In this document: positions 1-64,000 of the stretch, piece after piece
Layout of the letters: every line of letters begins with the position of its first letter
How positions within the stretch are numbered: position 1 is the stretch's first letter
Origin: an uncultured Alphaproteobacteria bacterium
GTDB taxonomy: Bacteria; Pseudomonadota; Alphaproteobacteria; HIMB59
DNA: 64,000 bases
Direction of reading: 5' to 3'
Assembly (NCBI GenBank): GCA_902599045.1
Contig: CACKEA010000001.1
Coordinates: forward strand, 124,001 to 188,000
The notes under the pieces: model-generated
Told to the model about the DNA's origin: nothing
The model's database searches: none
The model's input: the letters and a program-made list of their open reading frames with translations, nothing else
Made by a program: the position numbers and the translations under genes

Positions 1-649
1 TAAAGTTTAACCAGGGGGATTTATCATAAACTTTACCTTTTCCCTCAGATGTTAAATATGCCCTAGATATTTTTGGATAAGTTACTTTTATTTCATTTAA
101 AATTCTCCAATCAAATGATGAGAAAATGATTTTATCATTTAATTCAAATTTATTTACATTCTTCATAATTAATCTAACCATTTCATCAGGATTGGGTGTT
201 AAGTATTTTTCAATTGGGGTCGATTTAATTTCTAAGTTTATCACCAGATTGTCTGATAAATTTTTTGAAGTTAATTCAAGAAGTTCAGACAATTTAGGTA
301 TTTCTTGTGCAGGTAAGTTTTTTTGGTTATCAAATTTTCTTCCATATTTCGATTTTTTATTAATGGATCCAATAGTAAATTTGGATAATTGTTCATAAGT
401 TAAATCGTATATTTTGACGTCATCATTTGTTATCCAATTTCCCTCACTGTCTTTTGTGAGAGCTGGGTTTAGCCTAAAGTCATGATTAATAACCGGGACA
501 AGGTCTTTAGTTAGCAAAATGTCAGTTTCATAAGCATTAATATCATTTTCAAATAAATACTTAAAACTCTTTAATGTATTTTCAGGAAGATCTCCCTTTG
601 TTCCTCTGTGTCCATAAATCTTAATGTGTTCAGGTTTAGATAAGATCAA
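1..649 (-). CDS. Glycerophosphodiester phosphodiesterase (GDPD family), 3' end cut by window
   Basis: Reading the minus strand from a TTG at 649 gives about 216 residues with the GDPD active-site pattern: GHRG near residue 12, then PENT, an ETD motif and NHD. GDPD enzymes hydrolyse glycerophosphodiesters to glycerol-3-phosphate and an alcohol, mainly for phospholipid and phosphorus salvage. No ATG lies in frame upstream before a stop, so TTG is the best start. The frame is open to base 1, so the C-terminus lies outside the window. The family is clear from the motifs; the exact substrate is not. Confidence 0.85.
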   Translation of the reverse strand, partial: MILSKPEHIKIYGHRGTKGDLPENTLKSFKYLFENDINAYETDILLTKDLVPVINHDFRLNPALTKDSEGNWITNDDVKIYDLTYEQLSKFTIGSINKKSKYGRKFDNQKNLPAQEIPKLSELLELTSKNLSDNLVINLEIKSTPIEKYLTPNPDEMVRLIMKNVNKFELNDKIIFSSFDWRILNEIKVTYPKISRAYLTSEGKGKVYDKSPWLNF

Positions 650-698
650 ATTATGTCCATTTATTTAGATAACTTTTTCTTTAATTAAATTAAAATAA

Positions 699-1349
699 TT
701 ATTTTAAAATAGATATATCCAATTTATTTAATTTTAATTTACAAGACTCAAAAATTTCATCACTATGATAAATACCTGGAAATGCAATACATTGTATGCC
801 AGCATTAATAGCTGATTTTGCACTTTCTTCAGAGTCTTCAATTGCTAAACAATCTTTTTTTTCTAAATTCATAATCTCTAAGGCTTTAAAATAAATATCT
901 GGATTTGGTTTAGGCTTAGATACTAAATTTTTATTCCCTATGAAGCTAAAATCTTCTTTATTTATTTGACCATCTAGTGCTTTAAATATCGCAGTAATAT
1001 TTTTCTTTGAGGTAGATGATACTAGTCCAATTTTAATATTATTTTTCTTTGCATATTTAAAAATTTTTAAAACACCTTTTCTGGCACTAATACTATTTGA
1101 GATAACAATTTCATTAAAAATATCTGTTTTATTTTTCCATATCTTTTTTGCGTTGACGTTTTCACCATTTTGTCTTGCAAAATCCTCAATTCTTCTTATC
1201 CCCCCAGATTTTTTTAGCAATTCACTATAAGTCTTTCTACTCCAATACCAGTTTAACCTTTCCCTTTTAAATGCATGATTAAAAGATTTTCGTTGGATGT
1301 CAGACGTTTCTATTAATGTCCCTATAGACCCAAATAAGACTGCTTTCAT
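699..1349 (-). CDS. HAD-superfamily protein with degenerate motif I
   Basis: A 216-residue protein with the CbbY/phosphoglycolate phosphatase-like layout: helical cap after motif I, a serine/threonine motif II (GLVSST, about residue 112), a motif III lysine (SKPKPNPD) and the acidic motif IV (AIEDSEES). Motif I reads FGSIGTL at residues 6-12 where active HADs have FDxDGTL, so both the nucleophilic and the acid/base aspartate are absent. From memory, similar FGSIGTL proteins occur in other alphaproteobacteria, so this may be a conserved pseudo-phosphatase rather than decay. It is divergent from mnmE, with only 40 bases between them. The function is unknown. Confidence 0.7.
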   Translation of the reverse strand: MKAVLFGSIGTLIETSDIQRKSFNHAFKRERLNWYWSRKTYSELLKKSGGIRRIEDFARQNGENVNAKKIWKNKTDIFNEIVISNSISARKGVLKIFKYAKKNNIKIGLVSSTSKKNITAIFKALDGQINKEDFSFIGNKNLVSKPKPNPDIYFKALEIMNLEKKDCLAIEDSEESAKSAINAGIQCIAFPGIYHSDEIFESCKLKLNKLDISILK

Positions 1350-1389
1350 GGCTAGACTAGCATAATTATAAATTTATAATGTAAAAGCT

Positions 1390-2715
1390 TTGTTTAATAC
1401 AGGAACAATTTATTCAAATTTTACACCATTGGTTAAATCGCCTGTTATAGGTTATAGAATATCGGGAGAGGATGTTTTACTAGTATTAAAGAAACTTACT
1501 AAAAGAAATTTTTCTAAAGATCATTCAATAATGAAATTAGTGGAACTTCATAATATAGATGGAACAATTTTAGACAAATGTAATGTTGTATATTTTAAAT
1601 CACCTAACTCATTCACAGGAGAGGATGTTTGCGAAATATTTATTCATGGTTCGCCCCTTATAGCCAGTCAGCTTGAGCAATTATTTAAAGACCTCAATAT
1701 ACCTGGATTAAGATTGGCTCAAAGAGGGGAGTTTTCTCTCCGCTCTGTTTTAAATAACAAATATTCCCTTAAACAGGCCAAAGCAATCAATTTAATTATA
1801 AATAATGAGTCTTTTTCCTCATTAGAATATGATAAAAAAATCCTATTTGAAGGCGACTCAGTTAGTGGTCTTGACCCTCTTAGAGAAGATATTGTAAATT
1901 TGTTTTCTGAAATCACTGCATCTATCGATTTTGTTGATGATGAAGTGTTTAATTTTAAAAAAATAATAAAAAAATCAAGGAATTTTTTTAACAATTGTAA
2001 TAAATTATTACTTAAAAATAGAACAAAAATAGAACAAAAAAATATTTGCAGAGTAATGATAATAGGACCGGTCAATGTTGGTAAATCAACCCTTTTTAAT
2101 AAAATTATCGATAAAAACAGAGCTATCGTTACTGAAATTAAGGGCACTACCAGAGATATTCTGTCAAACCAAATAATAGTCGATGGCAAAAAGTTTGAAA
2201 TATTCGATACAGCTGGTCAAAGATCTAAGCAAGGAAGGATAGAAAAATTTGGTTATAAAAAAGCACAAAAATTGTCAAAAGAAATTGATCATTTTTTTAT
2301 TTTAAAAGATAAAAAGACCAAAAATACTGATTTAAATCAATTATTTAAAGATTTTGATATTAACAAGAACTTTACACTAATAGAGACTAAATCAGATCAA
2401 TTTAGCTATAATACTAAAAATATAAAAATTAATCATAATCTAAATAGAGAAGATCTGATCAAAAGAATTAAGCTACCTCGTATTTATAACAAATATATAG
2501 ATCATAGAAATCATAAACTTGAATTTAACTCCAATGAGATAGAATTTTTAGAAAAAATATTAGAATACGAGAGAGATATTCTTAATGAAAAAGACATATT
2601 AATCATTGCTCAATTAATGAGAAATATATTAGATGATTTTTCATACGAATTTGGTTATATTAATAATGAAGATGTTTATGATAGAGTCTTTAGCAATTTT
2701 TGCATAGGAAAGTAG
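1390..2715 (+). CDS. mnmE: tRNA modification GTPase MnmE
   Basis: MnmE with MnmG makes the 5-carboxymethylaminomethyl (or taurine/glycine-derived) modification at wobble uridine 34. The 441 residues show the N-terminal folate-binding domain, a G domain with P-loop GPVNVGKST (226-234), GTTRD (252-256) and DTAGQ (273-277), and the C-terminal FCIGK with the invariant cysteine. The length matches the family (about 450). The start is TTG at 1390; a stop lies just upstream in frame at 1369 and no ATG is available. It is the first gene of the mnmE-mnmG-rsmG-parA-parB run, and one base separates its stop from the mnmG start. Confidence 0.96.
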   Translation: MFNTGTIYSNFTPLVKSPVIGYRISGEDVLLVLKKLTKRNFSKDHSIMKLVELHNIDGTILDKCNVVYFKSPNSFTGEDVCEIFIHGSPLIASQLEQLFKDLNIPGLRLAQRGEFSLRSVLNNKYSLKQAKAINLIINNESFSSLEYDKKILFEGDSVSGLDPLREDIVNLFSEITASIDFVDDEVFNFKKIIKKSRNFFNNCNKLLLKNRTKIEQKNICRVMIIGPVNVGKSTLFNKIIDKNRAIVTEIKGTTRDILSNQIIVDGKKFEIFDTAGQRSKQGRIEKFGYKKAQKLSKEIDHFFILKDKKTKNTDLNQLFKDFDINKNFTLIETKSDQFSYNTKNIKINHNLNREDLIKRIKLPRIYNKYIDHRNHKLEFNSNEIEFLEKILEYERDILNEKDILIIAQLMRNILDDFSYEFGYINNEDVYDRVFSNFCIGK

Positions 2716-2716
2716 A

Positions 2717-4573
2717 TTGTTTCACGTGGAACATTATGATGTAATAGTAATAGGTGCTGGACATGCTGGCTTAGAGGCTGCCAACGTATGTGAAAAATAT
2801 AGTTTAAAAACAGCTTTAATTACGAAAAATAAATCAGATTTGGGCAAACTATCATGTAATCCTAGTATTGGTGGGGTCGGAAAAACTCATATAGCCAGTG
2901 AGGTTGATATTTTAGGTGGGGTTATTTGTAGAATAGGAGATAAATCAGCAATTCATTATAGAGTATTAAATCTATCAAAAGGACCTGCTGTATGGGGCGT
3001 CAGAGCACAGATTGATAGAGATCTCTATGCTAAAAACATGCAAAAATACATCAAATCATCTAAAATTGAACTTATTGAAGATGAAGCAATAAATATTTTA
3101 CAAAAAAACAACAAGATTATTGGGGTTGATTGCATTAATGCAGGTAAAATCAAATCAAAAGTTGTTATTCTTACAACTGGAACCTTTCTAAATGGTAAGA
3201 TTTATTTTGGAAATGAGGTAAAAGAGGCAGGAAGAATAGGAAATAGCTCTGCCAAAGAGCTTGCAAAGTTTATCAATAAAAATTTTAAGACAATGAGACT
3301 TAAAACTGGTACTCCCCCTAGAATTTATACTCAATCCATCGATTATGATATTCTTGATCCCCAGCTATCTGAAAATAATGGAATTTTTTTATCTTATTTT
3401 ACAAAACAAAATACGAACAAAAATATTAATTGTTATATCACTAAGACAAATAATAAGACACATAAAATAATCAGAGATAATCTTGATAAATCTGCAATGT
3501 ACTCTGGTATTATCAAGTCCCAAGGAGTTCGCTATTGTCCATCGATAGAAGATAAAGTAACAAAATTTGGTGATAGAAACGGCCACAATATTTTTTTGGA
3601 ACCAGAGGGTCTTAATTCTGATCTTGTTTACCCAAACGGTATATCAAATTCGCTAGATAAGAAAATTCAATTAAAATTTCTAAGATCTATTAAAGGTTTG
3701 GAAAAATGTGAAGTAGATCAATTTGGATATGCCGTTGAATATGACTCAGTAGATCCTAGAGAATTAAAAAATAATTTTGAGACAAAAAAAATAGAAAACT
3801 TTTTTTTAGCAGGCCAAATTAATGGAACTACTGGGTATGAAGAAGCAGCAGGTCAGGGTATATATGCAGGAATCCAAACTGTTGTAAAAATAAAAAAAGT
3901 AAAATTCGATAATAAAGTTTTTGAAAGAGATAACAGCTATATTGGAGTTTTAGTTGATGATCTCACAAAGCTTGGAGTAACAGAACCATACCGTATGTTT
4001 ACATCAAGAGCAGAAAATAGATTGAAACTAAGAACAGATAATTCTTATGAAAGATTTGCTACAAACATTAATACAAAAATATTTAATAAAACTGATTACA
4101 ATCTAATTAATAAAAATATAGATAATGAAAAAAAAATAATAAAAATACTAGAGTCCTTAAAATATTCACCTAATGATTTGATGAAGAAGAAAATCAAAGT
4201 AAAAAAAGATGGTAAAATTAGAAATGGTTTTGAAGTATTAAAATTTTTAGACCCCACGACAAATAATTTTAAGAAATTTTTTAACATTACTATAAACCAA
4301 AAATTACTCACTAAAATGTATTTTGACTCAAAGTACGAAGTCTTTTATGAGCGTGAAAGGAAATCTTATGTTCAGTTAAATAAAAATAAAAATATGAATT
4401 TAACTAATATTGATTTCAATAAAATACCTTCTTTATCTCGAGAGATACTAGAAAAATTAAATAAATATAAGCCAGTAAATCTAAATGACGCAGGAAAAAT
4501 ATCTGGTATTACACCAAGCGCTCTTTTCCAAATAATAAAACATAAGAAAATAAAAGGTACTAAAGTTGCTTAA
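2717..4573 (+). CDS. mnmG: tRNA uridine 5-carboxymethylaminomethyl modification enzyme MnmG (GidA)
   Basis: FAD-binding partner of MnmE in wobble-uridine modification. The 618-residue protein starts MFHVEHYDVIVIG, with the dinucleotide-binding GAGHAG at 13-18, the conserved CNPSIGG block and the GTGYEEA block, and it has the full family length. The start codon is TTG, and the first six codons coincide with a parS site (2718-2733), which explains the FHVE residues shared by many GidA proteins. It overlaps rsmG by 8 bases, consistent with translational coupling. Confidence 0.97.
   Translation: MFHVEHYDVIVIGAGHAGLEAANVCEKYSLKTALITKNKSDLGKLSCNPSIGGVGKTHIASEVDILGGVICRIGDKSAIHYRVLNLSKGPAVWGVRAQIDRDLYAKNMQKYIKSSKIELIEDEAINILQKNNKIIGVDCINAGKIKSKVVILTTGTFLNGKIYFGNEVKEAGRIGNSSAKELAKFINKNFKTMRLKTGTPPRIYTQSIDYDILDPQLSENNGIFLSYFTKQNTNKNINCYITKTNNKTHKIIRDNLDKSAMYSGIIKSQGVRYCPSIEDKVTKFGDRNGHNIFLEPEGLNSDLVYPNGISNSLDKKIQLKFLRSIKGLEKCEVDQFGYAVEYDSVDPRELKNNFETKKIENFFLAGQINGTTGYEEAAGQGIYAGIQTVVKIKKVKFDNKVFERDNSYIGVLVDDLTKLGVTEPYRMFTSRAENRLKLRTDNSYERFATNINTKIFNKTDYNLINKNIDNEKKIIKILESLKYSPNDLMKKKIKVKKDGKIRNGFEVLKFLDPTTNNFKKFFNITINQKLLTKMYFDSKYEVFYERERKSYVQLNKNKNMNLTNIDFNKIPSLSREILEKLNKYKPVNLNDAGKISGITPSALFQIIKHKKIKGTKVA
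2718..2733 (-). promoter_or_regulatory. parS: parS centromere site inside the mnmG start
   Basis: TGTTTCACGTGGAACA, read on the opposite strand, is TGTTCCACGTGAAACA. That is the canonical bacterial parS 16-mer bound by ParB. It overlaps the TTG start and first codons of mnmG and lies about 3.2 kb from parB. I found no second copy in this window by eye. The site would load ParB clamps for chromosome segregation and implies the replication origin is not far away. Confidence 0.92.
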
Positions 4574-5171
4574 TTCCAACTTAGAAAAGTTTTGTAATGA
4601 AAATTTTAAAAATAGTAAATTAATTTTACAAAAATTATATGAATATAAGAAGATGGTCATTGACGAAAATGAAAAAATGAATTTAATTGGTAAAAGTACA
4701 ATTGATGATTTTGATCAAAGACACTTACTTGATTGCATACAAATAATTAAATATTTGCCACACAACGCAAAAACCCACATGGATATTGGCTCAGGTGCTG
4801 GACTTCCAGGGATTGTTCTTTCAATTATAGGATACAAAAACCTTCATTTAGTTGAAAAATCACCAAAAAAATCGATTTTCTTAGAAAACTGCAAATCACG
4901 ACTTGGACTTGAATATATTATTCACAACAAATCTATTACTGATTTAAAAGACCTTAACATTGATTATATTACAGCACGTGCGTTTGCACCAATTGAGAAA
5001 ATAATCTCGTTAACAAAAAAAATTATTTATAAACATACAAAGTTTATTTTACTAAAAGGTAAGTCCTATTTATCTGAATTACAACTTATCAATCAAAATA
5101 AATACTTTTGGGAAGCACACCCTAGTATCACATCTGATGTATCTAAAATTATAGTAGTAGGTTCTAAATGA
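4566..5171 (+). CDS. rsmG: 16S rRNA (guanine527-N7)-methyltransferase RsmG (GidB)
   Basis: AdoMet-dependent methyltransferase acting on G527 of 16S rRNA. The 201-residue protein carries the family block MNLIGKST...RHLLDC and the AdoMet loop DIGSGAGLPG at 73-82. The start is TTG at 4566, overlapping the mnmG stop by 8 bases; the parA ATG overlaps its stop as ATGA. It sits at the position expected in the gid-par operon. Loss of this enzyme gives low-level streptomycin resistance in other bacteria. Confidence 0.95.
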   Translation: MLNSNLEKFCNENFKNSKLILQKLYEYKKMVIDENEKMNLIGKSTIDDFDQRHLLDCIQIIKYLPHNAKTHMDIGSGAGLPGIVLSIIGYKNLHLVEKSPKKSIFLENCKSRLGLEYIIHNKSITDLKDLNIDYITARAFAPIEKIISLTKKIIYKHTKFILLKGKSYLSELQLINQNKYFWEAHPSITSDVSKIIVVGSK

Positions 5172-5932
5172 TAATTACAATTGCAAATCAAAAAGGAGGT
5201 GTTGGAAAAACAACAACTGTTGTTAACCTTGCAACAGCATTAGCCTCAATAGACAAGAAAGTTTTAATTATTGATATGGACCCACAATACAATTCTTCAA
5301 TGTCATTTAATGCTTATGACTCTAAATTATCTATTTATAGAGTTTTTAGCAATGAGGTAAATATTAGGGATGCAATACAAAAATCCCAAATTCCTCATTT
5401 AGATGTTATCTCCGCATGTGAGGATCTTGCTGCTGCAGAATATGAATTGGCTGACGATGACAACAGAAATCTTCTTTTAAAAAATTACATATCAGAGATA
5501 AAAGATAATTACGAATATATTTTCATTGATACTCCTCCAACGCTTGGATTATTAACAGTAAGTTCTTTAACAGCAAGTGATGAGGTTTTAATTCCAGTGC
5601 AATGTGAATTTTTTGCTTTAGAGGGATTATCTAAATTAATTAAAACAATTGAGTTAGTAAAAACTAATTTAAACATTAATTTGAAACTCAATGGAATAAT
5701 TTTAACCATGTATGATAGAAGAAACTCCTTATCACCATTGATTGAAAAAGAAGCAAGAGAATATTTCGATACAAATGTTTATAAATTCAATATTCCCCGA
5801 AACGTTACTTTATCCGAGGCACCGAGTCATGGCCTTCCTGCGATTATATATGATCTAAAATGTAACGGTTCACAAGCTTATATAGCATTAGCAAAAGAAT
5901 TCTTAGAGAGGAGCAACTTAAATGGCAGTTAA
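5168..5932 (+). CDS. parA: Chromosome partitioning ATPase ParA (Soj)
   Basis: ParA forms dynamic ATP-bound dimers on the nucleoid that pull ParB-parS complexes apart. The 254-residue protein has the deviant Walker A KGGVGKTT at 9-16, the IDMDPQ switch (34-39) and the FIDTPP Walker B. The length is typical for the short chromosomal Soj type without an N-terminal helix-turn-helix. ATGA overlaps the rsmG stop, and parB starts 11 bases before the parA stop, so the three genes are tightly coupled. Confidence 0.96.
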   Translation: MIITIANQKGGVGKTTTVVNLATALASIDKKVLIIDMDPQYNSSMSFNAYDSKLSIYRVFSNEVNIRDAIQKSQIPHLDVISACEDLAAAEYELADDDNRNLLLKNYISEIKDNYEYIFIDTPPTLGLLTVSSLTASDEVLIPVQCEFFALEGLSKLIKTIELVKTNLNINLKLNGIILTMYDRRNSLSPLIEKEAREYFDTNVYKFNIPRNVTLSEAPSHGLPAIIYDLKCNGSQAYIALAKEFLERSNLNGS

Positions 5933-6752
5933 TAAAAAATTAGGAAAGGGTTTATCATCTTTGTTGGGTAATAAAGAAATAATTCAAAAAATAACCCCAG
6001 ATAATAAAGGTCTTTTACTAATTCCAATTGAAAAGATTTTTAGAGATGAAACCCAGCCAAGAAAAGAATTCGATAAGAAAAAAATAAGTGAATTATCTTT
6101 GTCAATTAAGAAAAACGGTTTAATTCAGCCATTAATAGTTACAAAAAAAGAAATTGATACCTACACTTTAGTTGCCGGAGAAAGAAGATGGAGAGCTGCA
6201 CAGATTATAGATTTAAAGGTTTTACCATCACTACTTTTACCAGATGACCTTGACAAAGATGAAATATCTCTTATTGAAAATATCCAAAGGGAAGATTTGA
6301 AGATATCTGAAGAGGCAATGGCCTATCAGAGATTAATAAATAAAAATGATTATACACACGAAAAGCTTGCTAACATCGTTGGTAAAAGTAGATCACACAT
6401 ATCAAATTTATTACGTATTTTAAATCTTCACGAGTATTTCTTTGATTTGCTTAATAAAGGTAATATTTCGATGGGTCATGCAAGAGCTCTGATTGGGAAA
6501 ACACCTGACGACTTCGATGAAAATACATTAAATAAAATTATTAAAGGTAAATTTTCAGTGAGAGATCTTGAAAAAAATAAAACAAAAAAAAATACAACTG
6601 AACCAAATCTCTTACATGAGGAGAAAAATTTAAGTGATACAATTGGTTTTAAATCAAAAATAACTTATAGTTCAAAAGGGAAAGGAAATATAAAAATTTT
6701 TTATGAAAATTTAGAACAGTATAATTTTTTGATTAATAAGTTAAAAAATTAA
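5922..6752 (+). CDS. parB: Chromosome partitioning protein ParB (Spo0J)
   Basis: ParB is a CTP-dependent clamp that loads at parS and stimulates ParA. The 276-residue protein shows the N-terminal LGKGLSSLLG segment that contacts ParA, the CTP-binding region with GERRWRAA (86-93), ENIQREDL, and the helix-turn-helix (about 146-170, KLANIVGKSRSHISNLL) that reads parS. A short C-terminal dimerisation domain follows. Its 3' end overlaps the convergent gene at 6733 by 20 bases. Its likely site is the parS in mnmG. Confidence 0.96.
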   Translation: MAVNKKLGKGLSSLLGNKEIIQKITPDNKGLLLIPIEKIFRDETQPRKEFDKKKISELSLSIKKNGLIQPLIVTKKEIDTYTLVAGERRWRAAQIIDLKVLPSLLLPDDLDKDEISLIENIQREDLKISEEAMAYQRLINKNDYTHEKLANIVGKSRSHISNLLRILNLHEYFFDLLNKGNISMGHARALIGKTPDDFDENTLNKIIKGKFSVRDLEKNKTKKNTTEPNLLHEEKNLSDTIGFKSKITYSSKGKGNIKIFYENLEQYNFLINKLKN

Positions 6753-7359
6753 ACTTTTTATATTTTATCTCTTTTTTTAAATTCTCGTAAATAGATTTGA
6801 TATTTCTATTATTCCTCTTTAAATCAAAAAGTTCTTTTCTGAGATTTGATATAAAATTAATTTTTTCACTTATTTCTGTATCTTTTATATAGCCATTACT
6901 ATTTATGAGATATTTAGATATTTCAGAAAAAGCCAGGTGAGGATTAGAAATACAAAATTCAATTAAATTTAAATCATCAATTTTATGCTCATTTCTGATA
7001 TAATTTTTTATATCATTATGATATTCGTATCCATTGATAGACAAGGTACGATTAGTAAATTGTTTAAAAGTCTTATAGTCTGATAGAACTATTATTTTAT
7101 CATTTATCTCTAACATTTTTGTGACATGATTTTTGTTGTTTGAGAAAAGAAGCATGATTTCTTTATCTAAAAATAAACTCTGACTTTCTATGATTTCTAA
7201 ATTTGAATTTTTTACTACTCTAATCTTTGCAACCTCACAAAAATTAGTAATTAGATTATTATAAAATAATCCTATGTTATCTGATACTTGGTTAATAATC
7301 ATTTTGCTTTCATTTTCATTAATAATAAAGTTTTTTATTTTACTGATGTTATTCATCAC
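6733..7359 (-). CDS. Uncharacterised protein, possible short DNA polymerase III delta subunit (HolA)
   Basis: This 208-residue, lysine- and asparagine-rich protein has no motif I recognise with certainty. Its position, between the lptE-like/leuS genes and parB, is where alphaproteobacteria usually encode HolA, and the helical middle and C-terminal part is compatible with a HolA collar. It is much shorter than usual delta subunits (about 340), and no clear AAA+ features are visible. It overlaps parB tail-to-tail by 20 bases and the upstream lipoprotein gene by 11 bases. The HolA call rests mainly on synteny. Confidence 0.45.
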   Translation of the reverse strand: MMNNISKIKNFIINENESKMIINQVSDNIGLFYNNLITNFCEVAKIRVVKNSNLEIIESQSLFLDKEIMLLFSNNKNHVTKMLEINDKIIVLSDYKTFKQFTNRTLSINGYEYHNDIKNYIRNEHKIDDLNLIEFCISNPHLAFSEISKYLINSNGYIKDTEISEKINFISNLRKELFDLKRNNRNIKSIYENLKKEIKYKKFNFLTY

Positions 7360-7879
7360 GCAATTTCTTAATCTGATTTTTAAGTAGGCTTGATTTAGAA
7401 CATCGATTTTCTTTGGTATCCAAACTATTAATAAAATATTTTACGAGACTATCCGTATTTTCATTTTTTATTTTTTCAAAAGCACTTTTATTGCTCATAT
7501 ACTTACTACTATCTGCAAATAAGTAAAATTGAGAAATATTTTTATTAAATTTATAAATAGAACATTCGCTCTTGTTGTCAGTGATATCTATACTTAATTC
7601 GCTATTTATTCTTGTTCTATCAGAAGTATTATCAATATTCGTTATATAAATATTCGATGCATGATTTATTGAGGGCTTAATTTCAAAATTTGATTTTTCA
7701 TCATATAAATCATAATTCAATAAGTAATTTTTTAATAAATTCTTTAATATAAGACCGTCATATTCTCCACTTACATAGCCTATAGAATATTTTATATCAT
7801 TACTATTAGTTCTATCTTTGGCGCATGAAAGAATAAAAAAGCTAATTAATAAGAATATTAATAATCTTATCTTGAACAT
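7349..7879 (-). CDS. lptE: Putative LPS-assembly lipoprotein LptE
   Basis: The 176-residue protein begins with a hydrophobic lipoprotein signal peptide ending in a lipobox with cysteine at residue 19 (FILSCAK). The mature part is polar and rich in beta-prone segments. LptE plugs the LptD barrel that inserts lipopolysaccharide into the outer membrane, and in alphaproteobacteria its gene follows leuS, as here. The start lies within the leuS 3' end (38-base overlap). Sequence similarity is too weak to prove the name by eye; the lipobox and synteny are the support. Confidence 0.6.
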
Positions 7880-10208
7880 TTATCACCTTTATAATTTTTT
7901 TTCCTTGTATTTTATTTTTTATCTTATTTAACTTATAAATTGTATCTAGAATAACATCCTCATCATATCCCTTTTTAGTCTGAACTGTTGTGATTAATTT
8001 GCCTTGTATCTGTATTGGAAGATTAATATTATCTTCAATTAATAGATCATCTCTAATATCTGGCCACTCATTAAAATCAGATGAATTGAATAAGTATTTA
8101 TTTAAGGACGTGGATAGCTTTGGAAGTATGGGAAAAAGACAAATGATAATTTTATTACTTAACTTACTATTGGCAAGGTAAACTTTTTCTTTTTCTAAAT
8201 AATTAAAAAGTGTGTAAATGTCAGCTACACACTTATTAAGAGAAAAATTTAATATGTTTTTTTCTATATTATTTACGAATTTTTCAACCTTCTTTTCTGT
8301 GTCTATCTTAAAGTCAGTCATTTTTTGCGAAAAATATTTCTCTATCCTGTGTATTAAATTCTTGGAACTTTGAATACCTTCGTCTGTCCACTCTAACTCT
8401 CTGTCAGGTGGTGAGTCAGATATCATGAATATTCTAGTTGCATCAATCCCGTAGCTTTCTAATATTTCATCTGGTTCAATAACGTTTTTCTTGGACTTTG
8501 ACATTTTCTCTGAAGGACCTTCCTCTATTCTTTCTCTTGTTTTTTCTCTTAAAAGCTCTCCGTCTTTTGATATAATTTCTTTAGGTACTACCCATTCGTT
8601 CTTTGCCGTCTTGTAGGTCTTATGTGTTATCATCCCTTGTGTAAATAATTGCTTAAAAGGCTCGTCTACTTTCAATTTATAAATATCTCTTAGCGCTTTC
8701 ATAAAAAAACGCGAATAGAGCAAATGAAGAATGGCATGTTCAATTCCTCCAATATATTTATCAACTGGCAAATATTCATTTACATCATTAGCATTAAAAG
8801 GTTTGTCCAACTTATTATTTAAGAAACGGATATAATACCAAGAAGAGTCAACGAACGTATCTAATGTATCAGTCTCCCTATATGCTATTTTTTTTGTTTT
8901 TGGGCAAATGATTCTTCTCCATTCATCTTTATTTAACAGAGCATTGCCTTTGCCTTCCAATGATACGTTATATGGTAAAATTACAGGAAGTTCTTCTTTG
9001 TCTAATACTCTATAGGAGCCATCCTCATAGTAAATAACAGGAATGGGGCAACCCCAATATCTTTGTCTAGATACGCCCCAATCTCTTAATTTATAATTAA
9101 TTGACTTGTTTCCAATTTTTTTAATCTTTAATTGTTTAATAATTTTGATTATTGCTTGATCTTTATCTAATCCATTTAAAAGAGGGGAGTTTATGATTTT
9201 TCCGTCACCTGTGTAGGGCAGCTGATCATCCCTGCATTCAACTACTTTTTTAATAGGCAGTTGATACTTTTGGGCAAATTCAAAATCACGTTCATCATGT
9301 GCGGGGCATCCAAAAATTGCTCCTTCTCCATAATTGTCTAGAACAAAGTTAGCAATATACAAAGGAATTAAATCATCATTGATAGGATTAATACAATTAA
9401 TGCCAAGTGGAATGCCTATTTTTTCTTTGTCATATTCTATTCCATTGAACTGTTCTTTTATCTTCAGGATTTCTGATTTGTCTAATAATTTGGAAACAAT
9501 TTGATGGTTAACGGATATAGCAATGAAAGATGCACCATATATAGTATCTGGTCTAGTGGTAAAAATTTTTATCTTTTTATCGAGACTACTTAATTGAAAG
9601 TCAATTTCAGCCCCAATTGACTTTCCAATCCAGTTTCTCTGCATCACTTTAACCTTTTCAGGCCATAAAGTTAAATTATCTAATTCAGAAAGTAGTTCTT
9701 CAGCATAGTTAGTAATTTTAAAAAACCACTGGGATAAGGTTTTTTGCTCTACTTCTGCACCAGTCCTCCATCCTTTTCCATCAATGACTTGCTCATTGGC
9801 GAGCACTGTTTGATCAATCGGATCCCAGTTAACAAGAGCATCTTTTTTATATGCTAGTCCGGCATTGTATAAATCAATAAATAGCTCTTGTTGGTATCTA
9901 TAGTAATTTTCGTTACATGTAGCTAGTTCTCTATCCCAATCAAGATCTAAATCTAGTTTTTGAAGTTGAGACTTCATATTTTCAATATTTGATAATGTCC
10001 AGTTTTGTGGGTGTGTATTGAATTGAATGGCTGCATTTTCAGCGGGGAGACCAAATGCATCCCAGCCCATAGGGTGTATCACCTCATCACCTTTTAATTT
10101 GTGATAGCGTGCACAAATATCACCAATGACATAATTTCTTACATGTCCCATATGAATGTTCCCAGAGGGATATGGAAACATTTCTAAAATATATTTTTTG
10201 TTACCCAA
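7842..10208 (-). CDS. leuS: Leucyl-tRNA synthetase
   Basis: Class Ia synthetase charging tRNA-Leu. The 788 residues show the HIGH-type motif HMGH (19-22), the CP1 editing domain with the threonine-rich TTRPDT and GCPAHDERD, and KMSKS at 568-572, followed by a shortened anticodon-binding and C-terminal domain. Family members are usually 850-880 residues, so this is a trimmed version. The downstream LptE-like gene overlaps its end; the DUF3576 lipoprotein gene lies 5 bases upstream. Confidence 0.97.
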
Positions 10209-10213
10209 TTATA

Positions 10214-10792
10214 TTATAAGGAGTTTTCTATTTGAGATTTTCTTGCTTTTTCTAATACTGTGAGAGTAATCTGCTTTGATTCATTGACTAAACTTTCTTT
10301 TGAGTTCACCCAGATATCATTGGTTAAATCTTGGCATATCATATTTGTTGTAACAGCAGTGCTTGTTAATTGTTGACTGAGAATTTTTATCTTAATTGCA
10401 CATCTTTGGTTGCTTTCCTCGCCATAAATCCATTCTGTTTCTAAATAGCCACCAACAGAGTCTACATTTTTTAATGGAAATTCACTCAAAGTTTCAATTG
10501 CCCCATTCCAAATGTGTATATTTATAGGTGATATACCTACACCCTGAGAGTTACCTTTGTTGTTTTTACCTAAAATAAGATCAGTCAAAGATGTTGTGTC
10601 GAGCTCGTTTCCTAGAGCCCCCTTTTCTTTGTCTTTACAAATTTTATATTTGGTTTTGGATAAGTCGCGGTGTGGATTATCACAAACCCCGTGAATTTCA
10701 TCTAATTGCTTTAGCTTTTTATCTAAATTTCTATTTTTTCCCGAACAGGAAATTAGTATTAAGCCAACCAATATTATGAATATCTTTCTCAT
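10214..10792 (-). CDS. DUF3576 family lipoprotein
   Basis: A 192-residue protein with a short signal peptide and lipobox (ILISCSG, cysteine 16). The C-terminal half carries the DUF3576 pattern: GISPINIHIWNGAIETL, then FPL...D..GG...TEWIY, then a predicted beta-rich stretch. The family is of unknown function, is found next to leuS in many alphaproteobacteria, and is probably anchored in the outer membrane. It is the first gene of the minus-strand run leading into leuS and lptE. Confidence 0.8.
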   Translation of the reverse strand: MRKIFIILVGLILISCSGKNRNLDKKLKQLDEIHGVCDNPHRDLSKTKYKICKDKEKGALGNELDTTSLTDLILGKNNKGNSQGVGISPINIHIWNGAIETLSEFPLKNVDSVGGYLETEWIYGEESNQRCAIKIKILSQQLTSTAVTTNMICQDLTNDIWVNSKESLVNESKQITLTVLEKARKSQIENSL

Positions 10793-10838
10793 GAAATGTT
10801 TACTAGTTATACACTAGTTTTTTTGGACTAAAAAATAA

Positions 10839-10877
10839 AAAACCAGGGACCTAAATCTAATTCAGGACCCTGGTTTT
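10839..10877 (-). terminator. Rho-independent terminator of the porin gene
   Basis: On the minus strand, AAAACCAGGGTCC pairs with GGTCCCTGGTTTT across a short loop (one T-T mismatch), followed by a T-rich run. It starts about 20 bases after the porin stop and isolates this highly expressed gene from the DUF3576-leuS run. Confidence 0.9.
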
Positions 10878-10897
10878 GAATGTCTTAAGTTCTTAGA

Positions 10898-11845
10898 TTA
10901 GAACGTAAATGTTGTTCCAACAGCTACGTTTGTACCACCAGTAGTTGTACCGCCACCTGTACCATTTTGTAAATCTAAGAAGACAGAAGCGCCAGCACCA
11001 ATGCTTTGTGAAACGCTAACTTCAGTTCTTTGTGATTTGCTTGATCCAGATTTACCGTTTGTGTAACCTACAGAAAGACTTGCACCACCAATAGTAGTTG
11101 CGTATTCCACACCGTAAGTTTCAGTTTCCGCAGCACCTGCATCGCTGTCAGTCATAGCAGCCATACCAGCTGTTAGAGAACCGCCACCTAGAGCCATTGA
11201 TATTTCACCACCTGATACTGTCTGGTTGGTAGCATCTTGAGTAGCAGTACCTAATGTAATTGACATCGCACCTACAGGGATAGATACAGTCACACCAGCA
11301 GCTGTGTCAGTCTCATCAGTTTCTGCATTGTTTTTACCGTCTGCTTCATCTAAAATGTATGAAGCGGTAATTGTTGCACCACCAAAGTCAGATGTAAATG
11401 ATACACCATAACCGTCTTCACCTGATAGTCCACCCATTCCAGAGAATGCAGTGTTGTATCCACCTTCATCAACGTGATCACCAGCTACGCCACCAACTTC
11501 ACCTACGCCGTCACCAGCGATGTCAATGTCGCCACCAAGACTAATGCTTGATGATCCCATTGCAAAAGTAAGGTTTGATAAACCTGTTGCAGCACCAGTT
11601 GATGCTGCCTCACCGTCATTTGAGTCAACAGAAATTGTTGCGGATGTAGACACAACCACACCATTTCCTAGGTCTGATGATAATGAAAAAGTAATTCCAG
11701 CACCGTTCATAATTTCAGTGTTGTCATTACCTGATACGACTGCCGCACCCGCGCTACCTGATACTGAAACATCTGCTTGAGCAACAGAAGAGGCACCAAA
11801 TAGAGCTGCAGTGATAGCAGATATAAGTAGAGATATTTTTCTCAT
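10898..11845 (-). CDS. Outer-membrane porin
   Basis: A 315-residue protein with a clear Sec signal peptide (cleavage after AQA, about residue 24), then a long run of alternating polar and small hydrophobic residues typical of beta strands, ending in FTF with the terminal phenylalanine used by the BAM complex. It probably forms a general diffusion channel. The gene is visibly richer in G+C and in alanine, glycine and threonine codons than its neighbours, as expected of a very highly expressed protein. It has a strong ribosome-binding site (AAAGGAAAA), a terminator and a 16-base palindrome upstream. Confidence 0.85.
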   Translation of the reverse strand: MRKISLLISAITAALFGASSVAQADVSVSGSAGAAVVSGNDNTEIMNGAGITFSLSSDLGNGVVVSTSATISVDSNDGEAASTGAATGLSNLTFAMGSSSISLGGDIDIAGDGVGEVGGVAGDHVDEGGYNTAFSGMGGLSGEDGYGVSFTSDFGGATITASYILDEADGKNNAETDETDTAAGVTVSIPVGAMSITLGTATQDATNQTVSGGEISMALGGGSLTAGMAAMTDSDAGAAETETYGVEYATTIGGASLSVGYTNGKSGSSKSQRTEVSVSQSIGAGASVFLDLQNGTGGGTTTGGTNVAVGTTFTF

Positions 11846-11954
11846 TTTATTTTCCTTTCGATTGTTAAATTAATTAATTTAATCAACGAAAATATAATGA
11901 TTATAGAAATGTATGATACTTTTTTTGGAGTATTTATCTGAAAATCATGAAAAT

Positions 11955-11970
11955 GTTGCAAATTTGCAAC
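11955..11970. promoter_or_regulatory. Perfect 16-base palindrome upstream of the porin
   Basis: GTTGCAAATTTGCAAC is a perfect dyad about 110 bases upstream of the porin start and 9 bases after the stop of the TPR-sulfotransferase gene. It could be an operator for porin control, or a weak terminator for the upstream gene, since a few T residues follow on the minus strand. The sequence alone does not decide between the two. Confidence 0.4.
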
Positions 11971-11978
11971 GTTTAATC

Positions 11979-13535
11979 TCACTTCATTTCCCAATAGCGC
12001 CTTTGATTGTTTAATGTTTCCAAAAAATCATCTCGAAACACCGAAAAATCCCTCTTTTTTATAGATTTTCGATGTATTCCTTCTCTGACTTGAAGCTTAC
12101 TTGCGGTTCTGGAAAAAAATTTCTCTCTCTCTTGTAAATCTTTATTGTTTTTTAACCCCAAGAAATCAAAAATTTTTTGGGAATACCTTTCTTTGTCAGC
12201 AACAATATCCTCATATCGAACAGTTAAAATTTTATCATTACTTAGTTTTTGTAACCAGAAACCCATAATATGTTGATAGTTTGCTATATGACAGGCAATT
12301 GTAAAAAATTTGGATGCAAAAGGTACGTTAGAAATATAGAGCTGCTTGAAAAGGGAGATGGCTGTATCCCAAGGATCTCTTTCAATATGGATGAATTTTG
12401 CCTCTGGTAATGCCATTGATATCACCCCGATATGAAAAAAATTTGCTGGCAACTTATCTAAAAAATAGTTTTGATTGTTTTTTAAAAACTCAACTCTTTC
12501 CATATACTTTTTTGAAACTCTAGCAATGTCGGGTTCTTTTAAATCATCATTATCAAAATATTTTTCAAGCAACAACGGAATTGATATTAATTCCCCTCCA
12601 GAAAAAACATCTTGATTAGAGGCAATTATAGACTCAACTAAAGATGTTCCTGACCTTGGCATTCCTAATACAAAAATTAGTCCTTCACCACAGTTTTCAT
12701 CCACAAATTTCTGATTATGGTTTTTAAGATAATAGTTTTTTATATTTTTTATAATTTTCTGATGTTCTAGTGGCTTATATCTTTGGATTAAACTAGATAA
12801 TTCATTTGCTTTGATATAATAGCTCTCTGATTTTTCTTTATCTTTTTTTTCATAAAATCTTGCAGCGCCAAAATAAACTTGAGACAAAGAGAGATTTTTT
12901 TTACTTAAGGATAAGTAATTTTTTTTTTCAAAATTAGCAATAATTTCTTTTAGTGATGCTTCATCATAAATATTTGTATCGATAGTCATTAAGTAATAAA
13001 AAAGAAATGAATCGCCATGATAGTCGAAATTTTTTTTTACAAACACTGCAGCTTCAGACACCTTATCAGTCGCTATTAACAAATCACCGTAAAGCTGAAC
13101 TAAATCATTATTCTTTGAGATTTTTGACTCATCGCCAATTATTTCAAATACTATTTGAAGGTTTTTGATGGCAGACTCAAAATTTCTTTGTTTAAAAAGT
13201 AATTCAGCCTTGTGTATATATGCATGAAATTTATCTGGGTATTTTGAAATGCAAAGATTAATTAGACTGTTTGCTTCGACAAATTTTTCCTCTGCCAGAT
13301 ATACGTTTGATAGGTTATTAAGCACATCATAATCATCTTCATTTTTTTTTAATAGAAATTCATATTTTTCAGTCGCGCCCATATATTTTTTTTGCATTAA
13401 AAGACACAGTGCTAATACCTTATTCAATATAAAGTCATTAGGGTTTTTTTTGAGTTCCACCCAACATAGAGATTCAGCATAGCTCCAATTTCTTTTTTTT
13501 ACTTCGTTAAGTATCAAGGAAAGTTGACTATTCAT
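11979..13535 (-). CDS. TPR-repeat sulfotransferase
   Basis: The 518 residues split into an N-terminal half of tetratricopeptide-like helices (about 1-260) and a C-terminal PAPS-dependent sulfotransferase domain. The 5'-phosphosulfate loop GMPRSGTS lies near 290-297, a 3'-phosphate motif ERDPWD near 385, and the conserved VRYEDIV follows. Such fusions are common in marine bacteria and transfer sulfate to glycans, lipids or peptides; the acceptor here is unknown. It faces away from another sulfotransferase-like gene (13562), 26 bases apart, so both may be expressed from one divergent promoter region. Confidence 0.88.
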   Translation of the reverse strand: MNSQLSLILNEVKKRNWSYAESLCWVELKKNPNDFILNKVLALCLLMQKKYMGATEKYEFLLKKNEDDYDVLNNLSNVYLAEEKFVEANSLINLCISKYPDKFHAYIHKAELLFKQRNFESAIKNLQIVFEIIGDESKISKNNDLVQLYGDLLIATDKVSEAAVFVKKNFDYHGDSFLFYYLMTIDTNIYDEASLKEIIANFEKKNYLSLSKKNLSLSQVYFGAARFYEKKDKEKSESYYIKANELSSLIQRYKPLEHQKIIKNIKNYYLKNHNQKFVDENCGEGLIFVLGMPRSGTSLVESIIASNQDVFSGGELISIPLLLEKYFDNDDLKEPDIARVSKKYMERVEFLKNNQNYFLDKLPANFFHIGVISMALPEAKFIHIERDPWDTAISLFKQLYISNVPFASKFFTIACHIANYQHIMGFWLQKLSNDKILTVRYEDIVADKERYSQKIFDFLGLKNNKDLQEREKFFSRTASKLQVREGIHRKSIKKRDFSVFRDDFLETLNNQRRYWEMK

Positions 13536-13561
13536 GCTATTAAGTTAATTATATTACCACA

Positions 13562-14524
13562 GTGAAACTTCTTAAAAATATAAAAAAAAATTACTTTATC
13601 AAACTAATTGAGGACTTAATTGAAAAAAAAAATTATTCACAATTAAGTCAAGAAATCATCAATTTCAAAAAAAAATATCCTGATATTTATTTCTCAATAT
13701 TTCCTCAATATATCGATAAATTAATACAAAATCTTCATTACGAAAATTTTATGAATAAAAACCTTATTTGGTTAAATAGCTATGATGTTAGTGATTTAGA
13801 TATCATCACTCAATTTTTGAATTATTACCTAAACTATCTCAATAAAAAAAACTTTATGTTTGTTAACTTTAATGATGAGATTTCCTCAATACTTAAAAAG
13901 TATGAATTTCAAGATGAAAAATTTTTGCTGGCTCATTTATTAGAACTGAACGAGTTTATACAATTTGAAATTTCGCAAAAAGATTGCGAGGTAAATTTTA
14001 TAAAAACAAATCAAGCTTTTTACGAACATTCTGCTTCAAATAAATTTTTCTTATATAATAATATAACCAGTTGTTATTTTTATATTATTAGAAATCCTAT
14101 CAATGCTTTTATAAAAACGCTCAAAGATGATCCACCCTTTGCAAATAGCAGAAAAATGTTTAACTATAACCAAGAATCAAATTTAAAAATTTATGATAAC
14201 ATCGAAATTGAAGATGGCTCTCAATCATGGAATGTAAATGTCAAAAGCTGGACAAATGAAAATGTTAAAAATACTTTTAATGGTCTGATCATCAAATATG
14301 AGGATTTTATTTCTAACTCTCTTGAAGTATTTGCAAATATTGTTACCCATTTAAATCAAGTAGGATATGAATTAGAAATCAATTATGATTTAATTAACCA
14401 GTTCATAAATGAAAATAAAAAAATTTTTGTCGAGAAGATAATCGATCATGATATTTCTAAAAAAAAATTAAAAATTTTAAAAAGAGAATTTGGAGATCTT
14501 GCTCAGAAATATGGATATTTTTAA
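13562..14524 (+). CDS. Degenerate sulfotransferase-like protein
   Basis: A 320-residue protein starting at GTG. Its C-terminal two thirds parallels the sulfotransferase at 20925: an NFIKTNQ segment, YIIRNPINAF in place of the 3'-phosphate motif YIIRDPRSV, a SW...SW block and IIKYEDF. The N-terminal phosphosulfate-binding loop (YPKSGNT in the paralogue) is not visible, and a lysine-rich helical segment occupies that region. It may be an inactive or very diverged sulfotransferase. Its 3' end abuts yggS, the stop and start sharing one base. Confidence 0.6.
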   Translation: MKLLKNIKKNYFIKLIEDLIEKKNYSQLSQEIINFKKKYPDIYFSIFPQYIDKLIQNLHYENFMNKNLIWLNSYDVSDLDIITQFLNYYLNYLNKKNFMFVNFNDEISSILKKYEFQDEKFLLAHLLELNEFIQFEISQKDCEVNFIKTNQAFYEHSASNKFFLYNNITSCYFYIIRNPINAFIKTLKDDPPFANSRKMFNYNQESNLKIYDNIEIEDGSQSWNVNVKSWTNENVKNTFNGLIIKYEDFISNSLEVFANIVTHLNQVGYELEINYDLINQFINENKKIFVEKIIDHDISKKKLKILKREFGDLAQKYGYF

Positions 14525-15159
14525 TGTCCATTAATTTAGCCAATTTATCAATATTAAAAAAACATTTAGAAAAATACCCTCATGCTAATTTGGTTGCTGT
14601 TACAAAAAATAGAACTATTGAAGATATAGAGCAGCTATTAAAAATGAATATTAGCCGTTTTGGGGAAAACAGAGTTCAAGAGGCTGAAAGCAAATTTACA
14701 AAAATAAATAGTTTTTATGAACTACATTTAATTGGCCCTCTACAGACCAATAAGGTCAAACAAGCCCTTTATCTCTTTGATGTAATACAAAGTATAGATA
14801 GGAAAAAATTAGTTGATACAATATGTAGAATTAAAAAAATTGACTTAAAAATTAAAACCAGAAGTTTCTTTTTACAAGTAAATATTGGTGATGAAGCTCA
14901 AAAGTCTGGAATAAGTATTGACGAACTTCCCTCATTATATAGTTATTGTACTCATAAAGGCCTTAACATTGATGGCTTGATGTGCATCCCTCCTAATCAA
15001 AAAGATCCAACTTTTTTTTTTGAAAAAATGCAAATGTTAAAAAAAAAAATAAATAGTGAATTAAAATTAAGTATGGGTATGAGCCAGGATTATGAAATTG
15101 CCTTAAAAAAGGGAGCAGACTTTGTTAGAGTAGGCTCACTAATTTTTAATGAAAATTAG
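14524..15159 (+). CDS. YggS/PROSC family pyridoxal-phosphate homeostasis protein
   Basis: A 211-residue TIM-barrel protein. VAVTKNR carries the PLP-binding lysine (K28); FGENRVQEA, HLIGPLQTNK, MGMSQDYEIA and VRVGSLIF are the family blocks. These proteins bind PLP without known catalytic activity and buffer vitamin B6 and amino/keto acid balance in the cytoplasm. It shares its first base with the end of the preceding gene and overlaps the following gene by 11 bases, so it lies in one transcript with both. Confidence 0.93.
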   Translation: MSINLANLSILKKHLEKYPHANLVAVTKNRTIEDIEQLLKMNISRFGENRVQEAESKFTKINSFYELHLIGPLQTNKVKQALYLFDVIQSIDRKKLVDTICRIKKIDLKIKTRSFFLQVNIGDEAQKSGISIDELPSLYSYCTHKGLNIDGLMCIPPNQKDPTFFFEKMQMLKKKINSELKLSMGMSQDYEIALKKGADFVRVGSLIFNEN

Positions 15160-15628
15160 CCTTTATCTAATAATAGGCGCTTTTTTTTGTTTAAATTTGT
15201 CTGCCCTAGAATTGCATTGTAAATTCGAAGAGGTGTATCAAGATAATCAGCAACAAAACGGTTTAATTTTAATTAAAAATGATCATCTTCGTTATCAATA
15301 TTATGATAGTAAACTATATACAATTATCAAAAATAAATATGGAAGCTTTCTAATACCAAATTATCAGAAAGAAAAGTTTCAAAAAATAAATAATAATAAA
15401 ATTATAGACAGCCTTATAAAAATTTATGATGATTATCCTTACATTAAAAATAAATACATGATAAATGGTATGACTTTAAAAATTGATAAATCTTTAGACA
15501 CATATTTTTTAAAAAGAATTGCAATCATTTCAGAAGATCGAAATTTAAGTATCTATTTTTTTGATTGTGAGAAAATAAATATAAATAAAAAATTTTTTCA
15601 AGTGAGCCCCTTATTTGATTTCAAATAA
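15149..15628 (+). CDS. Exported protein, LolA-like
   Basis: A 159-residue protein with an N-terminal signal peptide (about residues 1-19, ending LSALE). The mature part has the feel of a LolA half-barrel, with a G-hhh-K-x-x-HLRYQYYDSKLYTII block resembling the LolA segment that precedes its hydrophobic cavity. LolA ferries lipoproteins across the periplasm, and in many alphaproteobacteria lolA lies next to ftsK, which is one gene away here on the opposite strand. The assignment is tentative. It overlaps both neighbours by 11-14 bases. Confidence 0.4.
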   Translation: MKISLYLIIGAFFCLNLSALELHCKFEEVYQDNQQQNGLILIKNDHLRYQYYDSKLYTIIKNKYGSFLIPNYQKEKFQKINNNKIIDSLIKIYDDYPYIKNKYMINGMTLKIDKSLDTYFLKRIAIISEDRNLSIYFFDCEKININKKFFQVSPLFDFK

Positions 15629-16151
15629 TAAAATAAAAATTTATTATTATTGTGAACAAAATTTTATTAATCAATGGATTCGTGACATATTCGAGCAGAA
15701 AAACATAATTCTATCTTTAAGAAAAGATCATAATTTTTCTTTAAAGATTGATTTTAAAGATAACTACTTAAAATTTTCTATAAACAATTATAATAAAAAA
15801 AATAAAGTTCCAATAACATTCCAAAACTTAAAAAATAACATTTTTGATGCGATGAGCACTGTAAAATTTGAATTTAAATCTTTCAGTTACTACCCTTATC
15901 TAGGTATTATTCAAAACAGTAACATGAGTGTTAAATTAAGTGATAATTACAATATTATCTTATCAAATTTATTTGATAATGAAGATGGAATTAAAAAAGA
16001 AAAATTATATTCTTGTCTTTGGCCTTCAAATAAAGAATATGCAATAAATAAATTAGATACTCATTTAACAAATCTGAAAAACTTTTTAAAGCAAAATTGC
16101 TCATTGGAATTTCAATTTAAATCTCAAAAAGGTTTGCTAAAATTAATCTAA
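15615..16151 (+). CDS. Protein with C-terminal OmpR-type winged-helix domain
   Basis: A 178-residue protein. The last 75 residues fit the OmpR/PhoB DNA-binding fold: a leading helix, KEKLYSCLWPSNKE, an NKLDTHLTNLKNFL recognition helix, then the wing ending KGLLKLI. The first 100 residues are not a receiver domain that I can recognise: there is no aspartate phosphorylation pocket, and the segment is asparagine- and lysine-rich. It follows the LolA-like gene with a 14-base overlap and overlaps ftsK tail-to-tail by 9 bases. It may be a one-component regulator with an unknown sensor part. Confidence 0.5.
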   Translation: MISNNKIKIYYYCEQNFINQWIRDIFEQKNIILSLRKDHNFSLKIDFKDNYLKFSINNYNKKNKVPITFQNLKNNIFDAMSTVKFEFKSFSYYPYLGIIQNSNMSVKLSDNYNIILSNLFDNEDGIKKEKLYSCLWPSNKEYAINKLDTHLTNLKNFLKQNCSLEFQFKSQKGLLKLI

Positions 16152-18212
16152 AATTGTTCTTTTGCCAGTATGATTGGGTTCGGAGACAATCCCTCGTTGT
16201 TCTAAAGCTTCCATTATCCTAGCTGCCTTATTATAGCCAATTTGAAAATTTCTTTGAAGAAAACTTGTTGAAGCTTTATTTGTGGATTTAATCAGATCAA
16301 TTGATTTGCTAATGAGAACCTCATCCTCTTCACTAAGATTTTCAAAATTTTCACTATCATTTGCGATGACTTGAGTTAATTCTTCTAAATATTCTACTTT
16401 TTGGTTTTGTTTAATTTCTTTAATGAGTTTGTTAACCTCATTATCAGAGATAAATGCCGATTGATATCTGATGATATTCCCCCCATTCTTTGTCATTAAC
16501 ATATCTCCATTACCTAATAATTGTTCGGCGCCAATTTCTCCTAAAATTGTTCGACTGTCGTATTTACTGGCTACTTGAAAACTGATCCTAGAGGGAAAGT
16601 TTGCTTTTATGCTACCTGTAATAATATCTACGCTAGGTCTTTGAGTAGCCATCACAAGATGAATGCCGCATGCACGAGCCATTTGCGCTAATCTTTGGAC
16701 ATAGTGTTCTACTTCTTTACCTGCAGTCATCATGAGATCTGCCATTTCATCTATAAAAACAATTATATAAGGTAATTTTTCATTGGCTTGTTGATTATAC
16801 CCCTCAAGATTTCTTGTCCCTTCCTCATTCATCATTGAATATCGTCTTTCCATTTCTTTACAAACCCACTTGAGTGTAATAATGGCTTTTTTCGGCTCAG
16901 TTACTACAGGCGCAAGTAAGTGGGCAATATCATTATAGACGCTTAGCTCAAGCATTTTTGGGTCAATAAGAATTAGCTTTAACCTATCAGGAGAAAATTT
17001 ATAAAGAAGACTGGCCAAGAGGGTATTTATAAAGACAGATTTTCCAGATCCAGTCGTTCCAGCGACAAGTAAATGTGGTGTTTTGCTTAAATCTATTACT
17101 TCAATATTGCCTGATATATCTTTGCCCACGCATAAAGGTATTTTATGAGAGGTGCTTTTAAAACTTTCACTGCTGAGAAGTTCTTTTATTGTCACGCTCT
17201 CTCTTTTATCATTAGGTACTTCAACACCAAGATATTGACTTCCAAAAATTTGAGATATTCGAACAGCGCCAACACCCATACTTCTTGATATATCACCTGC
17301 AAGATTTATGATTGTATTTATCTTTATGCCTGCTGCAGGCAATATCTCAAATAATGTTACCACAGGTCCATGCTTTACGTTAACAACTTGAATATCAATA
17401 TTAAAGTCTTCAAATACCTTTTCTAGTAGATCTGAATATTTTTTTAAATTTTCTTTATCATTTTTATTATTAAATGACGAATGATTTGTTTCTAATATTT
17501 CAAGAGATGGTGATAGGTAATTATCCTTAGCATTTGATTCATTTTCGTATTTTCCTTTATGTAAGTTATCAATTTCTTGATCATTAACATTTATAGCATT
17601 ATTAATTATAGGGTCTTTTTTCATTTGAGTTTTTCTAAATTTACTTTCGTTATCATTTCTTAATAAGTTATTAAAATTAATTTTAGGAATTTTAAATAAG
17701 TAAATAATATTTTGGGAAAATAAAAATATTAATAACCCAGCGATAGAGAGTAAATAATGAATATAATAAAAGTTATGAAGATTGTAAATGGCATCAGCAA
17801 AAAATCCCCAAGTATTAATTGAGTCGATAAATACGATTTGAAAATTCAAATATAAAAATAACTGCGGTAACAAAACAAGACTTATGAAAAATAATAAAAG
17901 TCTGATAAAAATATATTTAGGTTTTTTGTCAATAAAAACTAGTATCGAATAAATAAAAAAAAATAAAACTACCAGATATCCTAGAATTCCAAATGTATAA
18001 AAAAGAAAACTTGCAAAATAAGACCCGATATCTCCAAAAAAATTATTTGATTCATAGCTCGTGCTTGTCAAAAATGAATTATCATTTATGTCAAATGTGA
18101 ATAATGCAATTACTGAAAAAATAGAAACTAATAGTAGCAATATTGCGTATGTGATCCTATAAACTGATGAAAGTTTTTCTTTTAAAATTTCTGGAATATA
18201 GTTACTTTTCAT
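16143..18212 (-). CDS. ftsK: DNA translocase FtsK
   Basis: A division-septum DNA pump that moves chromosome ends and activates dimer resolution. The 689 residues contain four or five N-terminal membrane helices (about 20-190), a short linker, an alpha/beta RecA-type motor with Walker A GTTGSGKS (about 384-391) and Walker B IVFIDEMADLM, and a C-terminal winged-helix gamma domain ending in the conserved RGIV region. It is shorter than E. coli FtsK because the linker is small. It is convergent with the winged-helix gene and divergent from the UbiH-like gene. Confidence 0.96.
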   Translation of the reverse strand: MKSNYIPEILKEKLSSVYRITYAILLLLVSIFSVIALFTFDINDNSFLTSTSYESNNFFGDIGSYFASFLFYTFGILGYLVVLFFFIYSILVFIDKKPKYIFIRLLLFFISLVLLPQLFLYLNFQIVFIDSINTWGFFADAIYNLHNFYYIHYLLSIAGLLIFLFSQNIIYLFKIPKINFNNLLRNDNESKFRKTQMKKDPIINNAINVNDQEIDNLHKGKYENESNAKDNYLSPSLEILETNHSSFNNKNDKENLKKYSDLLEKVFEDFNIDIQVVNVKHGPVVTLFEILPAAGIKINTIINLAGDISRSMGVGAVRISQIFGSQYLGVEVPNDKRESVTIKELLSSESFKSTSHKIPLCVGKDISGNIEVIDLSKTPHLLVAGTTGSGKSVFINTLLASLLYKFSPDRLKLILIDPKMLELSVYNDIAHLLAPVVTEPKKAIITLKWVCKEMERRYSMMNEEGTRNLEGYNQQANEKLPYIIVFIDEMADLMMTAGKEVEHYVQRLAQMARACGIHLVMATQRPSVDIITGSIKANFPSRISFQVASKYDSRTILGEIGAEQLLGNGDMLMTKNGGNIIRYQSAFISDNEVNKLIKEIKQNQKVEYLEELTQVIANDSENFENLSEEDEVLISKSIDLIKSTNKASTSFLQRNFQIGYNKAARIMEALEQRGIVSEPNHTGKRTILD

Positions 18213-18238
18213 TAATTTAGATAAATATATGCGTCTTC

Positions 18239-19360
18239 ATGAAAAATAAAATATTTAAATATGATTTTTTGGTTGTAGGAGGAGGGCTTATTGGTTCACT
18301 TGCTGCTCTATCATTATACCATAAGAAGTTAAAAGTTTTAGTCATTGATAATAAAACGAATGTCCCAACCGATCAGAGAACTTTAGCAGTTAACCCAAAC
18401 TCAAGGGATTTTTTAGATAATCTTGGGGTTTGGAGGAGTATTCGAACTCAGCCAAAATCAATCAAGAAAATTATCATAAAAGACTATATTAATTCTTCAC
18501 CACTAGTCTTTACAAATAACAATGATGCTATGGGCAATATAATTTACAATGTTGATATGCTTAAAACAGTAAGGCAAAGATTAAAACAATTAAAGATTTT
18601 AAAAACAAATATTAATATCAACTTAGATAAATTAATTCCCAACAAAATTTTAAATATTAGTAATAAAAATTACTCTTTCAAAAAAATTGTCATAAGCGTT
18701 GGAAAAAATATTACATCAGATTTAACCCAAAAGAGTATTATTATAGACAAAGGGGATTATTCATATGTTGGTTTTTTTAAACACAAAAAAGTACATAACA
18801 GTATTGCGTATGAAATCTTTAAGAAGGAAGGACCTTTAGCAATTTTACCAGCACCATCTCCAGATAACAATAAATCTACATTTATTTATTCAACAAATGA
18901 AACAACAACATACTCTAAAATACAATCTATAATAAAAAAAAATTTTTCTTCATCTCATGGTCAAATATCTTTTGATAAAAAAATACAAAGATTTCCAATC
19001 ACACCACATTTAACAAAATACAATAAAAACTTTATCTACATTGGGGACAGTCTTAAGTCTGTCCATCCCGTTGCGGGACAAGGGTGGAACCTAGGCATCA
19101 AAGATATTCAAACTTTAAACAAAGTGTTAGATCAATACCCATTAGACAGTAAAAGTTTTAATTCTATATTTTATTCCAGAAGAATGATGGAAACATCTTT
19201 ATATTTTGGCTTTACTTCTTTAATAAATTTTTTGTATGAAAACCAAAATACTTTCAACGAAAACTTAATTAAACTAGGTTATCAGGGCCTGCAAAACTTT
19301 AGTTTTATAAGAGATTTATTTATTAAACAAGCAATGGGCCGATTTAATTTAGTTGGTTAG
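18239..19360 (+). CDS. UbiH/UbiF/VisC-family FAD-dependent hydroxylase
   Basis: A flavin monooxygenase, most likely one of the ring hydroxylases of ubiquinone biosynthesis. The 373 residues show the N-terminal FAD-binding VVGGGLIGSL (about 11-20) and the family signature GDSLKSVHPVAGQGWNLG around 266-285, where the usual GDAAH is replaced by GDSLKS while HPxAGQGxNLG is intact. Which ring position it hydroxylates cannot be read from sequence. Its last 17 bases overlap the convergent LON-domain gene. Confidence 0.85.
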   Translation: MKNKIFKYDFLVVGGGLIGSLAALSLYHKKLKVLVIDNKTNVPTDQRTLAVNPNSRDFLDNLGVWRSIRTQPKSIKKIIIKDYINSSPLVFTNNNDAMGNIIYNVDMLKTVRQRLKQLKILKTNININLDKLIPNKILNISNKNYSFKKIVISVGKNITSDLTQKSIIIDKGDYSYVGFFKHKKVHNSIAYEIFKKEGPLAILPAPSPDNNKSTFIYSTNETTTYSKIQSIIKKNFSSSHGQISFDKKIQRFPITPHLTKYNKNFIYIGDSLKSVHPVAGQGWNLGIKDIQTLNKVLDQYPLDSKSFNSIFYSRRMMETSLYFGFTSLINFLYENQNTFNENLIKLGYQGLQNFSFIRDLFIKQAMGRFNLVG

Positions 19361-20003
19361 ACCCTTTATTGCTGACAATCTGAAAGGTATTCAAATCGAG
19401 GATCGAATTTATAGTATTAATCCTTGAAGAAATATTAGGTGACTCTAAAATTGCCTGTTTATCAATTTTGTTAAAAGGGGCCAACATAGCCAAAGTTGAT
19501 AAAAGCTGCAAATTTGATGTTTCAGAAAGTACATCTTTATCTATATCTAACTTCTTCATTTTAAAGAAATTGGTGTATTTCTGTATCAGAGTCGAACGAT
19601 CAACATTCGGCTCCATATCATTAAGATCGTCGAGATAATCAGTACAATCTATCTTAGCCTGATAGTATCCCCGAGCATTAAGATTTCTTTCATGAAGAAC
19701 AAATCGGCAAACACCTTCAAGGTTCAGAACAAGCCTATAGTCAGGAGTTTCTATGTATGAAGTAATTTTCCCAATACACCCCATTTGAAATAACTCATTA
19801 TTGTTATTTTTAGGTTGAATAATACCAATCATTCGATGAGTTTTCAAACTATCCAAGGTCATTTTGATATATCTTTCCTCAAATATATTTAGAGGAAGTT
19901 TACCAAAGGGTAGAAGTAGAACGTTATCGAGGGGGAAAATTGGAACTGAATTTGGTAAAGTTTCAGGACTAACTTCAAAGAGCTTTTTAATGTTATCTTC
20001 CAT
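19344..20003 (-). CDS. LON N-terminal (substrate-binding) domain protein
   Basis: A 219-residue protein consisting of the Lon N-terminal domain only: PIFPLDNVLLLPFGKLPLNIFE near the N-terminus, then GCIGKI and the YRLVLNLEGVCRF strand. No ATPase or protease domain follows, so it is not Lon protease. In alphaproteobacteria this gene commonly follows a thioredoxin-TPR gene, as here (the two share one base). The family's role is unknown, possibly peptide or ligand recognition. Confidence 0.88.
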   Translation of the reverse strand: MEDNIKKLFEVSPETLPNSVPIFPLDNVLLLPFGKLPLNIFEERYIKMTLDSLKTHRMIGIIQPKNNNNELFQMGCIGKITSYIETPDYRLVLNLEGVCRFVLHERNLNARGYYQAKIDCTDYLDDLNDMEPNVDRSTLIQKYTNFFKMKKLDIDKDVLSETSNLQLLSTLAMLAPFNKIDKQAILESPNISSRINTINSILDLNTFQIVSNKGSNQLN

Positions 20004-20872
20004 TATTTAAACATCATACTTGATAATTTCTTTCGAGCTTCAATAACATTTGGATCATTAAGCCCTAATAAGTCAAAAAACTCTAGAAGCTTTTTTTTAG
20101 CTGCGCTCTCGTTCCAATTAGGATCTTGCTCGAAAATTTTAAGGAGCTCATCAAACCCTTTTTTAATATCATTAGCAGATAAATAAGTTTCTGCTAATTT
20201 ATACCTTAAATCTTTATCTTGGGGTTTGGCTATAACCTCATTAATCAAGTTCTCATTCAAAAAATGATCATTTTTTACATTAGAACTATCAAGAAGTTTT
20301 CTTATTTTAGATATTTCTTCATTTTCTGTTATGCTATCATCAAAAGACTCAAACATTTCTTTAGCATCATCAAAACGTTTAAGCTGAATTAAGCACCTCA
20401 ATAAACCGGCAATTATTTTCGGATTAGCTGAGTCCATACCTATAAGTTGCTCATAAAGGGACATAGACTCCTCAAATTTTTGATCCTTGTACGACTGTTC
20501 CGCATCCGCTACTAGTTTAGGAATTTCATTTCCAGGTGTTGCATCAATCATTTTATCAACCATTATTTCAATTTTACTCTCTGGCTGAGCGCCTTGAAAA
20601 GCATCTATCGGTTTACCATCAACAAATCCATAAACAGTAGGTATAGATTGAATATTTAATTGCGAAGCTATTTCTTGGTTCTCATCTACATTGATTTTGG
20701 CGAGGATTATTTTGCCGTTTTTATTATTTACTACTTTTTCTAATGCAGGAGTTAGCTGCTTACAAGGGCCACACCAAGGTGCCCAAAAATCAACAATAAC
20801 AGGAGTCGTTTTTGATACTTCAACAACTTCTTGGATAAATTGGTCTTGGTTAATATCTTTGATATTACTCAT
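20003..20872 (-). CDS. Thioredoxin-TPR co-chaperone (CnoX/YbbN family)
   Basis: The 289-residue cytoplasmic protein has a thioredoxin domain with the full active site WCGPC (33-37) followed by helical TPR-like repeats (about 115-289). CnoX proteins protect clients from oxidative aggregation and hand them to GroEL or DnaK. Both redox cysteines are retained, unlike E. coli CnoX, so disulfide reductase activity is plausible. It heads a two-gene unit with the LON-domain gene and is divergent from the sulfotransferase at 20925. Confidence 0.88.
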   Translation of the reverse strand: MSNIKDINQDQFIQEVVEVSKTTPVIVDFWAPWCGPCKQLTPALEKVVNNKNGKIILAKINVDENQEIASQLNIQSIPTVYGFVDGKPIDAFQGAQPESKIEIMVDKMIDATPGNEIPKLVADAEQSYKDQKFEESMSLYEQLIGMDSANPKIIAGLLRCLIQLKRFDDAKEMFESFDDSITENEEISKIRKLLDSSNVKNDHFLNENLINEVIAKPQDKDLRYKLAETYLSANDIKKGFDELLKIFEQDPNWNESAAKKKLLEFFDLLGLNDPNVIEARKKLSSMMFK

Positions 20873-20924
20873 ATGAAATAAATAGTGTTAAATTAAAGAT
20901 TATCAACCCTACAAAAACAAAACT

Positions 20925-21785
20925 ATGAAAAATATTAATTGGATTGTCTCCTATCCTAAAAGTGGGAATACCATGGTGCGATTATTTTTATGTGCATACT
21001 TATTCACTAAAAAAGGAATTATTAATGATTTGAAGATATCTAAGGCAATAAAAAAATTTAATTCTGGGGATGTATATAATAAATATAAAAAATTTGATTT
21101 AAATTATTATAACACTAACCCATATGAAATTTCTAAATACTTTATTCCAGTTCAAAAAAATCTTTTCCAAAAATTTAAAGAAAACATCTTTTTCTTCAAA
21201 ACCCATAATACATTTAGTAATCAAAATATGAAAAATTTTACAGATGAAAATATTACTAGATCGGCAATCTATATTATCCGAGATCCACGTTCAGTATTAT
21301 TATCAAAAATTCATCACTTTAATTTTAACTCTCAAAAGGAGTCTTTAAAGTTTATGATTAATGATACTAGATTTTCTCTTGGATCAAAAATTAGTGGATC
21401 ATTCCCTGAAATTATCTCATCATGGGCTAACCACTATCGTTCATGGTATAACTTTATTAATTCTAAAAAAATTGGATTAATAGTTAAATATGAAGATTTA
21501 GTAAAAAATCCAGAGGATGAATTTCGAAAGATTTTAAATTATTTGGCCCCAATAAATAATTTTAGTTTTAACGAAAAAAAATTTCAAAACTCTCTAAGAT
21601 CTATTGATTTTAATAACTTAAAAGAATTAGAAACCAGAAAGGGTTTCGATGAGCGTACTGGAAAAAATGAAATTTTTTTTAGAAAAGGAATTATAGATGA
21701 GTGGAAAACAACATTAAATGGTGATATTTTAGATTTAGTCCAAAATAAGTTTAATACTGAAATGGAAGAATTAAATTATATTTAA
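20925..21785 (+). CDS. Sulfotransferase
   Basis: A 286-residue PAPS-dependent sulfotransferase. The phosphosulfate loop SYPKSGNTMVR is at 9-19, KTHNTF follows (about 87), and the 3'-phosphate motif is YIIRDPRSVLLS; VKYEDLV and RKGIIDEWK, a typical C-terminal block, are also present. No signal peptide or membrane helix is seen, so it is probably cytoplasmic. It is likely one of the enzymes decorating a surface glycan or lipid with sulfate; the acceptor is unknown. tRNA-Gly lies downstream. Confidence 0.9.
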   Translation: MKNINWIVSYPKSGNTMVRLFLCAYLFTKKGIINDLKISKAIKKFNSGDVYNKYKKFDLNYYNTNPYEISKYFIPVQKNLFQKFKENIFFFKTHNTFSNQNMKNFTDENITRSAIYIIRDPRSVLLSKIHHFNFNSQKESLKFMINDTRFSLGSKISGSFPEIISSWANHYRSWYNFINSKKIGLIVKYEDLVKNPEDEFRKILNYLAPINNFSFNEKKFQNSLRSIDFNNLKELETRKGFDERTGKNEIFFRKGIIDEWKTTLNGDILDLVQNKFNTEMEELNYI

Positions 21786-21804
21786 TCTAAATATAGTTGA
21801 ATCT

Positions 21805-21900
21805 GTGTATTGCCTAGAATATGCAAAAATATATAATCCAGAACGCACTAGAAGAGATTACTGGTGGAACTACACTCTACATCTTAGAGAAACATTCTAA
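21805..21900 (+). other. Possible 31-residue ORF or gene remnant before tRNA-Gly
   Basis: A frame open from 21775, with GTG at 21805, encodes a peptide containing NPERTRRDYWWNYTLHLRE and ending at 21900. The composition (tryptophan pair, arginine-rich) is unlike random AT-rich sequence and looks like a protein C-terminus. There is no obvious ribosome-binding site. It may be the tail of a lost gene or a real small protein. Confidence 0.3.
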
Positions 21901-21923
21901 AAAACCAATAATCTCAACACTAA

Positions 21924-21998
21924 GCGGGCGTAGCTCAGGGGTAGAGCGCAACCTTGCCAAGGTTGAAGTCGAGGGTTCGAATCCCTTCGCCCGCTCCA
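21924..21998 (+). tRNA. tRNA-Gly (anticodon GCC)
   Basis: Full cloverleaf: acceptor stem GCGGGCG/CGCCCGC, D arm with GCTC...GAGC, anticodon stem CAACC/GGTTG with loop TTGCCAA (anticodon GCC, reads GGC and GGT), T loop TTCGAAT, discriminator T, and an encoded CCA at 21996-21998. Confidence 0.97.
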
Positions 21999-22014
21999 AG
22001 AAAATTGAACAATT

Positions 22015-22629
22015 TCATTTTAATAAATCTATTAATAAAATTATTGATAATATTATAAATAAACAACCAACAATTTTCTGTATCAAGTAAGACTTATTTT
22101 TTACTAATTCCAATATATTTTTAGAAGTTACTAAATTAACCAATAGTATATACCACAAAGCATCTACAGTACTTGCAATTAATACTAATGATAAATTAAA
22201 CAAAACATCATTATTTAATGACATAAATTGAGAGTATATTGCTAAAAACCATATAAGTATTTTTGGATTTAGAATTGAAATGCCTAGTCCTTGAAAAAAT
22301 GATTGAATCCCATCTTTGACACTTCTTTCATTAAATTTAACTTGATTTTTTTTTACTAAAGCTTGAATACCAAGGAAGAATAGAAATATTATTGATAGGG
22401 TTTTTAAAATAATAAATAAATAAAAATTTGCTTTGATTATTAAACCAATACCTATTACAGCAAATAAAGCATATACTCCAATACCGAACCCATGACCTAA
22501 AGCGCTTAAAATTCCATTAAATTTATTTTTGAAAATAGAATTGTTTATCACAACCATCATACTAGGCCCAGGAGACATGGCTCCCAACAAACATACAAAT
22601 GTAATTTGTATAAATAATAAAAAAGTCAT
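22015..22629 (-). CDS. LysE/RhtB-family amino acid exporter
   Basis: A 204-residue membrane protein with about six hydrophobic helices. The N-terminal MSPGPSMMVVINNS matches the LysE/RhtB signature (GPxxxxV near the first helix). Members export lysine, homoserine, threonine or leucine analogues; the substrate here is not predictable. It is the last gene of the long minus-strand run that begins with tsaD, 9 bases after the HAD gene. Confidence 0.88.
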   Translation of the reverse strand: MTFLLFIQITFVCLLGAMSPGPSMMVVINNSIFKNKFNGILSALGHGFGIGVYALFAVIGIGLIIKANFYLFIILKTLSIIFLFFLGIQALVKKNQVKFNERSVKDGIQSFFQGLGISILNPKILIWFLAIYSQFMSLNNDVLFNLSLVLIASTVDALWYILLVNLVTSKNILELVKNKSYLIQKIVGCLFIILSIILLIDLLK

Positions 22630-22638
22630 TATTTATTT

Positions 22639-23190
22639 TTAAAAATTTTCTTCTATTTCGAATTTATCAAGTTTTGAGGAGTTGATAATTTCTCTTAAAT
22701 CTTCAGAAACATTTGTAAATATAATTCTTTTAGTATATTTCCATATTGGCAAATCCTGTTTACTATTTCCTAAATAATCAAATTCTAAAATTTTAAGTTT
22801 ATTATTAATAAATTTAACTTTATTTTCACCGACCATATTAAAATCGATATTCGTACCAAATGACTCAAAAAAAATTCTTAAATGTTTATCAATTTGATCC
22901 ACAAGCAATTGATGACTTCCAGAAATTAGGTAAACAACTCGATGACGTTTTTTAACATCTTTTATATAGTCTAAGGCAGCATTATTAAAATTTAATTTTT
23001 CAATAGGAACAATATAATTTTTAGAAATTTTTTCTTTTAAATACGATTTTCCCTTAAACAAAAATACAATTATATAAAAAATAAGCATCAAAGGATTAGT
23101 TTTGAGACTATTTACAAATGCCAAATCCGATAAATCCTCCTTTATCAAGGTCCCATCTAGATCAACAAATAATATCCTGTTTTCATTCAT
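22639..23190 (-). CDS. HAD-family phosphatase domain protein
   Basis: A 183-residue protein with an intact HAD motif I (FVDLDGTL, 9-16), motif II serine in YLISGSHQ and motif IV region FDYLGNSKQDLPIW. The whole resembles the HAD half of the HAD-UbiA prenyltransferase fusions found in many proteobacteria, but no prenyltransferase follows, so this is a standalone version. The substrate is unknown. Its start overlaps the preceding small gene by 8 bases. Confidence 0.8.
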   Translation of the reverse strand: MNENRILFVDLDGTLIKEDLSDLAFVNSLKTNPLMLIFYIIVFLFKGKSYLKEKISKNYIVPIEKLNFNNAALDYIKDVKKRHRVVYLISGSHQLLVDQIDKHLRIFFESFGTNIDFNMVGENKVKFINNKLKILEFDYLGNSKQDLPIWKYTKRIIFTNVSEDLREIINSSKLDKFEIEENF

Positions 23191-23491
23191 TTTTCTTGAA
23201 GAACGATACTGTAATCTTAATTATATCTTTTGATACTTGTTCTTTAATGGAACCAATACAAATAGATTTTATTTTGAGAGCCTTTTGAAAAATTTCTTCA
23301 TAAATTAATGCTTTTTGATTCATTATTTCTTTTTCCTTAAACTTTTTTCTGCCTCTTTTTTCTTCGGGAAACTTCTTAAAAAAGGACCCAATAATATCAA
23401 TATTATATTTCTTTATAAAAACGACATTCTGATACCTTTTTAAGGGTATATAGTTATCCCTTGGTGGCTTATTTTTATATATATCAATCAA
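23183..23491 (-). CDS. Hypothetical protein
   Basis: A 102-residue basic protein that I do not recognise. It is lysine-rich, especially in the middle (FKKFPEEKRGRKKFKEKE), has no membrane helix or signal peptide, and has alternating helix-forming segments. It overlaps purH by 4 bases and the HAD gene by 8 bases within the tsaD-to-LysE run, so the coupled position makes it likely to be a real gene. Confidence 0.55.
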   Translation of the reverse strand: MIDIYKNKPPRDNYIPLKRYQNVVFIKKYNIDIIGSFFKKFPEEKRGRKKFKEKEIMNQKALIYEEIFQKALKIKSICIGSIKEQVSKDIIKITVSFFKKNE

Positions 23492-24951
23492 TGTTTAAAG
23501 TGACGTTCACTTAACTTAAAAAAATTTAACTTATGTTTTTTGATATGTCTTCGAATATCTGGGTCATTCCTGGACCCCATTGGGGCATATGTTTCAATTT
23601 TAATTTTTTGCTTCTTTATAATTGATAATGAGTCCACAAAAGGAAAAAATGCATCTGAAAATAAGTATGCTTTTTTTAATTTTCTAAACTTATGCCTTAA
23701 GTTAAATTTGTATAAACAATTTTGAAGGGCATCGACTCGTGATGTCTGTCCTCCAGATTGAGAGATTAAGCTATTTTCATCAAATAGAGCTATTGTATTT
23801 GATTTAATATTTTTTAGGATGTTTACAAAAAAATTTATTTTTTCAACACTCAATTTATTTTCACCATTAATATTTTCAACAGATGTTTTTTTATTATTAG
23901 TATCTTGAATTAATGTTCCTCCAAAAAATGATCTCTCCTCAAGTTTCTGATTAATTTTTTTTACTTTTATTACTCTTAAATTTTTCTTTTTTTTAAGAAT
24001 ATCTAATGCCTCTTTTTCATAACTAGGTGCAGAAATTACTTCATAAAAGTTTTTTAATAAAAGTCTTGCCGTCTTTTTGTTAATCTTTTTGTTAAATGAA
24101 ACTATACCACCAAAAGCACTTAATGGATCTCCAGCTAAAGCTTTGTTATAACACTGGGTTTGTATTTTTCCAATAGCTGCACCACAAGGTGTATTATGTT
24201 TTATAATGGCACAAATATTATTTTTTGTTTTTACCCCATAAGCTATTCTTATAGCAGCGTCTACGTCTAATAAATTATTATAACTCAGTTTTTTATCACC
24301 ACTTAGCTGAGTAAATCTATCATTATTCACAAGAGCTTTTGCATTTTGATGGGGGTTTTCCCCATACCTTAATTCATACTCATCTTTTGTATTTCCATCA
24401 AACCAATTGAATATTGCTTCATCATAATTAGCTACTTGTTGTATCGCTTTTTTGGCGAATATTTTTCTTTGAGTTTGTTTTAATGGAAATGCTTTTATAA
24501 AATTTTTGTAATCACTCGGGTTCGTGATTGGTATTGTGTGATTATAGTTTTTAACAGCGGCTCTTATTAAACTATGTCCACCGATATCTATCATTTCTAT
24601 TATTTTTGATTTATCTTTAGTTCTTTTAACCGTTTCCTCAAAGGGATAAAGATTTATAACAAGTATGTCAAAAATCACTATTCCCCGTCTTTTTTGTTCT
24701 TTTAGGTGATTTCTACTATTTGTCCCTAAGAGCCCACCAAATATTTTAGGATGTAGTGTTTTTACTCTGCCGTCTAAAATTTCTTTTTGCTTTGTATACT
24801 TTGAAATTTCTATATGAGGAATATTGATACCTTTTAAGTATTGAGAAGTTCCTCCTGTGGAGTAAATAGTAAATTTTTTCTTGATAAGAAAGTTTGCAAT
24901 TAAATCTAAATTAGTTTTATCAAAAACTGATATAATTGCATTTTTCCCCAT
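23488..24951 (-). CDS. purH: Bifunctional AICAR formyltransferase / IMP cyclohydrolase
   Basis: PurH does the last two steps of purine synthesis, AICAR to FAICAR to IMP. The 487 residues contain the N-terminal cyclohydrolase domain (STGGTSQYL, DGRVKTLHPKI, IGGHSLIRAA) and the formyltransferase domain with the catalytic lysine-histidine in IKHNTPCGAA, plus a C-terminal S-GGQTSRVDA and D-FFPF-D block. It is slightly shorter than usual (510-530). It overlaps rpe by 1 base and the small gene downstream by 4. Confidence 0.96.
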   Translation of the reverse strand: MGKNAIISVFDKTNLDLIANFLIKKKFTIYSTGGTSQYLKGINIPHIEISKYTKQKEILDGRVKTLHPKIFGGLLGTNSRNHLKEQKRRGIVIFDILVINLYPFEETVKRTKDKSKIIEMIDIGGHSLIRAAVKNYNHTIPITNPSDYKNFIKAFPLKQTQRKIFAKKAIQQVANYDEAIFNWFDGNTKDEYELRYGENPHQNAKALVNNDRFTQLSGDKKLSYNNLLDVDAAIRIAYGVKTKNNICAIIKHNTPCGAAIGKIQTQCYNKALAGDPLSAFGGIVSFNKKINKKTARLLLKNFYEVISAPSYEKEALDILKKKKNLRVIKVKKINQKLEERSFFGGTLIQDTNNKKTSVENINGENKLSVEKINFFVNILKNIKSNTIALFDENSLISQSGGQTSRVDALQNCLYKFNLRHKFRKLKKAYLFSDAFFPFVDSLSIIKKQKIKIETYAPMGSRNDPDIRRHIKKHKLNFFKLSERHFKH

Positions 24952-25607
24952 CAGTTAAAATTATCAGACAATTTGTTTGTTGCAGTTATTAAGTCACCTT
25001 GATTAAATAAAAATGATCCAGCAACAAGGATATCTGCGCCAGCATCAACACATATCTTACCTGTCTCATAATTAATACCCCCATCTATTTCAATGTTAAC
25101 ATTTAAATCATTTTCTTTTACATAATCTGAGATATATTTTATTTTATCAACTTGGTCATTCATGAACTCTTGACCCCCAAATCCAGGCTCAACTGTCATT
25201 ATAATGATTTGATCAACAAAATTAAGATAAGGTTTAATTTGTGTCCAAGGTGTTTTTGGTTTAATCGCTAAACCACACTTTATTCCACCTTTTTTTATTT
25301 TTGTAATAATTTTTTTTAAATCTTCATTAATTTCACAATGGAATGTAATTACATCAGAACCAGCATTTATATATTCATCTAAAAACTTTTCGACTCTATT
25401 TATCATTAAATGTACATCAAAAATTTTATCGGAAAAATTTCTTAATTCAGAGATAAACTTAGGACCGAAAGTTAAATTAGGTACAAAGTCACCATCCATA
25501 ACATCAAAATGAATATATTCTGCTTTTGACTTATTAATATCAGAAATAATTTTTTCCATATTTGAAAATGTTCCACCTATAATTGATGGAGAAATTTTTA
25601 CGCTCAT
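24951..25607 (-). CDS. rpe: Ribulose-phosphate 3-epimerase
   Basis: Interconverts ribulose-5-phosphate and xylulose-5-phosphate in the pentose phosphate pathway. The 218-residue TIM barrel shows the metal-site motifs HFDVMDGDFVPN (about 33-44), DVHLMI, MTVEPGFGGQ and the phosphate loop EIDGGIN, with ADILVAGSFLF near the C-terminus. It shares single-base overlaps with rsmB upstream and purH downstream, so the three are translated as one unit. Confidence 0.97.
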   Translation of the reverse strand: MSVKISPSIIGGTFSNMEKIISDINKSKAEYIHFDVMDGDFVPNLTFGPKFISELRNFSDKIFDVHLMINRVEKFLDEYINAGSDVITFHCEINEDLKKIITKIKKGGIKCGLAIKPKTPWTQIKPYLNFVDQIIIMTVEPGFGGQEFMNDQVDKIKYISDYVKENDLNVNIEIDGGINYETGKICVDAGADILVAGSFLFNQGDLITATNKLSDNFN

Positions 25608-26779
25608 TATATTTTCTCTAAAACTGAAACAAAAAAAATATCAGATCCCCCAATGTCTTTGAAACTTAGGGGATTAATAAAATATCCATTTTGCCTTTTT
25701 ATCATCTTATCTGTTTCAATACTGTGTATTTTAACATTTTTATGTTTTTGAATAATTTTATCAATAACATCGATTGTCTCAAAGGGATGAAAAGAACAAA
25801 CAATATACACTAAAAACCCCCCATTATTCAGCATTTTCAGTGATTTCTCTAACATTTGTATTTGAGTTTTTTGATGTTTTTTTATTTGAGATGGATCAAT
25901 TTTTACAGTGACATCTGGATTTCTTCTAAAGGTTCCCAGAGCGCTGCATGGCGCATCCAATAAAATGGAATTAAATTTATCAGTAAATTTTTTCTTTAGA
26001 AAATCTAATTTTTGGATATTAATTTTTATATTTAAACGATTTAAGTTTTCTTCAAATTTATTAATCTGATTTTGAGACTTGTCTATAGCCAATACATTAA
26101 ATCCTAATGACTGCAGTAATATACTTTTACCCCCAGGTGCTGCACAAACATCAATCAAATTTTTGTCTTTATAAAATTTATGTATTGAATTGATTACCTC
26201 AAAATTACCAATATCTTGAACAAAACATTCCCTATTTATTTTTTTTTCCAAAATTAATACTCTTTTACTATAAAGAGCATCTCTATTATCTATTAAACTT
26301 ATTTGATAATTTTTAGGTTTTATAAATAATGTTTCATAAATATAGTCCCTTATAGACTTACTTGAAAATATTTTATCAAGTACTTTTTTAAAATTAGGAT
26401 AAATATTTTTTTCATATTTTATCTTGTTTTTATTTCTTAAAATATTTCTTAAAACAGCATTTACTAATTTTTCTTTTTTAAAATCTTTACTAGTCTCTAC
26501 AGTATCATTAACTACTGCGTAATGCGGCTTACTTGAGAAATTTAATAGTGTCAGACTAATTTTTAAAAGAGTTGCAATATTTTTTGGTGTTTTATCATTA
26601 ATATATTTTACAAGTATCTTATTGTGATTTTCATAATTCCTATAATATTCTTGAAGTACTAAAAATAAAAAATTTCTCTTTATCTCTGGGTAAGTATTAA
26701 CAACATGATCAATACTACTTCCTTGTTCAATTCTTTTGATTGAGTTATATAAATTTGTTGTATCGGATAAATTAGATAT
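25607..26779 (-). CDS. rsmB: 16S rRNA (cytosine967-C5)-methyltransferase RsmB, unconventional start
   Basis: The C-terminal part has the AdoMet loop VCAAPGGKS, the [15 protein letters not shown] catalytic cysteine block and the second cysteine in [11 protein letters not shown] conventional start search would begin at TTG 26251, but the same frame is open upstream to 26791 and encodes a convincing NusB-like RNA-binding domain ([13 protein letters not shown], then [11 protein letters not shown]). A TAG at 26792-26794 closes the frame, and no ATG, GTG or TTG occurs before 26251. The start shown (ATA at 26779, inside the end of acs) is nominal; ATT or ATC codons nearby are alternatives. From there the protein has 390 residues. 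Confidence 0.88.
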
Positions 26780-28697
26780 TTTTAGACCCGTCTATTAAAG
26801 ATTGAACAACATTTGGGTCCGCCAATGTTGATGTATCACCTAGTTGGTCTTGCTCTTTTGATGCTATCTTTCTTAAAATTCTTCTCATAATTTTACCTGA
26901 TCTTGTTTTTGGAAGTCCTGGTGAGAATTGTAATTTATCTGGCGTTGCGATTGGACCTATTTTCTTTCTAATCCACTGGACAAGTTCTGTTTTCAAATCT
27001 TCACTTACTTGAACCCCCGTATTTGTTGTTACATAAGCATAGATACCCTGGCCTTTAATATCATGTGGATAACCTACTACCGCTGCTTCAGAAACTAATT
27101 CATGTTCAACAAAAGCACTTTCAATTTCAGCTGTCCCAAGCAAATGTCCAGACACATTGATACAATCATCTACCCTCCCAGTAATCCAATAAAAACCATC
27201 TTTATCTCTTCGACATCCATCTCCTGTAAAATATTTTCCTTTGAACTGACTAAAATAAGTATCAATGAAACGCTGATGATCTCCATAAACTGTTCTCATT
27301 TGGCCTGGCCAACTATCTAAAATACAAAGTTTACCCTCACACTCACCCTCTAAGACATTTCCATGATCATCAACTATTGCGGCATCAATTCCAAAGTACG
27401 GTTGATTTGCACTTCCAGGTTTAAGCTCTGAAATACCAGGTATAGGTGAAATCAGATGCCCTCCTGTTTCCGTCTGCCACCAAGTATCAATCACAGGGCA
27501 TTTATCTTTACCAACAATAGACGAATACCAATTCCATGCTTCTGGATTAATCGGCTCCCCAACCGTTCCTAAAATTCTTAGAGAACTTAGGTCGCATTTT
27601 TCAATATAAGAATTACCCTCTTTCATCAAAGATCTTAATACAGTAGGGGCGGTATAAAATATATTGACTCTGTATTTTTCGCAAATTTCCCAAAATCTTG
27701 AAAAATCTGGATAGTTGGGAACACCTTCAAAAAGTAATGTTGTGCCACCATTTGCTAGAGGGCCGTAAACAGAATAAGAATGTCCTGTTATCCACCCCGC
27801 GTCCGCAGTGCACCAGTAAATATCTCCAGGGTGATAATCAAAAGAATATTTATGTGTAAACGAGGCATATACTAAATACCCACCTGTAGTGTGAAGAACC
27901 CCTTTAGGTTTACCAGTTGAGCCAGATGTATATAAAATGAAAAGAGGATCCTCAGCGCTCATAGAGACACACTCACATTGATCATCTACTTCTTTAATTA
28001 ATTCATCGTAATAAAAATTGTTAACACAATGTAAGTCGTCTTTAGTATTAGTGTACCGAACTACTAAAGTTTTTATAGAGTCATCACAGTCCTCTAATGC
28101 TGTGTTAATATATTTTTTTAATGGAATTATTTTACCACCACGCATTCCCTCATCAGCAGTAATGACAAACTGAGATTTGCAATCTTTAATACGTCCCGCA
28201 ATTGATTCTGGGGCGAAGCCCCCAAATATAACAGAATGTATTGCCCCTATTCTTGCACAAGCCAACATAGCAAAAGCAACCTCAGGGATCATAGTTAAAT
28301 AAATTGTGACAACATCGCCTTTTTTGACACCAAGTTTTTTTAAAACATTGGCGAATTTACTTATTTCTGACTTTAATTCTTTGTAAGTATACGTTTTATT
28401 TTGACTTGTCTCATCACCCTCCCAAATAATTGCTATTTCTTCGGGTTGTGTTTCTGCATGTCTGTCTACGCAGTTATAACAAACATTTAATTCTCCGTCC
28501 TCAAACCACTTGATAGACACATCCCCATCGTAATTAGTATTTTTAATTTTAGTGAAATCTTTAAACCAAGAGAGTTGTGATTTCGCAATCTTAGACCAGA
28601 ATTGCTCTTTATCTTTAAATGACTCAGCATACATTTCCTCGTACTGATCTTTAGATAAAAGGGGATTTGATAATTTAAATTCTCTCATTTTTTTCAC
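26772..28697 (-). CDS. acs: Acetyl-CoA synthetase (AMP-forming)
   Basis: Activates acetate to acetyl-CoA through acetyl-AMP. The 641 residues show the P-loop-like [12 protein letters not shown] (about 256-267), the WWQTETGG motif, the [10 protein letters not shown] hinge and the C-terminal acetylatable lysine in RSGKIMRR. The length matches bacterial Acs (about 650). It overlaps the EVE-domain gene upstream by 23 bases and the rsmB reading frame downstream by 8. A second in-frame ATG three codons in could be the true start. Confidence 0.97.
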
Positions 28698-29103
28698 TCA
28701 TCTTCATCAATTTATTCCATTGTCTCAAAGTAACGGGCATCACACTTAACCGAGCTTGTTTTACGAGAGGAAAGTCTTGAAAAAAAGGATCTGCTTTTAT
28801 TTCAGATAGATAAACTTCTTTTAGACCTCTAACATAGGTTACATCAACCATTCCAAATATTCCTTTTTTATCTGTGTGGTCTGGATAATATTCCTTTGTA
28901 ACCTTAACAATTCCCTTAATCGCCTTTTCTGTAACGGAGTGATAAAACAAACATTCATCACCTTTTTTCATCTTTTTCATATTACTAGCTGCTTGATAGT
29001 TTCTTACGCCATCCCAGTGTTCTGTTTTTTTCTTTTTTTGTTGCTCCCATGACCAAGAACTAGGTTCTGATTTAAGTAGCCAATAATTTTTAGAAGTTTT
29101 CAT
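28675..29103 (-). CDS. EVE-domain protein
   Basis: A 142-residue single-domain protein beginning with the family signature [13 protein letters not shown] (about 7-19), then [18 protein letters not shown] and a C-terminal [15 protein letters not shown] (PUA-like) domains bind modified nucleobases in DNA or RNA; human THYN1 is a homologue. The role in bacteria is not settled. It overlaps tsaD by 14 bases and acs by 23. Confidence 0.92.
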
Positions 29104-30106
29104 GTATCAATATGTTGGGTGTCGGTCTGACATTGTAATTATTTAATTTAATTTTTCTAGCCTTCATAATTTCGATAGCATTCCAACCTATCATTGCAGC
29201 ATTATCAGTACATAAGGATAAAGGCACCTGATGGAAATTGAGCTCTTTACTTGCAATAAATTTTCGAAGTTGTGTATTCAAATATTTATTTGCTGCCACC
29301 CCACCACAAATGGAAAAATCATTAATTGATATATTATCTTTTTTTAATTGTGCAAGGCTATTTAAAATTTTAATTTCAAATACTTTAGATATGGTGTGTT
29401 GAAATGAAGCTGAGAAATCTTTCAAAAAAATTTTTGTTTTTTTATTTTTTCTTATGACATTTAACGCTGATGTTTTTAAACCTGAAAAAGAAAAATCACA
29501 ATTAGTTTTTTTTGTTAAAGGCATTGGTAGTTTAAATTTTTTATTATTACCTCTGAAGGCTAACTTTTCTATTTCTGGACCACCAGGGTAACCCAATCCT
29601 AAGCCTTTAGCCACTTTGTCGAAACACTCACCTGCAGAGTCATCAATAGTCGATCCGAGAGTTATAAACTCATTTGAACTTTTAACTAAGACTAGTGCAG
29701 TGTTCCCTCCAGAGACAAGCAAACATAAATATGGAAATTTAATATCAGATACGAGTCGAGGGGATAATAAATGAGCTTGTAGGTGATTGATCGGAATAAG
29801 TTTAATGTTCTTAGATATTGACAAACCTTTTGCAAAAGACGATCCAACAATTAATCCCCCAATCAATCCCGGTCCAAATGTTGCAGCAATTGCTGAAATA
29901 TTTGAGAAATTAATTTTTTTGATAGATTGGCCTAACAAATCTAAGATTTCTAAATGTTGTCTTGCTGCCATTTCTGGTATGACGCCACCATGATCTTTAT
30001 GAAATTTTTTATGATTAATAGTTTCAAGAAACTCAATGTTTTTATCATCATTTACAATGGATATCGAAGTATCATCACAAGAACTTTCTATTGCCAAAAC
30101 TTTCAT
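29090..30106 (-). CDS. tsaD: tRNA threonylcarbamoyladenosine transferase TsaD
   Basis: Catalytic subunit for t6A at A37 of ANN-decoding tRNAs. The 338 residues carry the ASKHA fold with IESSCDDTS at the N-terminus, metal ligands in NHLQAH (H108, H112), the LLVSGGNT loop and CGGVAANKYL. It is the first gene of the long minus-strand run down to the LysE-family gene. The upstream gap of 29 bases to the divergent Mic60-like gene must hold both promoters or leaders. Confidence 0.97.
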   Translation of the reverse strand: MKVLAIESSCDDTSISIVNDDKNIEFLETINHKKFHKDHGGVIPEMAARQHLEILDLLGQSIKKINFSNISAIAATFGPGLIGGLIVGSSFAKGLSISKNIKLIPINHLQAHLLSPRLVSDIKFPYLCLLVSGGNTALVLVKSSNEFITLGSTIDDSAGECFDKVAKGLGLGYPGGPEIEKLAFRGNNKKFKLPMPLTKKTNCDFSFSGLKTSALNVIRKNKKTKIFLKDFSASFQHTISKVFEIKILNSLAQLKKDNISINDFSICGGVAANKYLNTQLRKFIASKELNFHQVPLSLCTDNAAMIGWNAIEIMKARKIKLNNYNVRPTPNILIHENF

Positions 30107-30135
30107 TATTATAAAAAAATATAGATTCTTATTGA

Positions 30136-30933
30136 ATGTCTGAAAATCAAAAAAATGACAGTAAAAAAAGCTTTCTTCAACGAAATCTTTCTTTAATTAT
30201 TATCTTTTTAATCGTAATTACTATAGGCGTAGGCTATTTGTATCGAAATAACCTTTTGTTATTGGATATACCTCAGTTTAGTGAGTCAAAGCAAGAAACT
30301 CAAACACCAGTTATTGAAAAAGATACACTTTCGGTTAATGACTTAAACAATAAAGAGCTCGAAGATAAAGTTGATCGCCTCGAGTCTTTAATACTAGAAC
30401 TAGCACAAAATGTTCAAAATATACCACAGCCCACAATAGTTCAGCCTGAGCCAAAACCTCAACAAATTACCCTATCCAATGATGAAGCATATGAATTAAT
30501 TTTATCTATCAATCAAATTATTATTAATATTGATCAACAACAAATTCGAAATAAACATATCCAAAAACTTCAAAATCAATATTTATTTTTTAAAAATGAA
30601 AAATTTGAGGAACTACTCACAATCCCCGATTATACATATTCAATTCAGCAACTACAAATTAATGAAAATAAATATGTCCAAAAAGAGTTTATGAAAAAAA
30701 ATAATTTTCAGTGGTTTAAAAGAATTATCGAGAATATTTTTGAAATTCAAATTACAAAAAATTCATCAGAACCTTTACCATCATTTATAAATGCGATAAA
30801 TAATCGTCAATATGCAAAGGCAATAATCGAATACGAAAAATTAAATCCCAACCAAAAAATATTTTTTAAATCGTCTTACCAGCTCGCACAAATCTATAAT
30901 GATAATCAAAATTTTTTAGAGAATATGATTTAA
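30136..30933 (+). CDS. Mic60/mitofilin-like inner-membrane protein
   Basis: A 265-residue protein with one N-terminal membrane helix (about 17-36), a proline- and glutamine-rich linker, and a mostly helical C-terminal half. In alphaproteobacteria a mitofilin (Mic60) homologue sits between hemD and hemY near tsaD; here it is followed directly by a HemY-like gene, which supports the call. Mic60 bends and tethers the inner membrane and contacts the outer membrane. It is shorter and more diverged than most members, and I cannot see a strong C-terminal signature. Confidence 0.5.
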   Translation: MSENQKNDSKKSFLQRNLSLIIIFLIVITIGVGYLYRNNLLLLDIPQFSESKQETQTPVIEKDTLSVNDLNNKELEDKVDRLESLILELAQNVQNIPQPTIVQPEPKPQQITLSNDEAYELILSINQIIINIDQQQIRNKHIQKLQNQYLFFKNEKFEELLTIPDYTYSIQQLQINENKYVQKEFMKKNNFQWFKRIIENIFEIQITKNSSEPLPSFINAINNRQYAKAIIEYEKLNPNQKIFFKSSYQLAQIYNDNQNFLENMI

Positions 30934-31364
30934 TGATAAGGCTGCTGATAATTTTAATAATTTTTGTCACTGGTTACGGTGCTCTTTTTTACTTGTTTAA
31001 CAATGCTGGTAACTTGTCTCTTGTTTTAGGTATATGGCAATTAGGTATACCCATTGTTCAATTTCTTTTTGTCTTGATCACATTTATAATTCTTTTAATT
31101 CTATTTTCATATGCCTTTACCAAACTTTTTATTTATCCACGTGCTGCATATATGCGCTACAAATCTTCTAATGAACAAAAGGGCTTAGAGCATTTAAGAG
31201 ACGCATTAGTTGCAATTACCGAGGGTAATACAGATAAAGCAGCGCAAAGTCAGAAAAAATTTAAAAAATATTTAGGCAGAGACCCCTTGAATAAAATCCT
31301 GCAAACACAAATTAAAAAAACAAAAGAGCTAAAAATAGTTAACGTAGAAAAAGGATCTGATTAA
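30933..31364 (+). CDS. Truncated HemY-like membrane protein
   Basis: A 143-residue protein with two hydrophobic helices (about 1-20 and 33-68) followed by a basic segment and one TPR-like helix pair (GLEHLRDALVAITEGNTDKAAQ). This reproduces the N-terminal part of HemY, which is normally about 400 residues with many TPRs, so the repeat domain is lost. The proteobacterial HemY-type protein is linked with heme biosynthesis operons, but hemC and hemD are not here. It shares its first base with the end of the Mic60-like gene. Confidence 0.55.
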   Translation: MIRLLIILIIFVTGYGALFYLFNNAGNLSLVLGIWQLGIPIVQFLFVLITFIILLILFSYAFTKLFIYPRAAYMRYKSSNEQKGLEHLRDALVAITEGNTDKAAQSQKKFKKYLGRDPLNKILQTQIKKTKELKIVNVEKGSD

Positions 31365-32245
31365 CTTAAAAAAATAATACCTGCCCCAAAGCAAGTCAAA
31401 GAAGCTCCAATCACCGCTAGATGACCTGCATAATTTTTAGTTACAATCCATAATATTGGAATAATCATTATAGGCATCGTGCTTGATAATGTTGAAATAA
31501 TTCCAGGGTCACCATTTTTAAGTGCAATAATCAACATTGTCATACCAACACCCATTCCCATAAAACCCAGAAAAATACTGTACAAAGTTTTTTTGACATC
31601 TTTCATTTTTTCTAAAAGATTATTATTTTTTAAAAACCCTAAGCTAAAAAACATTAATACTGCCGCAGTTACAACTCTTACATAAGATACAATAATAGGA
31701 TCTGTTGCTTCAAGAGCAGGCTTCATAAGAATGATCCCGATAGCTTGGCAAAGAGCTAGCCCCGCACCTGCAAATAATCCTACATATTTATTTCCCTGAA
31801 TATTTTCCAAGTCATCATCAGGAATTGTTCGGTTAAATTGAATTGCAACTATTATCCCGAAAAAAATTAAACAACACCCAATCAGCTCGATCATTGAGGG
31901 CAGCGTTTGTAAAAAAATTTCTGCTAAGATAATTGTAAAAGGAATTTGTAAGGAAAACAATAAAGCTTGTCTTCTAGGACCTAGCCTTTTAAGGCAAATA
32001 AATAAAAATGTATCTCCTATTATAATGCCAACAACAGAAGATAAGAAAATTGCTATAAATATTGATTTATCAAAATATATAGGATCCCAATTAAAAATAA
32101 CGTAGGGTAAGAAGAGGACTATGATACCTAATAGTCTTAATAGGTTATAATTATAGCTCCCAAAATATCTAACAATTCTAGTTGCTGATAAAGCCACCAT
32201 AGACCATGTGGCTGCAGCACCAATAGCTAGAATATATCCAATCAC
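31361..32245 (-). CDS. EamA/DMT-superfamily transporter
   Basis: A 294-residue membrane protein with ten hydrophobic helices in two homologous halves, the pattern of the drug/metabolite transporter superfamily. GDTFLFICLKRLGPRRQALLF in the first half and a similar PGIISTLSSTMPIMIIP segment in the second mark the EamA repeats. The substrate cannot be inferred. It overlaps the HemY-like gene tail-to-tail by 4 bases and stands alone on its strand. Confidence 0.85.
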   Translation of the reverse strand: MIGYILAIGAAATWSMVALSATRIVRYFGSYNYNLLRLLGIIVLFLPYVIFNWDPIYFDKSIFIAIFLSSVVGIIIGDTFLFICLKRLGPRRQALLFSLQIPFTIILAEIFLQTLPSMIELIGCCLIFFGIIVAIQFNRTIPDDDLENIQGNKYVGLFAGAGLALCQAIGIILMKPALEATDPIIVSYVRVVTAAVLMFFSLGFLKNNNLLEKMKDVKKTLYSIFLGFMGMGVGMTMLIIALKNGDPGIISTLSSTMPIMIIPILWIVTKNYAGHLAVIGASLTCFGAGIIFLS

Positions 32246-32291
32246 GCGAGGATATTAATGAGAAATGAAATAATTGATATGTTAAACTAGT

Positions 32292-32320
32292 AAAAAAAAA
32301 GGGGCCCATAACGACCCCTT
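32292..32320 (-). terminator. Rho-independent terminator after the BI-1 family gene
   Basis: On the minus strand AAGGGG pairs with CCCCTT across a loop of about 10 bases and is followed by nine T residues. It begins about 20 bases after the stop of the BI-1 family gene. Confidence 0.88.
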
Positions 32321-32341
32321 AAAATTAAATTGAAGCTTTAA

Positions 32342-33049
32342 TTATCTTCTTTGACCAAACAACTGCATCAACATTATGAACAGATTTATAAAGTCTAAGT
32401 ATAATGTCAGTGCACCCATGATGGCAGCTTTTCCTGCAAAAGCAGTTCCAGCAACCTGGTAATAAGTTGATTTAATTCTTTGTGTATCGTATGCAGTTAA
32501 TCCTACAAACACCAATACACCCACACATGAAATTACAAATTGCATTGCTGAGCTTTGTAAAAAGATATTCACAATACTTGCAATAATAATTCCTATTAGT
32601 CCCATGATTAGAAATGAACCAAACTTAGTTAAATCACGCTTCGTTGTATATCCGTAGATACTCATTGCAGCAAAAGTACAGCTAGTTATTAAAAATACTC
32701 TAACTATGCTTACGCCTGTAAAAACTATGAATATATAAGACAGTGATATTCCCATTACTGCAGCAAAAGCCCAAAATGTCATTTGAGCGGCAGACAGGGA
32801 CATCTTTTGTAATCTTGCACCTAAAAAGAAAATAAATCCAAGTGGAGCGAGCATTACAACCCATTGAAGCGCAGTGCCATAAATAGCCCCCATTAAAGTA
32901 GGAGACTGAGAAAATCCCCATGCCACTAAACCACTAATCGCTAAACCAGATGTCATATAATTATAGACTTTCATCATATAATCTCTAAGTCCCTGATCTA
33001 TTGCTGTAGATTGTGACTGCGAATAGGTATTTTGTTTTAATTCGACCAT
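32342..33049 (-). CDS. Bax inhibitor-1/YccA family membrane protein
   Basis: A 235-residue protein with seven hydrophobic helices and the family C-terminal half ending FINLFIMLMQLFGQRR. The N-terminal cytoplasmic segment (1-40) is glutamine-rich. BI-1 homologues are pH-sensitive calcium-leak channels or modulators of the FtsH protease (YccA). It has its own terminator and a strong ribosome-binding site (AAGGAG before the ATG), so it is a single-gene unit. Confidence 0.9.
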   Translation of the reverse strand: MVELKQNTYSQSQSTAIDQGLRDYMMKVYNYMTSGLAISGLVAWGFSQSPTLMGAIYGTALQWVVMLAPLGFIFFLGARLQKMSLSAAQMTFWAFAAVMGISLSYIFIVFTGVSIVRVFLITSCTFAAMSIYGYTTKRDLTKFGSFLIMGLIGIIIASIVNIFLQSSAMQFVISCVGVLVFVGLTAYDTQRIKSTYYQVAGTAFAGKAAIMGALTLYLDFINLFIMLMQLFGQRR

Positions 33050-33119
33050 TGTTTCTCCTTAATAAAACTAATATGGCTATTATCTTGATATTTTTCAAGT
33101 AAAACCGTATGAATATTTT

Positions 33120-34157
33120 ATGAAATTCAAGCCTCTGGGAAACACAGACCTTCAAGTAAGCCTTATTTGTTTGGGAACAATGACGTGGGGCGAACAAAAC
33201 ACCGAAAATGACGCATTTGAGCAAATGGATTACTCCTTGGAACAAGGGGTAAACTTCTTTGACACAGCAGAATATTACTCTGTCAAAGGCAAAGAAAATA
33301 CCTATGGCGTTACTGAAAAAATTATTGGTAATTGGTTTAAACAAAAAAATAACAGAGAAAAAATAATTTTAGCATCGAAGGTCGCTGGCCCTGATGTAAG
33401 ATGGATAAGAGGTGGTGGTCTGCAATTTCACGAGAAACACTTTACCGAAGCGCTGGAGGGTAGTTTAAAAAGACTTCAAACAGATTACATAGACCTCTAT
33501 CAACTACACTGGCCTGAAAGGAAAACAAATTTTTTTGGAAGATTAGGATATAAAAATTATAAGCAAGAAAAAGAATGGACACCCTTTGAAGAAATCTTGG
33601 AGACAGCAAAAAAATTTGTAGATCAAGGGAAAATCAGATATTTAGGATTATCTAATGAAACACCTTACGGTCTTTCTAATTATATTAATTTGTCCAACTA
33701 TAAAAATTTACCAAGGGTAATGTCTGTGCAAAACCCTTATAGTTTATTAAATCGTACCTATGAAGTGGGGATGTCTGAGATATCCTTAAGAGATCAGGTA
33801 GGTTTATTAGCCTACTCTCCTTTAGCTTGCGGAGTGCTGACAGGCAAATATCGAAACTCCAAAAAACCTGAAGGAGCCAGACTTACAATTTGGGATGATT
33901 GGACAAGGTACACCAATGAAAGATCAATTAATGCGACAGATCAATATTGTAAAATTGCAGAAAACCACGGATTAACTCCCACAGAGTTATCATTGGCATT
34001 TGTGAACCAACAGGACTTTGTGACAAGCAATATCATTGGTGCAACAAAGATGGACCAGTTAAAAGAGAATATAAAATCAGCAGATATAGAGCTCTCCAAA
34101 CAAATACTAGATGAGATTGATGAGGTGCATGAAGACAACCCATCCCCTGCACCTTAA
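33120..34157 (+). CDS. Aldo/keto reductase (Tas-like)
   Basis: An NADPH-dependent carbonyl reductase of the aldo/keto reductase TIM-barrel family, 345 residues. The catalytic tetrad is visible: D48 and Y53 in FDTAEYYS, a lysine in LASKVAG and a histidine in YQLHWPER. The C-terminal NADP-binding segment SNIIGATKMDQLKENI is intact. The length and the long second loop (KTNFFGRLGY) resemble Tas/YghZ types. The physiological substrate is unknown. It is followed by the pterin dehydratase gene after 3 bases. Confidence 0.92.
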   Translation: MKFKPLGNTDLQVSLICLGTMTWGEQNTENDAFEQMDYSLEQGVNFFDTAEYYSVKGKENTYGVTEKIIGNWFKQKNNREKIILASKVAGPDVRWIRGGGLQFHEKHFTEALEGSLKRLQTDYIDLYQLHWPERKTNFFGRLGYKNYKQEKEWTPFEEILETAKKFVDQGKIRYLGLSNETPYGLSNYINLSNYKNLPRVMSVQNPYSLLNRTYEVGMSEISLRDQVGLLAYSPLACGVLTGKYRNSKKPEGARLTIWDDWTRYTNERSINATDQYCKIAENHGLTPTELSLAFVNQQDFVTSNIIGATKMDQLKENIKSADIELSKQILDEIDEVHEDNPSPAP

Positions 34158-34160
34158 AAA

Positions 34161-34403
34161 ATGACTGAATGGCCAAAAGATAATCAAGGAAGAATAACAA
34201 AAACTTTTGTTTTTAAAAATTACCGAAAAAGCTTTGCATTTACTAGTCAAGTCGCAATGCTATCTGAAAAAAAAAATCACCACCCCCAAATAATTTTAGA
34301 TTACGGCAGTGTCACCATCGCTCTTATTTCTCATGACGTTCAGAAAGTCACCCAAAGAGATCTAGATTTAGCAGAGCAAATCGATAAACTTTATCAAGAA
34401 TGA
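34161..34403 (+). CDS. Pterin-4a-carbinolamine dehydratase family protein
   Basis: An 80-residue small protein with the family core F-F-Q-V-A-KKNHHPQI, including the paired histidines near residues 40-42, and SHDVQKVTQRDLDLA. The enzyme dehydrates 4a-hydroxytetrahydropterin; bacteria without phenylalanine hydroxylase often keep it for molybdopterin or folate-related roles. It is somewhat shorter than typical (about 95) at the N-terminus. It overlaps the DUF3429 gene by 4 bases. Confidence 0.85.
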   Translation: MTEWPKDNQGRITKTFVFKNYRKSFAFTSQVAMLSEKKNHHPQIILDYGSVTIALISHDVQKVTQRDLDLAEQIDKLYQE

Positions 34404-34798
34404 TTTACCTGATAGGTATTCCTGGTTTAATTCCTTTTTATCTTTGTTTTTATAATATCGATTTAATCTTTCTTGATTTTGATAAAGATATGCTTGTTTA
34501 TTATTCTGCAGTAATCATGTCATTTTTAGGCGCCGTATATTGGGGTGTTTATTTGCAATCAAAAAATAATATTGCAATTTTATTTAGTGTCTGCCCTGCA
34601 GTTTATGCATTTTTAGTGTTAGCCTTTGATTTAAAATTTAATGAAACAATTGGGTTTTTTATCATCGGCTACTTCATCGTTTTATGTTTTGATTTCTTTT
34701 TTTATTTTAAAGAAAAAATAATTCAAACTGACTATTTCATATTAAGGTTAATGTTAACTGCAGGTATCGCCCCAGCGCACATATTATATATTATCTAG
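34400..34798 (+). CDS. DUF3429 family membrane protein
   Basis: A 132-residue protein with four hydrophobic helices. The segment YYSAVIMSFLGAVYWGVYL matches the DUF3429 hallmark. The function is unknown. It is coupled to the pterin dehydratase by an ATGA overlap and convergent with the ChrR-like gene, 7 bases away. Confidence 0.8.
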   Translation: MIYLIGIPGLIPFYLCFYNIDLIFLDFDKDMLVYYSAVIMSFLGAVYWGVYLQSKNNIAILFSVCPAVYAFLVLAFDLKFNETIGFFIIGYFIVLCFDFFFYFKEKIIQTDYFILRLMLTAGIAPAHILYII

Positions 34799-34805
34799 AT
34801 TAAAA

Positions 34806-35423
34806 TTAATTTGCTATTAAGTTAAGCAGCTTACCAAATTTGCCAGAGAATTTGATTTTACCGTGGGTGTAAGCTAAACCAATACATCCAGTTTGCGAAT
34901 GACCAACAGGTGTGTGATCGTGATCATCACTTCTAACCTGAACAGAGCCTTGTTTATAGCTTCCGTACTCATCACTGTAAGACCCGTGCAATACTAAAAA
35001 ACTTTCATTTCCCTCGTGTGTGTGTTGAGGAATCTTTGCTCCAGGCATCACGTGGATGAGTTCTAACTTCTCATTATTTTCTTTTGGAAGAAGTGATGCA
35101 ACTTTAACATCATTAAAAGATTTCCATTTGACTTCATTATTTTTTAAATGGCTTCTAAGAGTAATGGGTAATTGGCTAAGTAATGGATCATACTCATCAC
35201 TTATTTTAGAAGGTGACTTAACAATTTTTGTCTGGTCTAAAACCCTGTCCCATAAATTACTAGAAAGGGGGGTCTCTTCTGTTCTATATAAAAAATAACC
35301 TCCTACTTCGTTCATAGCGGAGTTGAGCAATCTATTATTAGGGTCAATTTCAGCTAAACATTGCTTGAATAAAAGACTCGCTGGAGAATTTACAGGTGTA
35401 CTGAGTATTTCATATGTCATCAA
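34806..35423 (-). CDS. chrR: ChrR-like cupin anti-sigma factor
   Basis: A 205-residue protein. The C-terminal cupin domain has the metal-binding pattern IPQHTHEGNESFLVL...SYSDEYG and HDHTPVGH expected in ChrR, the anti-sigma partner that releases RpoE on singlet oxygen. The N-terminal anti-sigma part lacks the HXXXCXXC zinc site seen in Rhodobacter ChrR: only one cysteine (LFKQC) and no histidine occur in the first 45 residues. It overlaps the rpoE-like sigma gene by 4 bases, so the pair is co-translated. The name rests on the cupin and the neighbour. Confidence 0.82.
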   Translation of the reverse strand: MMTYEILSTPVNSPASLLFKQCLAEIDPNNRLLNSAMNEVGGYFLYRTEETPLSSNLWDRVLDQTKIVKSPSKISDEYDPLLSQLPITLRSHLKNNEVKWKSFNDVKVASLLPKENNEKLELIHVMPGAKIPQHTHEGNESFLVLHGSYSDEYGSYKQGSVQVRSDDHDHTPVGHSQTGCIGLAYTHGKIKFSGKFGKLLNLIAN

Positions 35424-36016
35424 TTAACCATACTTTTGTTGTCAGGTATTAGATTAGCCATATTGCCATCTTGTTCCAATTTGCCGCGGATCTTCTCTAA
35501 AGCTAGTCGAATCCTTGATTTTACTGTCCCTAAAGGGATTTTCGTGATTTCTGCGATCTCTCCGTGTGATTTTTCTTCAAAAAAATTCATTTTTAATAGA
35601 TCCAATTGATCCTTTGGAAGGTCATCTAAATATTTTGCAACCATTTCAAATTTTTGATCGTGTTCTATATTTTCATCAGCTTTCGACTCCACAGGAGGCA
35701 ATATGGCGGTATCAATATCCTCTAAAATAGCTTTTCTTGTTTTTCTTAAAATATCAATTTTTTTATTTCGAGCGATCGTATAAATCCATGTACTGGGGGA
35801 CGCCACAGAAGAGTCATAATAATCAGCTTTGGTCCAGATTATGGTCATAGTCTCTTGAATTATCTCTTCTGCGATGGCTTCATCTGCTCCAGATTTCATT
35901 AAAAAAGATTTTAGTCTTGGACCAAAATAATCGAAAATTTTCTTAAAACTCCCAATATCTTGTCTTTCAGCTATATTTTTTAATGCATCCACAAAGGGAT
36001 TTTTCACTTTCGCCAT
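35420..36016 (-). CDS. rpoE: RpoE-type ECF RNA polymerase sigma factor
   Basis: A 198-residue ECF sigma factor from the ATG at 36016, which has GGAGAG just ahead; an upstream in-frame ATG at 36061 has no such site. Region 2 contains AEEIIQETMTIIW and ASPSTWIYTIARNKKID, and region 4 is SHGEIAEITKIPLGTVKSRIRLAL. The pairing with a ChrR-like anti-sigma places it in the ECF group that answers photooxidative or peroxide stress. It is divergent from the ialB-like gene. Confidence 0.93.
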   Translation of the reverse strand: MAKVKNPFVDALKNIAERQDIGSFKKIFDYFGPRLKSFLMKSGADEAIAEEIIQETMTIIWTKADYYDSSVASPSTWIYTIARNKKIDILRKTRKAILEDIDTAILPPVESKADENIEHDQKFEMVAKYLDDLPKDQLDLLKMNFFEEKSHGEIAEITKIPLGTVKSRIRLALEKIRGKLEQDGNMANLIPDNKSMVN

Positions 36017-36095
36017 AATCTCTCCAATTATCATCATTCCATTTATTATTTTAAAAAGCAATCTTAATTGGTATATTCTCTGACATCAAATCAGC

Positions 36096-36572
36096 ATGTT
36101 TATACAAAAATTATCATTTTTAGTTTTAGGCTTGAGCTTATTAACAAGCAATGCTTTAGCTAATCACTCCGTAGATTTCGAGCATGGCAAATGGTCCTTT
36201 AAAAAAATAAACAACAAAACATGCTCTATTTTTCAAGTTCCAACATCTGAAAAGGGTGATTACACAAACAGAGGCGCTGTTCTCTTTTATGTTTTTAAAG
36301 AAGGAGCTGCGGAATACGTTAGAGTAGATGCAGGCTACCCTTATGACTCTCAAAAATACGTTAAGGTAACTATCGACTCAAACAACTACCAATTTTTTGG
36401 AGAAGATGACTCCGCTTGGTCGATGGCAGACGATACTGTTATTATAAAAGCCTTGAAAGCAGGAAAAAAAATGACGGTTGTCGGGTATTCAAAAAGAGGA
36501 ACTGAAACAACAGATACATATACGCTCATAGGTTTTACTAGCGCATATAACTCTCTTCAACAAGACTGCTAA
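36096..36572 (+). CDS. IalB (invasion-associated locus B) family periplasmic protein
   Basis: A 158-residue protein with a signal peptide cleaved near SNALA-N (residues 18-23). The mature domain has the IalB pattern W-F/K-...TCSIFQVP near the start, two further short strands and a terminal cysteine (LQQDC) that could pair with the first. IalB homologues are widespread small periplasmic proteins in alphaproteobacteria with no proven enzyme activity. argG follows after 4 bases. Confidence 0.75.
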
Positions 36573-36576
36573 AAAA

Positions 36577-37770
36577 ATGAAAAATAAAATTGTTTTAGCC
36601 TACTCAGGCGGATTAGATACAAGCGTAATATTAAAATGGTTACAAACAGAGTATAACGCAGACGTCATTGCCTACGCTGCAGACCTGGGGCAAGGAGCGG
36701 AGTTAACAGAAGCCAAAGCTAAAGCAAAAAGACTTGGTGCAAAAAAAATATACATCGAAAATTTAAAAGAAGAATTTGTTCGCGATTATGTCTTTCCTAT
36801 GTTTCGTTGTAATACGATCTACGAGGGGGAATATCTTTTAGGAACGTCTATTGCTAGACCGCTGATTGCGAAAAGACAAATTGAAATTGCAAAAAAAGAA
36901 AAAGCCAATGCCGTCTCGCATGGCGCCACAGGGAAAGGAAACGACCAGGTTCGCTTTGAGTTTTCTTATTACGCATTAGAGCCTAAAATAAAAGTGATTG
37001 CACCTTGGAGAGAATGGAACCTGTCTTCTAGAACAAAACTTTTAGAATTTGCAGCTAAAAATAACATTCCTATTATGAAACATAATAAAAAAGAGTCACC
37101 TTATAGTGTGGACGCAAATATATTACACCGATCAGCGGAAGGAAAAATCCTTGAAGATCCTTGGAAAAGACCACCGGAAAATGTATTTGGTATCTCTAAA
37201 AGCCCTCAGTCAGCTCCTAATAAAGAGACAGTAATCACCATTCAATTTAAAAACGGCGATCCCATTGCGATTAATGGAAAAAAACTCTCACCCTTTAATC
37301 TATTAGAAAAGCTTAATAAATTAGGCGCTGCTAATGGAATTGGAAGAGTAGATATCGTGGAGAACAGGTATGTTGGTATTAAATCACGCGGTGTTTATGA
37401 AACACCGGGTGGAACAATTCTTTTTAAAGCCCACCGCGCTATGGAAAGCATTACTTTAGATAGAGAGGAAGTTTTTACAAAAGACGAACTCATGCCCAAG
37501 TACGCGAGATTAATTTATAATGGGTATTGGTTTGCACCGGAAAGGGTGATGATGCAAAAAGCAATTGATGCCACTCAGAAAAGAGTTAACGGGCAAGTAA
37601 GGTTAGCTCTATACAAAGGTAATGTGATTGTTATTGGAAGACAGTCGCCCAACAGTTTATACGACGAAGATCTTGCAACCTTTGAGTCCTCAAATTACGA
37701 TCAGCGCGATGCAGAGGGTTTTATTAAACTCAATGCCCTAAGACTTAAAAAAAATAAACTTAAACTTTAA
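36577..37770 (+). CDS. argG: Argininosuccinate synthase
   Basis: Joins citrulline and aspartate with ATP to form argininosuccinate in arginine synthesis. The 397 residues match the family length. The ATP P-loop AYSGGLDTS is at 8-16, [13 protein letters not shown] binds aspartate and citrulline, and SYDEDLATF-like [11 protein letters not shown] closes the C-terminal region. It sits 4 bases after the IalB gene and is convergent with the folD side. Confidence 0.97.
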
Positions 37771-37782
37771 TTTTACTGAAAA

Positions 37783-37980
37783 TTATCCGTGCGTTAAAAA
37801 ATAATCAGAGATACCTAATTCCATTATATCAGCGATGACACCAACTATTTCATCTTTATGTGTGGGGCCAACCAATATTCTATACATGACAGGATCAGAT
37901 ATAAGAGTAGGGATTACTTCAACATCAGTTCCAATTTTAGTAGATACATCAATTGCAACTGCTTGAGATATATTTTTTTT
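37783..37980 (-). pseudogene. SPOR-domain C-terminal remnant
   Basis: Read on the minus strand, the 219-base gap between argG and folD is open for about 65 codons and encodes VEVIPTL...VMYRILVGPT followed by a helix and DYFLTHG. This is the second half of a SPOR peptidoglycan-binding domain, as at the end of RlpA. There is no usable start: a TAA and a run of ten A residues precede it. A -1 slip on that A-run would join it to a short frame overlapping the folD end. A decayed gene is the simplest reading; slippage is the alternative. Confidence 0.45.
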
Positions 37981-37989
37981 TTAATAACT

Positions 37990-38898
37990 CTAAATAGACC
38001 GTGGGTCGTCCAGACCTGCATGACGATAAGCGGAAGTGACAGTATTTCTTAACAAACATGCAATTGTCATTGGACCAACACCTCCTGGTACTGGAGTAAT
38101 CATAGAAGCTTTTGTTGAAGCACTTTCAAAATCTACATCACCAACAATTTTACTTCCCTCACTCCCGTCTTCTTTTGTGACAGGTATTCGATTGATACCA
38201 ACATCAATAACGACAGCACCTTCTTTCAACCAATTTGAATCAATCATCTCTGCCCTACCAATGGCGGCCACAATAATATCTGCTTTAGCGCACACATGTT
38301 CTATATTTTTAGTTTTAGAATGGACTACTGTTACGGTACAAGATTCTTCAATTAAAAGTTGTGACATCGGTTTTCCCACGATGTTTGATCTTCCAATCAC
38401 AACGGCATTCTTTCCTTTTAAGTCATCCACTTTATCTTTTAAAAGCAACAGAGAGCCTAAAGGAGTGCAGGGAATAAATGCTTGTTTTAACATAGCCCCA
38501 CCAATAGATAGTCTACCGGCATTAATAGCATGAAAACCATCCACATCTTTTTCAACAACTATTGTGTCAATGACTTTTCTCTCATCAATTTGTTCAGGCA
38601 GTGGTAATTGCACTAAAATACCATGGACCGTGCTATCGTTATTTAGTTCATCAATTAATTTCAGTAATGTCTCTTGATCTGTGCTAGCATCTAATTTGAA
38701 ATCTTTGGTTTTGATATTACACTCAGCGGCCATTTTGGATTTTTGGCCAACATACACTTTACTGGCAGGATTTTCGCCGACTAACACGACTGCTAAGCAA
38801 GGATCTACTTGTTTTTGAGTGATTAATTTATCGGCGTCTTCTTTAACCTCTGCTCTAATTTTAGCTGCAAAAGCTTTTCCATCAATTATGTCTGCCAT
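37990..38898 (-). CDS. folD: Methylenetetrahydrofolate dehydrogenase / methenyl-THF cyclohydrolase
   Basis: A bifunctional one-carbon enzyme giving 10-formyl-THF. The 302 residues contain YVGQKSKMA with the catalytic lysine (about residue 52-58), VQLPLPEQID, GRSNIVGKPM for NADP and the C-terminal PVPGGVGPMTIACLL. The tail after NTVTSAYRH adds a few residues (GLDDPRSI) beyond the usual end. yggT lies 14 bases upstream. Confidence 0.96.
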   Translation of the reverse strand: MADIIDGKAFAAKIRAEVKEDADKLITQKQVDPCLAVVLVGENPASKVYVGQKSKMAAECNIKTKDFKLDASTDQETLLKLIDELNNDSTVHGILVQLPLPEQIDERKVIDTIVVEKDVDGFHAINAGRLSIGGAMLKQAFIPCTPLGSLLLLKDKVDDLKGKNAVVIGRSNIVGKPMSQLLIEESCTVTVVHSKTKNIEHVCAKADIIVAAIGRAEMIDSNWLKEGAVVIDVGINRIPVTKEDGSEGSKIVGDVDFESASTKASMITPVPGGVGPMTIACLLRNTVTSAYRHAGLDDPRSI

Positions 38899-38912
38899 TT
38901 TTTATTCTCCCT

Positions 38913-39200
38913 TTACTGCCCTCTTGGCCAATATTCAATTAATAAATCTTTAAATAAATAAATAAGTAATATCAATAGTACCGGCGAGATATCTATTCCC
39001 CCAAAGTTAGGCAGATATCTTCGAATATAATTTAGGGGAGGATCAGTAAGTTTCTTAAAACTCTCAAAAACTTTCCATAAAAATACATTTTGACTATTTA
39101 AAATATTAAAGTGAAACAACCAAGATACGACTACGTAAAAAAATACAATCAAAGTGTAAAAATCTAGCAATCTTACCAAAAAAAGTAGTAGTGAACTCAC
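38913..39200 (-). CDS. YggT family membrane protein
   Basis: A 95-residue protein with two hydrophobic helices and the YggT signature FKKLTDPPLNYIRRYLPNFGGIDISPV between them. YggT proteins are small integral membrane proteins linked to cell division or osmotic tolerance; the mechanism is unknown. It lies between folD and the ABC ATPase gene, all on the minus strand. Confidence 0.88.
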   Translation of the reverse strand: MSSLLLFLVRLLDFYTLIVFFYVVVSWLFHFNILNSQNVFLWKVFESFKKLTDPPLNYIRRYLPNFGGIDISPVLLILLIYLFKDLLIEYWPRGQ

Positions 39201-39222
39201 TTTGATAAATTATAAAAAATTA

Positions 39223-39987
39223 TTATTCGCGTCTATTAAATAAGAAATTTCTACATCGCTCTGATTGGGGATTTGAGAAAACTGTGTCAGGATGTCCTTG
39301 CTCTTCTACTAGCCCATCATGAAGAAAAATTACATTATTAGAAACTTTCCGAGCAAATTCCATTTCATGAGTTACCACTAACATCGTTTTCCCTCCCTCG
39401 GCTAATTTTCTTATCACAGATAAAACCTCATCAACCAATTCTGGATCCAAGGAGGAAGTTGGTTCATCAAATAGTAAAATTTCAGGCGAGATGGCTAAGG
39501 CCCGAGCTATCGCTGCTCGTTGCTGTTGTCCTCCAGATAAATGTGCGGGGTATTCATTAGCCTTCTCTTCTATTCCAACTTGTTTTAATAACTCCATTCC
39601 CATACTCTCTGACTCTTGTTTATTTTTTCCTAATACATGAATTGGAGCTTCAATAATATTTTCTAAAATTGTCATATGAGTCCATAGGTTAAAGCTCTGA
39701 AAGACCATACCTAGTTTTTTTCTGATAGAGGTAATTTTTGATTGGATGTTTTTGTTGGGGCTATTGAGATCTTCTTTTTGACAATCGATAATCTCTCCTA
39801 AAACGTTAATTGTCCCAGAATTAGGAGTTTCTAAAAAATTGATACATCTCAAAAGAGTACTTTTTCCAGAGCCTGAGCTTCCGATAATACTTATGACATC
39901 GCCTTGCTCAGCTTGTAAATCTAGCCCTTTTAAAACCTTATTTTCTCCAAAGTTTTTCTCAAGATTTTGTAACTCTAAGATATTCAT
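39223..39987 (-). CDS. Polar amino acid ABC transporter ATP-binding protein
   Basis: A 254-residue ABC ATPase of the GlnQ/HisP type. Walker A is GSSGSGKST (about 35-43), the signature is LSGGQQQR, Walker B is LLFDEPTSSLD, and the switch histidine is in VTHEMEF. It is transcribed away from the binding protein and permease genes at 40118-43751, which lack an ATPase, so it almost certainly energises that importer. Confidence 0.93.
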   Translation of the reverse strand: MNILELQNLEKNFGENKVLKGLDLQAEQGDVISIIGSSGSGKSTLLRCINFLETPNSGTINVLGEIIDCQKEDLNSPNKNIQSKITSIRKKLGMVFQSFNLWTHMTILENIIEAPIHVLGKNKQESESMGMELLKQVGIEEKANEYPAHLSGGQQQRAAIARALAISPEILLFDEPTSSLDPELVDEVLSVIRKLAEGGKTMLVVTHEMEFARKVSNNVIFLHDGLVEEQGHPDTVFSNPQSERCRNFLFNRRE

Positions 39988-40104
39988 CTATTTCCTAATA
40001 TCTCATTTTTTCTAATTTATTGATATTCCTAATGTGAATTATAAAAGTTTATTCTTTTGGTTAATTTTAGTTTATATTTTCTTCTAATAATTATTCAATT
40101 TTAC

Positions 40105-40111
40105 AGAGGAG
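40105..40111 (+). promoter_or_regulatory. Strong ribosome-binding site of the substrate-binding protein
   Basis: AGAGGAG lies 6 bases before the ATG at 40118. This strong Shine-Dalgarno match, rare in this window, fits the high expression expected of a periplasmic binding protein. Confidence 0.75.
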
Positions 40112-40117
40112 AAAATT

Positions 40118-40840
40118 ATGAAAAAAACATTACTATCAGCATTCCTCGCATTATTTATGTCGGGTACAGCATTTGCAGATACTGTGCGTATGGGTACAGA
40201 GGGAGCTTATCCTCCATATAACTTCATTAATGATAATGGCGAAGTTGATGGATTCGAAAAAGATGTTGGCGACATGCTTTGTGTTCGTGCAAATTTAGAT
40301 TGCGTTTGGGTTATAAACGAGTGGGACTCTATCATTCCTAATTTAGTATCTGGTAACTACGATACAATTATTGCTGGTATGTCAATTACCGCAGAGCGTG
40401 ATGAAGTGATTGACTTTACACAAGATTATTTTCCACCATCCCCATCAGTGTATATGGGTATGAGTGGTGCTGACATCGATGTAAATAGTGCTGTCATTGC
40501 AGCTCAAACTGCAACTATACAGGCAGGCTATGTTGCAGAAAGTGGAGCGACTTTAGTTGAATTTGCAACAGCAGAAGAAACAATCTCTGCAGTACAAAAT
40601 GGTGAAGCGGATGCTGTTCTAGCTGATGGCGATTATCTTTCATCTATCATCGCAGAGTCAAACGGTGAATTTGCGAATGTAGGTGAAGTATCTATCGGTG
40701 GTGGTGTTGGAATGGGTATCCGTGAGTCTGATGGTGAATTAAAAGCTAAAATGAATGCAGCTATTAGTTCAATGAAAGATGACGGATCTTTAAATGCACT
40801 AATTAAAAAGTGGTTTGGTTTCGAAGCCGCAACTTTTTAA
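40118..40840 (+). CDS. ABC transporter periplasmic amino acid-binding protein
   Basis: A 240-residue family 3 solute-binding protein. The signal peptide ends at TAFA-D (about residue 20). The mature protein begins VRMGTEGAYPPYNF, then VDGFEKDVGDML, NYDTIIAGMSITAERDE and FTQDYFPP, which are the canonical family 3 blocks for lysine/arginine/ornithine or histidine-type ligands. It is followed by an intrinsic terminator, so it can be made in excess over the downstream permeases. Confidence 0.93.
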   Translation: MKKTLLSAFLALFMSGTAFADTVRMGTEGAYPPYNFINDNGEVDGFEKDVGDMLCVRANLDCVWVINEWDSIIPNLVSGNYDTIIAGMSITAERDEVIDFTQDYFPPSPSVYMGMSGADIDVNSAVIAAQTATIQAGYVAESGATLVEFATAEETISAVQNGEADAVLADGDYLSSIIAESNGEFANVGEVSIGGGVGMGIRESDGELKAKMNAAISSMKDDGSLNALIKKWFGFEAATF

Positions 40841-40866
40841 GATTATTTAATTTAAATTACAAAAAA

Positions 40867-40898
40867 TGAGGGCGGTTATACCGTCCTCATACTTTTTT
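40867..40898 (+). terminator. Rho-independent terminator after the binding-protein gene
   Basis: TGAGGGCGG pairs with CCGTCCTCA (one G-T pair) across loop TTATA and is followed by a run of seven T residues. It lies between the binding-protein gene and the oxidoreductase gene and likely reduces read-through to the permeases. Confidence 0.9.
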
Positions 40899-40952
40899 TC
40901 TAATACTATTTATTCAATAATCACTCAAACATAATATAAAGTCCAACTTACA

Positions 40953-42047
40953 ATGATTATAGTTGGTGCAGGAATTGTAGGAGCATCTTTTGCATACCAC
41001 GCCCATCAAAAGGGTGTAAATCAAATTACTGTTTTATCGTCAGATCTCCCTGGGGATAAAAACCAAGCTACTACCAATACCTGGGGTTGGGTTAATGGAT
41101 ATGCCAGTAATGATAAAAGCTATGCCTCTTTTCGTCAGGCCAATTTGAACTACTGGCCAGAATTAATAAATGACATTTCAAACTTAGAGCATTCCTCTAA
41201 GGGTGCATTTATTTGGGACCTCGATGAGAAAGAATTACATCAAACCATAAAACAACATCAAAGTTGGGGCCAATCAGTAAAAATATCAACTAAATCAGAG
41301 TTACGAGGACATTTACCAAACTTAATAAACAGCCCAACTCTGGCTGGTTTTGGTATTGATGACTTGGCTATTGAGGGTGTTAGGGCAACACAAGAACTTT
41401 TCAAAGCAAGTGAATCAAAAATAATAAAAGTTAATGTTAAAGAGTTGGTTTGCGAGAACAATATTGTGACAGGTGTAAGAACTGATGATGAAATTATTTA
41501 TGATAACGAAGTAGTAATAACAGCAGGACTTGGCGCTCCTGATTTATTATCAACTATAGATATTCATTTTGAAATGCGATCGAGTTTAGGTTTGTTAGCT
41601 TATACAAATCCATTACCAAGTTTATTAAATCACCCAATCACAGGTTTTGACTTCCATGCTCGGCAAGATGATAAAGGCAGGTTAATAATAGGTGGAAGAT
41701 TTGATGATGACGTGAGTAACGTCCAAAACATAAAGGAAACTGCTGAAAAACTTGTTCAAGACATGGCAACTAGGCTCAACTATAATGGAAAGATGATCTT
41801 AGATTATTTTACACTTGGTAGCAGACCATTGCCCATTGATGGAAGGCCAAAGATCGGCCGCCTTGTAAATAGTAAAGGTCAAAAAATTAATGGAATTTAT
41901 TTAGCAGTTATGCATTCAGGCATAACTAATGCACCACTAGCTGGCAAGCTTGGCATCGATGAAGTTATTACAGGGAAAAGAAATAATTTAATTCAAGATT
42001 TTTTTCCACAAACATTTAATAAATCAGAGAATTTCCAAGATGTTTAG
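40953..42047 (+). CDS. DAO-family FAD-dependent oxidoreductase
   Basis: A 364-residue flavoprotein of the D-amino acid oxidase/glycine oxidase fold. MIIVGAGIVGASFAYH is the N-terminal dinucleotide-binding motif; LGSRPLPIDGRPKIG and LAVMHSGITNAPLAGKL form the C-terminal FAD contact. No signal peptide, so it acts in the cytoplasm. Its place between the binding protein and permeases, with an 8-base overlap into the first permease, suggests it oxidises the imported compound, for example a D-amino acid, N-methyl amino acid or opine. The substrate is inference. Confidence 0.88.
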   Translation: MIIVGAGIVGASFAYHAHQKGVNQITVLSSDLPGDKNQATTNTWGWVNGYASNDKSYASFRQANLNYWPELINDISNLEHSSKGAFIWDLDEKELHQTIKQHQSWGQSVKISTKSELRGHLPNLINSPTLAGFGIDDLAIEGVRATQELFKASESKIIKVNVKELVCENNIVTGVRTDDEIIYDNEVVITAGLGAPDLLSTIDIHFEMRSSLGLLAYTNPLPSLLNHPITGFDFHARQDDKGRLIIGGRFDDDVSNVQNIKETAEKLVQDMATRLNYNGKMILDYFTLGSRPLPIDGRPKIGRLVNSKGQKINGIYLAVMHSGITNAPLAGKLGIDEVITGKRNNLIQDFFPQTFNKSENFQDV

Positions 42048-42906
42048 TTATTGTGTAGATCCTAAAACCCTTGAGGGGTTAATGTGGTTATCATGTTATG
42101 TCACCACAACAAAACATATGTCGTTTTATTATTCATTTTTTGTTGTGATGGGTTTGCTTTCTTTGGCAGCTCCATTGGCGATGGCTTTTGGATTTGCTGG
42201 AGCCACTGCTGCTAGATCATCTTTAAAAATAGTTCGAGCTCTTGGAAAAGGATATCTTGCAATGATAAGAGGCATACCTGATATCGTTTTCTTTTTATTC
42301 ATTCCAATAGCGCTTGATCAGGCTTTTGAATATTTACGACACAAAGTTTTATGCTCTGATGTTACAGAGGCAGTTAGGCAAGGTAACGATTTTGTTGTAT
42401 GTGCAGCTGCAAAACTCCCTTTAAACACAGCTAGTGAATGGGTACACGACATTTATGGATTTTCTCTTGCTTTACTTGCTTTTGGCTTTGTATTTGGGGC
42501 CTTTGCGGGCAATGTGTTATCCGGTGCTATGGCTGCAGTCCCAAAAGCTCAAATAGAAACAGGAGAAGCCTATGGTTTTTCATCAAGTCAAATTTTTAGA
42601 AGAATTCTTATTCCACAAATGTGGATTTATGCTCTGCCAGGTCTATCAAATTTATGGATGATTTTAATCAAAGCAACTCCATTACTATTTCTTTTGGGTA
42701 TTGAGGACATCGTCTATTGGGCTAAAGAACTAGGTGGAATTAAAACGGGCGTATACGAATACCCTCATCCTGATTGGCGTGCTTGGTATTTTGGTGTACT
42801 GATGATTTTTTATTTATCTCTAACTTATTTATCTCAATCCGTTTTAGACAAACTTTCTACAAGGCTTTCTAAAGGACAAGCTACTATGGCAGGTAAGGCA
42901 GTTTAA
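42040..42906 (+). CDS. Amino acid ABC transporter permease (first)
   Basis: A 288-residue HisQ/HisM-type permease with about five hydrophobic helices. MIRGIPDIVFFLF is the RGxP motif, and GEAYGFSSSQIFRRILIPQ is the EAA loop that docks on the ATPase. The stop and the start of the next permease share one base, so the two are made together as a heterodimer. Confidence 0.93.
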   Translation: MFSYCVDPKTLEGLMWLSCYVTTTKHMSFYYSFFVVMGLLSLAAPLAMAFGFAGATAARSSLKIVRALGKGYLAMIRGIPDIVFFLFIPIALDQAFEYLRHKVLCSDVTEAVRQGNDFVVCAAAKLPLNTASEWVHDIYGFSLALLAFGFVFGAFAGNVLSGAMAAVPKAQIETGEAYGFSSSQIFRRILIPQMWIYALPGLSNLWMILIKATPLLFLLGIEDIVYWAKELGGIKTGVYEYPHPDWRAWYFGVLMIFYLSLTYLSQSVLDKLSTRLSKGQATMAGKAV

Positions 42907-43751
42907 TGTCTAGCTGTTTTCAAACTCTTTCTGATTACGGCCTTAGATCTATAGGGTATGGAGAGAGACTTTTACCAAAGGCCGATATAACACTTTGTGA
43001 GCAATTTGTATTAATCGGTTCGGGTATGATTTGGAATATATATTTTGCAATTTTAGCATTATTGTTTGGCTTTTTCTTTGCCACTGTTTTGGCTTTAGGG
43101 AAAAATTCAAAATTATTTTTGTTAAACGCTCCATGTCGAGCCTTTATTTTTATTTTCAGAGGCTCGCCTTTATTTATTCAGTTTTTCTTTGCGTATGATT
43201 TATTTGTACTTTTACCAAGGCTAGGGGTTGATATAGATTTAGGATTTCTTGTTGTAACCGTTGAAACACGTTGGCTTACAAAGGCTTGGTTAGGCGCTTT
43301 AATTGTTTTGTTTTTTAATACATCTGCCTATGCAGGAGAAATTTTTTATGGTGCACTGCGTGCTGTTCCAAGTCAGGATTTAGAGTCTGCAGATGCATTT
43401 GGTTTTACAGGAATTAAAAAATTTAGACGCATTATCTGGCCAACTATGCTTCGTTTAGCTTGGCCCTCCTATACCAATGAGGCAATTTTTATGTTTCACG
43501 CAACAACATTGGTTTTCTTTACGGGTTTTCCTGCTTGGCAACAAAAAGGGGATGCAATTTACTATGCTAGCTATTTTGCTGATAAGACCTTTAATCCCTT
43601 TGTTCCTTATCCAATTGTTGGCTTTTATTTCATATTATTAACTTTATTTATAATTGGTTTGTTCGGCCTGATTAACCGACAGTTGAATAAACATTTACCA
43701 ACCAATGAACGAAAAAGATTAAAGATTAATAAATATAACCTGATGAGGTAG
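42906..43751 (+). CDS. Amino acid ABC transporter permease (second)
   Basis: A 281-residue HisM-type permease. FRGSPLFIQFFF is the RGxP motif and ADAFGFTGIKKFRRIIWP is the EAA loop. It pairs with the preceding permease and with the ATPase at 39223. It ends 19 bases before the convergent ccmH gene. Confidence 0.93.
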   Translation: MSSCFQTLSDYGLRSIGYGERLLPKADITLCEQFVLIGSGMIWNIYFAILALLFGFFFATVLALGKNSKLFLLNAPCRAFIFIFRGSPLFIQFFFAYDLFVLLPRLGVDIDLGFLVVTVETRWLTKAWLGALIVLFFNTSAYAGEIFYGALRAVPSQDLESADAFGFTGIKKFRRIIWPTMLRLAWPSYTNEAIFMFHATTLVFFTGFPAWQQKGDAIYYASYFADKTFNPFVPYPIVGFYFILLTLFIIGLFGLINRQLNKHLPTNERKRLKINKYNLMR

Positions 43752-43770
43752 ATAGCTGTAATAGTATCTC

Positions 43771-44142
43771 TTATGTTTTTTTAAAAAATTTAATTTTATT
43801 TCTTATGAATATAAAAATTATGAAGAGCATAATTAAAGGTGTACCCCAGAGCAAATAATGATTTTTTTGTGGATTAAAAGATATTTCCTCACCATAAATC
43901 TTTACTAATTCTGCATCAATCTCATTAACAGTCATTCCAGAATTATATTTTTTTTGAATTTGTTCCTTTATATTTATTGCAAATTCTGTATCAGACTCTT
44001 GTATGCTTTGTCCCTCACAAACCAAACATCTAATTGTTTTGTAATAATCGCTTAATTCATTCACGCCAGCAAAGCTAATCGTAGACATATGAATTATTAA
44101 AATTGTAATTAATAATTTATAAATATTGCTCGATATCTTCAT
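43771..44142 (-). CDS. ccmH: Cytochrome c maturation protein CcmH
   Basis: A 123-residue thiol-redox protein of system I cytochrome c maturation that reduces the apocytochrome haem-binding cysteines. It has a signal anchor, the RCLVCEGQSIQES motif (R38, C39, C42) and one C-terminal membrane helix. No CcmI-type TPR extension is present and none lies nearby. It is the last gene of the ccm operon and overlaps ccmG by 26 bases. Confidence 0.93.
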   Translation of the reverse strand: MKISSNIYKLLITILIIHMSTISFAGVNELSDYYKTIRCLVCEGQSIQESDTEFAINIKEQIQKKYNSGMTVNEIDAELVKIYGEEISFNPQKNHYLLWGTPLIMLFIIFIFIRNKIKFFKKT

Positions 44143-44599
44143 AAAACAAAGGCCCTTGTATTTTTTTTTGGATAATATTATTTACAATAAAATATGTTTC
44201 AGGAACACCAATTAAACCCATTTCATAAGCAATAGTCCCATCATCCCTTAAGATGTGTTCAAAAGGATTACCGTGTTCTTTAATCCATTCTTTAAAATTC
44301 TCCTCATCATCTCTAAAATTAACACCAATAATTTTTATTCCTTGTTTTTTCATTTCCATTAAAAGTGGATGTTCTGCTAGACAAGGCTTACACCAAGATG
44401 CAAAAAAATTTACAACATAAAATTCACCCAGAGCTTTTTCATCAATTAATTCATTATTATAAAAATCAGGTGTCTCAAACACTAAGCTAGATATTTCTTC
44501 CTGTTTGTTGTTTTTATCTGTTGTTTGGTTTAAATAAAAAAGCACACAAGCAACTAGTACCACTACACCCATCACGGGTATTATTAAATTTTTTTTCAT
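44117..44599 (-). CDS. ccmG: Cytochrome c maturation thioredoxin CcmG (DsbE)
   Basis: A 160-residue membrane-anchored periplasmic thioredoxin. One N-terminal helix (about 5-22), the active site WCKPC (69-73) and GVPETYFI with the cis-proline. It keeps CcmH and apocytochromes reduced. It overlaps ccmF by 4 bases and ccmH by 26. Confidence 0.95.
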   Translation of the reverse strand: MKKNLIIPVMGVVVLVACVLFYLNQTTDKNNKQEEISSLVFETPDFYNNELIDEKALGEFYVVNFFASWCKPCLAEHPLLMEMKKQGIKIIGVNFRDDEENFKEWIKEHGNPFEHILRDDGTIAYEMGLIGVPETYFIVNNIIQKKIQGPLFYEDIEQYL

Positions 44600-46428
44600 T
44601 TTCTTTTAACTATCGATAAAAATATTGAAAAAATTAGCATAATAGAACTTAACCATAATAAATTTATAAATGGTTTATAAACTAAATTAATTCCTACTTG
44701 ATCACTTTCAATGGTTGATATTGTTGCATAATACTGACTAAAAAGGACATTAGTAGTATTAACCTCATTGGTGACTTGCCCAGAGGGTTGATAGATATTT
44801 TTTGAAGGAGAGAGTTGTCTATTCTGTTGCCCATCAATAATTAATAAATCTACTGATATTCTTTGATAATTTTGAAAGCTTTCATCTTTGATATTTTTAA
44901 TTATCGCAATGTTATTATTTTGAAGTGCAATTTCATTAGAGCTATTTTTTTCAAATAGTAAATTTTCTTCATAATCAAATTGCTCTGTATACACAGCGGC
45001 AATTATAAAGACGCCAATACTTAAATGTGCTAACCATTGAGAATAAAAATTTAAATTTTTCTTCACATTAGTATTTAATACTAAAATACTCTTTATAAAT
45101 AAAGGACCTGTAATAAAAACACTTAACGCAAAGTAAAATTTTTCAAATAAGTAAAAAGATAGTAAAGAAATTACTAAAGATAATACTAAAATATAGGGTA
45201 ACTGTTTATCTTTTTTTTCATGTTTTCCCCAACTAATCTGAGGTGCGAAGGCCATAAACAAAATTAATGGCGCTAGTAACAAATTAAAAGCAAAATTATA
45301 ATAGGGTGCACCAACAGAAACTGATGTTTCAAGGATCATTTCACTAAATAGAGGGTAAACTGTTCCAATAAAGACAACTAGTGCTGAGCAGATAAAAAAT
45401 ATGTTATTTATTAAAAGAAAACTTTCTTTACTAAATAAATCAAAAGAGTCCTCGTTAAAATTTGAAATACTTTTTATATTTAATCGCACTGTCATGGCTA
45501 ATAAATATCCAATTATTATTATTAAAAATAATCCCCTAAGCGGGTCTGTTGCAAAACTATGAACAGATACAATTAAATTCGAGCGGACTAAAAATGTTCC
45601 AAATACAGATGTGATAAAGCAATATAGCCCTAAATTTAAACTCCATAGCTTAAGTTGATTACTTTTAATAGAAACCTTTAGAGAATGAATTAAAGCAGTG
45701 TTCAATAGCCACGGGATTAAGGAGATATTCTCTACTGGATCCCAAAACCACCAGCCTCCCCACCCTAATTCTGAGTAAGCCCAATAAGATCCTAAAACAA
45801 TGCCAGCCGTTAAAAAAAACCATGATATCTTGGACCAAATCAGCATCTCTTCAAATAATTTTTCTGAAAAATCTTTTTTTATTAACATATGAGCAGACAA
45901 CACAAAGGGAATAACCAAACCAATGTACCCCAGAAATAACGTAGGCGGGTGAATGACAAATAAAAAATGCTGTAAAATAGGATTTAGACCTAATCCTAAT
46001 ATTTCTTCATTCGCTTCTATATAAGTAAAAGGGTTTGAGCTAATCATTACATAAAGCAGAAATAAAGTGGAGATAAATATAATATTCTTGTGTATCTCAA
46101 CTGTGTGATTTTTGTTAAGAAAAAAAATACCAAATAAGTTGATTAAAAATACCCATAACAAAATTGAACCTTCATGACTGCCCCATGCAGATGTTACTTT
46201 ATAAAATAATGGATCATCAATATAAGAATTTTCAATGACGTTAAGCAATGTAAAATCTGAAATTGAAAATGCATATATTAATAGAATAAAGGGTAATAGA
46301 TTTATAAAATAAATTACTCTTAAAGATAAAACCTCTGACGGAATTAATTTTTTTAATAACTTAACATAAAATAAGACTGTCAGAATTAACGATACATAAA
46401 CAATCCCATTACCAAAAAGTGATATCAA
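44596..46428 (-). CDS. ccmF: Haem lyase subunit CcmF
   Basis: A large membrane protein that attaches haem to apocytochrome c together with CcmH. The 610 residues contain about 13-15 hydrophobic helices, the WWD signature GGWWFWDPVEN (about 230-240) and conserved histidines such as FVIHPPTLFLGY. It is slightly shorter than the E. coli protein (647). It overlaps ccmG by 4 bases and follows ccmE directly. Confidence 0.96.
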   Translation of the reverse strand: MISLFGNGIVYVSLILTVLFYVKLLKKLIPSEVLSLRVIYFINLLPFILLIYAFSISDFTLLNVIENSYIDDPLFYKVTSAWGSHEGSILLWVFLINLFGIFFLNKNHTVEIHKNIIFISTLFLLYVMISSNPFTYIEANEEILGLGLNPILQHFLFVIHPPTLFLGYIGLVIPFVLSAHMLIKKDFSEKLFEEMLIWSKISWFFLTAGIVLGSYWAYSELGWGGWWFWDPVENISLIPWLLNTALIHSLKVSIKSNQLKLWSLNLGLYCFITSVFGTFLVRSNLIVSVHSFATDPLRGLFLIIIIGYLLAMTVRLNIKSISNFNEDSFDLFSKESFLLINNIFFICSALVVFIGTVYPLFSEMILETSVSVGAPYYNFAFNLLLAPLILFMAFAPQISWGKHEKKDKQLPYILVLSLVISLLSFYLFEKFYFALSVFITGPLFIKSILVLNTNVKKNLNFYSQWLAHLSIGVFIIAAVYTEQFDYEENLLFEKNSSNEIALQNNNIAIIKNIKDESFQNYQRISVDLLIIDGQQNRQLSPSKNIYQPSGQVTNEVNTTNVLFSQYYATISTIESDQVGINLVYKPFINLLWLSSIMLIFSIFLSIVKRK

Positions 46429-46878
46429 TTAATCACCCCTCCATTTTCCTTCTTCTTTTAATTTATCTATGGCACTTTGGGGCATATAATTTTCGTCATG
46501 TTTTGCTAAAACTATTTCTGCAATGAAAGTGTTATTAACTAATTTACCCTCAACAATAATCCCTTTTTTTTCTTCTACTAAGTTGGGAAGTGTTTTCGAA
46601 AAAACAACATTGATGGAATTTTTGTTTTGATCAATAACTTCAAAAACCCAACTCCCATCTATAAATTTTAAACTATTCTCTTTTACAAGCCCTCCAACTC
46701 TTAAATACTTATTTTCTAATTCATTCATATCTTTTAAATCTGTTGGCTCAACAAAATACGCAATCTGGTCTTTTAAGGAGTAACTAATTAAAAATATAGA
46801 AGAGGAGAAGCAGATGAAGATGATTAATAAAAAAATAAATCGTTTTTTTATCTGTTTATTTAATTTGATTACGCGCAC
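46429..46878 (-). CDS. ccmE: Haem chaperone CcmE
   Basis: A 149-residue periplasmic haem carrier anchored by one N-terminal helix (about 13-34). The haem-binding histidine H127 lies in LAKHDENYMP, with the conserved tyrosine Y131. It receives haem from the CcmABCD complex and hands it to CcmF. Its start overlaps the ccmD end by 23 bases. Confidence 0.95.
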   Translation of the reverse strand: MRVIKLNKQIKKRFIFLLIIFICFSSSIFLISYSLKDQIAYFVEPTDLKDMNELENKYLRVGGLVKENSLKFIDGSWVFEVIDQNKNSINVVFSKTLPNLVEEKKGIIVEGKLVNNTFIAEIVLAKHDENYMPQSAIDKLKEEGKWRGD

Positions 46879-46987
46879 TAATCTTATTAAAGACTTTTTT
46901 CTTCAAGAGCATAATTATAATCGTTGTCACAGCGCAGATGATCCCAAAAAAAACGTAGCAAATTAAAACAAACTCTAAACTAGTCAT
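46856..46987 (-). CDS. ccmD: CcmD, small subunit of the haem-loading complex
   Basis: A 43-residue frame starting MTSLEFVLICYVF, with a single membrane helix (about 4-28) followed by a basic tail (LLKKKVFNKI). This is the size, topology and position of CcmD, which links CcmC and CcmE. The ATG overlaps the ccmC stop by 8 bases, and the last 23 bases overlap ccmE. It is too small to be flagged by length filters; position and topology support it more than sequence identity. Confidence 0.85.
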   Translation of the reverse strand: MTSLEFVLICYVFFGIICAVTTIIIMLLKKKVFNKISARNQIK

Positions 46988-47687
46988 TTAATAACTTAGA
47001 CCTCTCTATCTTCCTTTTTTCTATAATTATATAAAATATGTTAGAAAACCAGTACATCGTTAACATAAAAATACCCAAAAAACTCACCAGCAAAGTAATT
47101 AAATAGTCATTAGTCATACTAGGACCACCTATTTTCAAAACGCTACTTCCTTGGTGAAGTGTTGTCCACCAATCAACGGAAAATTTAACAATTGGTAGAT
47201 TTACCATACCTATTATTGCTAATATTGATGCAGCAAAATCTGCTTTTTGGAAGTGTTCAAAAGAGTATAAAAGAAGAATATGCCCTAAGTAGATAAAAGC
47301 TAAAATTAACATTGAAGTCAATCTTGCATCCCATACCCAATAAGCTCCCCAGGTTAAATTTCCCCATATTGAACCAGTTACTAAAACAATAATGCTCATT
47401 ATTAATCCTATAGGCGATAAAGATCTCGCAATTGTAAATGCAGTGGGAGATTTAAAGATGAGACCTATGATACTACTAATTCCCATCGCTAAAAATATTG
47501 CTAAAGATAGCCAAGCAGCAGGTACATGGATAAACATGATTTTAAAAGAAATTCCTTGATAGTAGTCATTCTCAATAAAAATGATTAAAAAAGCCGCAAT
47601 GCCAATTAAAAAGAGTGAAAATAAAACAATATATTTAGATATGGAATTCATAAAAGTTGAGAGAGTATTTGGAGTTATGGCGAACAT
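46980..47687 (-). CDS. ccmC: Haem-handling membrane protein CcmC
   Basis: A 235-residue protein with six hydrophobic helices and the WWD-type signature TWGAYWVWDARLTS (about 121-134); flanking conserved histidines are in FIHVPAAW and TTLHQGSS. It loads haem onto CcmE. It shares single-base contact with ccmB and overlaps ccmD. Confidence 0.96.
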   Translation of the reverse strand: MFAITPNTLSTFMNSISKYIVLFSLFLIGIAAFLIIFIENDYYQGISFKIMFIHVPAAWLSLAIFLAMGISSIIGLIFKSPTAFTIARSLSPIGLIMSIIVLVTGSIWGNLTWGAYWVWDARLTSMLILAFIYLGHILLLYSFEHFQKADFAASILAIIGMVNLPIVKFSVDWWTTLHQGSSVLKIGGPSMTNDYLITLLVSFLGIFMLTMYWFSNIFYIIIEKRKIERSKLLND

Positions 47688-48346
47688 TAGACTGATAATT
47701 TTTTTAAAGCAAAACTAGTTAGTAAGGGCGAGAAAGCTAAGTTTAACAAAAAATAGGCAACAAAAAATAAATACATTTTGTTCGTATTAAAATCAATTAC
47801 ATCAGTAATTGCCATAGAAAATATTAGGATAGGGACAAAAAGAGGCAGCGTTAAAATACTTGTGAGAGAGAGTTTATTATTTTTGGATATAGTAATAGAG
47901 GCAGTCATGGAAGCAATAAAAATAATACTTAGAAGAGATAAAGATAAAAGAATGTTTATTTGTATTAAATAAGACAAATCTATATTTAGAATAATCAAAA
48001 TAAGAGGGGAAAAAATTACGAAAAAAATTATTAAATTTAAATAGATCATCATATTTTTAACAAAAACAATTATCTCTAGAGAAAATGGGGAGAGTATATA
48101 CTGCTGAAGTTTCGCCTCATCAAAATCTAGACTATATATTTTTTCAACTTTAAATAATGAAATAAAAAAAATCATTATATATAAAAAAGACAAAGGAGCA
48201 TTCATGCCCATTGACTCGCTTCTCAAAGATAAAGAGAAGATAGAACACGCTATAATTAATAAACAGAACAAAACAAAACTAAAGACACTTCCTTTAAGCA
48301 TCAATTTAAATTCATTTGCAATTAACTTAAGAAAATTTTTTATCAT
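47687..48346 (-). CDS. ccmB: Haem exporter ABC permease CcmB
   Basis: A 219-residue membrane protein with six hydrophobic helices, the permease partner of CcmA. The FDEAKLQQYILSPFSLE segment after helix two and the LPLFVPILIFS block near the C-terminus fit CcmB. CcmAB uses ATP to release holo-CcmE. It overlaps ccmA by 4 bases. Confidence 0.93.
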   Translation of the reverse strand: MIKNFLKLIANEFKLMLKGSVFSFVLFCLLIIACSIFSLSLRSESMGMNAPLSFLYIMIFFISLFKVEKIYSLDFDEAKLQQYILSPFSLEIIVFVKNMMIYLNLIIFFVIFSPLILIILNIDLSYLIQINILLSLSLLSIIFIASMTASITISKNNKLSLTSILTLPLFVPILIFSMAITDVIDFNTNKMYLFFVAYFLLNLAFSPLLTSFALKKLSV

Positions 48347-48945
48347 ATTAATTGTAGCGTTTTATAATTACGCAAATTAATTTTTTGATGACTTGTTACG
48401 ATGATTATTCCTTTGTTTTCTATCTTTTTTTTTAATAATGTGTTTATTTTCATAATAGATCTCGTATCTAGGCCACTGTAAGGATCATCAAGTATCCAAA
48501 CTGGCTTATTCACTAACATAAGCAGCAACAGCTGAAGTTTCTTTTTCTGACCAAAAGAAAGTTGATAAAATTTTTTATCAAGATTCAATTCTTGAAATAA
48601 AAAGTTTACGCTTTTGTTTTTTATAAATTTGTCAAAGTTTACATTATGTACTGAGAGCCAATAATCAATATTCTGATTTAATGTTAAAGTGTCATAAGCA
48701 AAATTATTTTCACCAATATACAAGAAACACTCTGATGCAATATGATTATCAATTGATGTGCCATGGTAAGTAATATTTCCTTCTAGTGGCTCTGTAAAAT
48801 TTACTATGTTTGACAAAAGAGTTGTTTTGCCTACACCATTAGCCCCACTTACTAGCAACAATTCTCCAGGAGATATTTTAAAATTAATATCTTTGTATAT
48901 AAGAATATTTCCTCGAGCAAAAGATAAGTTGTTAACTTCTATCAT
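48343..48945 (-). CDS. ccmA: Haem exporter ABC ATPase CcmA
   Basis: A 200-residue ABC ATPase. Walker A GANGVGKTT (about 34-42), the signature LSFGQKKK, Walker B VWILDDP and the switch histidine TSHQ. It is the first gene of ccmABCDEFGH. The ATG follows directly on the T-tract of the preceding gene's terminator, with no visible ribosome-binding site, suggesting leaderless or read-through expression. Confidence 0.94.
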   Translation of the reverse strand: MIEVNNLSFARGNILIYKDINFKISPGELLLVSGANGVGKTTLLSNIVNFTEPLEGNITYHGTSIDNHIASECFLYIGENNFAYDTLTLNQNIDYWLSVHNVNFDKFIKNKSVNFLFQELNLDKKFYQLSFGQKKKLQLLLLMLVNKPVWILDDPYSGLDTRSIMKINTLLKKKIENKGIIIVTSHQKINLRNYKTLQLI

Positions 48946-48976
48946 AAAAAAAAGCGGGTGATTATAACCCGCTTTT
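48946..48976 (-). terminator. Rho-independent terminator after the histone-like gene, abutting ccmA
   Basis: On the minus strand AAAGCGGGT pairs with ACCCGCTTT across loop TATAATC, followed by eight T residues that run into the ccmA start codon. The loop contains TATAAT, a possible -10 element for ccmA. Termination and ccm initiation therefore share the same few bases. Confidence 0.85.
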
Positions 48977-49005
48977 GATGTTTTAAATATTTAAAACTTT
49001 GAAAA

Positions 49006-49380
49006 TTATCTTCTTTTTCTTGAAGCTTTTTTCTTCTTAGGAGCTGCTTTCTTTTTTGCAGCTTTTTTCTTCTTAGGAGCTGCTTTCTTTTTTGCAGCTT
49101 TTTTCTTCTTAGGTGCTGCTTTCTTTTTTGCAGCTTTTTTCTTCTTAGGAGCTGCTTTTTTCTTCTTAGGTGCTGCTTTCTTTTTTGCAGCTTTCCTTCT
49201 CACAGCTTTTTTCTTAGTGGCTTTTTTCTTCTTAGGAGCTGCTTTTTTCTTAGCAGCCTTTCTTTTAGGAGCCGCTTTCTTTTTTGCAGCCTTCTTCTTT
49301 TTAGGCGCTACCTTTTTTGCAGCTCTTCTTTTCTTAGGTGCTGCTTTTTTTTTGGCAGCTTTTTTCTTTTTTACAGCCAT
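49006..49380 (-). CDS. Lysine-rich histone H1-like protein
   Basis: A 124-residue protein made almost only of lysine, alanine and proline in AAKKKAAPKKKK repeats, ending RKRR. It resembles the C-terminal tail of eukaryotic H1 and bacterial Hc1/HctB or AlgP-type proteins that compact DNA. No globular domain is seen. It has a strong ribosome-binding site (AAGGAGG) before ATG, its own terminator, and a 14-base palindrome about 22 bases upstream. It is probably abundant and nucleoid-binding; the exact role is unknown. Confidence 0.8.
   Translation of the reverse strand: MAVKKKKAAKKKAAPKKRRAAKKVAPKKKKAAKKKAAPKRKAAKKKAAPKKKKATKKKAVRRKAAKKKAAPKKKKAAPKKKKAAKKKAAPKKKKAAKKKAAPKKKKAAKKKAAPKKKKASRKRR
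49024..49149 (-). repeat. 36-base tandem repeats in the histone-like gene
   Basis: Three and a half nearly identical direct copies of a 36-base unit encode the 12-residue KKKKAAKKKAAP repeat. Copies 1 and 2 (49024-49059, 49060-49095) are identical and copy 3 differs at one base. Copy number could vary between strains by slippage. Confidence 0.88.
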
Positions 49381-49401
49381 TATAGCCTCCTTACTTTTTA
49401 C

Positions 49402-49415
49402 ACTTACTAGTAAGT
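49402..49415. promoter_or_regulatory. 14-base palindrome upstream of the histone-like gene
   Basis: ACTTACTAGTAAGT is a perfect dyad in the divergent gap between the histone-like gene and the Suv3-like helicase. TATACT overlaps its edge on the minus strand. It could be an operator controlling one or both genes. Confidence 0.35.
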
Positions 49416-49512
49416 ATAAAACGAATATTAAAAATATTCATTTTCTTAAAAAAACCTTAAAAAAGTATTTAATTAAGTCAACATTTTATTTGTGGTAACT
49501 TCTTTTCATTAA

Positions 49513-52065
49513 ATGAATCAAATTGAAATAATTTTAGGTCCAACAAACACAGGTAAAACTTTTTATGCATTTGAACAAATGTTTTCCTTTAAAAACGGTG
49601 TTTTTGGTTTCCCTTTAAGGCTTTTGGCAAGAGAAAATTATGATAAAGCATGTAAACTTTATCCTATAAATCAAATTGCATTAATAACTGGAGAAGAAAA
49701 AATAATTCCTCCAGAAGCTAAATATTTTTTTTGTACTGTCGAGTCAATGCCAGATGATTTTTTTGAATTTGTTTGTGTTGATGAGATTCAACTAGCATCT
49801 GATTATGAAAGAGGACATATTTTTACTCAAAGACTCTTATATTCTCGTGGTGAGCAAAAAACTATTTTCTTAGGTTCTCTTACTATGGAAGAAATTATTC
49901 GAGAATTAATTCCTGAGGCAAAAATAATTTTTAAAAATAGATTTTCTGAATTAAGTTTTATCGGCCATAAGAAGATTCAAAATATTAAACCTCGATCAGC
50001 AATTATTGCTTTTAATTTAATTGGTCTTTATGAAATCGCTGAACAGATAAGAAGTTTAAAAGGAGGTGTGGCATTAGTCGCTGGTGCTCTTAGTCCTAAA
50101 ACTAGAAACTCTCAAGTTAAATTATATGAGGATGGGGAGGTCGATTATATTGTGGCCACTGACGCTATAGGAATGGGACTGAATTTAGATATTAACCAAG
50201 TGTATTTTTCTGGTCTTGATAAATTCGATGGGAAATATGTCAGACCTTTAAACGATATGGAAATTGGTCAAATAGCAGGAAGAGCAGGTCGCTATACTAA
50301 ATCAGGATATTTTGGCTCCACGCTTGGAGCTAAGTTTACAAACTTAGAATCTATAGAAAATATTCAATCTCATAAATTTGAAGCTATTAAAAAAATATTT
50401 TGGAGAAATCATCTTTTGTCATTTAAGTCAGAATATGAATTGGTAAATTCTTTAAAACAAAAATCTGATAATCATCGATTAATTTTAAAAAAAGATGCAG
50501 AGGATCAGAAATTTCTATTGAGATTTTTAAAAGATAACAAGAAAATTTTTAAATTTGACAACCCAGAAACACTTAAACAATTATGGGATATATGTCGTAT
50601 ACCAGACTATCAAAATATTTCTGACGAAAAGCATATTGAACTATTAACAAAAATATTTATGGAGCTCATAAAAAATAAATGGACTTTGAGTGATAACTTT
50701 CTTGAGCACCAAACTTCATATTTACAAAATTATAATGGGAGTATCGATGACCTTATATACAATTTAAATGAAACTAGAACTTGGTTATACATAACTAACC
50801 AAAAACATTGGATAAGTAACTCTATTTGGGTTGAAACCATTAAAAATATTGAAAACAAACTATCTGAAGAGATACATTTAAGTTTAATGCAAAAATTTGT
50901 TGATAAAAACAAAAGTGAGATGATTCAAAATTTAAATATAAGTAAAAAAAATATTTCTTTAACTGATAATAGATATGTTAAGATAAAAGACGAAATAATA
51001 GGAGTTATCAGAGGTTTTAAAATCTTTTTTGATGAAAAGTTTAAAGATATTTTAAATAACAACTACCAAGTAATTATTAAAGAACAAATTTTTCCATATA
51101 TGTCTTTTAACGTCGATACTTTTATTGCTGCCCCTAACGAAAGTTTATCAATCAATTCAAAAGTTGATGAGAAAGGAAATTTTCAGAATTTATATCTTCA
51201 ATGGGGAGATGCAAATGTTGCAATATTTAAAAAAGGCAATGATCTCACGCACCCTATTTTTGAACCCATATTAGACGATCAATTAGTGTCACCAGATCAT
51301 ATGAAGAAAATTGAAGAGAAAATTCAAAAATGGTTTGAAGAGACTTACTTGTCTAAATTGGATTTATCCGATCAATTAAAGAAATTCAATTCTAAACCAG
51401 AGGAAAGAAGTTTCATTTTTAAGATTATTGAAAACCAATATAATTTTTATCAAATAAATATACTAGATGAATTTAAGCTTATTGATGAACCGCAAAGAAA
51501 AGAAATCCATTCTCTAAATTTTAGACTTGGAAAAAACGTTATTTTCAACTCTGAACTTATTAGACCTGAATATATGAAGTTAAAGTTCCATCTATGGAAT
51601 TTATATTATAATGAAAGCTTAAATATTGATGAATACATTCCTAAAGATGGGAATGCCACTCTTAATATCCAAAATAAATTAAATGAAGACCTAATCACTT
51701 TTTTAGGCTTTGTCTCCCAAAATGATCTATTAATTAGACTCGATATTTTTAATGAATTTGAAAAACAACTCTTTAAAAGAGAAAATAGAGGCCCTTTTTC
51801 ACTTCCGATGGACTTATCTAATCTTCTAGGAATTAAAAAAGATAAATTAATATGTATTTTAAAAAGCAGGTCTTTTAATATTCAAGACATTGCAGAAAAT
51901 GACTTAGTTATCTCGAAAAAAATTAATGCTAATAAAACAATGGAGTTAAAACAAAATAACAGCAAAAAAGTATTGAAAAAACCTTTAAAAAAAGTAAAAA
52001 AATATTCATCAAAAAAATTATTCAATAACCCTTTTGATCAACTAAAAAATATAAATGCTAAGTAA
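49513..52065 (+). CDS. Suv3-like DEAD/DEAH-type RNA helicase
   Basis: An 850-residue superfamily 2 helicase. Walker A GPTNTGKT (9-16), DEIQ Walker B (about 90-93), GALSPKTR, and motif VI QIAGRAGRY (about 254-262), followed by the Suv3-specific C-terminal region and a lysine-rich end (KKPLKKVKKYSSKK). Mitochondrial SUV3 works with RNA decay enzymes, and alphaproteobacterial homologues are assumed to act on RNA. In other alphaproteobacteria the gene is near fdxA and carD, as here. It overlaps the TerB-like gene by 11 bases. Confidence 0.9.
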   Translation: MNQIEIILGPTNTGKTFYAFEQMFSFKNGVFGFPLRLLARENYDKACKLYPINQIALITGEEKIIPPEAKYFFCTVESMPDDFFEFVCVDEIQLASDYERGHIFTQRLLYSRGEQKTIFLGSLTMEEIIRELIPEAKIIFKNRFSELSFIGHKKIQNIKPRSAIIAFNLIGLYEIAEQIRSLKGGVALVAGALSPKTRNSQVKLYEDGEVDYIVATDAIGMGLNLDINQVYFSGLDKFDGKYVRPLNDMEIGQIAGRAGRYTKSGYFGSTLGAKFTNLESIENIQSHKFEAIKKIFWRNHLLSFKSEYELVNSLKQKSDNHRLILKKDAEDQKFLLRFLKDNKKIFKFDNPETLKQLWDICRIPDYQNISDEKHIELLTKIFMELIKNKWTLSDNFLEHQTSYLQNYNGSIDDLIYNLNETRTWLYITNQKHWISNSIWVETIKNIENKLSEEIHLSLMQKFVDKNKSEMIQNLNISKKNISLTDNRYVKIKDEIIGVIRGFKIFFDEKFKDILNNNYQVIIKEQIFPYMSFNVDTFIAAPNESLSINSKVDEKGNFQNLYLQWGDANVAIFKKGNDLTHPIFEPILDDQLVSPDHMKKIEEKIQKWFEETYLSKLDLSDQLKKFNSKPEERSFIFKIIENQYNFYQINILDEFKLIDEPQRKEIHSLNFRLGKNVIFNSELIRPEYMKLKFHLWNLYYNESLNIDEYIPKDGNATLNIQNKLNEDLITFLGFVSQNDLLIRLDIFNEFEKQLFKRENRGPFSLPMDLSNLLGIKKDKLICILKSRSFNIQDIAENDLVISKKINANKTMELKQNNSKKVLKKPLKKVKKYSSKKLFNNPFDQLKNINAK

Positions 52066-52492
52066 ATTCTTCCAATCCTTTAATGAAAAAGAGGATAAAA
52101 ATGAGGATCATTCCTTTGAGTCAGATCTTTATAACCTAATTTACGAAATTATTATTGCAGATCATGAAATTACGGAACAAGAAATTAATTTGGCCTCTGA
52201 GTTAGTTGAGTATTATTTTAAAATTCCAACTCTAAACAATAAAGAGCAATTTAATAAACTTGCTGATCAACAACATTTTAACACCGACTTATCACAGTTT
52301 TCTTACAGGCTTAAAACATCTTTAAGTTATGAACAAAGAATGGATGTTATTTTAATTTGTTGGCAAGTATTAATGGTTGACGGTAAAGAAGATCAGTTAG
52401 AGGTTTCTACTGCTAGAAAAATATCAATCTTACTTGGTCTTGAAGATAAGGATTTTATATTAATCCGAAATAGAGTAAAAGACAGTCTATGA
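52055..52492 (+). CDS. TerB-like protein
   Basis: A 145-residue all-helical protein with the TerB pattern: a first helical half with [12 protein letters not shown] and a second with [21 protein letters not shown], the paired acidic D-G/H-x-x-x-x-E positions that may bind metal. TerB domains occur in tellurite-resistance and stress proteins, and single-domain ones are common in proteobacteria without ter genes. It overlaps the helicase by 11 bases and fdxA by 4. Confidence 0.75.
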
Positions 52493-52821
52493 CTTACCTA
52501 GTTAATGATAAGTGTATTAAATGTAAATACATGGATTGTGTTGAAGTGTGTCCTGTAGATTGTTTTTATGAAGGTGAAAATATGCTTGTAATTAACCCTG
52601 ATGAGTGTATCGATTGCGGTGTATGTGAGCCTGAATGCCCAGCTGAAGCGATTATCCCAGATGACTTGGACGACGGTACGAAATGGTTAGATGTAAATGA
52701 AAAATATTCACAAGTTTGGCCTAATATAACTACAAAAAAAGACGCCCCTGCTGACGCAAAAAAGTGGGAAGGGGTAGAAAATAAATTTGAAAATCATTTT
52801 AGTGAAAAAGGAGCCGATTAA
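52489..52821 (+). CDS. fdxA: Ferredoxin FdxA (seven-iron type)
   Basis: A 110-residue ferredoxin. Cysteines C9, C17, C21 and C25 plus C40, C43, C46 and C50 lie in the two cluster blocks ([17 protein letters not shown] and [12 protein letters not shown]), as in Azotobacter FdI-type 3Fe-4S/4Fe-4S ferredoxins. The electron partner is unknown. Stop and start overlap with the TerB-like gene (4 bases) and with carD (1 base). Confidence 0.94.
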
Positions 52822-53537
52822 TGCCAGTTAAAAAAAAAGCTATAACAAAAAAAGTAAACAAAAAAGCTGATAAAGTAAAAACTAAAAAAAAAGTTGAAGT
52901 CAAAAAAAAATCACCTGGCAAAAAAAAACAATCTTTAAAAAAAATACCCAAAAAAAAAGTAGCAAAAAAAGTAGCAAAAAAGGCAGTTAAGAAATTAGTT
53001 AAAAAAATTGTTACCCCCAAAGCCCCTAAGATTAAAAAAGTATTAGTCCCGCAAGAATTTAAAGCAGGAGAGAATATTGTTTACCCTACTCACGGCGTAG
53101 GAAGAATTCTTACTATAGAAAAGTTCCAATATGATTTAGTGGAAGAGCAATTATATGTAATCCAGTTTTTTCAAGACAAATTAACAATCAGAGTCCCCTT
53201 TGCTAAAGCAAAATTGATCGGTTTAAGAAATATTACTAGTAAACCATCCATGACCAGAACACTCTCCGTTTTAAAGCAAAAGCCTAAAATTAAAAAAGCG
53301 ATGTGGAGTAGAAGGGCTCAAGAGTACGATCAAAAGATAAATTCTGGCGACATAAAACTTCTCTCAGAGGTAGTTCGTGATTTATTTCGAAAAGATGATC
53401 AAACTGAGCAGTCTTATAGTGAGCGCCAGATGTTTCAGGTAGCTTTTGAGAGGTATACAAGAGAATTTGCAATATCTTCGAGCTTAAAGTACGAGGAAGC
53501 ATCAACAAAAATATTAGAAATTTTAAATAAAAGATAA
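52821..53537 (+). CDS. carD: CarD-family transcription regulator with lysine-rich N-terminal tail
   Basis: A 238-residue protein. Residues 1-73 are a lysine-rich tail of the same kind as the histone-like protein. From about 76 the CarD/CdnL domain follows: FKAGENIVYPTHGVGRI (the RNA polymerase-interacting Tudor-like module), then a helical DNA-contacting C-terminal part with WSRRAQEYDQKINSGD and SYSERQMFQVA. CarD stabilises open promoter complexes, especially at rRNA promoters. It is the last gene of the helicase-TerB-fdxA-carD operon. Confidence 0.92.
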   Translation: MPVKKKAITKKVNKKADKVKTKKKVEVKKKSPGKKKQSLKKIPKKKVAKKVAKKAVKKLVKKIVTPKAPKIKKVLVPQEFKAGENIVYPTHGVGRILTIEKFQYDLVEEQLYVIQFFQDKLTIRVPFAKAKLIGLRNITSKPSMTRTLSVLKQKPKIKKAMWSRRAQEYDQKINSGDIKLLSEVVRDLFRKDDQTEQSYSERQMFQVAFERYTREFAISSSLKYEEASTKILEILNKR

Positions 53538-53538
53538 A

Positions 53539-53862
53539 TTAATTAGTTTCTTCTTCTGTTTTATCAGTTGGAATATCAATACTGATATCTTCCGCTAGGT
53601 TATCGGTATCTTCAGTCTGAGTTTCAGTCTCTTCTGTCTCTTCGATTAAATCTTTTAGTTCATCATTTTCTTTGGTTGTTTTAGTAGGTGCTGCAACAGT
53701 AATTCCAGCTTTTCTTCCCCTTTTAGGTTTTGCTATATTTACTGCTTCTATTGATTTACCGCACTCAGGACAATTTATTACATCCTGATAAAAATCGTAA
53801 TACTTTACGTTACCACAGGGGCATGTTCTTTTGTGACCTAAATCGATTTGCTCTTCTTGCAT
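53539..53862 (-). CDS. TIGR02300-family zinc-ribbon-like protein
   Basis: A 107-residue protein with N-terminal [17 protein letters not shown]...INCPECG, a four-cysteine zinc-ribbon, then the AKPKRGRK basic stretch and a long acidic, threonine- and glutamate-rich tail. This matches the small TIGR02300 family of alphaproteobacteria, of unknown function. It is divergent from rpmF with a 64-base gap. Confidence 0.8.
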
Positions 53863-53926
53863 TGTGGGCAGATTTATACATTATTATTGTAATTTATACA
53901 AATTTTTATTATGTTATCGATCTGAT

Positions 53927-54187
53927 ATGGCCGTTCCAAAAAGAAAAACCACACCTTCAAAAAGGAATATGAGACGCTCTCATCATAGAGCGGGCACACA
54001 GCTTTTTGCAGAAGACAAAAAATCAGGTGAATTAAGAAGACCGCATCATATTGATCTTAGTACTGGCATGTACAGAGGAAAGCAAATTATTATTAAAAAA
54101 ACCAAAAAAGAAAAAGATGCTGAGGGTCAAGCACCAGTCAACACAGAAGAAACCACAAAAACTATTGAAGCACCAGCTTCTAAATAA
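53927..54187 (+). CDS. rpmF: 50S ribosomal protein L32
   Basis: L32 starts at [20 protein letters not shown] (ATG 53927). The frame is open further upstream, but that part does not resemble L32. The usual about 60-residue core (to [12 protein letters not shown]) is followed by a 25-residue charged, threonine- and alanine-rich tail. The cysteines of the zinc-binding L32 form are absent. It overlaps no neighbour; recX ends next to it on the other strand. Confidence 0.94.
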
Positions 54188-54676
54188 CTAATCTCTAATT
54201 ACTTTATATATTGAATTTTCCGAGAAGCTCTGTTGATAAAGCTTTTTTTTTAATTCATCTGTTTCTAGCTTAGAAAGCTTTTTTCTTACTATAAATCTTT
54301 TTAAAATATTTAATTCTAAATCTGGATTTTCAGTGACTTTCTTTGAGACATATTCATCAATTAAGCTTTGTTCAAATCCTTTTTGATAGAGTTTATTTTT
54401 TATTTTTTTGATAGAAAATAAGGATTGCTCATAATAATGAAATACTGTTTCAATAAAGTGCCTCTCGTTTATAATCTTCAATTCATCTAGTTTTTCTATG
54501 ATATTTTCAATTAGTTCTTGTTTAGAGATATTTTCTGGAAAAATAACCTTTTGATAAGTTTTTTTATTTCTGAGTTTTTTTTCTAGTACTTCTGAAATTT
54601 TTTTTTTAGTAGCTGGATATTTACCCAAATATTTTAGTGCCTCATTATATAGGTATTCTTCAGCTTTTTTTTTCAT
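54188..54676 (-). CDS. recX: Regulatory protein RecX
   Basis: A 162-residue helical protein, a modulator of RecA filament extension. The three helical repeats are visible, with LKYLGKYPATKKKISEVL in the first, LDELKIINERHFIETVF in the second and the KNKLYQKGFEQSLIDEYV block in the third. The recA gene is not in this window. It is diverged but has the length (150-170) and the repeat layout of RecX. Confidence 0.78.
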   Translation of the reverse strand: MKKKAEEYLYNEALKYLGKYPATKKKISEVLEKKLRNKKTYQKVIFPENISKQELIENIIEKLDELKIINERHFIETVFHYYEQSLFSIKKIKNKLYQKGFEQSLIDEYVSKKVTENPDLELNILKRFIVRKKLSKLETDELKKKLYQQSFSENSIYKVIRD

Positions 54677-54720
54677 AGTTTATATTTTAAGATTTATTAT
54701 TATGAAGTACATATACAAAG

Positions 54721-54797
54721 GCGCTTGTAGCTCAGTAGGATAGAGCACCAGATTCCTAATCTGGGGGTCGCAGGTTCGACTCCTGCCAAGCGCGCCA
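54721..54797 (+). tRNA. tRNA-Arg (anticodon CCT)
   Basis: Cloverleaf with acceptor stem GCGCTTG/CAAGCGC, D arm GCTC...GAGC, anticodon stem CCAGA/TCTGG with loop TTCCTAA (anticodon CCT, reads AGG), T loop TTCGACT, discriminator G and encoded CCA at 54795-54797. Confidence 0.96.
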
Positions 54798-54811
54798 AAG
54801 AAAAAATGATA

Positions 54812-55282
54812 TTAATTTTTTTCGTGTAAGAAATCTAAAAGTCTGTCTAAATATTTCTCATCAACATTATAAGCTTTTTTGTAATGCTCTATACAATACG
54901 GCTTTGTTGGAATATTTTGACACCCACAGTAGTGAAATCCCTCTTCAAGTGGATCACCAATTGGCCATTGACAAGATTTAAAGTTACCGGTGCCAACAAT
55001 ACTCTTTTTAAAACTAAATTTTTCCCTTCTTCGAACTGGCTCTTTTCTTACCGTACTTTCGGAAGATGAATTACTTGTTTCCCTGTACATGGTTACAGAT
55101 GAAAATTGTTGATTTTGAGTTGATTTTTTTCTGGAGTTTTGACGCCTTTCAAGGCCCAGTCTAAAAGCCTTACCAATAACGGCATTTTTAGTAAATCCAA
55201 GCTGCACACCAATCTGGCTTGTAGCAACCCCTTCATTCCAAAGCTTTTTAAGATCTTCTACTTTCTGGTTATTCCAAGACAT
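54812..55282 (-). CDS. gcrA: Cell-cycle regulator GcrA
   Basis: A 156-residue protein. The N-terminal helix-turn-helix MSWNNQKVEDLKKLWNEG...IGVQLGFTKNAVIGKAFRLGL is diagnostic for GcrA, and the C-terminal sigma70-binding half has CQWPIGDP and the cysteine/histidine cluster (FHYCGCQ...YCIEHYKKAY). GcrA activates promoters carrying CcrM-methylated GANTC sites. Its presence implies a CcrM-type methylation programme in this organism. Confidence 0.94.
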   Translation of the reverse strand: MSWNNQKVEDLKKLWNEGVATSQIGVQLGFTKNAVIGKAFRLGLERRQNSRKKSTQNQQFSSVTMYRETSNSSSESTVRKEPVRRREKFSFKKSIVGTGNFKSCQWPIGDPLEEGFHYCGCQNIPTKPYCIEHYKKAYNVDEKYLDRLLDFLHEKN

Positions 55283-55382
55283 TTTTATATACCTACTCTA
55301 TTTAGTTCCTTATATGGGTAGTTTTATACTATATATAGTAGTAGTAATCTAGCCTAAAATGATTAAAAAAATGTGAATAAAT

Positions 55383-56552
55383 ATGAAATCTCTTAAAAAT
55401 CTCAATTTCGAAAAAATCCAAAATGTTGGGATCAGAGTCGATTTTAATGTGCCTATTGATAAAAATTTTAAGATAACTGACAAAACAAGATTAGACAGGG
55501 CAAAGGACACCATCAATTTTATTAAAAACAAACAATGCAACATTCTTCTTCTATCGCATTTTGGAAGACCAAAAGGAAAATTCGATGACAAGTACTCTTT
55601 CTCAAAACTAATTGATCAGTTTCAGGAAATCTTAGAATTAAAATTAAATTTTATAAGCTATGAAAATTTTTTAGAAAACGGTCTTGATCAATTCAATCAT
55701 AATAGGCCTACCACAACTCTTTTAGAGAATATAAGATTTTTCAAAGGTGAAATAAAAAATGATTTGAGTTTTAGTAAATCAATTACTGACAATCTAGATT
55801 TATATGTTAATGAAGCATTCTCTGCTTCCCATAGGCTTCACTCATCAGTAAACCAAATGGCTAAAAATATTTTATCTACACCTGGTTTTAATTTTGAAAA
55901 AGAAATTAATGTTATTAACGATATCAAAAAATCTCAAAAGAAAAAATTAGCTATAATTGGAGGTTCAAAAATCTCAACTAAAATAAACACACTTTTGTCT
56001 TTAACGACTTCTTGCTCAGATATTTTTATAGGAGGAGCAATGGCTAATAATTTTCTGAAATATAATAAGATTAATGTTAGTTCTTCTTTAATTGAAGAGG
56101 GTGCTGAAAGAATGATTGAAATGATTTATAGCTCTGCAAAACAAACAGGCTGTGAAATCTATCTCCCAGTTGATGTAATGCTTGATTCAGATCAAAGTGT
56201 ATTAGTCAATGAACTTGACAAAAACACTGAATTTAAAATTTTAGATATAGCCGACTCTTCTCATATTGTTTTAGAAAATCTTGTAAAAAAAAGTGATATT
56301 ATTTTGTGGAATGGCCCCATGGGAATGATTGAAGACCACAAATTTTCGAAGGGATCTATTAACCTATCTCACCTTCTTGCTAAAGCTCAAGCTGATGTTG
56401 TTATTGGTGGTGGAGATACAATCTTAGCCATCAATATGGCAAAAGAAAAATTTGAAGACTTTTATTTTGTCTCAACTGCCGGGGGTGCTTTTCTTGAGGC
56501 ACTAGAGGATAAAGAACTATTGGGAATTGAAGCTCTTAAGGCTGATTTATAA
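55383..56552 (+). CDS. pgk: Phosphoglycerate kinase
   Basis: The ATP-producing glycolytic kinase. The 389 residues show RVDFNVPI (the substrate motif near 19-26), LLSHFGRPKG, the hinge and nucleotide motifs IIGGSKISTK, NGPMGMIE and the GGGDT loop near the C-terminus. The length is close to the 390-400 norm. It overlaps the yciB gene tail-to-tail by 17 bases. No other glycolytic gene is adjacent. Confidence 0.97.
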   Translation: MKSLKNLNFEKIQNVGIRVDFNVPIDKNFKITDKTRLDRAKDTINFIKNKQCNILLLSHFGRPKGKFDDKYSFSKLIDQFQEILELKLNFISYENFLENGLDQFNHNRPTTTLLENIRFFKGEIKNDLSFSKSITDNLDLYVNEAFSASHRLHSSVNQMAKNILSTPGFNFEKEINVINDIKKSQKKKLAIIGGSKISTKINTLLSLTTSCSDIFIGGAMANNFLKYNKINVSSSLIEEGAERMIEMIYSSAKQTGCEIYLPVDVMLDSDQSVLVNELDKNTEFKILDIADSSHIVLENLVKKSDIILWNGPMGMIEDHKFSKGSINLSHLLAKAQADVVIGGGDTILAINMAKEKFEDFYFVSTAGGAFLEALEDKELLGIEALKADL

Positions 56553-57072
56553 AATGTTTTTTTAGAAACGGAATTTGAATTATAGTAAATACAATTGTAA
56601 TTCCCATAATACCAAAGACTTTAAAGTTAACCCAAACATCGGTTGTTTGAGTTCGCCAAACGATTTCATTTAAAACAGCTAGAAGTACAAAAAAGCTGGA
56701 CCACATTTTGTTCATTAGCCCCCACCCCTCATCAGTTAATTTTAAAGAAGAATTCAATAATAATTTTAAAACAGGTTTATTAATAATTGTACTTCCAATT
56801 AAAACGATAGCAAAAAGTGCGTTTATGATTGTGGGTTTCATTTTAAAAAATATTTCATTTTTAAGGAAAATACTCAGGCCACCAAATACAACTAAGATAA
56901 CTGTACTTACTAACATCATTGTAGAAATTTTTCTTTCTTTGAAATAGATAGCTATGAGAGAAATAAATGTAGCCACTATTACAGCAGCTATACTTAAATA
57001 GAGATCTTTATCTGATTTATAGTAAACAGCAAAAAAAACAATTAAGGGAAAAAATTCAAATAGCTGCTTCAT
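56536..57072 (-). CDS. yciB: YciB-family inner membrane protein (septation protein A)
   Basis: A 178-residue protein with five or six hydrophobic helices and the family pattern FFPLIVFFAVY at the N-terminus plus LNEIVWR and WVNFKVFG near the end. YciB (IspZ) links envelope synthesis and septation in E. coli. It follows ftsY with one base between stop and start. Confidence 0.9.
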   Translation of the reverse strand: MKQLFEFFPLIVFFAVYYKSDKDLYLSIAAVIVATFISLIAIYFKERKISTMMLVSTVILVVFGGLSIFLKNEIFFKMKPTIINALFAIVLIGSTIINKPVLKLLLNSSLKLTDEGWGLMNKMWSSFFVLLAVLNEIVWRTQTTDVWVNFKVFGIMGITIVFTIIQIPFLKKHFINQP

Positions 57073-57073
57073 A

Positions 57074-57892
57074 TTATATGAGTCTATCTAAATATTCTTC
57101 AAATTGAAACTCTCTTAAGTCGCTCATTCCTTCACCGTACCCTTCAAATACAACAGGTATGTCAAAATCATTTATTATCGTTAGAAGAGCTCCATATTTA
57201 GCATTAGAGTCGACCTTATTTAAAATAATTCCATCTAATGTTATATATTCACAAAACCCCTCAATAATATGCTTGGATGCAAGTCCGGTATTAGCATCCA
57301 AAGTCAAAAAAGTTTGAATTAAATTAAATTGATCAGATTTCTTTGAAATTATATTTGAAATCTTTTTTAGTTCTGCCATTAAATTTTTATTGTTGTGTTG
57401 TCTTCCAGATGTATCAATTATCACAACATCATTTTCTTTCATTTTATCAATACCTTGGAAAATGACAGCTGACGGGTCCTCCATATTATTACCCTTATGT
57501 ATGGGTACTTCAAATTTTTTGGTAAAATGCTCGAGTTGATCTATAGCTGCTGCTCTGAATGTATCTGCTGCAATAACAGCAGGATTTAAGCCGTTTTTTT
57601 GAAATAGATTTATAAATTTACCGATGAATGTTGTTTTTCCTGACCCGTTATTACCTGCAATTATATATAAGCTCTTACTTTGAGGAGAAAAAGCGCCAAA
57701 TTTTTTTTCTGCAAATTTTGTTAGTAGCTCTTTTTTAATAACTTTTTTAATATCCTCTTCCTTTGATGTATTGTCTTTAATTTTTGAAATTATTAATTCA
57801 GCAAATTTTGGCTCAACACCATTTTCAAATAAAAGATCTTCTATTTCATCAACATTTAATTTTTTTTGAAAAATTTTTTTTAAAAAAAACAT
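57074..57892 (-). CDS. ftsY: Signal recognition particle receptor FtsY
   Basis: The 272-residue receptor for Ffh has the N domain (about 1-65) and G domain: GNNGSGKTT (79-87), DTFRAAAIDQL, DTSGRQHNN, LNKVDSNAKYG. The acidic A domain of E. coli FtsY is missing, as in many alphaproteobacteria. It shares one base with mtaB upstream. Ffh is encoded about 2.1 kb away on the other strand. Confidence 0.95.
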   Translation of the reverse strand: MFFLKKIFQKKLNVDEIEDLLFENGVEPKFAELIISKIKDNTSKEEDIKKVIKKELLTKFAEKKFGAFSPQSKSLYIIAGNNGSGKTTFIGKFINLFQKNGLNPAVIAADTFRAAAIDQLEHFTKKFEVPIHKGNNMEDPSAVIFQGIDKMKENDVVIIDTSGRQHNNKNLMAELKKISNIISKKSDQFNLIQTFLTLDANTGLASKHIIEGFCEYITLDGIILNKVDSNAKYGALLTIINDFDIPVVFEGYGEGMSDLREFQFEEYLDRLI

Positions 57893-59097
57893 TAAACTCT
57901 TACAATTTCACCAACCGGTACGCCAACTAACGGAACTTTATGTTTGATATAGTTTTGATCATATCCAACAGCTAATCCTAAATTTAATTCCTCAATAAGA
58001 ACCTCTCTTGGTAAGGAAAGTTTAGATTTTACTTTTTTTAAAATTAACTCACCTAGTTCTCTTAAATTTTTTGCTCTTTTCTTAATAATTAATTTGGAAA
58101 CCTGAGGCATTCTTGATGCAGGGGTATTATTTTTGGGAGAGAAAGGAAATATATGAAGATGAGATATTTCATTTTCTTTCAGTAGTCTGTATGTATTTTC
58201 AAACATTTCATCTGTTTCTGTAGGAAATCCAGCGATTATATCTGCACCAAATGAAATATCCTCTCTAATTTTTTTACAATGCTCAACAAATGCAAATACA
58301 TCTTTTGCGTTATGTCTTCTTTTCATTCTTTTAAGTATCATGTCATCACCAGATTGAATACTGAGGTGAAGATGAGGCATTACTCTTTGATCCTTCAATA
58401 CTTCATCAAATTGTTCATCAATCTCTACACAGTCTATTGAAGATAGACGTAGACGTTGTAATTTAGTTTTATCTAAAATATCTAAAATTAAATTGCTCAT
58501 GCTATATCGGTGCTCAAAATCACTCCCATAGTCAGATATATCTACTCCTGTCAAAACTATTTCTTTGACTCCGTTCTCGACAACTCTTTCAACTTCGTCA
58601 ATTAAGTAAAAAGGATCAAAGCTCCTATTATTACCCCTTCCAAAAGGAATAATACAAAACGTACATCTATGATTACAACCTTGTTGAATTACAAGGCTTT
58701 CTCTGATGCTAAGATTGTTTGTATCTAAAGAGGGGCGGATGTCTTGAGGTGAGTCAAAGATGTCCTCTTTAAAATCAATTTGGGACTCTTCATTAGACAA
58801 AGATATCCAGGTTTCTGATTTTAGCTTACTAATATTATCAATAACTTTATCAACTTCACTCATTGATGAATATTTATCAGGTGAAATTTGAGCAGCGCAC
58901 CCTGTCATTACAATTTTTTTATCAGGATTTTCTTTTTTAATTCTTCTAATAGTTTGTCTTACTTGTCTTTCAGTTTCATTTGTAACCGCACATGAATTTA
59001 TAACAATTATATTTTCATTATTATTAGATAGTAATTCCTCAATTTTCTTTCCTTCAAAATTATTTAGCCGACATCCAAAATTAACTACCCTAGACAT
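57892..59097 (-). CDS. mtaB: tRNA-2-methylthio-N6-threonylcarbamoyladenosine synthase MtaB
   Basis: A radical SAM enzyme that methylthiolates t6A37. The 401 residues have the N-terminal methylthiotransferase domain with cysteines C8 (NFGCRLN), NSCAV and GCAAQ, the radical SAM CxxxCxxC in GCNHRCTFC (about 147) and a short TRAM-like end. The presence of tsaD for the t6A substrate in the same window fits. It follows dapF with a one-base gap. Confidence 0.93.
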   Translation of the reverse strand: MSRVVNFGCRLNNFEGKKIEELLSNNNENIIVINSCAVTNETERQVRQTIRRIKKENPDKKIVMTGCAAQISPDKYSSMSEVDKVIDNISKLKSETWISLSNEESQIDFKEDIFDSPQDIRPSLDTNNLSIRESLVIQQGCNHRCTFCIIPFGRGNNRSFDPFYLIDEVERVVENGVKEIVLTGVDISDYGSDFEHRYSMSNLILDILDKTKLQRLRLSSIDCVEIDEQFDEVLKDQRVMPHLHLSIQSGDDMILKRMKRRHNAKDVFAFVEHCKKIREDISFGADIIAGFPTETDEMFENTYRLLKENEISHLHIFPFSPKNNTPASRMPQVSKLIIKKRAKNLRELGELILKKVKSKLSLPREVLIEELNLGLAVGYDQNYIKHKVPLVGVPVGEIVRV

Positions 59098-59910
59098 TTA
59101 TATATTAATAGTTGATTTATAAACTAATTCAGCTGGACCTTGAAGATATACCATCTTATCTTGAATTTCTGTTTTTAACTTTGATTGTTCTGTAATTATT
59201 TCAATTTTAGAGGACACAATATCGTTATAGTTTAAAACAAATGCTGTCGCACACGTTCCTGAACCACAGGCAAGCGTATGCCCGCCACCCCTTTCCCAAA
59301 ATAATACTTTGATTTTAGATTTATTGAGTACCTGAACAAAAGTAATATTTGCCTGGTCAGGAAAAATTTTATTTTTTACAAGCAAAGGTCCTAGATGATT
59401 TAATTTAATTGATACTAAATTTTTAACTAACACCACACAATGAGGATTGCCAATATTTGCTGTCATTATTTTTACTAATCCAGGTATTTTAATACCTCTA
59501 ATATGAATACCTTGGGTGTTCATTTTTTTTGATAGGGGTATTTTCTGCCAATCTAAAGTTACTTCTCCAACATTGATTTTGTATTCTTCTTCAGTTTTTT
59601 TACCGTGATGGATAAATTTATGACTTTTGATAATTACGTTTTTAATTTTCTTTTCTTCAACTAAAAATTTATAGACACATCGCAGCCCATTTCCACAATT
59701 TTTTCCAAGTGAGCCATCTGAATTATAAAAAGCAACTTGATGGTACGCTCTAACTTTTTTCAATAAAATCAATTGATCACAGCCTATGCCAAATCTTCTG
59801 TCACATAATTTTTTAATATTTTTTTTTGATTTTCTAATTAAATCAACGTTTTTATCAATTATTACAAAGTCATTTCCTGCCCCATGAGCTTTCATAAAAG
59901 GTATTTTCAT
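59098..59910 (-). CDS. dapF: Diaminopimelate epimerase
   Basis: Converts LL- to meso-diaminopimelate for peptidoglycan and lysine. The two catalytic cysteines are in NCGNGLRCV and ACGSGTCATAF. From the ATG at 59910 (MKIPFMKAHGAGNDFVIID) the protein has 270 residues; an in-frame GTG at 59940 adds ten residues that do not match the family start. Upstream lies a hairpin (59960-59984) and then ffh on the opposite strand. Confidence 0.95.
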   Translation of the reverse strand: MKIPFMKAHGAGNDFVIIDKNVDLIRKSKKNIKKLCDRRFGIGCDQLILLKKVRAYHQVAFYNSDGSLGKNCGNGLRCVYKFLVEEKKIKNVIIKSHKFIHHGKKTEEEYKINVGEVTLDWQKIPLSKKMNTQGIHIRGIKIPGLVKIMTANIGNPHCVVLVKNLVSIKLNHLGPLLVKNKIFPDQANITFVQVLNKSKIKVLFWERGGGHTLACGSGTCATAFVLNYNDIVSSKIEIITEQSKLKTEIQDKMVYLQGPAELVYKSTINI

Positions 59911-59959
59911 AGACCCGCTATAGTGATATAAAAACTTCACTTAATAAAGAAAAAATTAG

Positions 59960-59992
59960 TCGGCCGATGAGTATCATTCGCCGATTTTTTTT
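59960..59992 (+). terminator. Terminator-like hairpin abutting the ffh start
   Basis: An 11-base stem (TCGGCCGATGA with TCATTCGCCGA, one C-C mismatch and one G-T pair) with a three-base loop GTA is followed by eight T, an A and six T, ending one base before the ffh ATG at 60002. No plus-strand gene precedes it, since dapF is divergent. It may terminate antisense transcripts, act as an attenuator for ffh, or serve as a bidirectional barrier, because a shorter T-run also follows it on the minus strand. Confidence 0.75.
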
Positions 59993-60001
59993 ATTTTTTA
60001 G

Positions 60002-61354
60002 ATGCTAGAAAATATAACAAATAAAATAACCGGAATTTTTCAAGGTCTCTCAAATAAAGGAGCCATTACTGAAAAAGATTTAGAGTTAACTTTGCGTGAG
60101 GTGAGAGTAGCTCTATTAGAAGCAGATGTTTCTCTAAGAGTCTCTAAAGATTTAATTAAAAAAATTCAAGACAAAGCGCTTGGCCAAAAAGTAATTGAAA
60201 ATGTTCAGCCAGGACAACAAATTATTAAAATTGTTAGCGATGAGCTTACAGAAATTCTTGGCACACAAAGCAGTGAACTAAATTTTAAAAATAAACCCTC
60301 AATCTTTTTAATGTGTGGTTTGCAGGGTGCAGGTAAAACGACATCGATTGCGAAGCTTGCCCATTACTGTCAAAATTCTCTCAATAAATCTGTAGCACTA
60401 GTATCAACAGACTTAAGAAGACCCGCAGCGATTGAACAACTACGCATTTTATCTCAGAAAAATAATATTCAATTTATTGAACCAATTAACCAAAACATAA
60501 AAGATATTGTCAATAATGCAATGGAACAAAGCAATAAACTTTTATCAGATATTCTTATAATCGACACCTCTGGTCGTATCAGTACGGACGAGGAATTACT
60601 TTTAGAACTAAAAACTATTCACGATATCGCAAAACCACAAGAAAACTTACTTGTATTAGATTCTATGATGGGCCAGCAAGCTTTAAGTGTTGTAGAGTCT
60701 TTTAACTCCACAGCCCCTCTTACAGGATTTATCTTAACAAGACTGGATGCAGACCCAAGAGGAGGAGTTGCGCTCTCAGCAAAATATCAAACAGGTTTGC
60801 CTATTCGTTTCTTTGGATCTGGTGAAAACATTGAAGATTTTGAAGTTTTCCACCCAGAAAGAATTGCTTCAAGAATACTTGGCATGGGAGACGTTGTATC
60901 ACTAGTTGAAAAGGCACAGAAAGACTTTGATGAAAAAGAAATGGAAAGTCTGCAGTCCCAGATGTTGAGTGGGAAATTTAATATGAATGATCTTTTGAAA
61001 CAATTTTCACAAATGAAAAAAATGGGAGGTATGTCTGGACTGATGTCACATATGCCAGGTGTAAGCAAAATTAAAAATATGATGGAAAGTGGAGATTTTG
61101 ACGAAAAAGTTATTGATCATCAAATAGCAATTATTTGTTCAATGACTAAAGAAGAAAGAGTTGACCCCGACTTACTAAAAGCTTCAAGAAAAAGAAGAAT
61201 AGCAACTGGGTCTGGAAGACAAGTACATGAAGTCAATAGGCTTCTCAAACAATTTGAGCAAACTAAAAAACTTATGAAACAAGCTCAAAAACCAGGTTTT
61301 GCAAATAAAATTAAAAGTTTATTAGGCGGAAACCAAATGCCAACGATTGATTAA
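60002..61354 (+). CDS. ffh: Signal recognition particle protein Ffh
   Basis: The 450-residue GTPase that targets nascent membrane proteins. N domain (1-100), P-loop GLQGAGKTT (106-114), DLRRPAAIEQL, DTSGRIST, TRLDADPRGG, and a methionine-rich M domain (about 330-450, QMKKMGGMSGLMSHMPG and RKRRIATGSG). The ATG follows immediately on the T-tract of a hairpin, with no clear ribosome-binding site. It is the first gene of ffh-rpsP-rimM-trmD-rplS. Confidence 0.97.
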   Translation: MLENITNKITGIFQGLSNKGAITEKDLELTLREVRVALLEADVSLRVSKDLIKKIQDKALGQKVIENVQPGQQIIKIVSDELTEILGTQSSELNFKNKPSIFLMCGLQGAGKTTSIAKLAHYCQNSLNKSVALVSTDLRRPAAIEQLRILSQKNNIQFIEPINQNIKDIVNNAMEQSNKLLSDILIIDTSGRISTDEELLLELKTIHDIAKPQENLLVLDSMMGQQALSVVESFNSTAPLTGFILTRLDADPRGGVALSAKYQTGLPIRFFGSGENIEDFEVFHPERIASRILGMGDVVSLVEKAQKDFDEKEMESLQSQMLSGKFNMNDLLKQFSQMKKMGGMSGLMSHMPGVSKIKNMMESGDFDEKVIDHQIAIICSMTKEERVDPDLLKASRKRRIATGSGRQVHEVNRLLKQFEQTKKLMKQAQKPGFANKIKSLLGGNQMPTID

Positions 61355-61372
61355 ATATAGAAGGGAGAGATC

Positions 61373-61984
61373 ATGGCGACTAAAATAAGACTAGCAAGAG
61401 GGGGTTCAAAGAAAAGACCTTTTTACAGAATAGTGGTGGCTGATGAAAGAGCACCTAGAGATGGTAATTTCATTGAAAAAATAGGTAACTTTAATCCAAT
61501 GGTGCCGAAGGACCACAAAGAAAGAGTTATGCTAAGCAAAGAAAGAGCTGAGCACTGGTTAAAAGTAGGAGCATTACCAACAGAAAGAGTTCAAAAAATT
61601 CTCTTTGAATTAGGAATGATGGAAGCCCCAAAAATAACTGAGAAGACGAAAAAACATTTACCAAAGGCAAAAGCTCAGGAAAGAGTTAAGTCTAAAGAGG
61701 AAGCGGCATTAAAAGCAGCTGAGGATGCAAAAGCTGCTGAAGAGGCGGCGAAAGTAGAAGCAGAAAAACCTGCTGAAGAGACATCCACTGCAGATGAGCA
61801 ACCTCCTGTTGAAGAAGCTGCAACTGAAAAACCAGCTGAACAAGAGGTAAAATCAGAAGAAACACCAGAGCCTGAGGAGAAGAAAGAAGAAGCCCCTGTA
61901 GTGGAAGAACCTAAAGCAGAGGAGGTTTCAACCGAGGCTGCTGAAGACAAAACTGACGATAATAAAGAGGAACCTAAAGAATAA
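61373..61984 (+). CDS. rpsP: 30S ribosomal protein S16 with long acidic tail
   Basis: The N-terminal 90 residues are canonical S16 ([20 protein letters not shown], then a [12 protein letters not shown] block). The remaining 110 residues are a low-complexity alanine-, glutamate- and proline-rich tail, so the protein is about twice the usual length. A GGGAGAG ribosome-binding site precedes the ATG. Such tails are disordered and probably lie outside the ribosome core. Confidence 0.95.
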
Positions 61985-61991
61985 TTTTCTT

Positions 61992-62489
61992 GTGACTTCC
62001 TTTAACAAAAATTTCATACAAGTTGGCGTAATTGGCAGACCCAAAGGAACTAAGGGTCTGCTAAGGTTTCACAGTTTTTTAAATGATGATCGTGATGTAA
62101 ATCAGTTTAAAGAATTCTATTTAGACGACGAAAAAATTATTGAATTAAAACTCGTCTCTTTCGATAAAAAAAGCCCACTTATAACAATCAATGAGATAAA
62201 TAATAGGACGGATATTGAAAAGTTTGTTAATGAAAAAATTTTTTTAAAAAAAGAACAATTATCACCTGTAAAAGGTAATGAATATTACTTTCATGATTTA
62301 GAGGGATTAGATGTAATGGACAATAAAGACCAGAAAGTAGGTGAAGTATCTTCAGTCGTGAATTTTGGAGCAGGAGACTTACTGGAAATATATTTTACTA
62401 AGAGCATGAAAAAAGAATTTTTTAGATTCACAGAACAAAATTTTCCTTTGGTAAACATCAAAGAAAAAAAAATAATAATTAAAAATTAA
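61992..62489 (+). CDS. rimM: 16S rRNA processing protein RimM
   Basis: A 165-residue chaperone for 30S head assembly that binds S19. It contains the N-terminal barrel GVIGRPKGTKGLLRFHSF and the C-terminal PRC-type domain (YYFHDLEGLDV, VNFGAGDLLEI). The start is GTG at 61992. It overlaps trmD by one base. Confidence 0.94.
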   Translation: MTSFNKNFIQVGVIGRPKGTKGLLRFHSFLNDDRDVNQFKEFYLDDEKIIELKLVSFDKKSPLITINEINNRTDIEKFVNEKIFLKKEQLSPVKGNEYYFHDLEGLDVMDNKDQKVGEVSSVVNFGAGDLLEIYFTKSMKKEFFRFTEQNFPLVNIKEKKIIIKN

Positions 62490-63214
62490 TGATCACATTT
62501 AATATCCTCACTTTATTCCCAGAGGCTTTCCCTGGTATTTTACAACATGGTTTGCTAGGCAAGGCTCTTTTAAAAAATCATTTTAAAATCAATACTATCA
62601 ACATAAGAGACTATAGTGACCTGTCTGCTAACTCTGTAGATGATAAACCATTTAGCGGCGGCGCAGGGATGATTTTAAGACCAGATATAATTTCTAAAGC
62701 TATTGAGGCAAACTTTAATAAGGACGAGCTAGATACCTTTACAAAAATTTGTTTTTCTGCCAAAGGCAAAAATTTATCTCAAAACGATTTAATTCAAAAT
62801 AAGTCAAATCAAAATTTTATTTTATTAAATGGTAGATATGAGGGAATTGACCAAAGAGTGATAGACTATTATGAATTCCAAGAGATCTCAGTGAGTGATG
62901 TCATTTTAAATGGAGGGGAAGTGGCATCGTTATTGTTTATTGAGGCATTTATGAGATTACAACCTGGTGTCTTAGGTAACGAAGATACTCACTCTAATGA
63001 GTCTTTTCAAAATGAACTAGTTGAACACGATCAATATACAAGACCAAACCCATGGGTAGCTCCTGACCATACAGACATAGAAGTCCCAACTGTTCTTTTA
63101 AGTGGTAATCATGCGGATATAGATTTATGGAAACACCAGAATTCAAAGGAAAATACTGAAAAAAACAGGCCAGATTTATTTAAAAAGTATTTAAAAAAAA
63201 ACAAAAATGAGTAG
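62489..63214 (+). CDS. trmD: tRNA (guanine37-N1)-methyltransferase TrmD
   Basis: A 241-residue SPOUT-class enzyme making m1G37, which prevents frameshifting. It has the N-terminal FNILTLFPEAFPGIL, FSGGAGMILRPD, the knot motif LNGRYEGIDQRV and ISVSDVILNGGE. Length and motifs are complete. It is coupled to rimM, with rplS 50 bases downstream. Confidence 0.97.
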   Translation: MITFNILTLFPEAFPGILQHGLLGKALLKNHFKINTINIRDYSDLSANSVDDKPFSGGAGMILRPDIISKAIEANFNKDELDTFTKICFSAKGKNLSQNDLIQNKSNQNFILLNGRYEGIDQRVIDYYEFQEISVSDVILNGGEVASLLFIEAFMRLQPGVLGNEDTHSNESFQNELVEHDQYTRPNPWVAPDHTDIEVPTVLLSGNHADIDLWKHQNSKENTEKNRPDLFKKYLKKNKNE

Positions 63215-63264
63215 AATATGGCGCTCTAATACCACCCACAAATTAGTATTGGATGGAGCACACA

Positions 63265-63864
63265 ATGAATGAAATAATTAAAAATTACGAACAATCACAA
63301 ATACAGCAAATTTTAAAAAGCTCAAAAGTTTCAGATTTCGCACCCGGTGACACAGTAAAAGTTAATGTAAAAATTAAAGAGGGAAACAAAGAAAGAGTTC
63401 AGGCATTCCAAGGCGTATGTATCGGTAAAAAAAATAATGGCCTTAACACATCTTTCACTGTTAGAAAAATTTCTAGTGGTGAGGGCGTAGAAAGAGTTTT
63501 TCCACTTTACAGTAACGTTATTGACTCAATTGAACGTATCAAAGTTGGAGATGTTAGAAGAGCAAAATTATATTACCTCAGAGGCCTATCTGGTAAAAAA
63601 GCAAGAATAGCTGAGAGAACAGATGGTCGAGCATATGATGATAAACAATATGTATCCTCAATAGAAGACGTTAAAGAAGTTACAGAGGAACAAATTGAAG
63701 AAAAAAAATCTGATACTCCCGTAACTGAAGAGGCACCTGTAGAAGCTGCTAAAGAAACCAAAACAGAGGTAGCATCTCCTCAAGAAGACTCTAAGCATAA
63801 AGAGGAGCCAAAAGAAGAGATACCTGCTGAAAAAAAAGCAGAAGAGGCTGAAACTAAAAGCTAA
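63265..63864 (+). CDS. rplS: 50S ribosomal protein L19 with charged tail
   Basis: The ATG at 63265 is chosen over one at 63253 because GGAG lies six bases ahead and the protein then begins [10 protein letters not shown]. The L19 core (about 1-120: [38 protein letters not shown]) is followed by about 80 residues rich in glutamate, lysine and alanine. The protein has 199 residues against a usual 115-130. Confidence 0.95.
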
Positions 63865-63877
63865 TTTAAGTAGTATC

Positions 63878-64000
63878 TTGAGCAACCAAGGCCCAAAAAC
63901 ACTTTTTGATAAAATTTGGTCTGAGCATCTCGTCGGTCAAAGAGAAGATGGAACAAGTCTTTTATATATTGATCGTCATTTAGTCCATGAAGTAACCAGT
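63878..64000 (+). CDS. leuC: 3-isopropylmalate dehydratase large subunit (5' end)
   Basis: From the TTG at 63878 the frame reads [15 protein letters not shown]...[12 protein letters not shown], the N-terminus of LeuC, and runs open to the window end (41 codons). LeuC with LeuD isomerises isopropylmalate in leucine synthesis. No ATG or GTG lies nearby in frame, so TTG is the likely start. In alphaproteobacteria leuC commonly follows rplS. Confidence 0.93.

Follow-up and report, generated by a model that had tools for sequence, protein, structure and literature searches.

In Pseudomonas aeruginosa, the palindromic sites parS1 and parS2 lie in coding DNA, within recF near the replication origin (PMC5521831). 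On the repABC replicons of Rhodobacterales, parS sites are likewise found within coding sequences, and the authors of that work suggest that selection keeps them there (PMC9040568). The contacts between ParB and parS have been described for Caulobacter, and the passages concerned do not mention an overlap with a start codon (PMC7383237, PMC5815017). No description of a parS overlapping the start codon of mnmG (gidA) was found among the titles and abstract openings that our literature search covered.

The locus compared here lies in a window of 64,000 nucleotides, the whole stretch of alphaproteobacterial DNA that was analysed. Like the recF sites of P. aeruginosa, it carries a palindromic parS in coding DNA, probably near the origin; unlike them, it is a single site placed at the start of a gene rather than in the gene body, with a central GTG that is perhaps the start codon (PMC5521831). 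Whereas the repABC sites are located on secondary replicons, downstream of repC, the window site is chromosomal and part of an mnmG-par operon (PMC9040568). With Caulobacter it has in common the aligned ParB contact motifs GKSR, N and GHAR, and it differs in having one site only, which is known here from sequence (PMC7383237, PMC5815017). We regard it as likely, at a probability of roughly 85%, that a parS under selection at the DNA level overlaps the start of mnmG, and that the centre of this parS is usable as a start codon in relatives of the window genome.

The site and its operon

The 16-bp chromosomal parS consensus is TGTTYCACGTGRAACA, and the window matches it at positions 2718-2733, which read TGTTTCACGTGGAACA on the plus strand and TGTTCCACGTGAAACA on the minus strand (the palindromic feature itself is given no strand). 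This confirmed the canonical 16-base parS, in opposite-strand notation, from which the earlier note had started. The site lies inside a plus-strand operon from 1390 to 6752 in which, judged by their coordinates, neighbouring open reading frames overlap or nearly touch. It comprises mnmE (1390..2715, start uncertain, profile match), mnmG (2717..4573 if read from TTG, or from 2726 if read from GTG; TIGR00136), rsmG (4566..5171, start uncertain; TIGR00138), a parA-type ATPase gene (5168..5932, AAA_31 and ParA-type matches) and parB (5922..6752, with N-terminal, HTH and dimerisation domains). This arrangement supports the proposed setting, in which a site of the parS type is placed at the start of mnmG within an operon that also holds parA and parB. 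The window encodes a cognate ParA together with a ParB that has DNA-contact residues of the parS type: in the recognition helix and the GHAR motif it agrees with Caulobacter ParB at the residues contacting parS (roles from PMC7383237). As a side observation, the MnmE sequence (1390-2715) had strong E-values but its score reached neither of the two NCBIfam cut-offs for the family, which suggests a diverged copy.

The earlier note had proposed a genome scan for parS 16-mers. In the window genome (1,372,887 bases, 16 contigs, 94.8% complete) the window site was the sole match to TGTTTCACGTGAAACA with no more than one mismatch. One further match had two mismatches and nine had three; since a reversed control pattern gave 6 matches at up to three mismatches, these are at chance level. 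Under a first-order Markov model with the composition of the window, scaled to a genome of this size, TGTTYCACGTGRAACA is expected about 0.0005 times per genome. Among 36 genomes of the same genus, 27 held mnmG and exactly those 27 held TTYCACGTGRAA, which was absent from all nine genomes without mnmG (completeness 50-85%). A second site was found in only one genome of the genus (G024), 90 bp upstream. The window parS appears to be the sole ParB loading site in the genus, with the genomes being incomplete and a gap able to hide another.

The position relative to the origin was estimated from GC skew in 20 sampled stretches of a single-contig relative (G029, 1.41 Mb). The first stretches, as far as 280-292 kb, had negative skew. 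Between 325-337 kb and about 1.06 Mb the values were positive, apart from one contrary stretch at 700 kb, and from 1.12 Mb onwards they were once more negative. The site lies at 339.8 kb in this genome and dnaA at 442.6 kb, about 103 kb apart. Because the skew changes sign beside the site, the site is probably near the replication origin, a nearness found in this one relative and from sampled skew. Taken together, the window 16-mer is very probably the parS of the chromosome. It would act as the chromosomal ParABS centromere within the mnmE-mnmG-rsmG-parA-parB operon, near the likely origin, with ParB binding it as DNA; the loading of ParB and the centromere role are inferred.

Candidate start codons of mnmG

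The mnmE stop codon TAG (2713-2715) is followed by one base and then by an in-frame TTG (2717-2719, plus strand), which opens the frame TTG TTT CAC GTG GAA CAT TAT GAT. The GTG at 2726-2728 on the same strand, in the centre of parS, lies in the same frame and is likewise open. Upstream, AGGA at 2706..2709 (plus strand) is a possible ribosome-binding sequence that doubles as coding DNA for the MnmE C-terminus; the glycine codon at this point has A, G or T as third base among relatives. The in-frame TTG that had been taken as the start of mnmG, with FHVE translated, is thus present, whereas its use as the real start and the translation of FHVE are uncertain, and GTG 2726 is also possible. If GTG 2726 is used in the window, F and H are not translated.

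We lean slightly towards GTG 2726 as the start of the window mnmG. A start at TTG 2717, with parS lying inside coding DNA and MnmG beginning M-F-H-V-E-H, comes close to even odds. The AGGA sequence lies 7 nt ahead of the TTG and 16 nt ahead of the GTG, and the bases A2716 and T2717, although outside the 16-mer, were invariant too across 32 distinct sequences. The protein read from the TTG also aligns, from its first residue on, with the beginning of PDB chain 3cp2, which we take to be E. coli MnmG, and among 125 unambiguous starts in the genus TTG occurred 12 times and GTG 7 times (ATG 106). As only 32 of these 125 starts carried a Shine-Dalgarno (SD) 4-mer within 25 nt, evidence from such sequences is weak in this genus. 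Against the TTG, locus L041, which is 97% identical, has TCG in its place, and two deep loci of the same genus (L035, L037) have no start ahead of the central GTG; in all three loci no ATG, GTG or TTG occurs between the last in-frame stop and that GTG, which is their sole candidate. The upstream codon also changes readily, as 16 of 22 loci of the sister family f2 and many others show. Were the TTG the start, the site would still be a parS, and only the start-codon role of its centre would fail here.

In the sister family, the mnmE stop was directly followed by TTT CAC GTG in 22/22 loci. The central GTG was the only ATG, GTG or TTG candidate before the conserved strand in six of the 22, while an in-frame ATG occurred 2-4 codons past the GTG in 15 and an out-of-frame ATG in one; in these 16 loci mnmG could start at the ATG shortly downstream.

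What we consider the best evidence that the parS centre can be a start codon comes from the order of genome G387, where the overlap occurred in 100 of 101 genomes. All of the 94 loci read from these 100 were in frame 0. The codon before TTT/TTC was GTG in 72, ATG in 10 and TTG in 5 of the 94, and seven had no upstream start in the stretch read. An SD sequence of at least 4 nt lay at an aligned spacing of 7 from the central GTG in 68/94 loci and at 6-9 in 78/94. The upstream codon overlaps or abuts this sequence and therefore cannot use it, so that the layout points to the central GTG. Outside the class, two loci (L267 in G698 and L271 in G697) had the site in the mnmG frame with no upstream start found.

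With the parS centre as the start, the left arm of parS would separate the ribosome-binding sequence from the centre, CAC|GTG in the centre would supply the GTG start codon, and the right arm would form mnmG codons 2-3 (E-H or K-H). The MnmG N-terminus is poorly conserved and would tolerate this constraint on the DNA. Translation would begin either in the parS centre or three codons before it. A possible RNA hairpin at the start was also considered and rejected: the 16-mer can fold by itself (-3.4 kcal/mol), whereas the start region of 46 nt was no stabler than shuffled sequences (z -0.40).

Possible effects of ParB on the operon

A ParB clamp acting on the translation start, as had been envisaged for this locus, found no support. 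As ParB is a DNA-binding protein and translation proceeds on mRNA, any effect of ParB would be on transcription. Loading of ParB might in that case repress or tune transcription of the mnmG-rsmG-parA-parB operon in a feedback, which we consider unlikely. Such feedback would be in line with the position of the site inside the operon, about 2.4 kb ahead of parA. It would also agree with results from P. aeruginosa, where ParB at the intergenic sites parS3/parS4 lowers the expression of the neighbours, the genes beside these sites are derepressed without ParB or functional parS, and excess ParB lowers expression around parS1-4 (PMC5521831). The same comparison argues against feedback at intragenic sites, as loss of ParB or of functional parS did not derepress genes near parS1/parS2, which are of this kind (PMC5521831). 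It is similarly doubtful that the centromere serves translation initiation and, as a valve, regulation as well. In that case ParB loading at the start of mnmG would set the expression of the operon for ParA and ParB, and the two uses combined would have kept parS in this place across many lineages.

Conservation of the site as DNA and its spread

The exact 16-mer was present in 43 of 44 main-clade loci, and in the remaining one (L041) just the outer base is changed, with C replacing the first T. The inner 14-mer (2719-2732) was kept in 45/45 loci, namely these 44 and locus L132 of genome G025. The 44 loci represent 32 distinct sequences over 360 bases, with some being one genome reached twice. 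Twenty of them came from a scan that had the N-terminal peptide among its patterns; the other 24 did not, and 24/24 loci found without this pattern carried the exact 16-mer. Downstream of the site, 91 of 96 third codon positions varied within the main clade. In sampled DNA of the genus, GTG makes up 10.7% of valine codons and CAC 24.3% of histidine codons, and the codon-usage product for TTT CAC GTG GAA is about 0.015. Loci with the same residues but synonymous codons breaking the 16-mer, which would speak against a constraint on the DNA, were absent from the main clade (none in 45/45).

In some relatives a second copy lies in another gene. In the sister family, all 22 of 22 loci (L105-L126) had a second 12-mer TTTCACGTGAAA inside mnmE, at a distance of 191 or 194 bp upstream of the mnmG site. 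Its frame differs from that of the mnmG site and reads SRERH, or SRERQ in L124. Third 12-mer sites occurred elsewhere in two genomes of this family (L130, G041:C20; L131, G038:C21). Among 31 genomes of the order of G387, two exact 16-mers were found in 25, three in two, one in two and none in two. The second site in this order lies about 1.9 kb on, inside rsmG, in a frame that reads SRET in 20/20 loci read (L281-L300). Two fragments were scanned; one exceeded the GidB cut-off and the other fell slightly short of it.

We conclude from these comparisons that selection is acting on the DNA of the site, since the second copies that relatives retain within mnmE or rsmG are read in a different frame. 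That the match is kept only for an FHVE/FHVK peptide at the MnmG N-terminus, with no function for ParB, is very improbable: FHV does recur at many MnmG N-termini, but no other synonymous codons were seen in 45/45 main-clade loci, frames 0, 1 and 2 all occur at mnmG itself, the F and H codons of the sister family follow the mnmE stop where no ATG, GTG or TTG can reach them, and the same DNA is conserved in other frames and other genes (mnmE, rsmG); peptide-level conservation as the sole cause was rejected.

Protein and site also appear to have changed together in the sister family. In Caulobacter ParB, R173 hydrogen-bonds guanine 1 of parS and is stated to be absolutely conserved in extant ParB orthologs (PMC7383237). 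The arginine equivalent to R173 was missing from 20 of 22 ParB sequences of the sister family (L305-L311, L315-L329), which had S in nine, A in five, P in four, K in two and R in two. In 21/22 loci (L105-L126) neither arm of either site had guanine 1. The exception, L126 of genome G038, retains guanine 1 on the left arm and its ParB retains R; as a counter-case, genome G039 retains R173 although guanine 1 is gone. The window ParB and the four ParB sequences read from the same genus retain R, and their sites retain guanine 1. This pattern is consistent with an apparent co-variation of ParB and parS in the sister family.

The overlap is not special to the window genome and is widespread in other lineages. 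Among 385 alphaproteobacterial genomes, 28 carried the 12-mer 10-40 bases ahead of the glycine-rich motif of MnmG, and frames 0, 1 and 2 were all found in these 28. In the order of G067 the overlap was present in 21 of 32 genomes, with 15, 5 and 1 loci in frames 0, 1 and 2. Besides the 10 of 94 loci in the order of G387, an ATG lies directly before the site in 8 of these 15 frame-0 loci and in 2/2 loci of family f81, and it may be used as the start in some lineages. Of 299 genomes sampled across the phylum, 87 matched, and 66 of the 87 belonged to a single non-alphaproteobacterial family (f184). Since seven of the nine loci read in this family had an in-frame ATG further upstream, the site may lie within the coding region there. 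Across the lineages compared, the position of the site at mnmG looks more conserved than its frame.

The one exception in the order of G387, which is distant from the main clade, was genome G441 (L263). It carried a diverged site GGTTTCACGTGAAGCA in the same place at mnmG, with the synonymous codon AAG for AAA within it, and GTG was the only start near this site. About 1.9 kb on from the mnmG site the same genome has a palindrome TGCTTCACGTGAAGCA. The two together are possibly a lineage-specific parS. Further sites resembling parS, located at the start of mnmG or shortly before it, were seen in a KSB1 genome, in Mucilaginibacter and in a Cytophagales genome (L061, L069, L070, L074, L075), with two such sites in L074.

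A DNA element of chromosome segregation and the region of a translation start share one stretch of bases, an arrangement that recurs in distant bacteria. Wherever parS has this position, gene prediction may put the start of mnmG in the wrong place. The overlap is widespread rather than peculiar to one genome, and the parS centre as a start codon is the sharper and testable claim. The genus with its single parS, beside a family in which ParB and parS have drifted, would offer a natural experiment on site recognition by ParB.
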